NCBI RefSeq assembly: GCF_032118995.1
Contig: NC_092653.1
Coordinates: 24,013,202 to 24,077,201, forward strand
Reading direction: 5' to 3'
DNA length: 64,000 nucleotides
Origin: Asterias amurensis
Taxonomy: Eukaryota; Echinodermata; Asteroidea; Forcipulatida; Asteriidae
Each line of letters opens with the position of its first letter. Position 1 is the first letter of the stretch. The notes below the pieces were generated by a model. That model was not told where the DNA came from and searched no databases. It saw only the letters and a program-made list of their open reading frames with translations. Shown piece after piece: positions 1-64,000 of this stretch. A program made the position numbers and the translations under genes.

Positions 1-229
1 TGCTGTTAGAGACCACGTTCCACTCGTCGACGGCCGGCCCCCGAGTGCATCACTCTGGCATGAACTTTTCTCCATGATGAGGGGACAACAAAAAATGAAA
101 TAAAATCGCGCTGATTTCAAGTCTCCTTTCACTGTGCATCAAACCAGCATATGAGATTTGTAGCGAGGTTTAAGTGCATGCCGCAAAAGGAGCGGCAATG
201 CATTAAGACACCAAGCTGCTTTAACTCTA

Positions 230-1369
230 ATGGGATTACTAGTAAACACACGTCTCGGGTCCGCCACACTCGCCGGGATGTCTTCAACAAGTCCGTACCT
301 TGTGAACTTTACGCCGTCGGCCGCGACTCCGGCCTGGGTCGTGGACTCTGCTGCTACCACCGTCGTCCAGATCTCAACCCTGATGGTGATTTTTATCGCA
401 GCTTTCCTCGGTAACGGGGTGATATTTCTTGTCTTTGTTCGCAAACCATCACTGCTATCCGTCTCCAATCGGTTTGTTCTACACCTCGCCGTGTGCAACT
501 TCCTCATGTGTGTTGTAGTGATGCCACCTGTTCTGGTATCAGTTATCTCAACGGATTGGATGTTATCTCAGCAGAGCTGTGCTGCGACTGGGTTCTTGAA
601 CCTCCTTCTCTTTGCAGCTATTATTTTAACGTTAGTCATGATAACGGTGGACCGTTACATAGCTGTCATGTTACCGTTACTGTACTATACCTATATGACA
701 ACTAGACGAGCGGCCCTTATGATCCTAGTGGTGTGGGTGCTAGCTCTGACATTCGCCCTCCCGCCTGTTCTTGGTTGGAGCTCGGTGTCCTATCACCCCC
801 ATCGGTTCATCTGCACCGTGGCCGTGCCAACTGGGGACGCTTCTACAAGCGATGGGTATGAGATCTTTCTTATGGTCGGTGGATTCGCTATCCCACTTAC
901 CTCAATGGCTTTCATGTACGGCCGGATGTACTTTGCAGCTAGGGACCTCCTAGCACGCGACCGGCACCGTTGGTTCAGGGTGCCCTCATCAGACAGGAAT
1001 GGTTCGAGTCCAAGTAGCTGCGCTCCCTTCCGGAGACCGCGGGGCCTCACGAGTGGAGGGATCAAGAAGATCTTACGAGTCCACATTGGGGACGAGTGGA
1101 GGACAGCCCAGACCGCCCTGATAGTCATGTTCAGTTTTGTCATTTCGTGGTTGCCGTATTACGTAGTCAGCTTCGTGGAGGTAGCCCTAAACAGACATGT
1201 GTCACCTTTTTGGGAGTGGATTCCACTTTGGTTGGCTTTCTCGAGCTGCGCGTTTAACCCGTACGTGTACGTATTCCGGAGTGCGTCCATGCGTCACCAT
1301 GCTTTGTCATTAGTTGGTGTGCATCGACGTAGTACCAAGGAGGCCAGATTTTTCATCGAGACTTCTTGA
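230..1369 (+). CDS. Class A (rhodopsin-family) G-protein-coupled receptor, GPR161-like
   Basis: Intronless 379-residue seven-helix receptor of the plasma membrane; the ligand cannot be told. Visible landmarks: N-glycosylation site NFT at 26-28, TM1 with GN at 61-62, TM3 with C117 and DRY at 141-143, W169 in TM4, C195 in the second outer loop (partner for C117), P222 in TM5, SWLP at 306-309 in TM6 and NPYVY at 343-347 in TM7. TM2 carries asparagine (N90) where most class A receptors have the sodium-binding aspartate D2.50; GPR161 has the same exchange, and the SNRF, NFL and GWSSV stretches also resemble it. The C-tail is short (about 30 residues), whereas vertebrate GPR161 has a long tail, so orthology is doubtful. 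The frame is closed upstream by a stop at 161-163; M17 (base 278) is an equally good start. The serine- and arginine-rich third inner loop spans about residues 240-292. Confidence 0.9.
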   Translation: MGLLVNTRLGSATLAGMSSTSPYLVNFTPSAATPAWVVDSAATTVVQISTLMVIFIAAFLGNGVIFLVFVRKPSLLSVSNRFVLHLAVCNFLMCVVVMPPVLVSVISTDWMLSQQSCAATGFLNLLLFAAIILTLVMITVDRYIAVMLPLLYYTYMTTRRAALMILVVWVLALTFALPPVLGWSSVSYHPHRFICTVAVPTGDASTSDGYEIFLMVGGFAIPLTSMAFMYGRMYFAARDLLARDRHRWFRVPSSDRNGSSPSSCAPFRRPRGLTSGGIKKILRVHIGDEWRTAQTALIVMFSFVISWLPYYVVSFVEVALNRHVSPFWEWIPLWLAFSSCAFNPYVYVFRSASMRHHALSLVGVHRRSTKEARFFIETS

Positions 1370-2660
1370 AACGTTGACTCCTTTAGCTCTGGGTGGTAAT
1401 TCGCACTTAATGACATCTTGGAGACATTCAGAAGTTTGGTCGAAACGTCACAAACTGTTTTATGCTCGTGCGAATATTGAAACAGAGATTCAATGATATT
1501 GCTTCCTCCTTGGACGGGTATTGCATCCCACACAAAAACCACGGGAGAGACTAATATAGTTTTAGCGGGATGTAGTCACTCGATGTCTATACAAACCGAG
1601 TAAGGAAGAAGGATAGTTAGTTAACTTATTTTGAGTTGGACACTTTAACTGAACTTTTTCACTATGAAGGCAGGGAACCTGACACGGCTGTACTGTTCCA
1701 CTTTTCGATAATTATCAATCACTCATCGAATGGTTATATATATTCGTAACATTCACAAATTAGAAAGAGAATTTACATGACGGCCTTTTTTAAAGCCCGG
1801 CCATAAGCCGTTTTGAAAACCCAATCCAAAAGTGTCCACCATATATATACAGAAAAGCCTTTTGAACATTACATTATTACCATTTAGTGGACTAAAAGTG
1901 GGTTTTTAGTGGATTTATAGTGGATTAAAACTTTTCTCTAAAGATCAAAAAACATTTTCCTCCTTCCATTCTTACAGAAATGGTGTATAGGCTGAAATAT
2001 TGTTATTTAACTGCTTGACCATCACCTTTCTCCATTAAGCCTACACCACACCTTTCGCAAATCTCAGGAGCAGTCCAAACTAGTATCACTTATTTGGGTT
2101 AAAGCAAGGAGGGTAGTGGTAGCACTTTTTTAATTATTTAAAAGCTTTGTTACCGGTTGTTTAAAAGAATACAAACTTGATCGTCATTGGTTTTACATAG
2201 AGAGAGGGATTCAAATAAATTTCTGCATCAAATGTTTCTCAGATTGTGTATTCAAAAAAGGATTACTCTACCCGAGTGGACATAACCGGTCCGGATAATC
2301 AATCAAAACGCTACCACATTTAAAGTGTAATTTTCACAGATTATTGTTTTATTGTATATCTACGTAGCTATGCCTATATTAAAATAACTTAACAGTTCCA
2401 AAAGTCGAAGGTTTACCCTGCCTTAAGAGACGTTGGCAATTTTATTCTACTCATTTAGTTAAGTTGTATTTTTCACGAATCTTTCTGAATTCACCCGAGA
2501 AGAAAAATCGCTCCGGGTGGCACTTTAGATGCAGGTAGTTTCATCCGGTGAAGTCTCGTGATACCACACGGGAATTAGGCCTCTTGACGCGCGTTGTAAT
2601 TCAACCATCATAAACACCCATATAGTGTCACTTACAACGTGGGCAACAAATAAAGGTTAA
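1370..2660. other. Intergenic, no gene seen
   Basis: AT-rich sequence after the receptor. It contains no convincing coding exon. From about 2259 to 2420 it matches a dispersed repeat (GGACATAACC ... CTACC ... TTTATTGTATAT) also found near 4417-4590, 30031-30180 and 41850-41990. Confidence 0.6.
2259..2425 (+). repeat. Dispersed repeat family, copy 1 (GGACATAACC family)
   Basis: The order of short blocks GTGGACATAACCGGTCCGGA, AAAACGCTACCACATTT, TTTCACAGATTATTGTTTTA and ATATCTACGTAG recurs in the same order at 4417-4590 and, more decayed, at 30031-30180 and 41850-41990. No terminal repeats or coding capacity are visible, so the class is unknown. Confidence 0.5.
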
Positions 2661-3018
2661 ATGCACTGGACTCGTTTGGTAAAGTCAAAGACCACAATTC
2701 TGTCTTGGTGTATCACAACATGTACATACAATAACAAATCTGTGTGAACACTTGAGCTCTATTGGTCATCGAAGTTGCAAGAAAACAATGAAAGAAAAAC
2801 ACTATGTTGCCCAAATTTGTGTGCTTTCAGATGCGTGTGAGGAAAGGCTTCAGGTATGAATTCTCTAAATATTGTAGTAAGAAATTACATCTTCCTCAGA
2901 AACTATGTTTTACTTCAGAGGGAGTCCTTTCTCACATTGTTTTATACAACATCTCTCCATTGCTCGTTTAGCAAGCTAAATATATATATTGAGTAATCAC
3001 TTAACGTGTCCAGTGCCT
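2661..3018. mobile_element. MITE with TTAA target duplication (AGGCACTGGACAC termini), copy 1
   Basis: The element is bounded by TTAA at 2657-2660 and 3019-3022. Its ends are inverted: TGCACTGGAC at the left and GTGTCCAGTGCCT at the right. Internal blocks (AAAGTCAAAGACCA, GGTCATCGAAGTTGCAAGA, CTCACATTGTTTTATA) recur in copies at 29071, 30684, 45861, 50751 and 56437. A TTAA duplication fits Kolobok or piggyBac-type transposition. There is no transposase, so it is non-autonomous. Confidence 0.75.
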
Positions 3019-4416
3019 TTAACATAATACAAATTTTCATCCCCTTTCTTTCAACCATTGTTAAAGGGATGCAAGACTGTAAACAGAATGAGCTGAGCCA
3101 TATGTTTCGGATCATCCCTTATACAGTTACCCACTTCAGTGTTCCCCAGTTGAGCCTTCTGTACTGTTGCGACAAGTTTATGCACGCCTCCACAATATCC
3201 CAAATTGAATTCTGTGCCATTGCCCCGGATTGATATTCTTTGTGGATCAAACCAGCGCATGTTGCAGCTTTTTAGGGAAACTAAACTTGCATACTGCGTG
3301 TTTAAGTGGATATCGAAAGCTCATTTTTTGGTTTATTCGAGGCTCAGGGTAAGCGGAAAATCTTTCTTCATGCTAGATGAGGATCAAATTTTGATGGTTT
3401 ATCAAATTTGTGCAAACTCATCGGCATGAGGAACCAGAACTCCCTATCTCTGGAAAGTGTGCTTTTACATATTGGTAGCAACTGTGATACAATCATTGCT
3501 TACAAACAGTTAATTGCAAACCCGATAGTGTCATATTTGAGGTAAACAAATACATATGGTTTGTGAAGGTTTATCGGCCACAGTGGGGAACTCTGTAGAA
3601 AGTGTGATTTTGTATATTTAGAGACAACGTTTGCTTTCCAATAATTAATTGCAAACTAGATAATGTAATATCTGGAAGCGACCGGTCGTAGTAAAGGTGC
3701 GGTAGTACTACTCATTGATGTTGATGCTAAATTTAGAACTACCGAATTGATATTAATTATACGAACAACAGGCCTTTCTATAAATATAGTAATATACAAA
3801 GGCCATGGCTTTACTTTGATTTGAAATCGGTGACTTTTACATAACAATCAACTTTGTTCATATTGTTCACAGTTGTTTAATATCTAAAACGAAAATTATT
3901 TGAGTTCGGTCGACATTCAGTCAAAGACCAACGGATGGATTTGGGATTTGATAAATTTGAAGTGTACACCAATGGTGAAGTATTTTTTATTTAGGCCTAT
4001 ACATTCATCTTGATGATCTACGACTATAACTGGTGCATGAAAAGACTGACGGCCATTTAAAAATGTAAGACGAGATTAACCCGAGGAATATTTTGTTTTA
4101 GCAGCATTCTTTATAGGCTACCCTTTAATGTGAGAATCAGTGATATTATGGAGAAAATAAATTTCTCAAAAGTATTTTTAGCACTACTGTTTATAGAATA
4201 ATTGTTCAATACTAAAAGTAATAGTTTTATTTAGAAATGCGTCCACCTTCAAAATAACATACAGGGAGAATGCCATTAGTAATTACTGCCAAAATAAACG
4301 GCTGTAAAAACTTACGTGGGTAGACAAACTGCAGCTGTGAACATTCTGAGAAACTATTCCTTTCCAAAGATTGTTGTTTTAAAGAGATTCACACAATTTT
4401 AAATGCATTCCAATTA

Positions 4417-4590
4417 CGGATTATTCTTCCTGCGTGGACATAACCACTCCAGGTTTCAGGCGATATCTTAAAACGTTGGACCACCTTTCAAAAGGAATGC
4501 TAGCATGATAGTTTTAATATATCTACAAGTATGGCTAAACAATAAACGGTTCTAAAAACCAAAGTATACTTTGCCTTTCACAAATTTACA
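4417..4590 (+). repeat. Dispersed repeat family, copy 2 (GGACATAACC family)
   Basis: It shares GCGTGGACATAACCACTCCA, GGCGATATCT, AAAACGTTGGACCACC and TATATCTACAAGTATGGC in the same order as the copy at 2259 and the one in an ependymin-gene intron at 41850. Confidence 0.5.
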
Positions 4591-7500
4591 CGTGTTTATG
4601 AGTTAAAACCCTTTTAAGTTACTATGGTTATACAGAAACCAAACATAAAAATGGTTTTGACAAACTTGTTTGTTTTCTTTCTGCTAACCCATTCCCCTAT
4701 TTATAGAGACAAACGTTTTAAATTAAACATGTTTTCACACACTCGCGGGCATAATATTTTTACTGAGTGATGAATGCCGGGGATGCGATATGCTAAAATT
4801 GGGTGATTTAACCGTGGGTCAGCCCACTATAATATTCGTGTATGCCTCCCGGTCGTTTACATTAACCACATCGTGATCGGATACGTTTTCGATGGGCTGG
4901 CATTTTAATTTATGTGACAAACGGTCAGTTATTATTGCTATTCTTTGAAAAGGGGTGGTGTAAAGACCCTTTGGGTAATTAGTTTATCAAATTAAAATAT
5001 GGTGTAATGTTAGTAGGCCTAATAACATACAGACCATAATTCCCACGGCATGGCCCAGTATGCTCGTGACAATATCGTCAATATTATAAGGTCATGGCGC
5101 AATTTGAAATTATTGTGGTCTTCAAAACCACACTTGGATTGACCAGTTCTGAAAAAGAAAGTTTAAAACCCTGGGTATTAAGTTTATCAAATTAAAATTA
5201 TACCACAATGTTAGTGATAATAAACAGACTAAAATAATAGTATAATATTCATACAGCATGGCAAATCAAAGACTATACACAGAATATTGAACAAGACGGT
5301 TAACTTTAACCGTACCCTGCTAGAACTAAACTAGAAACAACTAACAGAAACAAATGTAAATGTTTAACTTTAATTATCACAGGTGAGTTTTACTGTAAAT
5401 ATCTCTTTCATTTAGGATTTCAACAATCAAACGTTTCCTAAAACGAATGATATACTTTGCCTCAGATGTAAACTTATGTTTTACTGGTTTTTGTCCAAGA
5501 AATTTATATTATTATCAGAAATTATAAGTCAACGAGTCATTAATCAAACAGAACTTACAAGTTGTTACTATTGTTTTTACAAATTATTCGTTATAATTAA
5601 TTGAGTTGGGTGTGTTTGGAAATTAAATTCAACGTTTATAAAGAATAAATTGTTTGTGTGAATGATTTATGCCTTGTGTGCATGTTATTTTGTTTATTTT
5701 GTTTATTTTGTTTGTTCGTCTTATGTAAAGTTGTTTTGTTTCGTTTTGTTTGCTTTTTCTTGACAAGCCCGCTTTTTGGAACGAGCTTCCACATTCATAT
5801 CCTAGTGTCTGTACTTTTTATTTGATGATATAATGTGGAAACAAACGATGCTTTGAGTTGAATGGATTAATATAGTATTTTTGAAATAATTTGGTTAGGT
5901 CTACTGCTGTTTTCGGAATTTCATTTTTGTTTATGGTGAAAGTAAAAAAGTGAAACTGGGGAATAAGGAAGGGGTATTTGATTAGGGCGGTTTTTTGTGT
6001 ATTTAGGGGAGGTGGGATGGCCACTCAAACCCAAATCAATGCTGGCAGCCTGAGACGGGCATCTCATCGACCTGTTTTTGTGATCAAGGCCAGTATAGAG
6101 TCTCAATATAGCAGATTGTGCACCGCTGTTGCCCATAGTCTGGCCTTATTCCCATACTGCATGATGTTTATTAAATCTCAGATTCAATTTGCTTGTAAAC
6201 CGTATGTAATTTCTCTTGAGGGAAGAGACAGTGGTCTATGAGATGGCAGCGCGTGCTGGGTAATACAGAACTGAACGTGTTGACATTTTTTTTCTTTGGA
6301 TAGAATTGAATTAATGTGACTTATTTTTTAAAGATTAAAGTTCAACTGTAAACATGTTTACATTGAAGAGAAATGTCATTGGGTTAGAAGGGTTTGGCTC
6401 AAGGCTGTTGCCCTACAAGGCTACCGAGTTATAGATTATTGGAAAGAGTATTATGCTCTTATGCCATCTTCGTCTCAAATCTTCAGACAATCAAACACAG
6501 TGTTGTGCACTCTATTAACCCCCTGGTCAGAATTGAACTGGAGTCCGTGTCCCACGGGTCCTGACCCACGTCGGGGTCCGGTTGACCCGGAAGCTGGTCA
6601 CAGACGAGATTTTTCAACCCGGATTCGCTGCGTCAGTTGGACCAATTTTCTCCTCTATCGTCGTCGTTGTTTTGTCGTTATTATTACTGTTGTTTGATTT
6701 GTTTTTTCTCTCCTGTTTTTTGTCTGCTGCTGTTGTTGATGATGATTTTGTCGTTGTTGTTTATTTGTTTGTTTATTTATTTATTTCTTCATTTTTATTT
6801 GGGTTCTGTTCAGGGGGGGGTGGGTATGTTTGGGTGTTTTTTCTGTTGGGGTGTTGGGATGGTTGTACGTTTTAAGGTTGTTGGGTTGGGGTTTGGAGTT
6901 ACGTGAGTCGTCTAAAATGTTTGAGTGGGCTTGGAACGATGGATAAATAATTCTATTTGCAGCGGATTTTCGTTGAGATCCTGCCGACCCTCAGGAAGCG
7001 CATCCTGGTCATGAGGGACGCAATTATTTTTACCCCCAAGGGTCTCCCATCAGCTTGCTGCACTTTGACTTCTAGCCTTAATTTGTGTTCACATTATTCA
7101 AGTTATTATTAATATTAGTATTATTGTTGAGCGTTGAGGAGTACGTGAAATGAGGACGGTTTCTTTGGGGTCTCAGGAGGGGTCTCAGGTGTGTTTGTTA
7201 GAGACCACCATTGGATTGGCAGACAGTGTATAATCATGCATAATATGCTCCTGGATCAGGTGTTCGTAGAGGTTTTTCAAAGTTATAAACAATCATTTGG
7301 GCCGGTAAAAACACCGTGAGAGGGATGCAGAGATGTAAGAATTTTATCACAGAGCAACGACCAACACAAAAAGGAACTACATGCCTTATTTCTTGTTCCT
7401 ATGATGTGGCTATTGCGAAATTGTTGAAAACAGCTCCCCTGGTTCACGGAGAGAAGCAAATTTACAACCTTTTGGTTTATAATTTGTAATCTAATTCAAG

Positions 7501-8655
7501 TAAGAATTTTAGACGGACCAACTACATCGGGAACTAAGCCATGTTTCGGTGGGGTTTTATGAGCGTGAAATCGTTGAAAATAATCCCGCCAAAGCAATTT
7601 TTCAACCTTTTGTAACCCAAGTCGTGCAAATCGAGCATCTCGTCACATCGTGTTTTCCAGCTTCGTATAAGACGAATAGCTTGATTCTTGTTAAAGTGCA
7701 ATATTTAACTGTCACTTTTAACTTTAAATCCCATCGCTCCCTTAGACGAGTTGCGCGATTGAAATTCAATAATAATAGATTGATGGCACTTTAAACTATC
7801 TAAGAAAGATTTCTAGCATCATTAGACTGCACCCGTCTAGAAACACATAACACTTCCACCTGTCACACACTACACATTATTGTTCATATTCTCTGCAACT
7901 TATTAATATTCTCTGCAACTTTCATGCTAGGAGCAGGGCTCTCTGGAACCGCCCTCTCGTGGTAAGATTTTGATGGCCTGACCGTTGTGCCGCCTCCGTC
8001 TGGTCTCCCATGTTAAATGGCACGTTAAATGCATTTGTACTTTTTACCGAAGTAGAGAACCAGTCTACCCGAAGAAGCATGGCGGTAAGTTGAAATTTGC
8101 TTTGGAATCTTGGGGAATTGGGTGCATTGGTAGTGACTATTTTGATGTAATTGTATGCTTGTGATGTTAATAATAACTGAGGGATGATATATGTTGTTAA
8201 ACTTTAACCCAAACCATGCCCAAACCCATGAAAAAACTATCGAGTTAAAATGTGTATGAATCGGAGTCCAAGATGGTTGCGCGCCCGTGACACTACAGTA
8301 CGGCCTATATGTACATGTACATTTCTAAGGTCACAGTGCCACAGGGACACACTACCGACATGGGTGTACCTGCTGTTCATCCATACTCAATTTGGGACCC
8401 TTGTTAGAAGTTTTAGTAATTTTATGTGCACCAACTGTTCCAGGTATAATACTATTAGTGGGACTTCGGAGAGGGGTGGGGTGGGGACATAGGCCAAAAT
8501 ACACACAAAAATAAACTATACTATAAATTATAAAAAGTTCGAAAAACAAAAATGCAAGCTTTGCACGCCAAAAGGGCAGACAAAAAAGTATACAGTTTAC
8601 ATAGTTGAAAAATAAAATTTCTATACGAAAGACATTTCTCTTAAGAACAAACTCT

Positions 8656-8703
8656 ACCTGGCAAGTAGATTACATGTACACACATGGTGTTACCACAAAC
8701 CAA
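8656..8703 (+). repeat. Short dispersed motif CTACCTGGCAAGTAGA ... GGTGTTACCACAAACC
   Basis: The same two blocks in the same order occur on the minus strand at 56641-56689, inside a TTAA element. The second block alone recurs at 22301-22321, 25278-25294, 48163-48181 and 59673-59690. It may be the terminal piece of a retroelement; the copy at 22301 closes a Penelope-like 3' end. Confidence 0.4.
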
Positions 8704-8742
8704 CACATATACATGTATAATGCTCATTACAATGCTGATTTA

Positions 8743-8874
8743 GGATAACTTTCCGTATGGCGCCACCACTTTTTCACTCATTTTTACAAAAAGGGATATA
8801 TCAATCAGGTAAATTAAATACTATATTATTTTATTTCGAATGAAAAAGTGGTGGCGCCATACGGAAACTTTTCC
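8743..8874. mobile_element. 132-bp hAT-like MITE, copy 1
   Basis: Near-perfect palindromic element of 132 bp: the first 22 bases (through CCGTATGGCGCC) are mirrored at the right end, and pairing continues to about 38 bases. It is flanked by a perfect 8-bp target duplication CTGATTTA at 8735-8742 and 8875-8882. A copy of exactly the same length at 38046-38177 differs by one base. An 8-bp duplication is typical of the hAT superfamily. It has no coding capacity and needs a transposase in trans; the near identity says it moved recently. Confidence 0.9.
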
Positions 8875-9328
8875 CTGATTTATGTTTTCTTACAAGCACT
8901 CCTTCTGACTAAATGCACACTGAAGCCAGCATCCATTAAACCACATAGCAGTGTCCACATTCTCATTACTGCATCGAGGAGCAACAATGATCGACATCAA
9001 CAAGGGGATGTGTTATGTGCAGGTTAAGTGGAATAACAACTTTTCCTTGATTATTATAACTCATCAGTGGCTTATTTTGCTTATTTATTTTTAAGAACAA
9101 ATCATTTGCTTTTTAATCTTAGGCAAATTAACTGGCATACTTCATGTTTATTACTATCACATGTTCCCCTCCCTTGTCCGCATTAGTAGTGTGGACATTG
9201 GGGAAAAAGAGAAATTACTAAATGCCAAGTCGGAACACTCACAATAAACACTTGCAAAGTACAAAAGTACTTTTTTAGTGTCCCCTTTTGTACCATTGTT
9301 TGCCATTGTACGATAATGTAGTAAGGAC

Positions 9329-9543
9329 CGGGTCCAATTTCATGGCTCTGCTTACCGCCGAATTCCGCGCTTACGATCACGATTCCTGCTTACGTGCAAG
9401 CGCCGAATTTCTGCGCTAGCCTTATAAGCATAGAATGCCTACTAACATTGAGTACGCACACACAAAGCCAAAATTTTTCGCTAACCTGTGAAAAACGCTT
9501 GCCGTAAGCACAAAATTCCCTGCTTCCGTAAGCGCTGATTCTT
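9329..9543. mobile_element. CCAATTTCATGG-type palindromic MITE, right end missing
   Basis: It aligns along its length with the complete copy at 43017-43256: CAATTTCATGG, CTGCTTACCG, GCTTACGTGCAAGCGCCGAA and CCCTGCTTCCGTAAGCGC occur in the same order. The right terminal repeat seen in the other copy (GAGCCATGAAATTGGGCCC) is absent here, so this copy is truncated. Confidence 0.65.
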
Positions 9544-9919
9544 TTTTCCAGACTTTCTTTAAAATTTTGCCATATGCTTTCTCCCTAAGCATCTATCACT
9601 AATTTAGGGATAGCTGGTAAAGTAAACAATTGTATACCTAACTTAATTATCTTATACCTTTCTGTCCAAGTTATTTACTACAGCATAAGTTAAAGTCCAA
9701 CTCTTATTACAGTAACATTAAGAGTGTAAAATATTAACAATTGTAAATGAAAACAAGTAAAACACAATGAGGTTTGAAATGTGACAAACAGAAATGATGT
9801 GATCCCACCTTGGTTGACCGAATGAAGACAAAACCTGCTGCCTTGAAGAATTGTTTGATGGTTATTCACTTGCTTCTCATGAAGAATGACATGAAACAGC
9901 TTGTTGCCGAACACCCTGG

Positions 9920-10255
9920 TCACACAAAGACGATGCTTCTTCTAAGATGGAAACATGGCCAGGCGTGCGAGGATCTCCATGAGCGTGGTTTTGTCGGGGT
10001 GTGATCTCCAATGTCAGGAAGCAGCATTCTCTCCCCACCACTTATTTTGAACGGCACAAAATAAGCGTAGCCGAGTCGTGGCCAACCATAAGCGGGGCAA
10101 AGTCGCAGTGGGAACGCCATTATTGTACAAGCAGTGTGTAGAGATCTTTGTGATCGCAATAAAAATGCAACACCATCGTCAACTACTTTGAAGTACAGAA
10201 ACAACCACTTGTCAGCATTGGTCTCCGTGTAATCGTGGCGGTAGCGAGTCCGCAA
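9920..10255 (-). other. Unrecognised open reading segment
   Basis: An open stretch of about 111 codons on the minus strand, richer in GC than its surroundings. It includes the stretches NADKWLFLYFKVVDDG and LCPAYGWPRLGYAYF, which read like real protein. I do not recognise the family, and no splice sites or partner exons could be paired with it. It may be a decayed transposase or an isolated exon, or chance. Confidence 0.2.
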
Positions 10256-10466
10256 CGCTTTGATGTAAAGGCAGTACAGTCGTGATGTATTCTTTAAGTT
10301 GCCAAATTGCTGGATTTTGGCGGTTGATAGTGCTCGGACTTGATAACTCTTTGGGTCGCAGAGCTGTGTGACTGGGGTATTACAGCCAATCAGGAGGTAG
10401 TGACCATGGGAACTGGGTCTCTACCTCGCCCTACCCCTTTGTGGCACATAATAGCGTGTTTTGGAT

Positions 10467-10680
10467 GAGTGGTCAAGCGCACTGGACTCGGGCCCTGGTG
10501 TTTCTGATCAGCAATGTGTCGGTTCGAGTACTTCTGTCAACTACTCCTCATCACACATGTCTTATCACTAGAGAACGGGTTTGTCACTGGCAGTGCTAAC
10601 GGAACAGGTTTGCCACTGCAGTGCTATTACCCGATGCAGCACCCTGTAATTAAGGTGCTACCTAAATAGTGTCAAATAAT
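10467..10680 (+). mobile_element. tRNA-derived SINE (partial)
   Basis: The head reads like a tRNA: an A-box-like GTGGTCAAGCGCACTGG followed 30-40 bases later by a B-box-like TCGGTTCGAGTAC, internal promoter signals for RNA polymerase III. The tail is not clearly delimited. Confidence 0.5.
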
Positions 10681-11469
10681 TCAAAACTTCAAAGTCCTCT
10701 CTATAACAAAATGATTATGAGCACTTCAAGAGAGTCTGGATAAAGAATGTAACTAACCTCATGTCACCAGGAACCAATCAACTGCCGTCAAGTCCCTTGT
10801 TGTATCTCACTCATTTATGCTTCCTGAGCCACAAGTCGATCACTAGTATACATGTACAACTCCAAAACCAAGCAGCATGCTTAATCGCAGGAAACAGATT
10901 TGTACACATCGCATCACCACCATTCAAGAACTTCATGACTCAGCACCTGCTAAAAAAAGAGAAATCTTCGCACTGACCATTAGACAGTCACCTCCACATA
11001 CTATCTAATGGAAACACCTCCATACAAGATGTGTGACATCTAAGTTTGTCAATCCACCTCAACTAGCATGTTCAAGAAAATGCTGAATCAACTAATTGAT
11101 CACCATTTAAAGAGAATGAGTAAAGAAATACAGAGGCTCTACAACAAATTCGACATCACTCATCGTATAAACCAAAAGGATTGAAGGAATACAGAGATGT
11201 CAGGAAGGCATCACAAAATTAAAGAAGTTTGTCAAAACTTTTGGTCTCACAACAAAAACCTACAACAACAACAACCCTGGACAAAATGTTTTTTAAACAT
11301 TAATAAAATCCACAACACAACAATTTTCAGTGTCTCCTGTCACTGAAATACTTGAGATACAACAAAAGGTCAAATAAATTTTAGAGATGTATTAGTAACA
11401 ATATTAGTAATTAAGCTCCTACAATAACATCTAGTTTAAGCCATTTCCAGTAGAAAATTTACTCTGAGG

Positions 11470-12950
11470 TATATAAACTTTTGGTCCGTCTTCGAGAGCG
11501 GCTAGAGACACTCATCTTACCATTGCAGGCTGGTTTCGGATCCAATCGCAACACTGCTGAACAAATAGCATGTCTTCAAATGGCAATTGATGCGTGCCAC
11601 TCAAGAAAGCCGAGTCTGGTTATAAAAAGCTTTGTCGCCTTCTCCAAAGCATTCGACTGTGTCGACCGCGGGGCTCTGAGACAGATTCTGTCACTTTAAG
11701 GTATACCCACACCTTTCATCAACCAATAATTTCACCGTAAACCAATACATCTGCATGTGAGCGCACATCCGCAGGTTGCACGGACGAGTTTGACACAAAA
11801 TCTAGTGTGCTCCAGAGAGATACGCTGACACCCTACTTGTTTGTCATCGTCATTAACGCGTCATTGACGACATCTTATGCAAGTCGCTCACCCTAGAAGA
11901 TGCTTACACTGTGAGGAGACATGTTTCCGCACAGCGAACGGCCGTGAAAATCCATGCACTTGCCTACGCCGACAATGCTGTGCTATTTTCTGATGACCCA
12001 TCGCCAACTTCATCGCTTTTGAGGCAGCATCAGCCAAAGTAGGTCTGCAAGACGAAGCATGTACATTGGAGACATGGGAGACACTCCACACACTACTATC
12101 TGTACAACAACTGGCGTCCCTCTCGAGCCTGCGACAACTTTTGCAACCTGGGATGCAACATTGCAGATAGCAGAAGTGCCATTCAGTGACAACGGCAGCT
12201 GGCATTGGTCCCAGCACGCAAACTCACACCTGTGTGGGATGGGGTAGCCAGCGATAACACCAAAATGCAGCTCTTTCGGTCCACAGTCGAGGTGAAGCTC
12301 TAGCGATCACTGACACCATTACCAAGAATCTTGATGCTTTTCACTGTACTTTCATGCAGTATTGCCTTGGTATGTACTTTCCAGTACAACTATCCAACAC
12401 ATATTTGTACGCTTGCACATGCGTAGCACCTGCAACAACAATCCTGCTGAGAAGTTGTCTTTGTTTTATTGGCCAAGCTCTGCAAAGACCTGTAGAGGTG
12501 CCTTTCGGTCCCTTCTGACACACAAAACCAACCATCTGAACCCTTTCAACAGGGTGGAAGGCTGCGCTGTACCTACTACATATCGCAGGTTACAGACGAC
12601 CTCAACGCCATCGACATACAACATAATCAGGCTGTTCATGCTGCCCAGGATTGGCCTGGATGGCACAAACGAATTTCTAATATTGCAAAAACCTGTAATC
12701 ATAACGTCTCAAGCCTAGATCGCCCCCAAAAGATGAAAGATGGAGAAAAATCACAACTAAATGGCAAACTTCTCCAGGTTAAAAAAAATGTGGCAGACCT
12801 CCAACAAGATTGAGAGAGATAGTCAGCCTTGTGCAATCAACAATCTGGCAATGACATGCACAGAACAGAAATACTTGGCACAGTTTGGGAGACGCCTTCG
12901 CCCAGCAGTGGGATGACATGGATTAATGATGGTGATGATGATGATGAAAG
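11470..12950 (+). mobile_element. Non-LTR retrotransposon (LINE), decayed reverse-transcriptase region
   Basis: Translation shows reverse-transcriptase hallmarks: LPLQAGFGSNRNTAEQIACL, then a FSKAFDCVDRGALRQIL block (palm motif A), later LAYADNAVLFS (motif C, with the second catalytic aspartate of YADD changed to asparagine). The C-terminal part follows (HNQAVHAAQDWPGWH at about 12620 and the FAQQWDDM-like end at about 12905). A GATGATGATG tail at 12926-12950 is a typical LINE 3' simple repeat. Several frameshifts and stops split the frame, so this copy is dead. Endonuclease and ORF1 are not seen, consistent with 5' truncation. Confidence 0.85.
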
Positions 12951-13600
12951 CTATCTTTGAGGGTACAGGCAAGGATAAAATCTTCACCAAGCAATTCTTC
13001 TCAGGTTTTACTTGTGGGGATACCACCAACTTACCCTTTGAGCTGAAATTGATCCCCAAGAATAAATTCACAGTAACATCGGATGGACTTCTTAAACGCC
13101 TACAATCAGTGAACACCAAGAAAGCAATATGACAAGGGTTTTGATATCAAGATGCATCTTACAAGACCTGACTACTGAAAGTTCACCCTTGATATAAGCT
13201 GCATCTTCCAACAATATCGGACACTGGATGTGTTTCTGTTGCCTGGATAAAATGTCAACATGTCTCCCATTTGTAAGAAAGGAGACAGGTGTACAGCGGC
13301 AAGTGACTACCTGTGACCATCACATCCATCTGCAGTAAAAAACATTGAGCAATGGAACACTTTGATTATCATGAAATAAAAAGGCTCAAGATGATTTCAA
13401 CCACGAACAATCATGTAAAAACACAGCCTGTGATCAAAACTCAAGATCTTGCTAAAGCACTTGCTGATAATCGAGGCAAAGTTGATGTGATAGTGCTCAA
13501 TGTTTTGAAGGCCTTTGATTGTGTCCCTGGCCACCAGCTATTAAAGACAGTTTATCTGTTGAGTAAACCAAAGTATTTTCTGTCAGTGTGAACCTTATTG
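12951..13600 (+). mobile_element. Second LINE reverse-transcriptase fragment (different family)
   Basis: It starts directly after the GATGAT tail of the previous LINE. The translation follows the usual order of the N-terminal RT region: KIFTKQFFSGFTCGDTTNLP, FTVTSDGLLKRLQSVN, NVNMSPICKKGDR, then DLAKALADNRGKVDVIVLN with KAFDCVPGHQLL (motif A). The pieces lie in different frames, with stops between. The block after motif A is lost. The sequence differs from the preceding LINE, so two families abut. Confidence 0.8.
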
Positions 13601-14146
13601 GGCTAGAAACCAGAGACTACATATCTACTTCAACCACTAGAAACTCTGCCTTCACAGCCAACTGCAATACTGCTTTTATCAGTAAGCAGTAAGACCAAAC
13701 ACAAGAGCAGGAACTGCCAAATGAAGCTTAGCCAAGAAGTACAGTGTGCAACAGAGAACAGGATCAACACTATAAAATGACACTTACTAAGAACTAGCTG
13801 AGACTGCCAATGGCTTTCAGCAGAACAATAACTAATAACGCCTTGTACTTGGCATGTGTAGATGAATGGAGAGCACACCAAGGAGTAACTCTTACCAATA
13901 AACAATTGTTCCAACTACAGGAATTTGTTGCAATAAAGACATCCAACAAAATAGGGGTAAAAGGGGTTTGCTTCGAAAGACAAACTGGCTGGCAAAGCAG
14001 GGTGCGCTGCAGGAATGGATGAGATGTGCAAGTTCTTCTTTACCAGAGGCTACCGTGCCAAGCTAGAAATAAAAGACTAAGCAAAAGATATTGCTTGCGC
14101 CATTGATTGTACTCTTTTCATGCACACGGAAACTATAATTGACAGG
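13601..14146. other. Repeat-derived sequence, unclassified
   Basis: A 70-codon open stretch at 13810-14022 (beginning MAFSRTITNN, with the block CVDEWRAHQGVTL) is not recognised. It sits between a LINE and a SINE and is probably transposon debris. Confidence 0.3.
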
Positions 14147-14540
14147 CGTGTCATGTGGTTGAGCAGTCTAGTTCACTGGACCCAAGCTCTTGTGTTATCT
14201 CAGCAGCAGAGTTTGGATTTAAATCCCAGTCATGACACTTGTACCCTCTTGCAATGCACTTAACCATAAATGCTTCGTCAAAAGTTGGGAAGTTATTTCA
14301 TTCTGCTCTACCAGCCAGGCTTCTAGAGGATTACCCATGTCTACACCATTGCGGAGTGTGAAGGGGGTAACCCTGTTTCAGCACCAAGAGTAGGTGACAA
14401 TGTGCCCTGGTAGCAGCTGACTTTGGTCGGTAGCCCAAATTTGAAAGTGGAGCCCTCACCATGAAGTGTCCATCCGGACTTTTGATGTTAGGTGATCTCT
14501 CATAACAAATGTTTTCTTCAAGTAGAGGACAAAACTTCAT
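14147..14540 (+). mobile_element. tRNA-derived SINE, GGGGGTAACCCTGT family, copy 1
   Basis: The tRNA-like head has an A-box-like GTGGTTGAGCAGTCTAG and a B-box-like GTTTGGATTTAAATCCC. The body carries GGGGGTAACCCTGTTTCAGC, GTGACAATGTGCCCTGG and AAGTGTCCATCCGGAC. The same ordered body blocks appear at 33997-34320 and 34530-34770, which defines a family of about 350 bp. Confidence 0.7.
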
Positions 14541-15779
14541 GTCAAGTAGTAAAGTTTCAAGTCAATGCTTCGTTCTTTCAGAGACGTCAAAGCTAACACA
14601 TTGACTGAACTTAAAGAAATGGTCTTTCAAAGACAAGCAGATCAAAGATGCCCTCTAACTTTAGAGTAGGCCTGCTACCAATCTGTAGAAGGCCCATGGT
14701 TCAGACAATGAAGAGAGACCATGAGCCAAGAATAAGCAGGAAAAGTAAGGAAGAGTGTTCACTCACCAGTTAATATCATACACCGCTGTAGGAGATATTG
14801 GTAGAGAGACACCATCAAAAGCATGTGGCAACTGAAGCTGACGCATCATAAGAACAACAGTGTGGAAGATTCCTGGACACCTGTTTGTACATGTATCCAC
14901 ACTAGAAGCGGAAAACAAAGAAAATGATATCAAACAGGATTAAGATGTCGCAGATCTGTTCAGCAATAAGAATGTATGCCTGCCATTGCTCCTGATCAGG
15001 GATGAATGTTTGGAATGTAAATGCTTCATTCTTCATACCTTTTATAAGAAGAACAATCCAGCAGAGTTGTACATGCTACCAAATGTACAGATGTTACATT
15101 GCACATCTCAGCTTCCCTAGCATAGCTCTTTGAACAGTGACCAACTAGCAGATGATAAGTTCTGCTGCCTAAAAGCAGTCACCTAATCTTAGTCTGTCTC
15201 ATTAAGTGTCATTTTTTGAGCGACAGTGGAGCAGAAGTTAGCTCTATTCACTTCTCGGAATTATTCATCCCTAAGACATGATTTGCAATTTCTGCAACTT
15301 TTGGTGAGAAATTTCTCATAGGTTTGTGAGGCATAGTTCTCAATGGGTGTTTAAATTCAGCAACCCATCCTAGGCCCTGATTTCCTGAGACCTTTCAACC
15401 TGATGGTCGACATGCAACATAACCGACGCCTTGATGCATCAAAGTCACATAAAGTTACATGTAGTTCCATCTCTACTCAAATTTACTCCAACCTTTCACT
15501 ACTGGCTGAGTTTCTGACCATTACACAACCTTCAAGGATGCCCGCCAATGCACTGGAAGGATCAAGTCCAAGCATATGCCCAAATTCCACTTGCTGCAGC
15601 AGAGCAACCAGCGACTAACAGACTGGTTTTGAGATGGTTATCCAAGGAGGCCAGACACCTTGTCCTAAGCACTGAAGTCAAATCAAGTCACAAACTTCAT
15701 AGGAGGAAGACGCAGTCAAACATGATTTAACGCACAACACAGAAACAAAGTGACCTAGCTACATCATCAGCCTGTGCTC
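14541..15779. other. Unassigned sequence
   Basis: No gene and no clear element. Purine-rich stretches and short open frames are present. The last part (about 15390-15730) may belong to the Ty3/Gypsy fossil that follows, but the similarity is too weak to say. Confidence 0.4.
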
Positions 15780-16060
15780 CTTGTCTCCGAGTAGACTCAA
15801 CAACAGAAAACATTAATTTGAACTTATGTTGCAGCTCCGGACAGTCCGCCTCTCCATCAGCAATTTGGCATCAACGTTATACATGGTTCTAAATAAGACC
15901 TCAGGAAATTAGTGCCCCAGTGGGGACTACAGGACACTCAACATTCGCACAGTTCAAGATTATTACCGAATCCCCCCATATGCATGACTTCACAGCCTCG
16001 CTTAGTGGAGCCAAGATTTGCACCAAATACTGAACAGACACAAAGAACCAGGTCAATTAA
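15780..16060 (+). mobile_element. Ty3/Gypsy-type LTR retrotransposon fossil (pol fragment)
   Basis: The translation resembles the start of the reverse-transcriptase domain of Ty3/Gypsy elements (the block normally read as an 'SPWASPLH ... GDYR ... L' sequence). No LTRs, gag or integrase were recognised. The copy is broken in several places and looks old. Confidence 0.6.
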
Positions 16061-16377
16061 ATGTTCAACCCCATGCTCCTTTTGGGTTTAATATTTTACT
16101 GATGTCTTTATCAGAATTGTTTTGATTATATTGTCATGTCACAGTTGTTGAGAATCAACACATTTCTAGAGTTGTTTATTGGTTTACTCTACCAGTTAGT
16201 TTTCAAGTTCACAAACAAACCTGTGTGTAGAGCAAGGCCATCAAGATAGCAACCTATTCTTATAAACATCAAAACCTAACATTTGTTGAAACCCTTGTCA
16301 AATTTGTTGCAAATGTAAGTAAGAGTTTGATGAACAAAGTTTAACAATTGGTGCAGAAGTTTTTCTTTTTCAGATAC

Positions 16378-16500
16378 TTGGCAGGCAGTACTCAACAACA
16401 TACACCTTTCCGCTGGCCCTATTTGGAAAAACTCAACGAGCATCCCTCATCCGACTAGTATGGATTTGGAATGAGAGCATTGTAGTGTCAAGGTGTCACA
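16378..16500 (+). other. Exon-like segment after a strong splice acceptor
   Basis: A pyrimidine tract TTTTTCTTTTTCAG is followed by about 40 open codons (ILGRQYSTTYTFPLALFGKT near the start). No good donor closes it and the family is unknown. It precedes the noncoding exon-like blocks at 17601 and 18113 and could be the 5' part of the same transcript; that is a guess. Confidence 0.2.
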
Positions 16501-16980
16501 GTGGGGTATGTTCAATTTTAATATTGAGATGATTTTATTATGAGTATAATTTCCAATACTAATGCAGGGAAATTTGTTGTCCTTTTGCAATTCATGTGAA
16601 GTAAAAACTAAGCTTTTGTTTAATAATCTTTTACAGAGAAGGAAACAGATACATGTAAAATGTTTGGAGTTGTAAGTTAAGAGATTATGAGTCACTGATG
16701 ATAACAAATGTTTTTTCATTTTTACTTTGAATCTTAGTGCTGAAAAAATGCCATGAGACCGAAAATATGTCTTGTTGACTTTGCTGCGAATATTGTGCAG
16801 AACTTAAATGCTGTCTCTGTTGTAAACACAAGTAGTAGACATGTGAATGCAGAGTTGGGATGTTAGAATATTGTTTAAGTATAAGCTTAAATTATAATAC
16901 AGTGTGTCGCCAGATCATTCTGCTGTAATGTGATTCCATGCAGATGTTCAAAATTTAAAGTACACACCTTTTTCTGTATT

Positions 16981-17385
16981 GAGCCTGCAGAAAAGATTGG
17001 CGAGCCCAGAGACGGCACGGTAAGGCACTGATGGACGAGCCTGGAGACAGACGGCACAGTGAGGCGCTGATGAATGAGCCCAGAGACAGGACGGCACGGC
17101 GAGCGATCACAGTTGAGTCTTAGACAAGACGGCACGGTGAAGCACTGATGGATGAGCCTGGAGACAGACGGCACAGTGAGGCGCTGATGCATGAGCCCAG
17201 AGACGGGACGGGACGGCGAGGCGCTCACGGTTGAGTCTGAGACAAGATGGCATGGTGAAGCACTGATGGATGAGCCTGGAGACAGACGGCACAGTGAGGC
17301 GCTGATGAATGAGTCCAGAGACAGGAAGGCACGGCGCTCACGGTTGAGCCTGAGACAAGACGGCATGGTGAGGCGCTGATGGGTG
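16981..17385 (+). repeat. GC-rich minisatellite, ~39-bp units in a ~118-bp higher-order repeat
   Basis: GATGAGCCTGGAGACAGACG occurs at 117-118-bp spacing (about 17035, 17152 and 17270). Each 118-bp block consists of three related ~39-bp subunits (GAGCCTGGAGACAGACGG, GAGCCCAGAGACGGGACGG and GAGTCTGAGACAAGACGG types). GC content is far above the surroundings. The long minus-strand open frames here come from the repeat phase and are not taken as genes. Confidence 0.85.
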
Positions 17386-17600
17386 TATCTTTCATGGATA
17401 GTAGATCTACATATACAAAGCAGAAGAAGCTTGAAAGACAGAATGAAATTCCCATCAGTTCCCATCAGGTACAGTGATTATTATTAAGAGTGGTTTTTAC
17501 CAAATGAAAATAAAAAATGTGCAGAGTAGAGTAGTTACAATGATAGCTGAACTGACAAAGTGTGACCCATATATAATTGTGATATTGTGATTCTATGCAG

Positions 17601-17749
17601 ATACTGTCAGAGGATGGGATCCTAGATGGTGGACTGATTTAATGCGTGCTGCAATACCTCAAACTTGCAGAGAAGTTCGATGACAGACAAGGATCCAGTA
17701 CTTGATCTACATAAGCAGCACCTCTTGAACTTTTATACCCAACAATCAG
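17601..17749 (+). ncRNA. Candidate noncoding exon
   Basis: 149 bases between an acceptor (TTCTATGCAG) and a perfect donor (AATCAG, then GTGAGT). All three forward frames contain stops, so it does not encode protein. It lies 360 bases before the array of exon-like blocks at 18113 and shares the CAG/GTGAGT style. Transcription is unproven. Confidence 0.35.
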
Positions 17750-18112
17750 GTGAGTTGACCTTGCAGATAAATTTACACAGAAATGATTGAAACATTTTTT
17801 GGGCAACTGTTTTTTTACCTGCATGTCATCTCATTTGTCAAAGACTTTTAAATTACACAAAAACAATTGTACACCTGTTAGGAAGTGAACCAAAAAGCCA
17901 ATTGTGTTGGTTTTTCAATAGAACTCTGTCAGGTTTTGTTTAATAAGTTTTATACAGGCACAGTAAGTTTTCTGCTGTATCATGGCCATGAAAAATGTTT
18001 GCTGCCGTTGTTGTTGGTTGTTTTTTTTTATTCCTTGTTGTTAACTGGACTATTATTATCCAACATTATCAAATCTGGTGTTAAGATATAATTGAAATAT
18101 TTGACATTTCAG

Positions 18113-19393
18113 GAGGACTCTACAACTGAAAACATGAAGGGAAACATGTATGAGAACTAGATGTACATTAACTGCACCTAGCAAGATGAGAAATTTCAGC
18201 TGACACTGTATGAGGTGAGTTCATATATGTAATAGACATGACACTGTTGTTTGTTGTTGTCATTGTCATTGTCATTGTCATTGTCAATGTCGTTGGCATT
18301 GTCGTTGGCGTTGTTGTTGTTAATTGGAGTGTTATTATCTAACATTGTCAAATCTTGTGTTAAAGATATCATTGATATATTTGACATTTCAGGAGGACAC
18401 TTCAACTGAAAACATGACGGGAATTGTGTATGAGAACTAGATAAACATTTACTGCACCTAGCAAGATGAGAAATTTCAGCAGACATAAACACTGAGGTGA
18501 GTTCATATATGTAACTTTCTTAATAGACATGACGCTGTTGTGGCTGTTTTTTGTTGTTGTTGCCATTGTCGTTGCCGTTGTTGATGTCGTTGTCGTTGTC
18601 GTTGGCGTTGGCGTTGGCGTTGTTAATTGGGCTGTTATTATCCAACATTGTCAAATCTGGTGTTAAAGATATCCTTGAAATGTTTGACATTTCAGGAGGA
18701 CACTTCAACTGAAAACATGACGGGAAACATGTATGAGAACTAGATATACATTTACTGCACCTAGCAAGATGAGAAATTTCAGCAGACATAAACACTGAGG
18801 TGAGTTCATATATGTAACTTTCTTAATAGACATGACGCTGTTGCTGTGGCTGTTGTTTGTTGTTGTTGTCATTGTCGTTGTCGTTGTTGATGTCGTTGTC
18901 GTTGGCGTTGGCGTTGTTAATTGGACTGTTATTATCCAACATTGTCAAATCTGGTATTAAAGATATCCTTGAAATATTTGTCATTTCAGGAGGACACTTC
19001 AACTGAAAACATGACGGGAATTGTGTATGAGAACTAGATATACATTTACTGCACCTAGCAAGACGAGAAATTTCAGCAGACATAAACACTGAGGTGAGTT
19101 CATATATGTAACTTTCTTAATAGACATTACGCTGTTGCTGTGGCTGTTGTTTGTTGTTGTTGTTGTTGTCATTGTCGTTGTCGTTGTTGATGTCGTTGTC
19201 GTTGGCGTTGGCGTTGTTAATTGGACTGTTATTATCCAACATTGTCAAATCTGGTGTTAAAGATATCCATGAAATGTTTGACATTTCAGGAGGACACTTC
19301 AACTGAAAACATGACGGGAAACATGTATGAGAACTAGATATACATTTACTGCACCTACCAAGATGAGAAATTTCAGCTGACATAAACACTAAG
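18113..19393 (+). ncRNA. Tandem array of five exon-like blocks with consensus splice sites
   Basis: Five copies of a 102-104-base block at 18113-18214, 18393-18496, 18696-18799, 18990-19093 and 19290-19393. Each is preceded by an acceptor (TTTGACATTTCAG, or TCATTTCAG in the fourth) and followed by GAG or AAG plus GTGAGTTCATA, a near-perfect donor. The intervening ~190-280 bases hold a GTTGTC/GTTGGC simple repeat that differs in length between copies. All forward frames have stops inside each block, so a spliced product would be noncoding. The repeat period is about 280-303 bases. Minus-strand open frames of 88-98 codons repeat with the array. This may be a lncRNA with duplicated exons, or a satellite whose unit happens to hold splice-like sites. 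Confidence 0.5.
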
Positions 19394-20924
19394 GTGAGTT
19401 CATACAATGTGTAACTTTTTTAATAGACATGACAGTGTCATGAAGCCATGAAACTACATGGGTGTGTGACCCTTTAGGGGCAATCCCAGCCATATCTTGT
19501 TGGGCCCCCCTGCCCCCTTTCAATGTTGGTTCTGATTGCACGGTCTTCTGCATTCAAATCAACATTGAGCGGGGGGACTGCGGACGGGGAAGAGATGATT
19601 ATTGTCAGTGGGAAGTGTACATGGAATGGTTTTATGTACTGTTAGGAATGGGTGGCCAAGAATTTTGGCCAGGAATGTAGTTTGGATTTGCAGTTTTCTT
19701 AAACAAGCTTCTTTTTGGTGCTCTCTTAATGTCATTTCTATTTAGAAGATAACCTGACAAGGACGGTGAAAACAATAACACTGTCTCGGTGTGATTTGTA
19801 CAACTCCTACATAAATGAATTGTAACATTGTGTTCTGGGAAACTTAAAAAGTCCAGATATCCAATTTCAAATGGAGGGAACTTAGGGGCACCAGCTCCCC
19901 CCCAGCTCTAAGTTCTGTTCCTGTGGTGCCATGTCTCTATAGGGGTTTGTCAAATAACATGCAAGAATTTAACTGAAAATAATAGTTTGTCAACCGTGAA
20001 ATGCTTGCATGAAATCCGAACAACTGCATTTTATTGTAGTATAAGGCTCAACAGATTCACACGATAAAAAGTTGACAGTTGTTTGTATTGTGTTTCCATA
20101 CAGATAGAGGACTACATGTCGATCATCGATATGACTCATTTGAAATAAGGGCCTCAAGAGTGACACCACAAAGCTATGAAGCAAGCAAAGACAAGGAGAC
20201 CTGAACACCACGAACACCATCAAACCATGCAAGCAAAGACAATACAGAAAAAGGAACAACTAGACATCAACGAAAAAAACTGTTTGTACTGAACAACTTT
20301 ATCAAGGGTTATCAACTGTGATCATAGCCAACTTCTTTCGGACAATCGCAATTTAATGATAATGGTTAAACCTATACAACCTGAATCAACTCGTCAGCTC
20401 AATGCTATAAGGCCATTTAACTGCAATTTCAAACTGGTAATGATAAAAAGGTTTTTAAATGAAAACAAATCAACACATTTGAAAGAAATTAATCAAAATC
20501 AATAAATAAATGTTTTACTTAGAAAATGGTTGTTCTTTTAGCAAAAAAAAGGACTTTGAAGACTAATTTGATCAACTAACTCTATTATAACCAGAAGCTC
20601 CAAAATATAGAGGGGTATATTATCAAACCCATACAATTTGCACTAATGACCTTATAGTTCTGAGCAGACGAGCTGTGGTTGATTCGTTGGACGTGTCGTT
20701 TCATTCAATCGAGGCATCGCGACACTGACCGATAGCTGCAAGACCGACAGCTGCAATCAAGTACAAGAACTGAAAGTGAGAACTTACAGAAATGAACTCT
20801 ATACTTGTACATATTCTACAGTTTCTATGTAGTGTAGTTTAATTTATACCTAAAGTTTATACTTTAGCTCACAATTGTTTCAGTATATGAGGGTATAAGT
20901 ACAAAAGGACCATAAAACAAGCTA
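19394..20924. other. Noncoding sequence between arrays
   Basis: No gene or classified repeat is seen. An acceptor-like TTTCCATACAG ends at 20102, similar to those at 16940 and 17600, and could belong to the same hypothetical transcript. Confidence 0.4.
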
Positions 20925-21140
20925 AATGGAGTTGGGCTGGACACACTGCCCCCCAAAAATGTCAAAAGATGGACAACAACATTAATGGATTGGCAACCAA
21001 GGATCAGGAAAAGAGGTAGACAGAGGAGAAATGACATCAGGGTTTATGCAGGCTCAACATGGACCATAACTGCATGAAATAGAAATGAATGGCGTCTACA
21101 TGAGGAGAGCTACATCTTACACTGGATGAACACATCCTAA
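20925..21140 (+). mobile_element. LINE 3' fragment (end of the reverse-transcriptase ORF)
   Basis: The translation resembles the common LINE ORF2 end: a W-AGH start (GWAGHT-like), then a basic KR-rich stretch with W and R residues, then an 'H-LDEHI' end. Stops and shifts break it. It lies directly before the Penelope-like 3' end. Confidence 0.6.
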
Positions 21141-21175
21141 ATGATGTATATGGGAGTTTATTTAAGAACACCGAG

Positions 21176-22330
21176 CACGGGGAGGCTTCGAGAAATCAGC
21201 CATCCTCAAACACTCACACATTACAGACCACCAAGGTGACTGGGAAGCAGCAGAAATCAACACTCCTATCAAGGCATGGCACCCGAGTTGTATCAGAGTC
21301 GCCATCGAGATCCACAAACACGACACCGAACCTCAAGGCGAAAGCTTCCATATCAGTGACATCTCTACACCTTCTCCCGACCAATGGATCTCCTATATCC
21401 ACGGTCACTCCTTATAGGTACCCCCCTCCCTTTAGTCTCCTCCTGTCACCCATTATTTAGACTGCTTTGGGTCGTCTATACCCTCAGTCCCCTAGGCGTC
21501 GTACTTCAAGATTCAGCTTCAACATCAGTGACATCTCTACACCTTCTCCCGACCAATGGATCTCCTATATCCACGGTCACTCCTTATAGGTACCCCCTCC
21601 CTTTAGTCTCCTCCTGTCACCCATTATTAAGACTGCTTTGGGTCGTCTATACCCTCAGTCCCCTAGGCGTTGTACTTCAAGATTCAGCTTCAACATCAGT
21701 GACATCTCTACACCGACTCCCGACCAATGGATCTCCTATATCCACGGTCACTCCCTAGGTACCCCTCCCTCCCTTTAGCCTCCTCCTGTCACCCACCATT
21801 TAGACTGCTTTGGGTCGTCTATACCCTCAGTCCTCTATACTAGGCTTCGTACTTCAAGGCGTCAGCTTCCACATCAGTGACATCTCTACCCCTTCTCCCG
21901 ACCAATGGATCTCCTATATCCACGGTCACTCCCTAGGTACCCCCTCCCTTTAGTCTCCTCCTGTCACCCACCATTTAGACTGATTTGGGTCATCTATACC
22001 CTCAGTCCCCCTAGGCCCCACACCCTCACTGACCCCTGTGCAGGTTCCTACTGACACAGTTCATCAGTGAGTACACACTCCACACACACAACTCCCAGGA
22101 TCCTGAGTAGGATCCAGTTGTCCTGCATCACCGAGCTCCATATCCCGCCTTGGTGCAACACCACGCTTATCCGCATCGTCAGTACTTAGCAGCATGCAGC
22201 ATCAGAGTGCAGCTTTCTCCAAAAGACATTGAGAGCATACTGATCGAAACATCGAGTTGAAACCAGCAACGGCTCTTTTCAGAACCACCCCAACTCGTTT
22301 ACATGGTGTTTTACCACAAACCTTACCAAA
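21176..22330 (+). mobile_element. Penelope-like element, 3' end with tandem terminal repeats
   Basis: From 21184 one frame reads through the typical Penelope C-terminus: GFEKSAILKHSHITDHQGDW, then INTPIKAWHPSCIRVAIEIH, then GESFHISDISTPSPDQW. The last piece is then repeated in tandem (see next entry). The 3' flank ends near CATGGTGTTTTACCACAAACC at 22301-22321, a motif that recurs in the window. Reverse transcriptase and GIY-YIG catalytic parts are missing, so this is a 5'-truncated dead copy. Confidence 0.75.
21352..22015 (+). repeat. 172-178-bp tandem array derived from the Penelope 3' end
   Basis: ATCAGTGACATCTCTACACC starts at 21352, 21524, 21695 and 21873 (third base block slightly varied in later units). 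Units differ by a few bases, so the array is fairly young. Each unit starts with the Penelope C-terminal codons and continues into the 3' noncoding part (CCTTTAGTCTCCTCCTGTCA, TTTGGGTCGTCTATACCCTC). Terminal tandem copies are a known habit of Penelope elements. Confidence 0.8.
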
Positions 22331-22539
22331 TGTATATAATATGAGGGTAGTTAAAATCTTAAAATGCTAGGAGTTGTGCCCCTGCTCTGCAAGTTCTTAA
22401 ATCAGAAACATAAAAAAGTAGCTTTATGAAAGGTGTACTTTTGTAGAGGGTGTTATTTAGATTGAATTACGTACATAATGTGTACCATACTTCAGTGTTT
22501 GAAACTGTTACTGTGTGTACAAACACTCAATGTTATAAG

Positions 22540-24860
22540 CCAGATGCTGAGGATCTTGGCTGAGGGTGATGTGCTGGCAACCTCTCCCCTCTTAAACTTG
22601 AAATTTGAAACATTTAGGGCCTAAGGTATTGTTCATCTTTGTTTTATTCTTTTGGGAAACATTTTTTTATTTGATATTTGCATGTACCCAGGGTTTGATA
22701 TTATTTAGTAAAAGCCAGATGCTGAGGATCTTGGCTGAGGGTGATGTGCTGGTAACCTCTCCCCTCTCAAACTTCAATTGAGAAACATTTAAGGGGATAC
22801 TTGTCTTTGTCTTATAATCGTCTTTGGACAAATGTTTTTGGGTTTTTTTCTAATGTGAAAACCAAGATGTTTGTATACAACTCTAGGCCAAGCCAGATGC
22901 TGAGGATCTTGGCTGAGGGTGAAGTGCTGGAAACCTCTCCCCTCTGAAACATAAATTTTGAAATGATGAAAGGGAATGAATGGTAATATTTATCCTAACA
23001 TTCTTTGGGCAACATTTCTTGGTACAAATCATTGTAGAAGCCCAGAGTTTGATTTCAAACTCGAGGCGCAGCCAGATGCTGAGGATCTTGGCTGAGGGTG
23101 AAGTGCTGGCAACCTGTCCCCTCTTAAACTTGAAATGTGATACATTTAAGGGAATGTTATCTGTGTTCTATTTCTCTGGGATACTTTTTGTAGAAATCTT
23201 TGCCAGTATAACCCAGACTTTGATATAAACTCTAGGTCAAGCCAGATGCTAAGGATCTTGGCAGAAGGTGGTATGCTGGTAACCTCTCCCCTCTTAAACA
23301 TAAATTAACTGAATCATTAAAGGACATGAATGCCCTATACATGTTTCTTTGGGGGAACTTTTCTTTTGTAGAGATCATTGTAAAACCCAAAAGTTTGATT
23401 TCAAACTGTAGATCAAGCCAGATGCTGAGGATCTTGGCTGAGGGTGATGTGCTGGTAACCTCTCCCCTCGGTGTCCAAATGACACCCATGAATTAAAAGC
23501 TGATTTAAATTATTATATATGTTATAGTTATAAATGATGTTTACAAGTTTTAAAGGTAGCCTGCACAAGTTATACACAGCTTTTTAATAAGCAAGTGCAT
23601 CTATGAGCATTGAACAATGGTTCAACAAAAAAGACTCTTCATTATGCATGTTCATCATTTTCAGCTTTAATCAAGTTTACAAAGTTATTGACCTACCTAC
23701 ACCAGTTGCTGAATTTGCTGGTTGAGGGTGAAGTGCTGGTAACCTCTCCCCTCCCTAATTTGAAAATGATCTGAAATAAAAAATCAACAAATTAAAATCT
23801 TCCATTTTGCTTGCCTTTGATTGTATGTAGATTTCATAAATTGCTGTAAAGTTAAAACAAGTTGTGATTTGGCCAATTAAGAGTGAGTGTTTGTAACATA
23901 ATCCCATTGAAATAAGATGCTCTACTGCATTATTCATACTGAAATAAAGTTAAATTGCATATTCTTGGGATTTTTATTTAAAATTAACAGTTGCCGAGTT
24001 TACTTTTTAAGGATGGGGGTAACCTCTTCCCTGAGTAATCGTCTCTATAATAACGATGCTTATATTGAACTTTAAAATCATTTCTTCAATATTTCTAAAT
24101 ACACCAGTTGCTGAATTTGCTGGTTGAGGGTGAAGTGCTGGTAACCTCTCCCCTCCAAAATGGTGTCCCACATTTAGCATACTCTAAATTAAAACAATTA
24201 ATAAGTTGCTCTCTGAACAACAAAGGAGCACAGCTAACAAATAATGAGCAAGTTCATGTTCTAACTTTTTAAAGACCTTTCTATATACCAGTTGCTGAAT
24301 TTGCTGGTTGAGGGTGAAGTGCTGGTAACCTCTCCCCTCCAAAATGGTGTCCCACATTTAGCATACTCTAAAGTAACAAATAAATAAGTTGCTCTCTGAA
24401 CAACAAAGGAGCACAGCTAACAAATAATGAGCAAGTTCACGTTCTACCTTTTTAAAGACCTATCATTATACCAGTTGCTGAATTTGCTGGTTGAGGGTGA
24501 AGTGCTGGTAACCTCTCCCCTCCAAAATGGTGTCCCACATTTAGCATACTATTAAGTAACAATAAATAAGTTGCTCTCTGAACAACAAAGGAGTACAGCT
24601 AACAAATATTGAGCAAGTTCATGTTCTACCTTTTAAAAGACCTATCTCTACACCAGTTGCTGAATTTGCTGGTTGAGGGTGAAGTGCTGGTAACCTCTCC
24701 CCTCCAAAGAAAATGGTAACTCTCTTGTGATGAACACCATGCTGAAATAAAAAAGAGCGAAATGTCACTTTCATCAATTTTGTTCACCCTGGTATTCTAG
24801 TCATTGCTTTGGTATACAAACCAGTTGCTGAATTTGCAAAGTACTGGTAACATCTCCGCA
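22540..24860 (+). repeat. Tandem array with a strongly conserved 52-nt core (13 copies)
   Basis: Cores at 22540, 22715, 22893, 23072, 23242, 23418, 23702, 23987 (decayed), 24104, 24288, 24471, 24653 and 24821 (decayed). The first six are type A (start CCAGATGCTGAGGATCTTGG), the rest type B (start CCAGTTGCTGAATTTGCTGG). Both end in GTGCTGGTAACCTCTCCCCTC (21st base split here from the motif GTGCTGG plus TAACCTCTCCCCTC). Spacing is about 170-184 bases, except 284 and 285 around copies 7-8. In type A copies the ~126-base flanks have drifted widely while the cores stay nearly identical. Type B copies 9-11 share flanks too and are recent duplicates. This points to selection on the core. It could be a structured RNA, a short peptide exon or a binding site; no family is recognised. 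Confidence 0.75.
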
Positions 24861-25377
24861 AATATCCATCTTTCGCTAATCGCATATGGTTAAAGTTTAG
24901 ACAAAATTGCCTAAAAATAAGTGTGTTTGTATTTATGCATGTATGGTATTGATATTACTTTTACAAAATAAAGTGTTTACATGATTGTTCATTTTACTAC
25001 ATGAATTTTGTTTCTCAAACTGGATTTGATACGAAGTGTAATAAAAAGTGGTTGGTTACATATTGTCTGGCAATAGAGGGCACTGTTTGTTCAATCTGAG
25101 TTTTTTTGCTAAAGAGAGCATAAACATTATATGGGTTTTTGAAGTTGAAACCAACTGAAACTTACACAAATTTTGGCAACCCAGTTTAATTTTCTTCAAA
25201 TTAATGAGAGAAAGTTGGGTACAACTTAGTAAATCACTTTTTCTTTTATTTACCAACGCTACTCAAAAGCAATTTACACATGGTGGTACCGCAAAACGCA
25301 CCTGATGAACTGTTAGACTGAGAGATTATAGTGATAATTCTATTTAAGTTTAATTTTGTCTGTAAATTGGCAAAGGT
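24861..25377. other. Noncoding, AT-rich
   Basis: No gene. A short CATGGTGGTACCGCAAAAC motif lies at 25278-25296, related to the dispersed motif at 8685. Confidence 0.4.
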
Positions 25378-25671
25378 CATAGAGTTATACATTAGAACTA
25401 GAGGGCGCACTGGCCTATATACGCAACCCCGCATGCGCGCAGGCGGCCATTTTCCAAGTTGACAAAACATGCATCGCATAGCATGTGTTTGTGCGGCAAT
25501 TTTGTAAGATGACAAAACAGCATCGCATCAGCGTTAAATAAACACAAACTCCAACGTGTACTTCATATTCAACGCGCGTACAGAATGGCGCGCGGTTCTC
25601 CTTGCGGTCTCGTCGCGTTTGTGCAAGAAGCTTCACCATTGCGCCCTCTAGTTCTTATATATAACTCTATG
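25378..25671. mobile_element. 294-bp hAT-like MITE with GAGTTATATATAAGAACTA termini, copy 1
   Basis: About 32-bp inverted termini (CATAGAGTTATA ... AGAACTAGAGGGCGCA at the left, mirrored at the right) and a perfect 8-bp target duplication GCAAAGGT at 25370-25377 and 25672-25679. It carries two AATGGCCGC- or CGGCCATT-like blocks and a GC-rich centre. A second copy in the opposite internal orientation is at 31468-31762. It has no coding capacity. Confidence 0.9.
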
Positions 25672-26104
25672 GCAAAGGTATAGTACTGCCATACTATGGT
25701 TCTGCCCGAATTAAAACCTTGAAGCTTTTTGAACTGATCAGTTTGTTTGGTATACATTTTTAGTTTAAACCTTTAATTTACAAGAAGTACATGGAATTAA
25801 AAGTTTCGTTTGTATAGAAACACATGTATTTGTTAATTAGTGCTTTTAAATGGTATACTACCATTCCCGTAACGATGTATTATTTAAGTCAGTTTAAAGT
25901 GTGTTATTTTGTATAACGTTGAAAATAAAAAAAAAAGGCATGTAAACACTGCATGAAATTTACAGAATTTGTTTTACTTATTTGCTTCATTTACATCTGA
26001 GGTCAAAGTTCATTTGTCTATCTTTTTCCCCCCCTTTTTTTTTCTTTTTTTTTTGACCCACCCATTCTAAGGTTTAAATATTAGTTCCGAGCGATTTTTT
26101 TCAA
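25672..26104. other. Noncoding, AT-rich
   Basis: No gene or element is visible. A poly-A run and a poly-T/C run (26020-26055) are present. Confidence 0.4.
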
Positions 26105-26105
26105 G

Positions 26106-26305
26106 AGCCGCCGTAGCGCAGCGGGCTAGCTCACAGCCCCCAGAATCCTGGGGCTGTGAGCCGGGTGGGTTCAAATCCTCTCCGGGACCTTTTTACCATT
26201 AAAATAAAGAATTTTTTTAAATTCTAGTAAAAATGGGTAGGGCTTGAACCGGGGACCTTCCGCTCCGTAGTCTCTGGCCTTCACCGCTGTGCTACGAGCT
26301 GTTAT
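26106..26305. repeat. Two converging tRNA-like sequences
   Basis: Plus strand 26108-26190: A-box GTAGCGCAGCGGGC, a hairpin CACAGCCCC ... GGGGCTGTG where the anticodon arm should be, and B-box GGTTCAAATCC. Minus strand from 26300 to 26232: A-box GTAGCACAGCGGTG and B-box GGTTCAAGCCC. Acceptor stems do not pair in either, so these are not functional tRNA genes. They look like heads of tRNA-derived SINEs joined tail to tail across an AT-rich spacer with TTTTTACC / AGTAAAAA mirror blocks. Confidence 0.55.
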
Positions 26306-26455
26306 GAAAATCTAACGGTTTTTGGAGTGATGAATTTGCCGCATTTGGACTTAGAAAATTTTTCACAAATTTCTCACGAAAAGTTTTGCCTTGCTCGAGC
26401 CTTGGATTTCTAGCTGATCTGAGGGTTGACCAAGGGCCTTGCTGGCTCAGATTTT

Positions 26456-27080
26456 TCGAGGCTGAGGTGGTGGAGTGCTAAAAGGCAGTCAGTAGAGCTG
26501 GGCTGCTGAGGGGACTGGAGGGTTACATGGCAGTCACTTGGGTTGGGTTGCTGGTGGAGGGCTGGATGGCAGTCACTGGGTTGGGCTGCTGAAGGACCAG
26601 GGTATATGGGGTTAGGGTCTTGGTGGGTAAGGACTGGTCACTAGGATAGATTGACTGAGGGTCCTGATGAAGGCTGGCTGATGAGCTGTTTAGGGTAAGG
26701 GCTTTTGGGGTGCTGGCTGGCGATCTGGAAGTTACTAGGGCTAAGGGGGTTGAAATTTAACTATGTCTAAAAGGCGGATTTTTTTAGCTGTGTTTTTATT
26801 TCATGGAATCGTAGGAATGAAATGCTGACTTGTTTTGGTACAAATACATTTGGAATGATTTAGCTGCATTTAAATTTGCCAATATTTTATTTTAAGCTAT
26901 GTGTGTGGTTTAGGGGCTAGTAAGGAGTTTGGATTGAGAAGGGGGAAGGCTCGGAGTTGACAATTAGTGATAGGGTCTTGGTAGCCATTGGGTTACCTAC
27001 TGAGATTTTGAGAACATGAATGGAGGGAAATCTGGTAGGCATTTGGAGATGGGGTCCTGGAAGGCATTAGGTTGGGAGTC
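26456..27080 (+). repeat. G-rich, strand-asymmetric stretch
   Basis: The plus strand is rich in GGG and TGG blocks (GGCAGTCACTTGGGTTGGGT and GGCAGTCACTGGGTTGGGCT are diverged copies). Loose repetition of TGGATGGCAGTCACTGGGTT suggests an old minisatellite. Runs such as GGGGTTAGGG could form G-quadruplexes. No reading frame is supported. Confidence 0.45.
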
Positions 27081-27299
27081 TGTTGAAAGTGATGGATTTA
27101 TTTATTTTTAGTAAAAATTGTACGCACCCTGGATGTCATACTAGGGTGGGGGTTTGTAGTGATTGGGTTTTAAGATTTGAATGATTTAGAAAAAAAGGGG
27201 AATTTGTTTAACGTGTTTGGAGCAATGGAATATATTGGGTTTTTTTTGCTATTATGTTAAATTTTCTGTTTTGAGCGTTTTTGTACAACTCATGCGACT

Positions 27300-28830
27300 A
27301 TACGAATGCGATTAAAATGCCGCCCTCTGTTAGTGACTTTACATGAAAAATGCAGTTCCAGTTAGAATTGGCAATTTTAAGCTATGCATGCGCTATATAA
27401 TGCGATTTTTTAAAGTGCTGTTAATATTTAAAGCAGTTTTGCGAATGCGCACAAAATGCTGCCCTCTATCAGTAAATTTTGAATGTTTTTGCAATTATAT
27501 ATAAAATTACCGATTTTCATTGTAAGCTTTGTAGACACTTTATCTTGCGTTTTGGAGTGGTGTGTTACATTAAAAGCAATTTTCGCATGCGTATAAAATG
27601 CTGCCCTCTATCGGTAAATTTTAAATGTTTTTGCAATAACATTCAACTTTGCAACTTTTTTACTCTAAGCTCTGCTGCTGCTTTATCATGCGGCTTTTTA
27701 AGTGTTGTTTTAGATTGTAAACAATTTTGCGCATGCGTATAAAATTCTGTCCTCTATCGGTACATTTTAAATGTTTCTGCAATAAGATTCAACTTCGCAA
27801 CTTTTTTACTCTAAGCTATGCTACTGCTGTATAATGCGATTTTTTAGAGTGCTGTTAATATTTAAAGCAGTTTTGCGAATGCGCACAAATGCTGCCCTCT
27901 ATCAGTAAATTTTGAATGTTTTTGCAATTATATATTAAATTACCGATTTTCATTGTAAGCTTTGTAGACACTTTATCTTGCGACTTTTGGAGCGGTTACA
28001 TTAAAAGCAATTTTCGCATGTGTATAAAATGCTGCCCTCTATCGGTAAATTTTAAACGTTTTAATACTCTAAGCTATGCTGCTGCTTTATTATGCGGCTT
28101 TTTAAGTATTGTTTTAGATTGTTAAAAATTTTGCACATGCGTATAAAATGCTGCCCTCTATCGGTAAACTTTAAATGTTTTTGCAATAACATTCAAATTT
28201 GCATTTTTGTTCTAAGCTGTGCTACTGCTTTATCAGGTGATTTTTTAAGTGTCGTTTTAGATTGTAAACGATTTCGTGCATGCGTACAAAATGCTGCCCT
28301 CTATCAGTAAATGGTTCAATATTATGTTTTGCAATTATATATAACTTTGCCACTTGTTCAAGAAGAAGCAGACGCTTCATCATGCGACTTTTGGAGTGGT
28401 GCGCATACGTATAAAATGCTGCCCTCTATTGGTGAGTTTTTAATGTCCCTGCAATAACATTTAAACTTGCCATTTTTGTAATTGTAAAGCTATGGATATC
28501 ATGCGATTTTTTGAGTGGTGTTTTAAGCAGTTTTGCAGGTGCGTACAAAATACTGCCCTCTCTTGGTAATTTTTTGTTTACTTATTGCATTTAGATAAAT
28601 TTGCTATTTTTTTTGTAAGCTATGCAAATGCTTTGGCATGCGATTTTTTTAAGTGGTGTTAAATTGCACGCATGTGCGAATATGCTACCCTCTTCTGGCA
28701 AAACTAATTGTTTTTGCAATTGAATTAGAATTTTTAAATTTTCTATTTTAAACTAAGCAAATGCTTTCATGCAATTTTAGAGTATTTATTTTGCGATGCG
28801 TTTCATACAAAACGCCCTCTTTTGGTTTTA
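27300..28830 (+). repeat. ~137-bp satellite array, about 12 units
   Basis: The block GCTGCCCTCTATC (or close variants) occurs near 27321, 27461, 27603, 27749, 27894, 28034, 28153, 28296, 28421, 28554, 28687 and 28813, a period of 119-146 bases. Inner units are the most alike and the two ends are decayed, as expected under unequal exchange. Many units hold GCGCATGCGTATAAAATGC, an NRF1-site-like palindrome beside a TATA-like string. Plus-strand open frames inside (for example from 27479) result from the repeat phase. Confidence 0.85.
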
Positions 28831-29070
28831 AAGAGGCAATTGCTCTCAAGATGTAATGAAATCAATAATTTCTCTTTGCAGTTTTCTCTCTGAGCAACTT
28901 AAAGAAGATATTTGACACATTTGATTTGAATGAAATCTTAATGGACAAGATATGTACTCTTTCAAATTATTTTATTTTAACTTCTCAACATTCTTAAGGA
29001 AATTACATGTTTAAATAATGTAAACGGTTCAATAATTTTACAGTACTTGTTTCTAAGATTAACAATTTAA
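28831..29070. other. Noncoding, AT-rich
   Basis: Short spacer without features between the satellite and a TTAA element. Confidence 0.4.
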
Positions 29071-29536
29071 AGGCATGGACATGATTGGTAATTACTCAAA
29101 ATACATATTAGCATAAATACGTACTTGGTAACGAGCAACAGAAAACTTTTGAAAGTGAAATATTTTTGAAAAATGACTCCCTACGAAGTAACGTAGTTTT
29201 TGAGAAAGAGGTATTTTCTAAATTTTGGTTTTCACCCCAAATTAAACCAAAATGAATTATCTTTATCCCTTATGCAAATTTACCATCTTTAAAACGTAAA
29301 TTCTAAGTTAATTATTTTAATCTGAAAAAGACTTCGGGCCTGAAGCCTTTCTCAGGCATCCAAAAGCACACACATGTGTGTGTAACAAAGGATGCTGTTC
29401 TTTCATTGTTTGTTTGCAACTTGGAAGACCAATTGAGCCAAACTTTTCTCAGATTTGTTCTTTTGTGTTCTTGTATGCATTTGTTGGGACCAATTTTAAA
29501 TACTTTAACAATAATTACCAAACGTGTCCAGTGTCT
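29071..29536. mobile_element. TTAA-flanked MITE, copy 2
   Basis: TTAA at 29067-29070 and 29537-29540; ends AGGCATGGACA and ACGTGTCCAGTGTCT. It shares GGTAATTACTCAAAATA, GAAGTAACGTAGTTTTTGAG and ACAATAATTACCAAACGTGT with its relatives. At 466 bp it is longer than the others because of a variable middle. Confidence 0.75.
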
Positions 29537-29540
29537 TTAA

Positions 29541-30683
29541 ATAAGCTCAAATGTTACCATTACTATTTTTTATTCAAAAAAGAGAATCCATGTTTATAGA
29601 TTCCCTGCAGCCCCCCGCCCCCCCCCCCCCCCATTGAACTTAACTGCAGTAAATTTGACTTTGCAATTTTCTTAGTTTTTACCCTTTGACCCAAATTATG
29701 TATCTCCCCTTTTTGTGATTTTTGTGCCCCTTTTTCTACCAGTGGTTTCATTTTCTTAATGCAGGACACAGCATTGTTTATTGTATTTATATTTAGTTGA
29801 CACAGGCTCTTAAATGGAAGGTATATACATTTAATACTCACTCTTACAATTAATGCCACTACAAACTTACTTGGTTAGAAGTACAGCAGCTTTCGATTTC
29901 ATAAAGCATTTTAACATCTCACTTTGAATTAATGTGGCTATAGACAAATTTTGTCAATTTGTATCCCCCAAAAAGTTGATTCTGAGAAGCATTACTGACG
30001 GTAATGTCTCTTATATGGTGTATTCCAAGAACAGATTAATCTTCCTGCACGGACATAATTTTGACGAACACCTTTTAAGAGAAATTTTCAGAGGTCAGTT
30101 TTATTGTTTATTTCTAAATTGATATAGGGGTAAAACAATCATTCGGTTCCACAAATCAAAGGTAAACTTTCCCTTTAAGAAAGCTACTGTTAAGATTACT
30201 TTGGAAATATTTCCATCGTTGGTTTTGCCAATTTTAAACGGTATAGTACTTAAAAGTTCTGCTCTTATTTTCATATTACTTGTAAACAATCGTTTAATGA
30301 TAAATCCTTTCAAATGGAAGCCCTAGTACTAACTTTTATATTATGTTTTCTCTGTGACAACTTCATATATAAATAAAATGCTCTGTCCTGCAATAAACCA
30401 AACACCAGTTTTGTTTCTAAAAAACTGATTGTCCCAATATTTAAATTAGTAATGATAACCTTTGACCTTAACTATGAATAATTCATGATGATGGAAGACA
30501 ATCTGAGAGGGGCTTACATCTTCCTCTGGGATGGGATGTCAAAATCAAGGGTTAGATTCTAGAGTTTTATAACTCTTGGTTGGTGCCTGATGAGCAACCT
30601 GCAGCAGAGGAAAACAAAGAAGAAACATTTTAATGTTTATTTTCTTATAATGAAATTATAAATCAGCGTTCTCACTTAATTAA
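29541..30683. other. Noncoding, with an old dispersed repeat
   Basis: A poly-C run at 29613-29632 and a decayed GGACATAA-family copy at about 30031-30180. No gene was found. Confidence 0.4.
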
Positions 30684-31072
30684 GGCCCTACTGGACACTT
30701 TTGGTAGTTACAAAACCTATATATTAGTATCAAAACAAAAATTGGTAACAAGCAACGGAGAGCTGTTGATAGTACAAAACATTGTGAGAAACGACTCCAT
30801 CTGAACATGCATCTCTGAAATAGCGTAGTTTTAAGAAAGAGGTTATTTCTTACTAAAATATTTTAATCTGAGAAATACTTCAGTTCTGAAGCCTTTCTTA
30901 GGTGTTTGAAATCACATAAATTTGTGCACCACTGATGTTTTTCCTTTTATCATATTTTTTGCAATTTAATGAGTAATTGAGCATAAATTTCCACAGATTT
31001 GTTATTTTATGCACATAAAATGTCGTTGACACATAAAATGTCTTCGACATTTACCAAATGTGTCCAGTGCCT
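30684..31072. mobile_element. TTAA-flanked MITE, copy 3
   Basis: TTAA at 30680-30683 and 31073-31076; ends AGGCCCTACTGGACAC and TGTGTCCAGTGCCT. Internal blocks GAGAAACGACTCC and TAGCGTAGTTTTAAGAAAGA match the family. Confidence 0.75.
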
Positions 31073-31137
31073 TTAATTTGTCCACTGGTCAAAAAGCACC
31101 TGATGACCAGTCAGAATTCTGCTCACTTAGTCTACCA

Positions 31138-31323
31138 GGGCCCAATTTAATAAAGCTTGTAAGCATACAAACTTGCTAAGCACAGACAAATTTGCTTAAT
31201 AGAAACCAGCCAAATTCCCCAAAATGTTATTGTTGCATCTGGTGTCCCACTCATTTTTTTAATAGGCAAAGGAATTTGCTAAGCAGTTTTTTTCTGCTTG
31301 ACAGCTTAATTAAATTTGGCCCT
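31138..31323. mobile_element. GGGCCCAATTT-type palindromic MITE
   Basis: Left end GGGCCCAATTTAATAAAGC and right end AATTAAATTTGGCCCT are mirrored. The inside contains the repeated GCTAAGCA blocks seen in the interrupted copy at 36721-37190. This uninterrupted 186-bp copy gives the reference layout for that comparison. Confidence 0.75.
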
Positions 31324-31467
31324 GTTGGTTTTTTTCTTGTTACTGCTACAGTCATGTGACCACTAGTTGTCTAATGGGAGACTTGTGGATGGTCCTGTTT
31401 CACAGTTCTTGCCAGTGGTACTCATGCTTAGACCTACGTACGCAATACTGAGCATGTGGGTGCACGC

Positions 31468-31762
31468 CATTGAGTTATATATAAGAACTATAGGGCGCAC
31501 TGGTGATGCTTCTTGCACAAACGTGACGGGACCACAAGTAGACACGCGCGCACCATTCTGTACACGTGTTGTATATGAAACACATCTTGGAGTTTGTGTT
31601 TATTGAACGCTATGCGAAGCTTATTTGTCAACTTACAAAATGGCCGCACAAACACACGCTGTGCGATGCCTGTTTTGTCAACTTAGAAAATGGCCGCCTG
31701 CGCGCATGCCGGGTCGCGTATATAGGCCACTGCGCCCTCTAGTTCTTATATATAACTCTGTG
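31468..31762. mobile_element. 295-bp hAT-like MITE with GAGTTATATATAAGAACTA termini, copy 2
   Basis: Same family as 25378-25671, internally in the opposite orientation. Inverted termini CATTGAGTTATATATAAGAA and TTCTTATATATAACTCTGTG. It is flanked by GTGCACGC (31460-31467) and GTGCACAC (31763-31770), an 8-bp duplication with one change. Confidence 0.85.
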
Positions 31763-33996
31763 GTGCACACTCAGAGTGGCAAAGAAAGACCATTATGTCT
31801 GCTGCTGCCAGCATCCCACAAGTCTCCCCTTGTCCCCTTATTGACAAATTTTGAAAGGAAACATTTAGGTATGGACCAGTGAAAAAACGTGGTGGACCAG
31901 TGGGATTATGCTCACTGGTATAACCAGCAACTCACTGAAAAAACTAAAGGGGAAACCCTGTCAAATGTCATGTGGTCATGATGAAAAGTTGATTTGCTCT
32001 TGCATGTGGATGGGCAAGAAGTTGGTTGGAAAAACAAAGAGGATTCAGGGATTTGGAGAGCGTAGCTAAACACAGCTCGTCAAGGTTTATGCAAACTTTT
32101 TCATTTGACTTGTCCCCTGACAGACCCGCCTTTTTAGCATAATTTTTTTTAGTTTCTGTTACTATCATTATCAATAGACGTAATTATGCATTGTTGATAA
32201 GATCATGCCACCATCTTAGGGCACATCTTTATACGGGCTGGGTATAGGGGTGGTTTACTGATGGCAAGTTCAACCGAACAGTTATTGGTTACGATCGCCA
32301 AAACGCATCCCTGGATGGGCCAATGAGCCACCTTCTTTTGACCTCCAGCAGAGTGCACCCTACATTGAGGTCATGTGCATAACGTCTTTATCAACTAGTT
32401 TTTTGTTTTAGCCAGTCAGATATTTTTACTTGCCAGTTGGCCTTCTACCTGAACAATTTGAATAGCCTGTAGTGTTTTACACTGGTTTAGTGAATATGGG
32501 GGGATGAGTGGGTTGGGGAGTGAGGTCGTCATGAGGATGTGATATATGCACTTATACTTTTCATGGCGACTGGTACCAACTTAAACATTTCATAATGTGG
32601 TAGCCGAAAATCAGGAGCAGCTATGTCCACACAGGAATGTCTTAATTGGGAGACACAATCTGGGAAACCTTTCATGCAGAAATGTTTCAAACATTGAATT
32701 GTTTTGATTCTCTTTCTCAAAACAAAAAAACATTCGGTTAAAGGAAATTGCTTCTCAAAATGTTATGCACTGTCACCAGTGCTTCATACCAGGTTTGTTT
32801 TAATGGTAGTTCATTTTTGGAGTAATAACCGAAGGTATACCCGCCCTTTAAACAAAACCTGAAATGTGCTAACCTCAATACTGAGATGATTTTCTTGATG
32901 CATGGATCCAGAGAATGTTATTGTAGTCCTTTGTAGCTGATGGCATCTAAAGGGCTCCGAGGCGGAGAATGAAAACCTGAAGTGAAAAAAACAAAAAACA
33001 AAAATACGCTTGTTAGTTACGGCTGGTGGGGTTTACAAATTGGTATCTTTCCTCGCCTTAGACTTTAGAACCCCGGTTCCAATCATGCCAGGGGGGGGGG
33101 GGTGCTGCATGGATTGGGTTTTCAGTCCCTACCTCATTGTGTGGGTTTTTCCTGGAATCATTATTTTTGAGTTTTCCTCCCACATCTAAAACAAAACTTA
33201 AACTTCCTTCCTTGTCTTTATATTGGGCTCTTGGCTGGTACAGTTAATAAGTTTGCCTTTCTGAAGGCCTCGCATTGGCTTCAAAGCCAGAATAGTATAC
33301 ATACATGTTTGAAATGAAATGAAATAAAATGAATGTCTTCACCTTATAAAGTAACTATAGCTGAGTACTTTACAAAACACTGAGTGGGGTGGGGATACCT
33401 AATACAGGCACAATAGTTGATGACCCTTGGAAAAAGTAGGAAAATTTCATAAGGGCGGACTACTTCTTGCTCCAACAGACTTTTTAGGCCGTTTATTTAC
33501 AGTTTTGCTGATTTATGTGAGTGCCAAAAAAATAGAAATCAGACTGAAGTATTAAGAATATGCCTGCTAATGGAGAGCATCTCAACAGTTCAAATGGTAA
33601 GACATGTCTTGAATTACAGTGTGGCCACAAATTAAAAGGTCATGGCCTCCGTCCTTCCTCCACTGCCCCATTTCTTGGTCTTAGTGCCCCTTCAAAAGTG
33701 CCACATAGACTTGTACGATTCAGTCGTGCCCTTTGCAAAATGAAAATGGCCTTGCCCACTCACAAGATGAAATTCCGGGCCTGGTAAAAACATTATTCTC
33801 ATTGAATTAGGCAACAATTTGAGCGAGCACACATGGACGGGTCTGTTGGACTTGTCCATTAGCATTTTGAGCTAAACCCAATGGACCGCCTCTCATTTGT
33901 TTTAAGTGCTTAGTTCTGATTTATTCAGGAATGTTCCCCTAGTTTGACACAATGTCATGGCCCAGCAGAACGCTTTAGTGGTTTATTTGATTGCAT
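31763..33996. other. Noncoding, repeat-rich
   Basis: It contains a unit at 33630-33785 (CCTTTGCAAAATGAAAATGG, then AAATTCCGGGCCTGG-like) that recurs on the minus strand at 36481-36620, so it is a dispersed repeat and not a gene. A poly-G run is at 33091-33102. A minus-strand open frame at 32529-32720 is not recognised. Confidence 0.4.
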
Positions 33997-34320
33997 GTAT
34001 GCCTACGAGAACAACCCTTTAATGTGGGTTTGAATCCCTGTCAGTACACTTGTGCCATTGAGCTCACCATAATTGCTTCATAAAAAGTTTGAAAGGTAGT
34101 GCCGCCCCTACATCAGCTAGGGGGCTCTTAGTGGATACCCGTGGATGAGACTGTCAATGGGAGAAGCAAACCCTGTATAAACCCCATAGGTGGTAACGTG
34201 CCACTGGTGACAGTTAATTTGGGTCGACATCCCAAATCAGTTAAGCGTATAGCCCTCATCTTGAAGTAGCCTTGTGATGTTGTTAACTTTGGACGACACT
34301 CCTTATAAAGAGAGACTTAC
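33997..34320 (+). mobile_element. tRNA-derived SINE, GGGGGTAACCCTGT family, copy 2
   Basis: A B-box-like GGGTTTGAATCCCTGTC is followed by body blocks AACCCTGTATAAACCCCATA, GTAACGTGCCACTGGTGAC and CTTGAAGTAGCCTTG in the order seen at 14147 and 34530. Confidence 0.65.
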
Positions 34321-34529
34321 CTGTGATTAAGGAAGAGGTGTTTTCCTGGATAGGAGCTTCACGGGTTACCTTGAATCTTCAACTTCTTAGAGATTGCCAT
34401 CAAAAGTCCTGCACAAAAGAGAATGCATTCAAAAATGATTAATAGACATACATTGCTACCGGGATAAAATAATTTGAAGGGAGGGTACATGTATGCCTTT
34501 GCAGTCTCAAATGTAACACTGTACCACAG

Positions 34530-34800
34530 GCCCGGAGCCAGTGATCTTAGCATAGGTCGTGACAATTGCTACATAAAATTGGGGAGGTAGTGCTTTCTGC
34601 TCTACCGGCCAGGCTTCGGACTGATGATACCTAAGCCAACATCCATATGGACTGTAAAAGGGGTAACCCTGTGTTAGCCCTAGGAGTATGTGGCAACGTC
34701 CTCTAGAAAAAAAATTGTAGCCCACACGCACACCTTGAAGTGGCCTTCAGGCCTTGTGTGTCTGGCGACTTGCATTAAAAATAATAACCAAATAAAATAA
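34530..34800 (+). mobile_element. SINE, same family, copy 3 (head missing)
   Basis: The body starts at GAGGTAGTGCTTTCTGCTCT, followed by AGGGGTAACCCTGTGTTAGC, TGTGGCAACGTCCTC and TTGAAGTGGCCTTCAGGCC. It ends with GTGTGTCTGGCGACTTGCAT and an AATAAAATAAAAAA tail, the clearest 3' end of the family in this window. Confidence 0.65.
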
Positions 34801-35221
34801 AAAAAATAAAAAAATGATAGGGCCAGTACACTTATGATTGTACAAGTCCGGTGGTCTTGTGTTTTTAAATGCACCTCACAACGTTTCAAACTTAACTAAT
34901 AAACACCATCTTTCAAACCAGTTGAGTATTAAATATTACTCTTGCGGAAAAAAATATACAATGTAGATCTTAGTGCTTATTTGTATCTTGTATCTTTATC
35001 TCATTGTATGTTTATTGCATTAGGCGCTTTACAAATATCTTATTATTATTGTTCCTAAAACAGCTACATGTAGCTCATATTAAAAAAATTTTACATAGTG
35101 CTTTCTCCATTGACGGTCTTGTTACAAACTCCTCTGGTCCGGTAAAAGTTTTGAGCTAATCCCTCTCCTGGAGTCTTGTGGATTTTCACTCCAAATTCCA
35201 GCCCTTCTCCAAACATTGACC

Positions 35222-35790
35222 ATAAAAACTTACTTGGTAAAGAGCGCCTGAGGGTTATAGATATTGTTACACATTGTTAGAACCAACCCCCTTTATGAAG
35301 TAATATAATTTTAGAAAAAGAGGTAATTTTTCATGCCAAAAATTGAATCTGTGGCTTCTGAAAGCACCTCTATGTAACAAGGTAATTTTTCTTTCATCTT
35401 TTTCTTGCAATTTCGATGAACAAACTGAGCCCGGGTTTTCATAAGTTGATTATTTTTTTCATATGTTGGGATACACCAAGTGAGGATTCTCGTCCTTCGG
35501 ATGGGACGTAAAGCCGTTGGTCCCATGTGTTGTGTAACGCATGTAAAAGAACCCAGTGCACTTATCGAAAAGAGAAGGGGTTCGCCCCGGTGTTCCTGGT
35601 TGTGGCTGCTTAATGCGCCGTAGCACCTTGTAAACCCTTATAAAGTTCTAACTAACTAGGTCTCAAAATTCATCACTGCAATAACCTTTCTATACCTTGA
35701 GTACCTTGTTTGGTAGATACATGCGCTATATAAGACTTTGATATTATATTATTATTTTTATTCTGCTCTTTGACAATTACCAAAGTATAT
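35222..35790. mobile_element. TTAA-family MITE interrupted by a SINE
   Basis: Left part 35222-35484 carries family blocks (AACTTACTTGGTAAAGAG, TTGCAATTTCGATGAACAAA, ATGTTGGGATACACCAAGTG). The next block of the family (CTTTGACAATTACCAAAG) resumes only at about 35765, after the SINE at 35485-35760. The outer ends are decayed. Confidence 0.6.
35485..35760 (+). mobile_element. SINE with CAGATGGGACGTAAAGCC-type body, copy 1
   Basis: Body CCTTCGGATGGGACGTAAAG, CCGTTGGTCCCATGTGTTGT, GGGGTTCGCCCCGGTG and TGTGGCTGCTTAATGCGCC. The 3' end GCGCTATATAAGACTTTGAT is followed by an ATTATTATT tail. A matching copy lies on the minus strand at 41490-41770, and another body fragment at 50430-50530. It was inserted into an older TTAA element. 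Confidence 0.75.
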
Positions 35791-35956
35791 CCTGCTTCCG
35801 GGTATAAATCATGCTGTTGAATATTTGTATCATTACAATCATACATTATTTTGTCAATGGAACAAACTAACAAATGTGTACATAGATAGTTTTTATGCTT
35901 GAATTATGAGACCCATTCAAATACAGGCTTGATATTTGGACCTTGAAAAAAACCCA

Positions 35957-36115
35957 GGGGTCGATTTCACATAGAGTTAGGACTAGTCCTAACTTAGGAC
36001 TAGTCCTAGGAGATATACAAATTGCATGGTTAGTCCTAAGTTAGGACGAGTAACTGGTCCTAACTCAAGATAAGACTAGTTCTAACTCTTTGTGAAATCC
36101 ACCCCAGAACTATTT
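35957..36115. mobile_element. Palindromic MITE with GGGGTCGATTTCACA termini, copy 1
   Basis: Mirrored ends: GGTCGATTTCACATAGAGTT at the left and ACTCTTTGTGAAATCCACCC at the right. The inside is built from TAGGACTAGTCCTA-type palindromes. A second copy is at 46887-47046. Confidence 0.75.
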
Positions 36116-36480
36116 TATTGAGTTTAGGGCTGACCCAAATGTTTACGGTGTACTTATAGGCTTAAGCAAAGTATGACCCAGGGTTTGGAAAAATGTTGTC
36201 AAAAATTTCTGGAAATTTAAAAACTCAGGGAGGCTTATATTGTTCACTTACAATACAATTACATGAGAGATAAACAGAGTGTCAAAATTTTGTTCTGAAG
36301 GCAATGAAAAAACTAAACAAAATCAGAAATCAGACTCAAGTATAGGAAGAATATTTACATATCAGCACCTTGTGTAAGTTTCCAAAGTAATGCGGGGCAA
36401 TCTGCTTCAAACCATGCAAGAATCACAGAGGCAAACCCATCTTTTTACAATGGGTGTACAGGTTTGTTGATAAAGTGCAT

Positions 36481-36620
36481 ACAACATGCCTGGCATTTCA
36501 CCTTCGAGATGGCAAGATCATATTCATTTTGCAAAGGGCACCATTGAAAAATCTTATGGTCAATAGGAAGCCTTTGAAGAGGCACCAAGGCCAAGACTAG
36601 GGGCAACGGAAGCCGTGGCC
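36481..36620 (-). repeat. Dispersed repeat, second copy of the 33630-33785 family
   Basis: On the minus strand the blocks TGGTGCCTCTTCAAAG and GGTGCCCTTTGCAAAATGAA appear in the same order as on the plus strand at 33630-33785. Class unknown. Confidence 0.5.
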
Positions 36621-36720
36621 TCAGTGGCATACTCCAGACCTGATACACCGCACAACACCTTGGCCTACAGCTTTTAAATCAAACGAACAATGCTCTTGAG
36701 ACCACAAGTGCCATGACTAA

Positions 36721-37190
36721 GATCCAATTTCATACAGTCCGTAAGCACAAAAACTGCTAAGCACAGAAAAGTATTGCTTAGCAGAAACAGGTTACCAGAC
36801 CAAGTTACATTAAGTTTGCATTCATGTGGCTGCTGGCCTACATTTTTTGCTCAGCAAATTTTATTTGTAAAATTTGCTAAGCACAGGGGTGAGAGTCATT
36901 ACTATCGAAAGTCTGAAACTTGGATACAAATTCAAAGGTATGTTGAAATGTTGCAATTTCTACCATAGTGTTACCCCTGGGGTTATAGATACCATAGAGC
37001 TTTTGCAAACAGTGTCTAAAGCACTAGAGAAGAACACCAATGAGCAGGATTTCTTTATTTGTTTGGAAAAAATATTGTCTGACTTTCTTCACCAGGCCGA
37101 CATAAAAAGTCTGAGTTCAGCCAAAAGTCTGAACAATCTCATCCCTGTAAGCAGTATTTTCTGCTTAAAGGCTTTATGAAATTGGGCCCT
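36721..37190. mobile_element. GGGCCCAATTT-type MITE carrying a 260-base exon-like insert
   Basis: Left arm 36721-36886 (from CCAATTTCATACAG through AAAATTTGCTAAGCACAG) and right arm 37147-37190 (GTAAGCAGTATTTTCTGCTT through ATGAAATTGGGCCCT) together make one complete MITE when compared with the uninterrupted copy at 31138-31323. The material between them is an open-frame segment that looks like a coding exon of the gene at 36887-38550. Both splice signals (GCACAG and GTAAGC) belong to MITE sequence. Confidence 0.6.
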
Positions 37191-38550
37191 GTACTTGAAC
37201 CCACCTGACGACACCAGAACTTAAGTGCAGTGCACCAGGCTGACTGTCAGAACACTCCACAAAGACAGAGTGTACCTAACTGCTACTTTATTTCCCTTAA
37301 TTGAACTCAATTTATATCCTTCCAGGTACCTGTCCAGACAGGTTGACTTTTATATTTATGATATTTGGGGTTGAAAAAAGAAAACTGACTTTAGTAGGAT
37401 TTGAACTAACGACTTCCGATTTAATGTGCCAGTACTCGACCAACTGAGCTATCTAGCCCTATGTTTGCAGTCAAAGACAAATTTACTAGAGCAAATTTGA
37501 ACCAACAACCTCTGGTTTAATGTTCTGGCACTCTACCAACTGAGCTATCCAGCCCTTTTTGTGGGTCTCCTTATTTTGTTAATATCTTTTGTTGATATAT
37601 GTGCAACGCAAGAGCAACTGTAGCCCAGGTTGGATTCCTCCGTTGCATACAAAACGCAAAAAAAGGGCCCACTGCCATTGCAAATTTTAATATTAAACTG
37701 TTGTCATATTATTTATACCGGATGAAAGAAGCTGAAGCTTCTGGAATTCTAAGACTGCTGGGTTCAAAACATTTTATGTTATCTTTGGATGACACTTATT
37801 ATGAAGATAAAGTGAAAATTGAAAGTTTACTTCTTTGCTGTAACTTTCTGCTGAGTCCGTAAGTGAAAAATTACCTGACTGCTCGGGCCAATGCTCACAA
37901 TATTCGTAGTATGTCTGCAGGATATCAAATGTTTTGCTTGACTTGAAGTTGAAAGACAATCGGAGTTGCTATAGTTGCTGCATTTTGCACATTCACATAC
38001 ATCAACTGGTACAAGATGTTTACATCTCTGTGTGGATCTTTGTTTGGATAACTTTCCGTATGGCGCCACCACTTTTTCACTCATTTTTACAAAAAGGGAT
38101 ATATCAATCAGGTAAATTAGATACTATATTATTTTATTTCGAATGAAAAAGTGGTGGCGCCATACGGAAACTTTTCCCTTTGTTTTATTTGATGTAATCA
38201 TGGGCATCAATCAGGGGAAGGACAGGGGGACATGTCCCTCCCCCCCCCCCCCCCCCATCTTCAGCTTTTTAACATGGTGCCAAAAACATGAACAAATAGT
38301 AAAGTGTAGTAGTGGCTATGGCATTATAGAGAAACTTTATACCCAGTTGAAAATATATCAATTTAGAGACTGTATCCATGACTATGGGTTTGTCCTAAAT
38401 AAAGTGCCATGTACTCCAGAGAGCTCAACACACAGTTCCAATTTGTTGCATGATTTATGTTATAATACTCGAACTGCATTTATAAATGTTATGTGTGAAA
38501 AACCATTCCCAGCAAAGTGCTGGCCATCGGGGTGTCTCGATGTAATTTAA
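36887..38550 (+). CDS. 3' end of an unrecognised multi-exon gene (three exons visible)
   Basis: Exon X 36887-37146 (acceptor GCACAG, donor CCCT plus GTAAGC), exon Y 37629-37858 (acceptor TAGCCCAG, donor GTCC plus GTAAGTG) and exon Z 38265-38550 (acceptor: poly-C tract then ATCTTCAG), ending with TAA at 38548-38550. Phases fit: X to Y phase 0, Y to Z phase 2, where CC plus C completes a proline. The joined C-terminal part is about 257 residues, helix-rich and cysteine-rich, with no membrane helix; blocks include VSKALEKNTNEQDFF, YYLYRMKEAEASGIL, YGIIEKLYTQLKIYQF and CEKPFPAKCWPSGC. I do not recognise the family; the look is of an armadillo/HEAT-like helical protein, which is only an impression. 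Upstream exons were not found. Intron X-Y holds two tRNA-like repeats and intron Y-Z the 132-bp MITE. Exon X lies inside a MITE, so its membership is the least certain part. Confidence 0.6.
37396..37457 (-). repeat. tRNA-like element 1 (pol III boxes, not a tRNA gene)
   Basis: Minus strand: A-box TAGCTCAGTTGGTC and B-box AGTTCAAATCC with a TTAA-containing anticodon-loop region. The base before the putative anticodon is not T, and the acceptor stem does not pair. It belongs to a dispersed family with 37494-37557, 57598-57668 and 55690-55742. Confidence 0.5.
37494..37557 (-). repeat. tRNA-like element 2
   Basis: Minus strand: GGGCTGGATAGCTCAGTTGG (A-box) and GGTTCAAATTTGCTC (B-box region). It repeats the element 40 bases downstream on the same strand; the pair may be a local duplication. 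Confidence 0.5.
38046..38177. mobile_element. 132-bp hAT-like MITE, copy 2
   Basis: Identical to 8743-8874 except for one base in 132. It is flanked by a perfect 8-bp target duplication CTTTGTTT at 38038-38045 and 38178-38185. It lies in the last intron of the unrecognised gene, between exons Y and Z. Confidence 0.9.
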
Positions 38551-40302
38551 TCCGCCCTAAAATAGCTCAAACTACACTGATTTGTTTCTTACCTAAGAAG
38601 ACATGTTTAAAACGCAATGCATTACAAGTGAGCAATTTGGACACCCTGCTCAGGGAGCTGTCAAATTTGGACACACTTTTTAAACAAAATCCTTGCTAAA
38701 AACCCTGATTCCCAGCCATACTTTTACTTTACCTGGTATTTCACACGGCCAAGAGAAGCATCCACTTCAAAGTTGGGACTTCATTTGTGCCTCAAATCGT
38801 CATTTTTTTACGTGTAAACTTGGTTGCAGATCACACAAAATACAGCAGACATCTTGCATGTCTTGAAAGCTACTGCATGTGTAAATGGCGCTTCGTATAA
38901 CTGCGCATGCGCTATTTTCTGCTTTTGTCACACCAATAGGAGGCCTACTTTTCGCTCATTGCTATGCATAAATGAAACTTCTTGCAATCTCTGTTTTTAA
39001 TAGAGAAATGACTGAATAAAACGTTAGATAGTCGAAGTAAGCTCAGTTAAGTCATTACGATAGTCTATTACTTCATGCCAGTATTATGTTTTGACTTTGG
39101 AGTCGAGAAACTACAAACATTTTTTCCCAAAAGATCGCCATGGAAATTTCAATGTGACTGTTATGAATGCTGCCCTCATACGATCAAAGAAGGAGAATGG
39201 GGTTGGTACCTGCTAAACGTGGATGTTCGACGGTCCTGACGAAAATTTCATCAGGGGTTTTAAGCTGATTTTCTACATAAGTACATATTTAAAAAAGAAA
39301 CTTTCTCGTGTATTTTTTTTATTGTATCTTTTAAAATTTATTGCCTCTAATTTTGTATCATTACGCTGCAAAACAACCCAAGAAATGGCCGTGCAACGAG
39401 CCATTCTTTAGGGTAGCATTCTGCCCATTGACCTTTTTTGTGTGAAAATCAATTTTTGGTTGAAACTAGTGAGAACTTGTTTTTTTTTATGCGCTACCTT
39501 AGCCGTGCAATTACTCGCTATATTTTAGTCAAGTGGCACAAGCCAATTAACTTTTAAGTTTATAAAAACAAATTGCGTTTCCTTATGTTTTTCTTTAATT
39601 TTTAACCAATTAATCTATTCTTATAAACCTTTGTATTCAGCCCTTCGCTGCGAAGTTTTAATGGTTTTATAAAACCAATAATGATAATTTAAAAAAAAAT
39701 GCAGATGATTTTGTTCCTAGTTTCAATCAAATAGAGTGAACATAGAGTGAAATTCATATAAAACTTTTAGAAAGTATAGCTAAAAAAAGGAGAGATATTG
39801 CGGACGCTAGGTGGCGGCAGATTCCTGCCGGCCCCTGAAATCAGCACACCATTTTGTTATGCATCACATTGGGTGCGTTCGTTTACCTTCCTCGGGTCGG
39901 CCCCGGCGTGTGGTGTTTTTTTTGCAGGACGAACGTGTGCAGATTATTACCCACATTCGTCCTGGAAAAAAAACCGCCACACACCGGGGTCGACCTAGGG
40001 AAGCTAAACGAACGCACCCTTAGTGTTCCCTTTTCGGTACCTTAATGTAGACCAAGTACACAAGAAGGAAACGAAAGGACTCCATCGGGAAATTCTGTAA
40101 AGACTGGTGGGCTCCACAATGACATTTGAGTACAAAGTCTATGAGAAACTTTTCAGTGCAGGGACAAAGGAAAGAACAAAAGAATGCTCGACAGGGGTGC
40201 AGTTTTGGTTAATTATTACGAAAAGCCGTTTTACAATAAGAATTTAGAATTATAATTATTCTAAGAGAGTGCGTTGACTTCCGGAAATCGTCCAACTGAA
40301 AC
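38551..40302. other. Intergenic region with one foldback element
   Basis: No coding exon is seen. A fragment with GGACGCTAGGTGGCGGCAGA at 39802-39821 belongs to the terminal-repeat family complete at 63241-63364. Poly-A and poly-T runs are present. Confidence 0.4.
39871..40019. mobile_element. 149-bp foldback element (GGGTGCGTTCGTTTA termini)
   Basis: Two arms of about 69 bases form a near-perfect hairpin: GGGTGCGTTCGTTTACCTTC at the left and AGCTAAACGAACGCACCC at the right. The spacer is only about 11 bases (around CAGATTATTAC). No clear target duplication could be set. GC content is well above the flanks. Confidence 0.75.
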
Positions 40303-40505
40303 TCAAGCAGCTGATGGGAGAAGAAGTGATGAGACACGGTTGGCAAGTTGTATCAGAGGGTCGGTGTCAACAGATCTCTGGACGAGTTGTGTCTGTCAAA
40401 AATACAAACAAATAAACATTAATAAATAAACATTGTGAAACATAATAAGATTGATGACCCATCAAGTCTCTATCAAGCGTTCGATAGCTGATTCTAGGCG
40501 AACGC

Positions 40506-40536
<31 letters not shown>

Positions 40537-43500
40537 GCCAAAATAATAAAAAAAATAGAGAAAATGTCGACTCAATTAAGGGGAAAATGTGTGCGCAAAA
40601 ATTGGCTCTAATTTTGCCTTAATTCGTTTATTTTGATTAGTCCCATTTTACGGTCTTTAGACAGTGGTTCAGAATTAGCATTCCAGAAGAAAAAAAACAA
40701 TCACCCAATTAAAGCTGTTAAACACGTAAAAAAAAATACCTTTGTGCAGATGTCAGGAATGTCAAACCATTTTCCTGGGTCAGCGATTCCCTGCGTATAG
40801 TTGAGGTAACCAGACGAGCTCATGATCGGAAAAGCTGAAAGTAAATAGGGAAAACAAAGGGCGTTATGACCAGCATTTCTGATGTAAAACAATGGAAAAG
40901 TGTACTGCGCATGACTCTCAGCCAGTGACCTTTCACGCGAGTGGCGGTCAATGCATATTCGGTTTGCTATTTTTATCCTTGATAACTTGTCTTGCCCATC
41001 CCCTGATGCAGAGTAGATTTCGGAGTTTGGGAGGCTACTCATGTTCTGAAAAGAACTGTCCTGGGATCTGCTCCCGGAGGTTGCAAATCGACCGGGGAGT
41101 TCTGTGCTTAGTGCGATCGGGACTTTTACCTAAATGCTATTCACAGGGAACACAAACGTTGTTAATTCACCGGTTTGGTGACTTTAGTTGTAAAACATTC
41201 TAAATTGTCCCTGGCAGTAATACGGAAAAACAGGCCATCCGTTTCCTATTTTTTGTATTTTTTATCCGTGTTATGTTTTGCATACATACATGGTTGCTGA
41301 AGGGTCTTCCCGGTGACGATGGCACCAACTGGTATGCAGCCATCATGGGTAACCGAGAACGACACATTCCCTTCCACTGGCGATGGTGCCTTGGCATAGT
41401 AGGAGTAGGAGTCTGCTTGCAGTTGGTTATCACCAATGAAGTAAGTTCCCACAAACTGCGCAGTTTCTTTAAAAGAAAATAAATAATGATAATAATAATA
41501 TTGAAGTCTTATATAGCGCACGTATCTACCAACAAGGTACTCAAGTCGCTTAGTTTCTAATTTTTTTTTTACAGAAAGATAGATATTGAAGTTATGAATT
41601 CTGAGACCCAATTATGTAGCACATTATAATGGTTTACAAGGCGCATTCAGCAGCCACAGCCAGTAACAACGGGGCGAACCCCTGCTCTTTACAATAAGTG
41701 CACCGTGTATTTTACGTGCGTCACACAACACACGGGACCAACGGCTTTACGTCCCACCCGAAGGGCGAATAAGTATACGTTTGGAATTCACTCTTAAATT
41801 GAGAATCGTTTCACTTCAAAGTAATGAGGTTACCAAACAAAATTACGGATTTTTCTTCGAACATGGATAAAACCGCTCCGGATTCTCGGCGATATCTCAA
41901 AAAACGCTCACACCTTTTGAAATGAAATTACCAGTGGTAAGTTTGATTGTATCAATCATCTACATTTAAATACATTATTAAACAAATCGAGCGGTTTCAA
42001 AATAGGCTCAAGTTGAATCATGATTTTTCTCGTGACCCAGAAGGCTGATCGATCTTAAACTTCTACAGGTTTGTCTGTTTATATGTTGGATTACATAAAG
42101 TGCTTGCACTGTGCCAGCGACTGTTTTGTGAGTAAAAAATAATTCTGTAATGTTCCTTTAACTGGCACACCGTGAAGTCTGTGTGATGTGAATCATTTAT
42201 CACGGATGTAACACATTGTTCTGCCATGTTTTAGGCAATGCATCTCATCTCATGATTTATGTTTACATAATCTTCTTTTAAAACGGAACATAGCTTACTT
42301 GGTGTGCATGAAGGAAAATCACCTGTTGCTGCACTCTTGGTGCATTGTTTTCCAATAATGGTGTACATGTAATTCTGAAGAAGATGAAGAAAAAGACAAA
42401 CAAACACAGGCGGTTAAAAAAATTGTAAAGTTAGGCGACGATTTGTATGTTAAAAAACAATTTATACTTTAAACTGCGTTTTTAATTTTGTGTCGACCAG
42501 TTTTTATTTTTATTTTTTAAATGTTGCTTTCCATTCCCGTTTGTCTTCTTCACTCAAGTAATCTTTATCATTGTATTTAACATAACAAATATGTGATTTT
42601 AATTCAATTTTATTGTAAACCAAATTCCCCTAATCTTTGACTTTTTAATTGGTGATGTGTATTTTTACATAAAATAAACCAACATTGAATTTGAATTTGA
42701 ATTTGAAGAATCTTACCTCCTTATAGTCTATTATGACCTTGATTGAAGAAATTTTTCCCATGGTCTCTGTTTGTATCAATTCTCCGGCTCGATTATTGGT
42801 GAAGTCGAACGCACCCATGATATAATTATTTTGGACAATGGGCATTCCAGTCGGTAGCACCAACCCATTCACTTGGCCTGGGGAAAAGGAAAGACAATCT
42901 TTGGTCGTTACTGAACTTTCACCATAAAATGTGTGGTTAGGGATTTTGTTTTACATTACTGCCTACCTCAGTCCATCCTAATTAAAGACAGATTAAAATT
43001 TCATTTGTTTCAACCAGGGCCCAATTTCATGGTTCTGCTAACCGAATTCTGCACTTACGATCACAATTCTCCGCTTACGTGCAAGCGCCGAATTTCTGCG
43101 TTAGCTGTAAGCGTAGAATGGGGAGGGGAGTACGCACGCGCACAAGCCAAAATTCCCCACTAACCCGTGAAATACGCTTGACGTAAGCACAGAATTCCCT
43201 GCTTCCGTAAGCGCCGATTATTTGCCTACGGTAAGCAGAGCCATGAAATTGGGCCCAGCTTTTCAGTAGTTTTTTCTTTCTTTTATTTCCCTTCATCTGA
43301 TGCTTTTGTCTTTCCATGCGTTTTGAGCACCCTACTATAGGTGGATAATGCGCAATATAAATATCCATTATCATCATTTATTATCACTTGAGCCTTTTGA
43401 TATAGGTTCAAGAATACTACCATGCAGACAACGTTATTTTAAAGGGGAAAACAAGGTGTTTTTTGTTGTAGAAAATATTCGTATTCGTGAAGTATTGTGG

Positions 43501-45168
43501 TTCAAAAGTTTGCATTTTTGAAACAAAAAATATTTGTCATCATGACGTCATAGCTTGTTATCAAGACATTGAGATAAAGTTTTTTCAAGGTCATTAAACA
43601 ATTTTGAGCTTGCATTATAATACTTCGAAGTGACATGCTTTATATATACTATATATATATACTAGTGAAAGCTGCTGTTTAGGCTTATAAAAATAACAAA
43701 ATGTCTTAGTTTTAAGAGTATTTAATACCAAACGTATGCCTACCCTTTTAGGTATCTCTTTTGTATACTAAAACATAGGTAGGCCTAACTTCCCCTGCAC
43801 CCCTATAATGTTTCGACACAGCCCTACGTTCCGCTCACATAATATACACTGTAAACAAATTGGGTAAAAAAATGCCCAACTTTTTACCCAATTAAGGGCG
43901 AATAGTGAACTCCTCCAACTTTTGGGCAAAATATTACCCATCAAAGTTAGGCACTCTGATTGCCAAATAATTGGGTAATATTTCCTCATCAATAGTTGGG
44001 TATATTTTGGTAACCAACAGTTGCGTAATTTTTTGTTTACCCATTTTCTGGGTATTTAATAAATTATCAGTAACTCACTTATTGGGCGATGATTTTATTA
44101 ATGATTTAACCCTTTTCGGTGTTATCCAACAAATGGTGAATGTATTTAACCCTTTGATTTACAGTTTCTTCTGTGATACGTCATACAACCAGGCGTAGAA
44201 AATATCTTTTCCACGATGGCAAACGGTGGTGAGCTGTGACCTTCCAAGGCCTTGTCATCTCTCTCAAAATCGAGAGGGTGCTCAGTGGTTTGTAGATGCT
44301 TTGGAAGGTTAGTTTTCAACTAAAATAAATACAGTTTGTTTCCTGTTCAGTTGTTGTACACAGTCGTGACAGTTGCACATAATGGCATGATAAAACTGAA
44401 ACTAAAAACTGAAACTAATTCAACAGTAGTGTCACATTGTTGCTCCCTCTGCAACTGTCACGACTATGTACGACTGAATAGAAAACACAACTTCATATTT
44501 AGTTAAAAACTAACCTTTAAATTTGATCTATATCTACTGGGAAAACCCCGCTCATCACAGCCACTCCTCCACTCGCCATGTTGGAAAATATCGTTATGTT
44601 TTTTCATACCTTGCCCAACTTTTGGGCAACTCTTTGATCGTAGTGCGCATGATCGGATGATTTTGACCAATTAATGTGCATCATTTTAACCAACAATCGA
44701 AATTAACTAAAATTACCAAAAAAAGTTGCTCCAATAAATACGCAAAAGTGTAACCAAAAGTTATGATAAATTCAGATTACGAATTATTTGCCAAACACTT
44801 GCCCAAATTTTGTTCCGCTTTTTAAACACAAATTTGGCAAACAAAATGTTTGTCCAACACCAATTATTGGTTTTGTTGGGCAATTAATTGTTGAAGTTAC
44901 TTTGCCCAACAAATGATTTGACCAACGTTTTTGCAGTGTACCCTCACGCTAATAGGGTTAGAGTTAAGGTTAAGTTGGGGTTAGGCATTAGGGGTGTCAG
45001 ATCAGAACATAGGTGTGTAACCCATAAAAGTCTCCCCCATATTACTGTGAAGTTCACATTACCGATTGAAGCCTCAAACTGTTTAGGAAAACAGCAGCCC
45101 TGTTGGTTGGTTGGTGCTGATGCAGTTACCGCCACAAGGACGAACACACAAACTGTAGAGAAGTACAT
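40303..45168 (-). CDS. Ependymin-related secreted protein, paralogue A (six exons)
   Basis: Secreted glycoprotein of the ependymin-related family, extracellular or lysosomal, with a fold that binds hydrophobic ligands and calcium in known members. Exons on the minus strand: 45168-45063, 42877-42717, 42374-42299, 41466-41290, 40834-40740 and 40392-40303; all borders are GT-AG and phases run 1-0-1-1-0. The product has 234 residues: signal peptide MYFSTVCVFVLVAVTASA, then QGCCFPKQFEAS, IIDYKE, CTKS, GNVSFSVTHDGCIPVG, GYLNYTQGIADPGKWF and ICTK. Six cysteines match paralogue B; sites NVS and NYT can be glycosylated. The start follows a TATA box (45300-45293) by about 125 bases. Intron 1 holds two MITEs and intron 3 a SINE. 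The partner at 47449-50707 is transcribed away from it. Physiological role not known from sequence. Confidence 0.93.
41490..41770 (-). mobile_element. SINE with GGGACGTAAAGCCGTTGG body, copy 2
   Basis: Reverse copy of the SINE at 35485-35760, in intron 3 of ependymin-related gene A. Minus strand: GGTGGGACGTAAAGCCGTTG, GGGGTTCGCCCCGTTG and TGGCTGTGGCTGCTGAATGC. The 3' end is GCGCTATATAAGACTTCAAT with an ATTATTATTATC tail, the diagnostic end of this family. Confidence 0.75.
43017..43256. mobile_element. 240-bp GGGCCCAATTTCATGG palindromic MITE
   Basis: Perfectly mirrored ends: GGGCCCAATTTCATGG at the left and CCATGAAATTGGGCCC at the right. Internal blocks GCTTACGTGCAAGCGCCGAA and TACGCTTGACGTAAGCAC match the truncated copy at 9329-9543. 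It lies in intron 1 of ependymin-related gene A. Confidence 0.85.
43847..44938. mobile_element. 1.09-kb foldback DNA transposon with CACTG termini
   Basis: Left end CACTGTAAACAAATTGGGTA, right end mirrored as CACTGCAAAAACGTTGG, with TA on both outer sides (43845-43846 and 44939-44940). Long inner arms also mirror each other, for example ACAGTCGTGACAGTTGC against GCAACTGTCACGACTATG, and GTTAGTTTTCAACTAAA against TTAGTTAAAAACTAAC. TTGGGCAA/TTGCCCAA motifs are repeated throughout. No transposase frame is visible. It occupies much of intron 1 of ependymin-related gene A. Confidence 0.75.
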
Positions 45169-45292
45169 CTTCAGGTTTATAACAATTCTTGACAGGACTT
45201 GATACTGTATGGTAGGCCTACCTCAAAAATGTCAATGGTTTGGTTCAAGTGTGTCAAAGTGTTATGGTATAGTGCGTGGACAGAGCAGCCGG

Positions 45293-45300
45293 TTTTATAT
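45293..45300 (-). promoter_or_regulatory. TATA box of ependymin-related gene A
   Basis: On the minus strand ATATAAAA (within CATATAAAACC), about 125 bases before the start codon; a start site near 45265 would be expected. Supported by position only. Confidence 0.6.
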
Positions 45301-45860
45301 GCGTTCATCAAAGCATGCAGTGCAGGCGCCTGAATTTAAATTATTGTTTTCATTTTATTGATACAAGGCCACAGCCTCGTACCCGGAACCTCTCCACCCA
45401 AAGCATGCACAGATTATTTAAACGCATTGACTACGTATGAGATCGAGGTTTGCATTGTACGTGTACAATTATATCACTCCCCTTTATTGTACAATGACGT
45501 CACCACTTAGTAATAACTATTTATAGCAAGCGTGTGCAGCAGTCTCGTGACTGACCTAGATCACGTAAAAATCACGGGGGGTATTATAGGCATCAGAATT
45601 TACAAGTTAATCTAACTTTTCTATATAGGCTAACAATTTAAACATAAATTCAGTTAAACCAACAAGAGTAGCCCTTTTTATTTATTTTTTTGTCGGCTAG
45701 TTCAAAATAATGAAGCACTTTGTCAATAAACGTTGCGCCGTTTCTCTTCAATATTAATATGATGCAATAATAGTTTGGAGCACAATATTGGACAAGATGT
45801 TTTCCTTATCCGTATAGTAATACTGCATGATAGGGTTTTACACAAAAATGACCCAATTGA

Positions 45861-46168
45861 CAATGGCACTGGACACGGTTGGTTTGTGAAAATGTTGGCT
45901 CAAATGGCCCTCGATTTTGCATAAGAATAATAAGAGAAGAAAAAAACACTAATGTTGTATATTTTGTGTGCTTTCAGATGCATAATAAAAGGCTTCAGTT
46001 GAAGTCTTTTATTATTTGAGCGAGAAACTACCTCCTCCTTGGTGTCGTCTCATTATAGAATTAAACTGTTTTTCATGCGGATGAGCAAAACGAAGGAGCA
46101 TGAAAGTATGTTTTTATGCTTGTAATTATTTTGAGCAATAACCAATAGGCCTATAGTGTCCAGTGCCT
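45861..46168. mobile_element. TTAA-family MITE, copy 4
   Basis: Ends TGGCACTGGACACGG and AGTGTCCAGTGCCT; TTAA is present on the right (46169-46172) but decayed on the left. Internal CTACCTCCTCCTTGG and TAATTATTTTGAGCAATAA blocks belong to the family. Confidence 0.65.
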
Positions 46169-46886
46169 TTAATGTTAAGGATGTGTGGTTTTAACCAATT
46201 GGGTTAATTTGGGTTAATCCATAACCGACTGAAACAGTTGTTGACAGGGACACTGTTCAAACTTCCACACAATGGAGGTCCAATGGTCAAAATGGTAAAC
46301 GAACCTTATAAACTGATCTCAAACAGAAACTTGTTTTGATCGACTTGAGCGTCGTTTTCATGTTTGCTTAAAACCAATAATCGGTGATTCGTCATCGGGA
46401 TTGATAATGGCATTAGAATGGCGTCGTTTGAGCAAACATGCTGAATATACAAATTAATATAAGTTGGGATTATAAAAAAAAAAATAATAATAATAATAAT
46501 AACACAAATTTTAATGTATAAATTCTGACGAAGGTCCGGTTTGGATCGAAAGCAATTAGGCCATCTCCTCTAATAATAATTTTAAATTAAAATACATATA
46601 CAACATGCCTGATGTTGTGGCACAGGATGGGTATGTACACACATTCATACCGGGTAACAAAAGAGGAAAATAGGGTCCACGTTCGGGAAAGAGGTCCACA
46701 GTTGGAAAACGTGTACAAAACCAACGGGAGCTGTTGTCAAATATACAAACGAGGGACAATAGGAGGTCCACTGCAGGCGTTTAGTTTGTGTGTGTGCGTG
46801 CCCCCGCCCCCTCCCCCTCCCCACAATGTCCCACTACTGTAACACTCTCTTTTCCTTGGTACAGATAGAAGTAGTCTACTCCATCA

Positions 46887-47046
46887 GGGGTCGATTTCAC
46901 AAAGAGTTAGGACTAGTCCCAACTTAGGACTAGTCCCAACTTAGGACTAGTCCTTATAGAGATATCATAAACGTACAGCTAGTCCTAAGTTAGGACGAGT
47001 AAGTCGAGATAAGACTAGTCCTAACTCTTTGTGAAATCCACCACAG
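46887..47046. mobile_element. Palindromic MITE with GGGGTCGATTTCACA termini, copy 2
   Basis: GGGGTCGATTTCACAAAGAG at the left, ACTCTTTGTGAAATCCACC at the right, with three TTAGGACTAGTCC blocks on the left half. Relative of 35957-36115. Confidence 0.75.
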
Positions 47047-47379
47047 GTCCTCTAAACACTGTATACGATTCCCAGAGCAATGTGAATACACAATACCGGT
47101 TGGGGGGGGGGGGGGGTTACATCATGCCACGTGTCCAGCGCCAACTTTCAAAACAAACAATGAATCAATAAGTTCAAGAGGTGTGTGATGACATCATGTT
47201 TAAATTTAACTTGTACAGCGCCTTGGGGTTAGCATTTTGTATGTGTAAAGACTTAGTTAAAGCATGTTAAAGTGCTCAGACCTTGTGAACTTTTGTTGAT
47301 TTTGAGTCATGCGCCGTTTGTTCTTTCAGTGTTATCACTACTACAGCACTGACTACAGCACTGACTATAGTGACGAACA

Positions 47380-47388
47380 CTTAAATAG
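47380..47388 (+). promoter_or_regulatory. TATA-like box of ependymin-related gene B
   Basis: CTTAAATAG lies 61-69 bases before the start codon of gene B. Just upstream, GACTACAGCACT is repeated (47340-47370). Supported by position only. Confidence 0.5.
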
Positions 47389-47448
47389 AGAGAGCGGGCT
47401 CATACGGTACTGACTTATTTCGAAGTTTTCAGCTTTTTGGTGGACAAA

Positions 47449-50400
47449 ATGAAGGTGTTCTTGGTATGTGCGTTTGTTATTTCAGTAGTTGGTGTAGTCA
47501 CGTCAGCACCACCAAGCAAGGCTAAGTTTTGCTGTTTCCCCGATCAATATGAAGCATCAATGGGTAAGAGTAGTGCATCAATGTTTCCTATACCTCCGTT
47601 GTAGTGTGATATAGACATTGAATTACGTATGTCTACAGTGCTAAATCGATATACATGTACGTGCTGTTGGCATGCATGCAGTGAATGTATTAGTTTCACT
47701 AATGGACATTTGACATGTCTCATCATGAGACATTGCTGCACGGACGTACCAACTGAAATGGCCTAATGTAAATTACATGGTCCAATATGTCAAACATCCA
47801 TGCAGTATCCGCCTCCATGATGTAGTTTAATATTGGACATTAGGAGTTCGGTACAGCGAATGTCTGCAATGCTAATGATGCTGTTGGTAGGCCTATACAA
47901 TGAGTGTCTTCTTTTCATGAATATTGGACAATGGACACATATTGCTGTAGTCCATCGGCTCATGGAGGAATCCTCCATGATCGGCTGTACAAACCTACTA
48001 CATGTATATTATGTGAATGACAATGTCCGATATGTCCAATATGTAAAACTAGTTTGATATTGAACATTCACGTACAGTGAATGTCCACTTTGCTATTTCG
48101 ATTTTTGACATACAACCGGTTCATTTCAGATGCAACACTGTATAGCTCACAGGAGATTTTATCACGGTGCTACCGCAAACCCCACATACTCCTATAGACT
48201 TGATTCAAGTCCCGTTCTCGTGTGCGAGAGGTCCCTTAGCATATCGTGCCGTAAAGCAGTGCGCCCTCGCCGTCAAAATGTAACGCAGAGCATCACAAAA
48301 CAATAGTTTTCTGGCGATGGCACGGGATTGGGACTTGAGTCAAGTCTAACCTACTCCATCCACGCAGTTTCAGGCCGAGAGGGCGTGCTTATTACTATTA
48401 TTCATGGTTGTCTTTTCAGGCGAAGTTGATGGCTATGCTCTACCGAATGGGAAAGGAGGAGTTGCAAACAGCTTCTCAAAAATCGCTGTAGATTCTCAAA
48501 ATGGACTGGCTGCTACCGAATTGACACAGATCTACAACGGCACAACGACCAAGTTGAAGATCATCATAAACTACAAGGAGGTAATGTTTTTGTTTTGCTA
48601 TACAGGCAGTTTGATGTTTTTTATCAGTTTGAAAAAGAGTCACCTAATAATTGAACTTCAGGGTCATAGGTGACCTGAAACCAAATCGGATCCGGAGCAA
48701 AATTTACCAAGATACACGTCTCGTAGGTCTGACCCATTCCTAAGTAAGCTTGACCCGGAATCTGTGTCAAAATTACCCATAAACGAGTCAAACTGACCCG
48801 GAGCAGTAGTATTTCAATAGACAAACAAATGAACGCCATGTGTACGATTGTTCATTTCAGAAAGTGGATTACGTCATCGTTGGAGAAACATGCACAAAGG
48901 CTGTTATGAATGAGCCACAGTTTAGATGTGTTCCGGGTAAGTGGTAATAATGGAAAACTTCTGAACGCTAAGTGGCAGCAGACTTACCACGGAAATTTCC
49001 ATTGTTTACGGTAACATCTGTACATTATCGAGAACCATTGATTTACCAAACTGAGTTATTAGTGCCGGATAGACTAAGGCTCGTTTGTGTATGAGTCCAT
49101 AGGAAATTTATTTGAGACAGCGGACCAGTCTATGTTGTAAAAAAAAGCGGTTAAACGACCTTGAATTAGGTTTACCAAGCGTTTTCTCCTATAGTAGGAG
49201 TAATGGAAATGGGACTTACTTAAAAATGAATAAACAGAGATATATTTGCCAGTTGCTAGCTGGTATAACGTACCAGAGCTTTAGAACAAAAGTACGACCA
49301 TAGGGCTTTTATTAAAATTGCCATGTAGCATAGTATAACTAAAAAGTAATTCTAACAACTATATTTTCTTCATTTGGTTTAGACAATGCTCAAGATGGAG
49401 GGACTTTTTACTTTGGTGATAAGGGGTTGGATGTAAACGTTTACACTTTCCCACTCAATCAGAAGGGACTATTTGAAGGCAACGTATCATTGACTGTTAC
49501 CCGTGACAATTGCATCCCAGTCGGCACAACTTCGATTGGGCGGTCTTTGGATTCAACACTAGCACCATGTGAGTAACAGTAAAGAAGGTTTGTTATTTTA
49601 TGCATAATTATGTTTATGCAAAGTGGTCTTTGACAATTACCAAAGGGGTCAGTGCCTTTAACTAAAGGAACCGTTTAGTAATCGAGTAAATGGCCCAAAA
49701 TACCCTTACTGAGACTTTACATTACTTAATTATTGGACAACAAAATGAAGTCTGACCTGGGATAGGTTGAGGATTGCCAGAAAACCAAAAAGTTACCAAA
49801 AATATTCATCATCAAACAGTCGTCAGAAAACAATGAATTGTTCTTCTCTTTTTTACAACAGCCCTGCCAGTGATGAAGACTTCTGGTTTCGTCAACTTCG
49901 TGATCGGAGTCAAAGATCCCGATCATTGGTTCAAACTTCCATCCTTCTGCCCTAAAGTAAGTAAATGTCACCGTGGTCAGACTGATGGACCTGCAATCAC
50001 AACGCTGTGGGTTCGAATCCCCAAGCTAACCATTGACTTCACAATGACTAGAACAAGTTTTGTCATAATCAGTTGTGCAATTTATAAGCAAAGACAACAA
50101 TTAAACCAATGTTGCGAGAGATTTGCTGTTGCCAGCTTGGTGTTTATATCCCCTTGTTTGAACTTTGCCGAGTACCCTTCCTTGCCGGGAAGATCATCTA
50201 AACGACTACAACATCAAACGTGCCATGAATTTCTTAAATTTCATGATGTGAATGGATTGTAGTAAACAAAAACCTTGACTCTGTAAAGTGCTTTATGTAA
50301 CACTGAAGTAGATTAATGTTACGTGCTATCTGATGACTTTATCAGGTGATACGAGAAACTCATCATGCAAATCAGTCCATGGCCTACGTCATAAACCATA

Positions 50401-50707
50401 CATTATGTTTACAAATGCTCATCAGTGTGTGGGTTCGAGTCCCAGTCGTGCCAATTGTGTCCTATTATACACAAAACACTTAATGCCGCGTCCTTCAGAT
50501 GGGACGTAAAGCTATTCGCGAAAGCGTTGTAGTGCGTTATAACGAATGATAAGGGAGGATTCGTAATAGGGAATTAGTGAATATTTGACTTAAAGTTTTC
50601 GTATTTATTTACAGGAAATATCTGAGAGATCAAAAAGATCTGTGGACGTCAATCCAGTGTCGGGGTTTTTGCCATTCACCAACCTCATGATGAAGTATGA
50701 GGAGTGA
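47449..50707 (+). CDS. Ependymin-related secreted protein, paralogue B (six exons)
   Basis: Exons 47449-47563, 48420-48580, 48861-48936, 49383-49568, 49862-49956 and 50615-50707; all borders are GT-AG and phases 1-0-1-1-0, the same as gene A. Exons 2, 3 and 5 have the same lengths (161, 76, 95) in both genes. The product has 241 residues: signal peptide MKVFLVCAFVISVVGVVTSA, then FCCFPDQYEASMG, IIINYKE, ETCTKA, GNVSLTVTRDNCIPVG, SGFVNFVIGVKDPDHWF and SFCPK. Sites NGT and NVS may be glycosylated. A basic SKRSVD stretch near the C-terminus parallels QRSVDTD in gene A. Secreted; ligand and role not known from sequence. Intron 1 holds a TA-flanked MITE and repeated GGACATT-type inverted motifs; intron 5 holds SINE pieces. 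Confidence 0.94.
48195..48348. mobile_element. 154-bp MITE with GACTTGA(T/C)TCAAGTC termini
   Basis: TAGACTTGATTCAAGTCCCG at the left and GGGACTTGAGTCAAGTCTA at the right; TA may be the target duplication, as in Tc1/mariner-like elements. It lies in intron 1 of ependymin-related gene B. Confidence 0.65.
49965..50540 (+). mobile_element. SINE fragments in intron 5 of ependymin-related gene B
   Basis: A tRNA-like head with a perfect B-box GGTTCGAATCC lies at about 50011. A second SINE with GGGTTCGAGTCCCAGTCGTG (50411-50430) runs into CCTTCAGATGGGACGTAAAG (about 50493), the body of the family complete at 35485-35760. Confidence 0.6.
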
Positions 50708-50750
50708 CCTGCCAAACATCAAACAGCCGTAGAAGTCCAATACAGCTTAA

Positions 50751-51130
50751 AGACAATGGGCACTATTGGCAAAAGTCAAAGACCAGTCTTCTCACTTGGT
50801 GTATCTCAACATAAACATAAAATAAACAACCCTGTGAAAGTTTTTGCTCAATCGGTCATCAAAGTTGCAAGATAATATTAAAAGAAGAAACACCCATGTC
50901 ACACAAAGTTGTGTGCCTTCAGATGTTTGATTTCAAACTCCTCAAATTCTAAATCTGAGGTCTCGAAATCAAATTCGTGGAAAATTACTTCTTTCTCAAA
51001 AACTACGTTACTTCAGAGGGAGCCGTTTTTCACAATGTTTTATACCATCAACCTCTCCCCATAACTTGTTACCAAGTAAGGTTTTATGCTAATAATTATT
51101 TTGAGTTATTACCAATAGTGTCCACTGCCT
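50751..51130. mobile_element. TTAA-flanked MITE, copy 5
   Basis: TTAA at 50747-50750 and 51131-51134; ends AGACAATGGGCACTATTGG and AATAGTGTCCACTGCCT. Inside: GGTCATCAAAGTTGCAAGAT and GAGGGAGCCGTTTTTCACAA. It begins only 43 bases after the stop of ependymin-related gene B, so it may lie in its 3' UTR. Confidence 0.8.
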
Positions 51131-51134
51131 TTAA

Positions 51135-52037
51135 CCGAGAACAGAGTTAGAACATAGACTTAAAACTAGTCGTTCAGTTTTTGATAATTAAAAAAAAAAC
51201 AAGGTGTTCGTGAGTGATGTCATTTAATTAAGATTTAATTAATTGGTGACGACATTACTTTATATCAATCCAATGACTGGTTCAAGAGTGAACTTCCAAT
51301 ATAAAACTTCAACTTCCGGTTTGAACCGGAAGTCAAGATCTATTGGGTCACAATACGTGTAGCGTTTGTTGATTTCGTGATGTATAATTCCGATTCGAAC
51401 CGTTTTCGTTGCAAAAATTAATTGTTTGCTCGTGACATTATTTTGTATCTAATAGTTTAATTCATTTTAATCAAACATGTTTAATACATTTATATTACCT
51501 TTATTAAGAAGTTGTGTCGCCTATTATACATACTCAAAGCAATTCATAAAATAAAACAGTTATAATAATAATATTATTCGTCGATTTTAATTGTGTTACA
51601 ATAATTCTTTTTAGTCTAGACCAGATTTCAAAAAGGGGTCTACTTAAGGGGGTTAGCGGCATTGTTAAGCAAAAGTCGGTAACGTGCCTATTTTACCTAT
51701 TTTGGGGCTGCTGATTCCGAAAATAGTAGATACCAAGGCTAATGTTTAGTCCTTGTCCCTGGAAAAAAATCACATTCAAAACAGCACAGAAAACCTAGCA
51801 GACGACAGTACTTTACATGCAAAAATAGTCAGGTTCTGCTGTAGTTCCATATAGAGGTTGTCAGGATTCCATGCAAGTCGGATATCCGGCTATAGTCAGG
51901 CTGTTGTTTCTAATGCTTTCGGTTTCCACAAGGTAGCCAATAAAACAAAATGTGACATGCAATGGTGTTTGAATGCTTGCAATTTATATGTCCACTATTT
52001 TACACAACTATACATCTAAATTGAGGCAATGAACTAG
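51135..52037. other. Intergenic, no gene seen
   Basis: AT-rich sequence between the ends of ependymin-related gene B and the P450 gene, which are transcribed toward each other. Part of it should be the 3' UTR of the P450. Confidence 0.5.
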
Positions 52038-55000
52038 CTACTCAAGCCTCTCCATTTGTCTACACGTGGCGATCAGTTCAAACGGTTCCGGTGCCAAAGT
52101 AATCCCCATTCGTCCCTTGAGAGATGGCTCTGGCGCCCCCAACGGCAGAGTGAAATTAAATTGATGAAGAAGGTGGGTGAAAAACAAGAATACTTCCATG
52201 CTGGCCAGTCGCTCGCCTGGGCACATACGACGACCTATAAAGAGTATATCGAATGTCGGTTACTTCTAGAACAATATAAGTGATAGACTGGTTCCAGATC
52301 CCAAGTCATAGATATATGATTTGGGACCTAGAACCTATGGTCATGAGACCTGGGATCTACAGGCCCGCGAACTCTGCGACAATGAATGTCAACTTTGTTT
52401 ACACTTATGGTAAACATTTCTTTCAAATTAATATAACAAGTTTAAGCCCAATGTAGACATGCCCGAAAAGCGATGCGTGAAATTCAACAAAATCAAACGG
52501 CGATTTTATTTTCAATTTACCCATTCTTACTCGATGCATTTTTGCTTTAGCAAACCTTTACAATATGATATCCCAGTTGTAACAACATTTTATTCATAAA
52601 AAGTTCAACAGTAAAGTGCTGTCAGAGGACTTCTTTGCAAGTCTATTTATGAATTTTAGAAATCAGGTTTAGTTAAAGGGGCACCCACCTGTTCCGTAAG
52701 GCAGAAAATGTTCATGTTTGCGGTATTGCCCTCTCTCGTCCAAGAAACGCTCCGGTCTAAATTGGTCTGGCTCCGGCCATGTCTTGGCGTTGTGCATGAC
52801 GGCCCACATGACTGGCATGACCGTGGTGCCCTTCGGTATATCGTAGCCGTATAGTTTGGTGTCCTCTGTGGTTGCCCGGGGCACGGCTATAGGGTAAGAT
52901 GGCAAACGTATATGGTTAAATTAAACATCTATCGGTAGGCTAAGTGTATTACATTATGGTAGGCAATTTTATACATCAGAAAAGATACAATATATCTGAT
53001 TAATAGAAGTGTGTTTTAAAGAGTTGACTTACTTATTGCGGCAATGTAGCGTATTCTCTGAATCTCACTTATAACGGCCCTCGTGTAGTTCAACCGGGGT
53101 CGCTCCTCCATTGACGGCATACGGGCACGCCCAACCACCTCATCCAGCTCCTCCTGTACCCGGCACTGCACACCAGGATGCGCGATCATATAAAGCAGTG
53201 CCCATCTCAAAGTTAGGGCGGTGGTCTCCGTGCCTACTGCAAACAGATCAGCGATGACCCAGGTCAAGTTATCCTCTGTAAACGGTGACGTCTGCCCGTC
53301 GCTACTGCGTCTGCGTATCTCATTTAAATACGCGTCGATGAAGTCCCGGATGTTGTTCTTATTGAACGTCCCCAGGTGCTCGCGTACGGACTTTGTAACC
53401 AGACTGGATATAAGTTCCTGGAGGTTGGAACGGAATTTCCTAAACCCACTCAGCGGAACGTACTTTAAGAACGGGAAGAAGTTGACCAGTCCGGCCATTC
53501 CGGCCAGCTCGAAATTCTCCTGGAGTAGAGCGAGCATCCGTTTGAACCGGATACTATCGTACTCATACCGGGTTCCGTATACGATCGAGCAGACGATGTT
53601 AGACACCGCGGTGTTGAGGGAGTGGTTGGGATCCAACGGAACCGTCGGATTCGCCTTCAGCCGGTCACAGAGATAACAGATCTCGGTGGTGATATTTACC
53701 GCGAAGTTGTCCTTTCCAAGCCCCAGGCCACGGAGCGCGTTAAACGTCCATGCCCGCTGCTCCTTCCAGTGTTTGCCATAGAACGCTCCGGCAATACCTA
53801 TTTGGGAGAAATAGAGTCAATACAATAACCTTTGGTCAAAAAGTAACACAATAGATTTTAGTTTATGATGCAAGTTCATTTTGGCATTAGAAAGATATCT
53901 GATTTGAAGGTCTGACGTGATCAGGGGCGTATAACCAGCTACATTCTTATTTTGGGGCAAGATTTACAATACGTAATCCCCCTCTGTTTTATAAACGCTA
54001 CTGTCAGCCAGACGTAGCTCTATGGGGGATACCCTTGAGCCAAAACGGAATTTGATTTTACTTTATATTTACTCGAACTTAAACTGATGGTAATAGTGTC
54101 CTACCCTAAACCAAGTAGACCTTACATGATTTTTCCAGAATATAGTAATTATAGGCAGTGTATGCCGACCATGCCTCCGCATATAGAGTCAAGTATTTAC
54201 ACACACACTATACGATCTACATATTGACTGTGCGATGTGTAGAATAATTGATATGAGAGCTAGAAGTATAGGCTCGAGTGGGGGTCAACCAAGTTCAAGG
54301 ATAAAGAGCACTGCCCCGAATGGGACTCAAAGAACCGACGGTCTGCCTTTTTTATAGCCGCAATAAATTTTCGTGTGAATATTTACAACTGTAACGGTGG
54401 CGGTCCATAATTACATGTAATAAATTCTCGCTGTGTGTTAATCTGACCCTAGTGGTGTACCATTAAACCGCAAACGAACCACACACAGACACAAAGTCCA
54501 AGGTTAGAATTTACCTTGTTTTAGGGTCCTTAAATAGGGCATGCACATTTCCGGTTTAAAATAACCCGAAACTTAATCAAAAATATGTTACTGACCCGGG
54601 TTTAGACCCGACTCAGATATGGGTAAAATGTCTGTTTCATTTCTGACCCGTTTGGGGTCAACATGATACAGAACTCGAAAAACATACACCTTACTGACCC
54701 TGTCTCCAAGGTTGACCCGGAAGACCCGAGTCAGATATGAACAGACCCTACCCTGTATGATATTGTGATCCGTTTCTGGATCAAAATTACCCGGCAATTG
54801 AATGAAACAATTCCTTTAACTGGCCCAGGTTTCCGGTCATGTTAAACCAAATGACCCCTAGCAGACAAGGACATTCTCTGCATCACTTCTGACTGAGGTC
54901 AACTTGACCAGGGATTCAAACAAAAAAACACCTTACTGACCCGGGTTTCCGGTCATGTTGACCCGGAATATCTGACTCAGATATAGGTATGGACATTACA

Positions 55001-58000
55001 AACTATTCAACTATTCAATGCAGGCCTTTTGATCTCTTTTCAAAGCCAATGTTTTGAAATCTGATCAAACAGTAAACTTGCGGATATAACCATGTATTAA
55101 AACTCTTTTGGAGGAATGTGGGATCAAAAGAGAGCCGGTTTGGTCTCGCATTTCCAACAGTATACTCTGTTCGTCTTCAGTGAAATCCCTTTAATATTGC
55201 CGGCCTGTCCCTGTGGATTATCACAGTAACACTTTGGGATAAATTGAACGGGGTTAACTCCCTGTGCGGTAATACGTATCACACTAATATTTAAGAATGG
55301 AAGGAGTATAAGTTATTTATTACTTTTATTTGACAGTGGCTAGACAGTTTTAAGTAGGCCCTACCCTAGAACGTGGACCGGGATCAAACACTAGAGGTAT
55401 GTGGCTTTAGGTCGTGGTGTTTTTGGGGAGGATGTTTTTGAATAGTTTACCATAGGCCGGAAAGCCACAAGCAAACCAGGTTATAGAATAGTCATGTATT
55501 TGTTTGTTTGTCAGATACAAATGCAGAAGATAGTTTGATGAGCAGAACAAAAATAGCTGTAATGTGGATGGGAAAGTTAGATGGGGGTTTTAACCACACA
55601 TTGTGTTATGTATTTGAAATGATATCAAGTAATAAACCATACGGGAAACTCACTGGATATATTGATTTATAAGCTCAGACAAGTCAAAGTTGGTAGAGCG
55701 ACGGCACGTCAAATGGGAGGTCGTTGGTTCAATTCTCGCTCATATCAATGTTTTCTTTTTTGTTAAACCTAATGGATTAGGAATCTTTGAAAGCTATCTT
55801 TCGGTCACCATATTCACGAGAAAATAAGTGAGAAAAAACCTGCTAACATAAAAATGTGTTCACTTTAGTTTCAAATAGTCGGGTTTGTGACTCGATCGCG
55901 AGATAAGAACTTCACTCATTTTTCAAAACCTTGCAGCATTTCAGGAAAAAAACATTTCAGGTGAAGTTTCCATCTTGACAATCTTTATATGCTCCATATA
56001 AAGCTGTATGAAAATTAGTATTATACAATAAGATGAGTTTAGCAGCAACATTGTATACGGCATTACTAACAGTGCACTATTTCACACGACCACATCGCAA
56101 GAGTAGGGAAGTAATTCGCACCAATTCAGCTCAAGGTAGACCCCAGCGTGTAGCAGCTAATACAAATATGCAACGTTCAATTCAATAACACATTTTGATC
56201 AACTTAATTAGGCCACGTGCTCGATTACATCGATGCTCCAGAAAAGAACAGTACCAAGAAACTCAGTTTCCCAGTGCTGTTGGTGTTTTTTATTGAATCA
56301 GTCACCCACCCATCACTATCTCCATCAGGAAAACCTTGACTTAGCGCATGTTTATGAAACAGGACTTCATAATAAAAAACCTCGGACTAAACTCGCCCTC
56401 AGGGCTAACTCTTACTTAGCTTGAAAGCCGACTTAAAGGCAATGGACACTAATGGTAATTACCCCAAATAATTGCTTATCTTGGTAATGAGCAATGGAGA
56501 CCTATTGATAGTATGTGAGAAACGGCTCCCTGTATGCTCTGAAGTAACATAGTTTTTGAGAAAGAGGTAATTTCTCACTCAAACAATGAAAATCTTTATC
56601 CTTTGTGCATCTAAATTGTGCAACAAGGCTGTTTTTTATTTGGTTTGCGGTAACACCAAGTGTATGTCTACTTGCCAGGTAGATGGTGTTTTCTTTCATT
56701 ATTCTCTTGCAACTTCGATGACCAACTGAGTCCACATTTTCACAGGTTTGTTATTTTATTCATATGTTAGGATACATCAAGTGATAAAACTGGTCTTTGA
56801 CAACCACCAAAGGTGTCCAGTGCCTTTAAGGCCACATTACGGAAAGACAACAAAAAGTCCCTGTAAACTGCTCCTTTATAACTTTCAATGAATTGGTCAA
56901 GCGTCCTTCTGTAACAATACAGATCAACTCGGCCTTCCCACACTTCGAATTCATTGCCGTCCACTCTGCTGGACGCACGTTCGCCCTTGCTCCGATCACG
57001 TCAGCGAACTTGAGCTCAAGTTGGCTTAAAAAAAATAATAAAAAAGAAAAAACCCGCAAAGGCATTTCATACGAAAGCGGTCGCCACATGACCAAAGTTA
57101 TCTATCGTATACGATAAGTTTGGATGTATCGTGTACGTACACTATAATTATAAACTTATCGTGTACGTACAGGATAACTTATCGTGTATATACACGACAC
57201 ATTCAAACGTATCATGTACGTACACGACAACTTAATGTACGTAGACGATTCATCCACTTAGTATGTACACGATAAGGTTTTTTATTCTTGTGGCGGCAAT
57301 ATGCGTCCGTAATTTCGCAACTCACATGAGTTGTATTAATTTGTTTGCCAGTTTTCCGTTCGAAACACGTACATCTAAAACAAGCTTGGTTATTTAGTTT
57401 CATAATATTGTCTGTTTCTTCAACTTTTCCAGTCTCTAATCTCTTAATAATAAGGGTTGAACAAATAGATCAAGTCTATTCAGAGCCCGAGATTCCGTAA
57501 GTATTCCGTAAGTATAAAGACGATAGACAGATGGGCGAGCCTTAACATGATTCCGACCTCGGTCGACTAGAAAGAGAGAGACGAAGACGATTTGACTTGA
57601 GCTGGAATTGAACCTTCTACCTGTGGATTAACGTGCCGGCGCTCTACTAAAATGAGCTATCTAGCCCTAATGTTGGCGGTCTCCCTATCAGGGGATGGAG
57701 TTTGGTTTGACCATACATGTTACTTTACTTCCTATAGATCTCTAGTGGACATCTCTACTAACCTTTTCCTTCTCGAATCTCAGTGAACATCGGCAGCCTT
57801 GGTCGGTCGCTGAAAGCATCTCCAGACCGACCCAGTGCCTCTGTGATAGACTCATAGTCCCCAAGAACCACCACACGATGCACGCCGAAGTAACAGGTGA
57901 ACAACCCGCCGTACTTAGCGGCTACCTCAGCCAGCCTCTCATGGGGTGCACTCATGCCTAGAGACGGCAGGATGCCCAGGAAGGGCCAGCCTCTCGGTCC

Positions 58001-58180
58001 CGGTGGTAGGTTGAGGGATGGTTTACTAAGGTACTCTCGAATCACCCAGACCAGCAGCCAGACAGACGTGAAGACCAAGATGACCAATTTGGCAGTGAAC
58101 AGGAGGCTCTTCTCCTGGTTAAAACCAGGGGTAGGTTCGCGTCCACCCTCCATACTTTTTATCTCTACAACTGGTAACAC
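52038..58180 (-). CDS. Cytochrome P450, CYP2 clan (four exons)
   Basis: Haem-thiolate monooxygenase anchored in the ER membrane; substrate unknown. Exons on the minus strand: 58180-57763, 53797-53033, 52886-52689 and 52234-52038, phases 1-1-1, giving 525 residues. In order: membrane anchor around LVILVFTSVWLLVWVI, proline hinge LNLPPGPRGWPF, C-helix WKEQR (haem propionate contact), I-helix FAVGTETTALTLRW (oxygen activation), K-helix ExxR as EIQR, the PERF motif in FRPERFLD, and the haem loop FLPYGTGRRMCPGERLA with the cysteine ligand split from its start by intron 3. The length is normal for CYP2. The few exons (exon 2 alone is 765 bases) recall CYP2U/CYP2R genes more than the nine-exon vertebrate CYP2 genes. 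Intron 1 is 3.9 kb and full of repeats. The second methionine, ten residues on, is an alternative start. Confidence 0.95.
54586..54985. repeat. TGACCCGG-rich repeat in P450 intron 1
   Basis: TTACTGACCCGGGTTT occurs at about 54587 and 54931 with GTTGACCCGGAA and GACTCAGATATGG between and after. Related sequence is at 48690-48800 (gene B intron) and 6555-6600. No ends could be set. Confidence 0.5.
55690..55742 (+). repeat. tRNA-like element 3
   Basis: AAAGTTGGTAGAGCGACGGC (A-box remnant) and TTGGTTCAATTCTCGCTC (B-box). Same family as 37396, 37494 and 57598. Confidence 0.45.
56437..56825. mobile_element. TTAA-flanked MITE, copy 6 (most complete)
   Basis: TTAA at 56433-56436 and 56826-56829; ends AGGCAATGGACACTAATGG and ACCAAAGGTGTCCAGTGCCT. 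At 389 bp with a clean TTAA duplication it is the best reference copy. Its middle contains the dispersed motif GGTTTGCGGTAACACCAAG ... CTACTTGCCAGGTAGA at 56641-56689. Confidence 0.85.
57100..57275. repeat. Cluster of CGTGTACGTACACG-type palindromes
   Basis: TATCGTATACGATA (57102-57115) is a perfect palindrome. ATCGTGTACGTACA, ATCGTGTATATACACGA, ATCATGTACGTACACGA and TATGTACACGATA follow within 170 bases. The unit is irregular in spacing. It lies in P450 intron 1. Confidence 0.7.
57598..57668 (-). repeat. tRNA-like element 4
   Basis: Minus strand: GGGCTAGATAGCTCATTTTA (A-box region), GCCGGCACGTTAATCC (anticodon-loop region) and AAGGTTCAATTCCAGCTC (B-box). The GTT triplet would read asparagine, but the preceding base is C and not the invariant T, and stems do not pair, so it is not called a tRNA gene. 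Confidence 0.5.
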
Positions 58181-61100
58181 CCTTCTTGCATCAATCAGAA
58201 ACTTATCTAATATGAGGTATTAATAAAACAAACACCCACATCCGGAAGTTGTCTAGTGTGAGTTATCGGAAACAATTTTCAAAGGTTTACCCGCTTATCA
58301 TTTACGATAGTGCAATGATCGTCTGAGTGATTCGCCTTTATAGCTATGCCTTTATTCATATGTAAATCTTTTTAATATCCACTGTGACGTAGTGACTTAA
58401 CTGTCATACCATTTTTTTATGGACACTATGCGTTGACACGTGTTTGAGTCGGTGGTCGAACTTGACTCTACGTGGAGTGTCTATTAGAAGTGTGGCCTCG
58501 TTTTTTTCTATACTAGATTTTTTTTTTAGCTTACAGACAGAACTTGAGGACATTCTCAGTGGCGGGTCTAGACTTTGACAATAAACAGTTGAGGGGATCC
58601 ACAAAGTTTAGTTTAAACAAGATTTTCGACTGCCGTCAGCAAATAGACTAACATTAGCTGAACAAGCAAGCGTACGCTGCGAGCTGTCTCTTTGACGGCG
58701 AGACAAACTAGCAGTACATAGAGCCCTTCCTCGTAAAAAAAGGCCAAATAAAAATAAAAAACAGTTAATCGTCCCCTCACTCATCCTTTTTGAGGCCGCA
58801 TCTTTTTCTTTTCTTTCTTTTCAAAAAGATAAATGTTTTGTGTATGTCTCATTTAACCTTTTTTTTTAAAAGAACTTGTAACAACATAACGTTAGTGGCG
58901 ACTTTAAAGTAAAGAATAGGTGGCCAGTTTGAATAATGTATGTAATTTGAAGAAATACACAAAAAAGGCCCTCATGGATGATCCTCCTCTTTTTTTTTTT
59001 TGAAAAACACGGACGATCAACTGGTATATTTTTGTTACTTGGCCTAACCCCACTGTGGTCATGATAACCTAATTTTCAGTACGGGGTGCGGCGAATGGTA
59101 TGTGACAAACTTCACTGGTACTCTACGCGAAAAATGGTGTTAATGAACAGATCGTGACATTCTCAAGTACAAGAATGCCACCAGCACCCCTCTTTTTTTT
59201 TTTTTAGAGGGTCACGCCTCTTTTCTAGACACCGATGAAAGCAGTTAGCCAGTTGCACTGGCCTAGTTATTTATTCGGCTTTAAGATAGGGGCGTAGATT
59301 GGTAATGGGCCCCTACTCCAGAAAAATTAATGACCGGAAAAGAATAGAATAGCAGGTTTATTTGCAACCTTAATTTAAAAACGGTTGAACTTTACACTTG
59401 AAAACAAAGTAAAAAATGCTTTAAATGGAAACTTATAAAAAGCACTTCAGCTCTTGATAGATTCAACTATTTCGAGAAAGGGTTCACTTTGAAGGGGATT
59501 TGATAGTAGTTCACCCCAAATTTGAGTCGTAGAAGCGATTCAAGCCTTAATAGTTCATCTCGGATTTCTGGGGGTTGGTGTCCATTTAGTAGTCCCGGTC
59601 GATTTTATACCTTCCACCCAGGTAGTAATTGAAGAACAGGGCAGTTCTTTTTAGAACTGTCGACACACACATGGTGTCACTGCAAACCACTGATATGCCC
59701 TATTGATACCTCACCATGCAATGCCTCAAAATATTATTCACTGCGTTGTGGTAATTATACATTTTTTTAAACAGACACATAAACCCGGGTGCACCGTTGC
59801 CTGCCATCAGAAAATTACTTAGTCACCTTTTGTGAACAAGGTGTCCTATTAAATTGTTAAAGTATCACCTAATGGCGGCCTTGCTTTCAACAGATTCTAA
59901 AATGTTTTAGTTCTGTTATCTACAGGTAAGTGAACTTTCTCTGCATCATTTTCTCAGACATGTTGCACCCTCACTGATTCAATCAAACTGATTAAAGCCA
60001 ACATTTTAAGGTGTTCCAGATGTAACCAAACAGAAACTCACACACTTTTTTTGTAATAACTATAAACACAAAATATGATTTGTTACACTTTGAAGTATGC
60101 TACACCCTAAAGGCGGTAACGTTTCTCAACATTTTTCTTGTCAAGAAAACTGACTTGGACAAAAAAGTACCCGAGGGTGCACGGATTTCAAAATATTCTG
60201 TCTGGAGGAAATATTATGAGTTAAATTCCAGACATGAAAACATCAAACAATTTCGGATAACATTTTGCCGTAAAACTGTAAAACAAAAATGTGATTTACG
60301 TTTTTATGTTGTATAAGGTCGTGGAAATTTGGAGCAGCGTCATAAACAAAGCTGTCAAGTCCCCGCAGGGGGTATAGGGGTGTGGGATACACATTGCGCC
60401 AAGGAGAGCTGGGACTTCTTTTTCTAGGTCAACCACTCCTTGTGGGGAAGTCATTAAACGAAAGTTTTTAAAACAAACCTTTGGCAGGGATAGAAAGTGG
60501 TGAGTGGTAATAACCGGGTTCGTTCAAACCATTCTGCCAGGAAGATATGGCAAGTTACTGCCACCTTCACTTAGGTAGTTAACATGTAACAGCATTAAAA
60601 GCAAAAAATACCTTGGAACCGCTCGTTTGTTTTAATTTTGTTTATGCAAGTTTGCCCCAAACACGACTTGGTATCGCATCACCAAGATTTAAACAAGTTG
60701 CACCAATTTCTTAACTAACAACATATATGTTTTAACAAACTGCTGGTGCAAAAAGTCCTCTTTGGACTCAAAGTAATGTATGAACATCAAATCCGTATAC
60801 ACAAAATAATCAACCTCTTGTCCAAACAAAACACTGTCATCATATTTCAATTTTATTAAGCTTTTTAAATGCTATTAATAGTCAACGGGAATTCTTTTAC
60901 AAAAATACATTATTGTGCATAATATAGGTACAATAATATCGACATTTAATGAGTAAATGGCATTTATTTAATTCACATTGTAATAATATTAATTCGTACT
61001 AACATCATTGTCGCGTTCGTTAAAGCGTCCATAAAACAGTCGTAGTGTATAAGTAGTTCGGATCTTTCTAGAAGACAGCACATTATTATACATTGATACA

Positions 61101-63240
61101 TTGAATACAGCACAATATCGGATCCACTTTGGGATACTTATGACCAGTGACTAAAACTGTAAGAAGTCGGTGTTTAAAGCAGGACAGATGGAAACCCAAA
61201 TACACAGCAAAAAAAAAGAAACAAATAAATAAAATATAAAATCTTTTGCGATCCATTTCCTTGGCATATAACCAAAGATTTGGTGATTTGTGGGGAATAA
61301 AAGGCTGTGGTGGACTGAAGATACGAAAGTGAAAGGTCGCCAGAATTTGGTGAACCTGTGACATCAAAATGTTTTCAAAATATAACAGGAGCGTAACATA
61401 AAATCGCTTATAATAATAGCGTCCGGCCTATGATGCAAACCAACACTTGTATAACTTTAGTTTACATTTTGGCCGGTTCCTCACCAATTATTTGCTGAGC
61501 AAAGCAACATTTTCGGCTTTATATAATGTGGGGCATTTTGTGATATTCTAGTCTTTATTTTTGTTGTTGTTGATGTTTTTGGTGTTGTTGCTGTTATTTT
61601 TGTTCGGGGTGGGGGGGGGGGGGCAAATCACACTGGTCGTTGAAGTACAATAAAACTTAAAAAAATTACCAAACTTGTAGAAACCTTAAACAATTCTGAA
61701 TACAACTATACAATCAACTCAACCACAGATTTGAAATACCAAACCGTAAGATTTCATTAATTCCAGTTCATTAATTCCAGTTCAGTCAGCCGTCAAACTT
61801 AGCCTTTACTCAAGACTGAAACAAGGTTATTTCAAATGGTTTGCACTACCCACAATGACAAGTCATGAGAGAGTATACTTGCATCAATACGGCCATGGAA
61901 CGCACTCCTTAAAGGGGTGCGTTTCTCTGCAGTAATTGTAAACCTTTGTGGCTTGTAACACTCCAAAAAGGTAGTACTTTTTAGAAACGAGCCTTCTGCA
62001 CCTTGAGAGGAGGCTACTCACTTGGTGATCAGCAGATGTTTGTCTACCCCGGCAACTTATTAGATCGCCTTAAAGATATACACCATTATATACAATCTAT
62101 ACACATGAGATTATACATACATACAAACATGTACAAGAGTAGACCTAGACAGATATTTACAAAGGGGCACGGTGTTTCTTCAAAGTTTAAGAAGCAATAT
62201 AAAGTACGGCGTGTTTTGGGGGCAGCAACCAAAATCTGTTTAGTTTGTGGCTCAATATAACTTCATCACCCTGCGGCCATGTTTTGTCTGGTTTCCTAAA
62301 TACTCAGTGATAAAGGCAGTGCTTAATCTCATAAGAAAAAACGCCAGACTAATGTTCTTTCCTGACTCGATTTGGTTTAAGATGACTGTGGTACAAATTC
62401 AAAATGGTCGCCTAACGATGCAGATCTGTATAACCAATAACAGATTTTAGTTCCGGCCAGCAAAACCCACCATAGTACGAAAATGTTTTTACAATAACAT
62501 GACATTTAAAAAAATAATACAAATAATAATAAAATACAACAATAACCGCTCACCAAACTTCAACTGTAATATTTTTTTCTGTACGATTGTTACCATTTGG
62601 ATTGTGCTCAATAACTTTCATTGTGAAACACATGAACACTTTAATTCAAATTTCATGATTATTATTTTAATTTTAATTTTAATGTGTCTGTTAAGGCAAT
62701 AAGGGAAATAAACACCAACCCACGGCAATTGTTTTTCCATAAACTATGTTGAGTTTAGGTGGACACATACTATAACCCTATTTGGTTTGGCTAAATGTGT
62801 CTTAGCTGTATACACCCAAACCAAAGAGTGCACTCCTATACCATACCTCAAGAAGGCTAATGATACATGCCACTCAGGATGTATGGCTTAATAGATTCCC
62901 CAAAGAACCATTAATAGTAACCTTAATGTCTTCCCGGATATGCACACCTAATCATGTTGGGTAAATATGACACACAAACAACTTGTGCGTGACGCACTGG
63001 TGTTACGGTTTAGTTGTTAGGTTCGAAAGCTGCTATTATTTGTTTGTAAAGCCCCTGTCACACGAGAACCAAAAACTAACAACCATTGTTTTTAAATTCA
63101 CTCATGTTTCCAAGAGCGATTTTTCTGATGTGAATGAACATTTCTGTAGAGTTTTTCATAAGCAATGTAAAGAGGAAGTATTAAACTAGACAACGGCTCG
63201 AGTAAATCCAAAAGCAAAATAGGCCCACATTCCAATATGG
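58181..63240. other. Intergenic, no gene seen
   Basis: The first few hundred bases should contain the P450 promoter; no clear TATA box is seen. The rest is AT-rich with poly-T runs (58990, 59190), a poly-G run (61608-61623) and an AATTTTAATTTTAA repeat (62660-62685). A CATGGTGTCACTGCAAACC motif lies at 59673-59691. Short open frames here show no recognisable domain. Confidence 0.5.
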
Positions 63241-63364
63241 GACTTTTGGGACGCAGGTGGCAGCAGACATACCTTCGTTTCCTGTAATATGTGCAAGCTC
63301 AGAAATACGTAAATAATGTTAATTTAGATGGTAAGTCTGCTGCCACCTAGCGTGGCACCCAAAA
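63241..63364. mobile_element. 124-bp MITE with AGGTGGCAGCAGAC termini
   Basis: Mirrored ends: ACTTTTGGGACGC plus AGGTGGCAGCAGACATACC at the left, and GGTAAGTCTGCTGCCACCT plus a CCCAAAAGT end at the right. Single-ended relatives are at 48968-48993 (CGCTAAGTGGCAGCAGACTT) and 39802-39821. Confidence 0.7.
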
Positions 63365-64000
63365 GTGGGCGTGGCCTATGGCTTAATTACATGTACACAT
63401 ACTTCACACATGCCAATTGAATGTACATGTAGCCTACATTTTGTAAATGAAAGCCACAGAATCCTTTACGAAGATTTGTTATGAAAATGCCAATTTTGAA
63501 ATTAATTAATTATACCCTTCCTTTAACAAATCAAATCTAAAGTGTGCTGGAGCAAAACATGATTTTCCAAAAATCATTACATATCCGGGGAAAAAATGTG
63601 TGGACCACAAAGTGTCCAAGGCCGTGACCAAATTAGGCAGCAACTGAGGCCCTAAATTAGGACAGGGCCTAAGAAGCAAACAACTTATTAGCTTTTGTGT
63701 TCCATGGACCCAACAAGAAACTTTCTTACAATAAAATTTCCAAATAATTTGAGGTTGTAAACAAATACACCGATAAAAATAGAGGTCATGTGTCGTAAAA
63801 AAAAGAAGGAAAAAGAACTTTAAATGGGTGTATATATTTATAGATATATTTACCAATAAGTTTTCGTAATTCTATTGCACTTGTAGTACTACTTACATAA
63901 TAGACAAAACACACACACAGTCAAACGGTTATACACAGTCATTGGGTAAAGAGAACCGCTTTACGTTATAATCGGTGAAAAAGGCTGACTACATTGTACT
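63365..64000. other. Noncoding end of the window
   Basis: AT-rich, no gene or element seen. Confidence 0.5.

Follow-up and report, generated by a model that had tools for sequence, protein, structure and literature searches.

Irregular variability along the monomer, with conserved segments, is described as common in satellite DNA, the CENP-B box being the only such conserved box to which a 2013 paper gives an assigned function (PMC3694981). One of these boxes, the CENP-B box-like Box 1 of Meloidogyne, is a 17 bp segment found in several satellites, which has stayed conserved while the rest of the non-coding monomer diverged; as an explanation that paper proposes that the box is selectively constrained and takes part in rearrangement (PMC3694981). 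For the frog satellite PcP190, thought to derive from 5S rDNA, non-random variation along the monomer is reported and recombination is weighed against selection, the choice between them being left open (PMC4201667). Both relic motifs and functional constraint are likewise named in a review on repeats (PMC5615363).

The locus described here lies in a 64-kb stretch of Asterias amurensis DNA (the window) and looks like a further case of this known pattern of conserved boxes in tandem repeats, with a long box. It resembles Box 1 in that a short segment is conserved within otherwise diverged non-coding units, and PcP190 in its non-random variation, the likeness to CENP-B box-like satellites being one of conservation pattern. 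It differs from Box 1 in that the conserved segment is 54 bp long and is found in one array, in 11 intact copies, and from PcP190 in that its core belongs to no Rfam family at the gathering score. Outside satellites, the Xist A-repeat also carries short conserved cores and variable spacers in tandem; its cores are shorter and its RNA has been demonstrated, whereas the present array is known from DNA alone.

The array spans 22538-24857 and contains 11 intact 54-nt cores, six of type A and five of type B, which align gap-free and with no indels, plus two decayed cores, all on the plus strand. The type A block comprises A1 (22538..22591), A2 (22713..22766), A3 (22891..22944) and A4 (23070..23123), each located by profile match and alignment, followed by A5 (23240..23293), the furthest diverged of the intact A cores, located by profile match, identity and alignment, and A6 (23416..23469), located by profile match and flank comparison, the 3' flank of which has no clear match among the A flanks (z <=2.8). 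Of type B, B1 (23700..23753) was placed by alignment and flank comparison, and B2 (24102..24155), B3 (24286..24339), B4 (24469..24522) and B5 (24651..24704) by profile match and alignment. The decayed cores are Bd (23988..24032; nhmmer E 0.01, below the inclusion threshold) and Be (24820..24857; E 0.00036), from which 11 nt are missing. An earlier note on this DNA had counted 13 copies of a 52-nt core; 11 are found intact and two only in decayed form, and the conservation is real but extends over 54 nt, the 52 nt first described being positions 3-54.

Intact cores start 175, 178, 179, 170, 176, 284, 402, 184, 183 and 182 bp apart, and eight of these ten distances fall between 170 and 184 bp, near the nucleosome repeat length. 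Spacers measure 116-125 nt among the A copies (about 126 in the earlier note), 128-130 nt from B2 to B5, and 230 and 348 nt on the two sides of B1. The G+C content of the intact copies is 52-59% in the core against 26-36% in the flanks. Such head-to-tail non-coding units of similar length are satellite-like, and 'satellite' is a loose label for an array that has a length of just 2.3 kb and occurs once within the searched sequence. Directly 3' of core A6, at 23470-23486, lies a perfect hairpin (GGTGTC-CAAAT-GACACC), which is absent after the other A cores.

The contrast between core and spacer was measured on units A1-A5; A6, which has no following A unit and a different 3' flank, and the B copies were excluded from the identity and rate tests. 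Mean identity is 0.93 in the core and 0.60 outside it, and a partitioned likelihood fit, which presumes a tree-like history, gives relative speeds of 0.183 for the core and 1.329 for the flank, a ratio of 0.14, i.e. about seven times fewer per-site differences between copies in the box than in the spacers. A model with equal rates loses 30 log units (likelihood ratio test 60.5, p about 7e-15), and for a 54-column block that slides along the unit alignment the mean divergence is 0.07 when it covers the core and climbs to 0.49 midway through the spacer. One segment is hence far less variable than the remainder, as in the satellites mentioned above, and the claim that the A cores are nearly unchanged while the DNA between them has drifted is borne out, the equal rates that would have spoken against it not being found. 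Given this contrast in identity and rate, homogenisation that treats core and spacer alike is insufficient as an explanation.

Uneven conservation is common in this window. The four other arrays scanned each show it more weakly, with identities in their best 54 columns versus the rest of 0.97/0.73 (array at 21343), 0.96/0.82 (18037), 0.89/0.68 (27378) and 0.98/0.76 (17010), compared with 0.93/0.52 for five units of the core array in the same type of scan, where gaps are scored as mismatches; the control arrays contributed 3 or 4 units each (four copies at 27378, where more exist), and the choice of a best window inflates all of these values. The core array is the strongest of the five.

The consensuses of the two types agree at 44 of 54 positions and differ at 10, as the earlier note had it, nine of the differences being fixed (positions 1, 2, 7, 14, 15, 16, 18, 19 and 23). 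All nine fall within the left 24 nt, so that the right 30 nt have no fixed difference, whereas the sites that vary within type A number two on the left and six on the right; the Fisher p of 0.002 for this comparison is too small, because five of the nine differences, at 14-19, may be a single event, and the 24/30 split was picked after viewing the data. The pattern of a type-specific left and a common right part of the core is a lead only.

Flanks were compared for 60 nt to either side of the core, with z scored against shuffles and Bd and Be excluded. Between types, where each of the six A copies was set against each of the five B copies, 59 of 60 comparisons lie at shuffle level (z <=1.9), the exception being one 5' pair with z 3.0. 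Within type A many pairs are clearly related, with z up to 13.2, but not every pair is: A2-A3 on the 5' side and A5-A6 on the 3' side are at chance (z -1.2 in both), and similarity is low on the 5' side of A1 and the 3' side of A6, where the block ends and nothing else would be expected. Since some A-A flanks are themselves at chance, the lack of similarity between A and B flanks is a less clear sign of age than it otherwise might be. B2-B4, whose 3' flanks are 93-97% identical over 60 nt, are recent whole-unit duplicates and consequently offer little independent evidence, so that it is the A copies, and the comparison of B1 with the other copies, that carry the weight.

Several cores are identical (A2 = A6; B1 = B2 = B5), and B3 and B4 deviate only at position 1. 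The core of B1 is thus the same as those of B2 and B5 while its flanks score z -0.2 to 2.1 against those of B2-B5 (eight comparisons), and A2 and A6 share a core with 3' flanks at chance (z 0.5) and 5' flanks weakly similar (z 3.3). Among A1-A5, moreover, core and flank differences are uncorrelated (rho -0.39, p 0.26, ten pairs, not significant). The identity of B1 with B2 and B5 despite near-chance flanks and this lack of correlation both fit homogenisation limited to the core, and the array might on these grounds have no function at all, recombination being confined by the drifted spacers to the still-similar core and merely keeping it uniform. We consider this functionless account unlikely. 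Conversion within a type leaves divergence between types at the neutral rate, yet the A and B cores agree at 44/54 positions with flanks at chance, an objection that is limited in that exchange between A and B of the right half alone could explain the 0/30 fixed differences there; furthermore, two copies have decayed next to perfect ones.

Our preferred reading, tentative at a probability of about 0.4, is that the tandem array is old, short and non-coding and that constraint, probably together with core-limited homogenisation, has preserved a 54-bp DNA box in it. A small satellite-like array would have retained the box alone while its spacers drifted, and the box itself, with a putatively type-specific left half and common right half repeated near nucleosome spacing, may be a composite protein-binding site or a phasing signal that acts as DNA. 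As the spacers drifted, recombination or conversion between copies would have become confined to the box and added to its uniformity. What speaks for this reading is the 93% core against 60% flank identity, the rate ratio, the agreement of the A and B consensuses beside flanks at chance, the G+C contrast, the regular spacing of 8 of 10 intervals and the two decayed copies beside perfect ones. The missing coding signal, the missing match to an RNA family, the mostly ordinary fold energies and the uneven conservation of other arrays in the window and of satellite monomers agree with it too. Constraint is needed in it, since conversion that acts inside each type leaves the pace at which the two types diverge unchanged, an argument that A/B exchange in the right half would weaken. 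Against the reading stands that a 54-bp island of homology is short for ordinary gene conversion, and a single genome gives no means of telling constraint from conversion. Should selection act on the box, the intact, variant and decayed copies in one array would separate required from tolerated positions and would help to explain how tandem repeats come to have conserved boxes; if there is only core-limited homogenisation, the array would be a caution against equating conservation with function.

That the cores occur in several unrelated flanks would also be expected of a mobile element part or a dispersed repeat family, of which a conserved domain had become arrayed at this locus. A MITE-like inverted repeat does lie nearby, at 25378-25671, where 36-nt inverted repeats with AGAGGGCGCACTGG ends stand 222 nt apart, and a second place, 31490-31740, has 14-nt ends like these, likewise inverted and 223 nt apart; the two are probably copies of one MITE. 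The idea that the array itself sits inside a MITE or DNA transposon was discarded, as none of the 13 inverted pairs of at least 14 nt in 22000-25400 brackets the array with terminal inverted repeats. Nor is there another significant copy of the core in the 64-kb window, where the best further match to an nhmmer profile built from the 11 intact cores is no better than E 2.9, and we regard an origin of this kind as quite improbable.

The earlier note had offered two explanations for the core, a structured RNA or a short peptide exon, and both a DNA site and core-confined homogenisation, which lie outside these options, suit the data at least as well. As to peptides, a tandem set of short coding exons would be in keeping with the plus-strand frame starting CAG, which is open in 11/11 cores, except that two minus-strand frames are equally open in all 11 and the third is interrupted by a stop in A5. 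In none of the 11 cores is the border directly preceded by AG or directly followed by GT (A6 has a GT one base later), the codon differences of five cores from A2 in the CAG frame are 4 synonymous and 14 non-synonymous, with no synonymous excess, and eight of the ten spacings between intact cores are not multiples of three. Stop-to-stop open reading frames listed across the array reach at most 94 codons, and the longest (minus strand, 22886-23167) gave no Pfam match at E 0.01. With neither the splice sites nor the synonymous bias of an exon cassette, the cores appear unlikely on sequence grounds to have a coding role, and we rate the peptide-exon explanation as extremely improbable.

The case for RNA starts from the fold of the alignment, in which two adjacent hairpins are formed by columns 2-6/19-23 and 25-29/50-54. 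Bd and Be entered the first alignment and folds and were excluded from the 11-row core alignments and from the z-scores. Of 70 cells 98.6% pair, and the paired change that the earlier note described between the types (GCCA/TGGC to ACCA/TGGT) is real, G2-C23 becoming A2-T23, with pair 6-19 changing from G-U to G-C. Of the nine fixed A/B differences, two make up the compensated pair and one (position 19) leaves the pair with 6 intact; loop 1 holds a further five, and the last falls outside. These features would suit a cluster of small structured RNA genes, two adjacent hairpins with type-specific loops, and in fission yeast, as cited in the review on repeats, most siRNAs originate where the repeats are best conserved (PMC5615363).

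Chance, on the other hand, often gives one compensated pair. Among column shuffles 21/500 reach the observed pairing and 248/500 have as many pairs with both partners changed as observed, and when ten differences are placed at random 38% of 3000 trials produce a compensated pair within a helix four or more pairs long, or 21% of 3000 when they are confined to the first 25 positions. The earlier note was right, then, that a single covarying pair proves nothing. A site with two-fold symmetry for a protein fits as well, since an inverted repeat bound by a dimer expects a matched change as much as an RNA stem does, and the lone pair therefore cannot decide between them.

Fold energies, scored against dinucleotide shuffles with B1 and B3 as the type B cores of the main set and B2 treated separately, are mostly ordinary, the exception being type B on the minus strand. 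Plus-strand z-scores run from -1.4 to +0.6; on the minus strand A1-A4 and A6 give -0.7 to -1.7 and A5 +0.77, while B1 gives -2.5, B3 -3.0 and B2 -2.7 (1/200 shuffles as good). Among 250 background windows of like G+C, folded on the plus strand only, 8.8% fall below -1.7 and 2.8% below -2.7. Energy would thus favour the minus strand for such RNA genes, and there the change of A5 in helix 2, which breaks a pair on the plus strand, remains G-U; the minus strand, however, loses 6-19 from its kept pairs, leaving four and not five.

No curated RNA family accounts for the cores. Rfam at the gathering score returned 0 matches on either strand of the whole window, its three sub-threshold matches in 22400-25000 all lie in spacers, one touching the last base of A6, and a tRNA scan in its bacterial setting returned 0. 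U7-like and other Sm-type RNAs, spliced leader RNA, snoRNA boxes, SRP RNA, and hammerhead and other ribozymes were dropped as candidates after inspection by eye for their typical features and the Rfam scans. The structured RNA first proposed therefore keeps its fold and one compensated pair, with little support above chance, and RNA genes at this locus seem possible but doubtful. That the cores represent a new class of small animal RNA, of about 54 nt, in which a common hairpin is joined to a hairpin with an interchangeable A/B specificity loop, we hold to be very unlikely.

As expected for animal DNA, the core had no match in virus, prokaryote genome, phage and plasmid collections, an absence that carries little meaning; two weak plasmid matches (E 0.06) are located in spacers and were set aside. 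In the full text of papers, strings taken from the core and its translations, and from three further repeats in the window, gave no relevant match; the two papers returned have titles on lipid transport and salmon lice and were discounted.

The surroundings contain further tandem repeats. A second array at 27443-28430 has seven matches to GCATGCGNANAAAATGCTGCCCTCTATC with at most 3 mismatches (0 expected), 119-146 bp apart except for one gap of 285, which contains a further copy with a one-base deletion; its block resembles what we take to be NRF1-like and CTCF-like sites. Arrays also lie just upstream of the cores at 17010-17382 (118 bp units), 18037-19433 (303) and 21343-22016 (171), and with these three further arrays the region from 17 to 28 kb is array-rich. 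Short open reading frames at 11454-13588 look like non-LTR reverse transcriptase fragments, the only one of these tested (11454-11696) having no Pfam match, and those at 44947-49952 look to us like ependymin-related secreted proteins, with Pfam matches at E 0.01 in 0/3 tested. Elsewhere the window contains a rhodopsin-type receptor open reading frame at 164-1366 and a CYP2-like P450 exon encoded by the minus strand (53019-53816).
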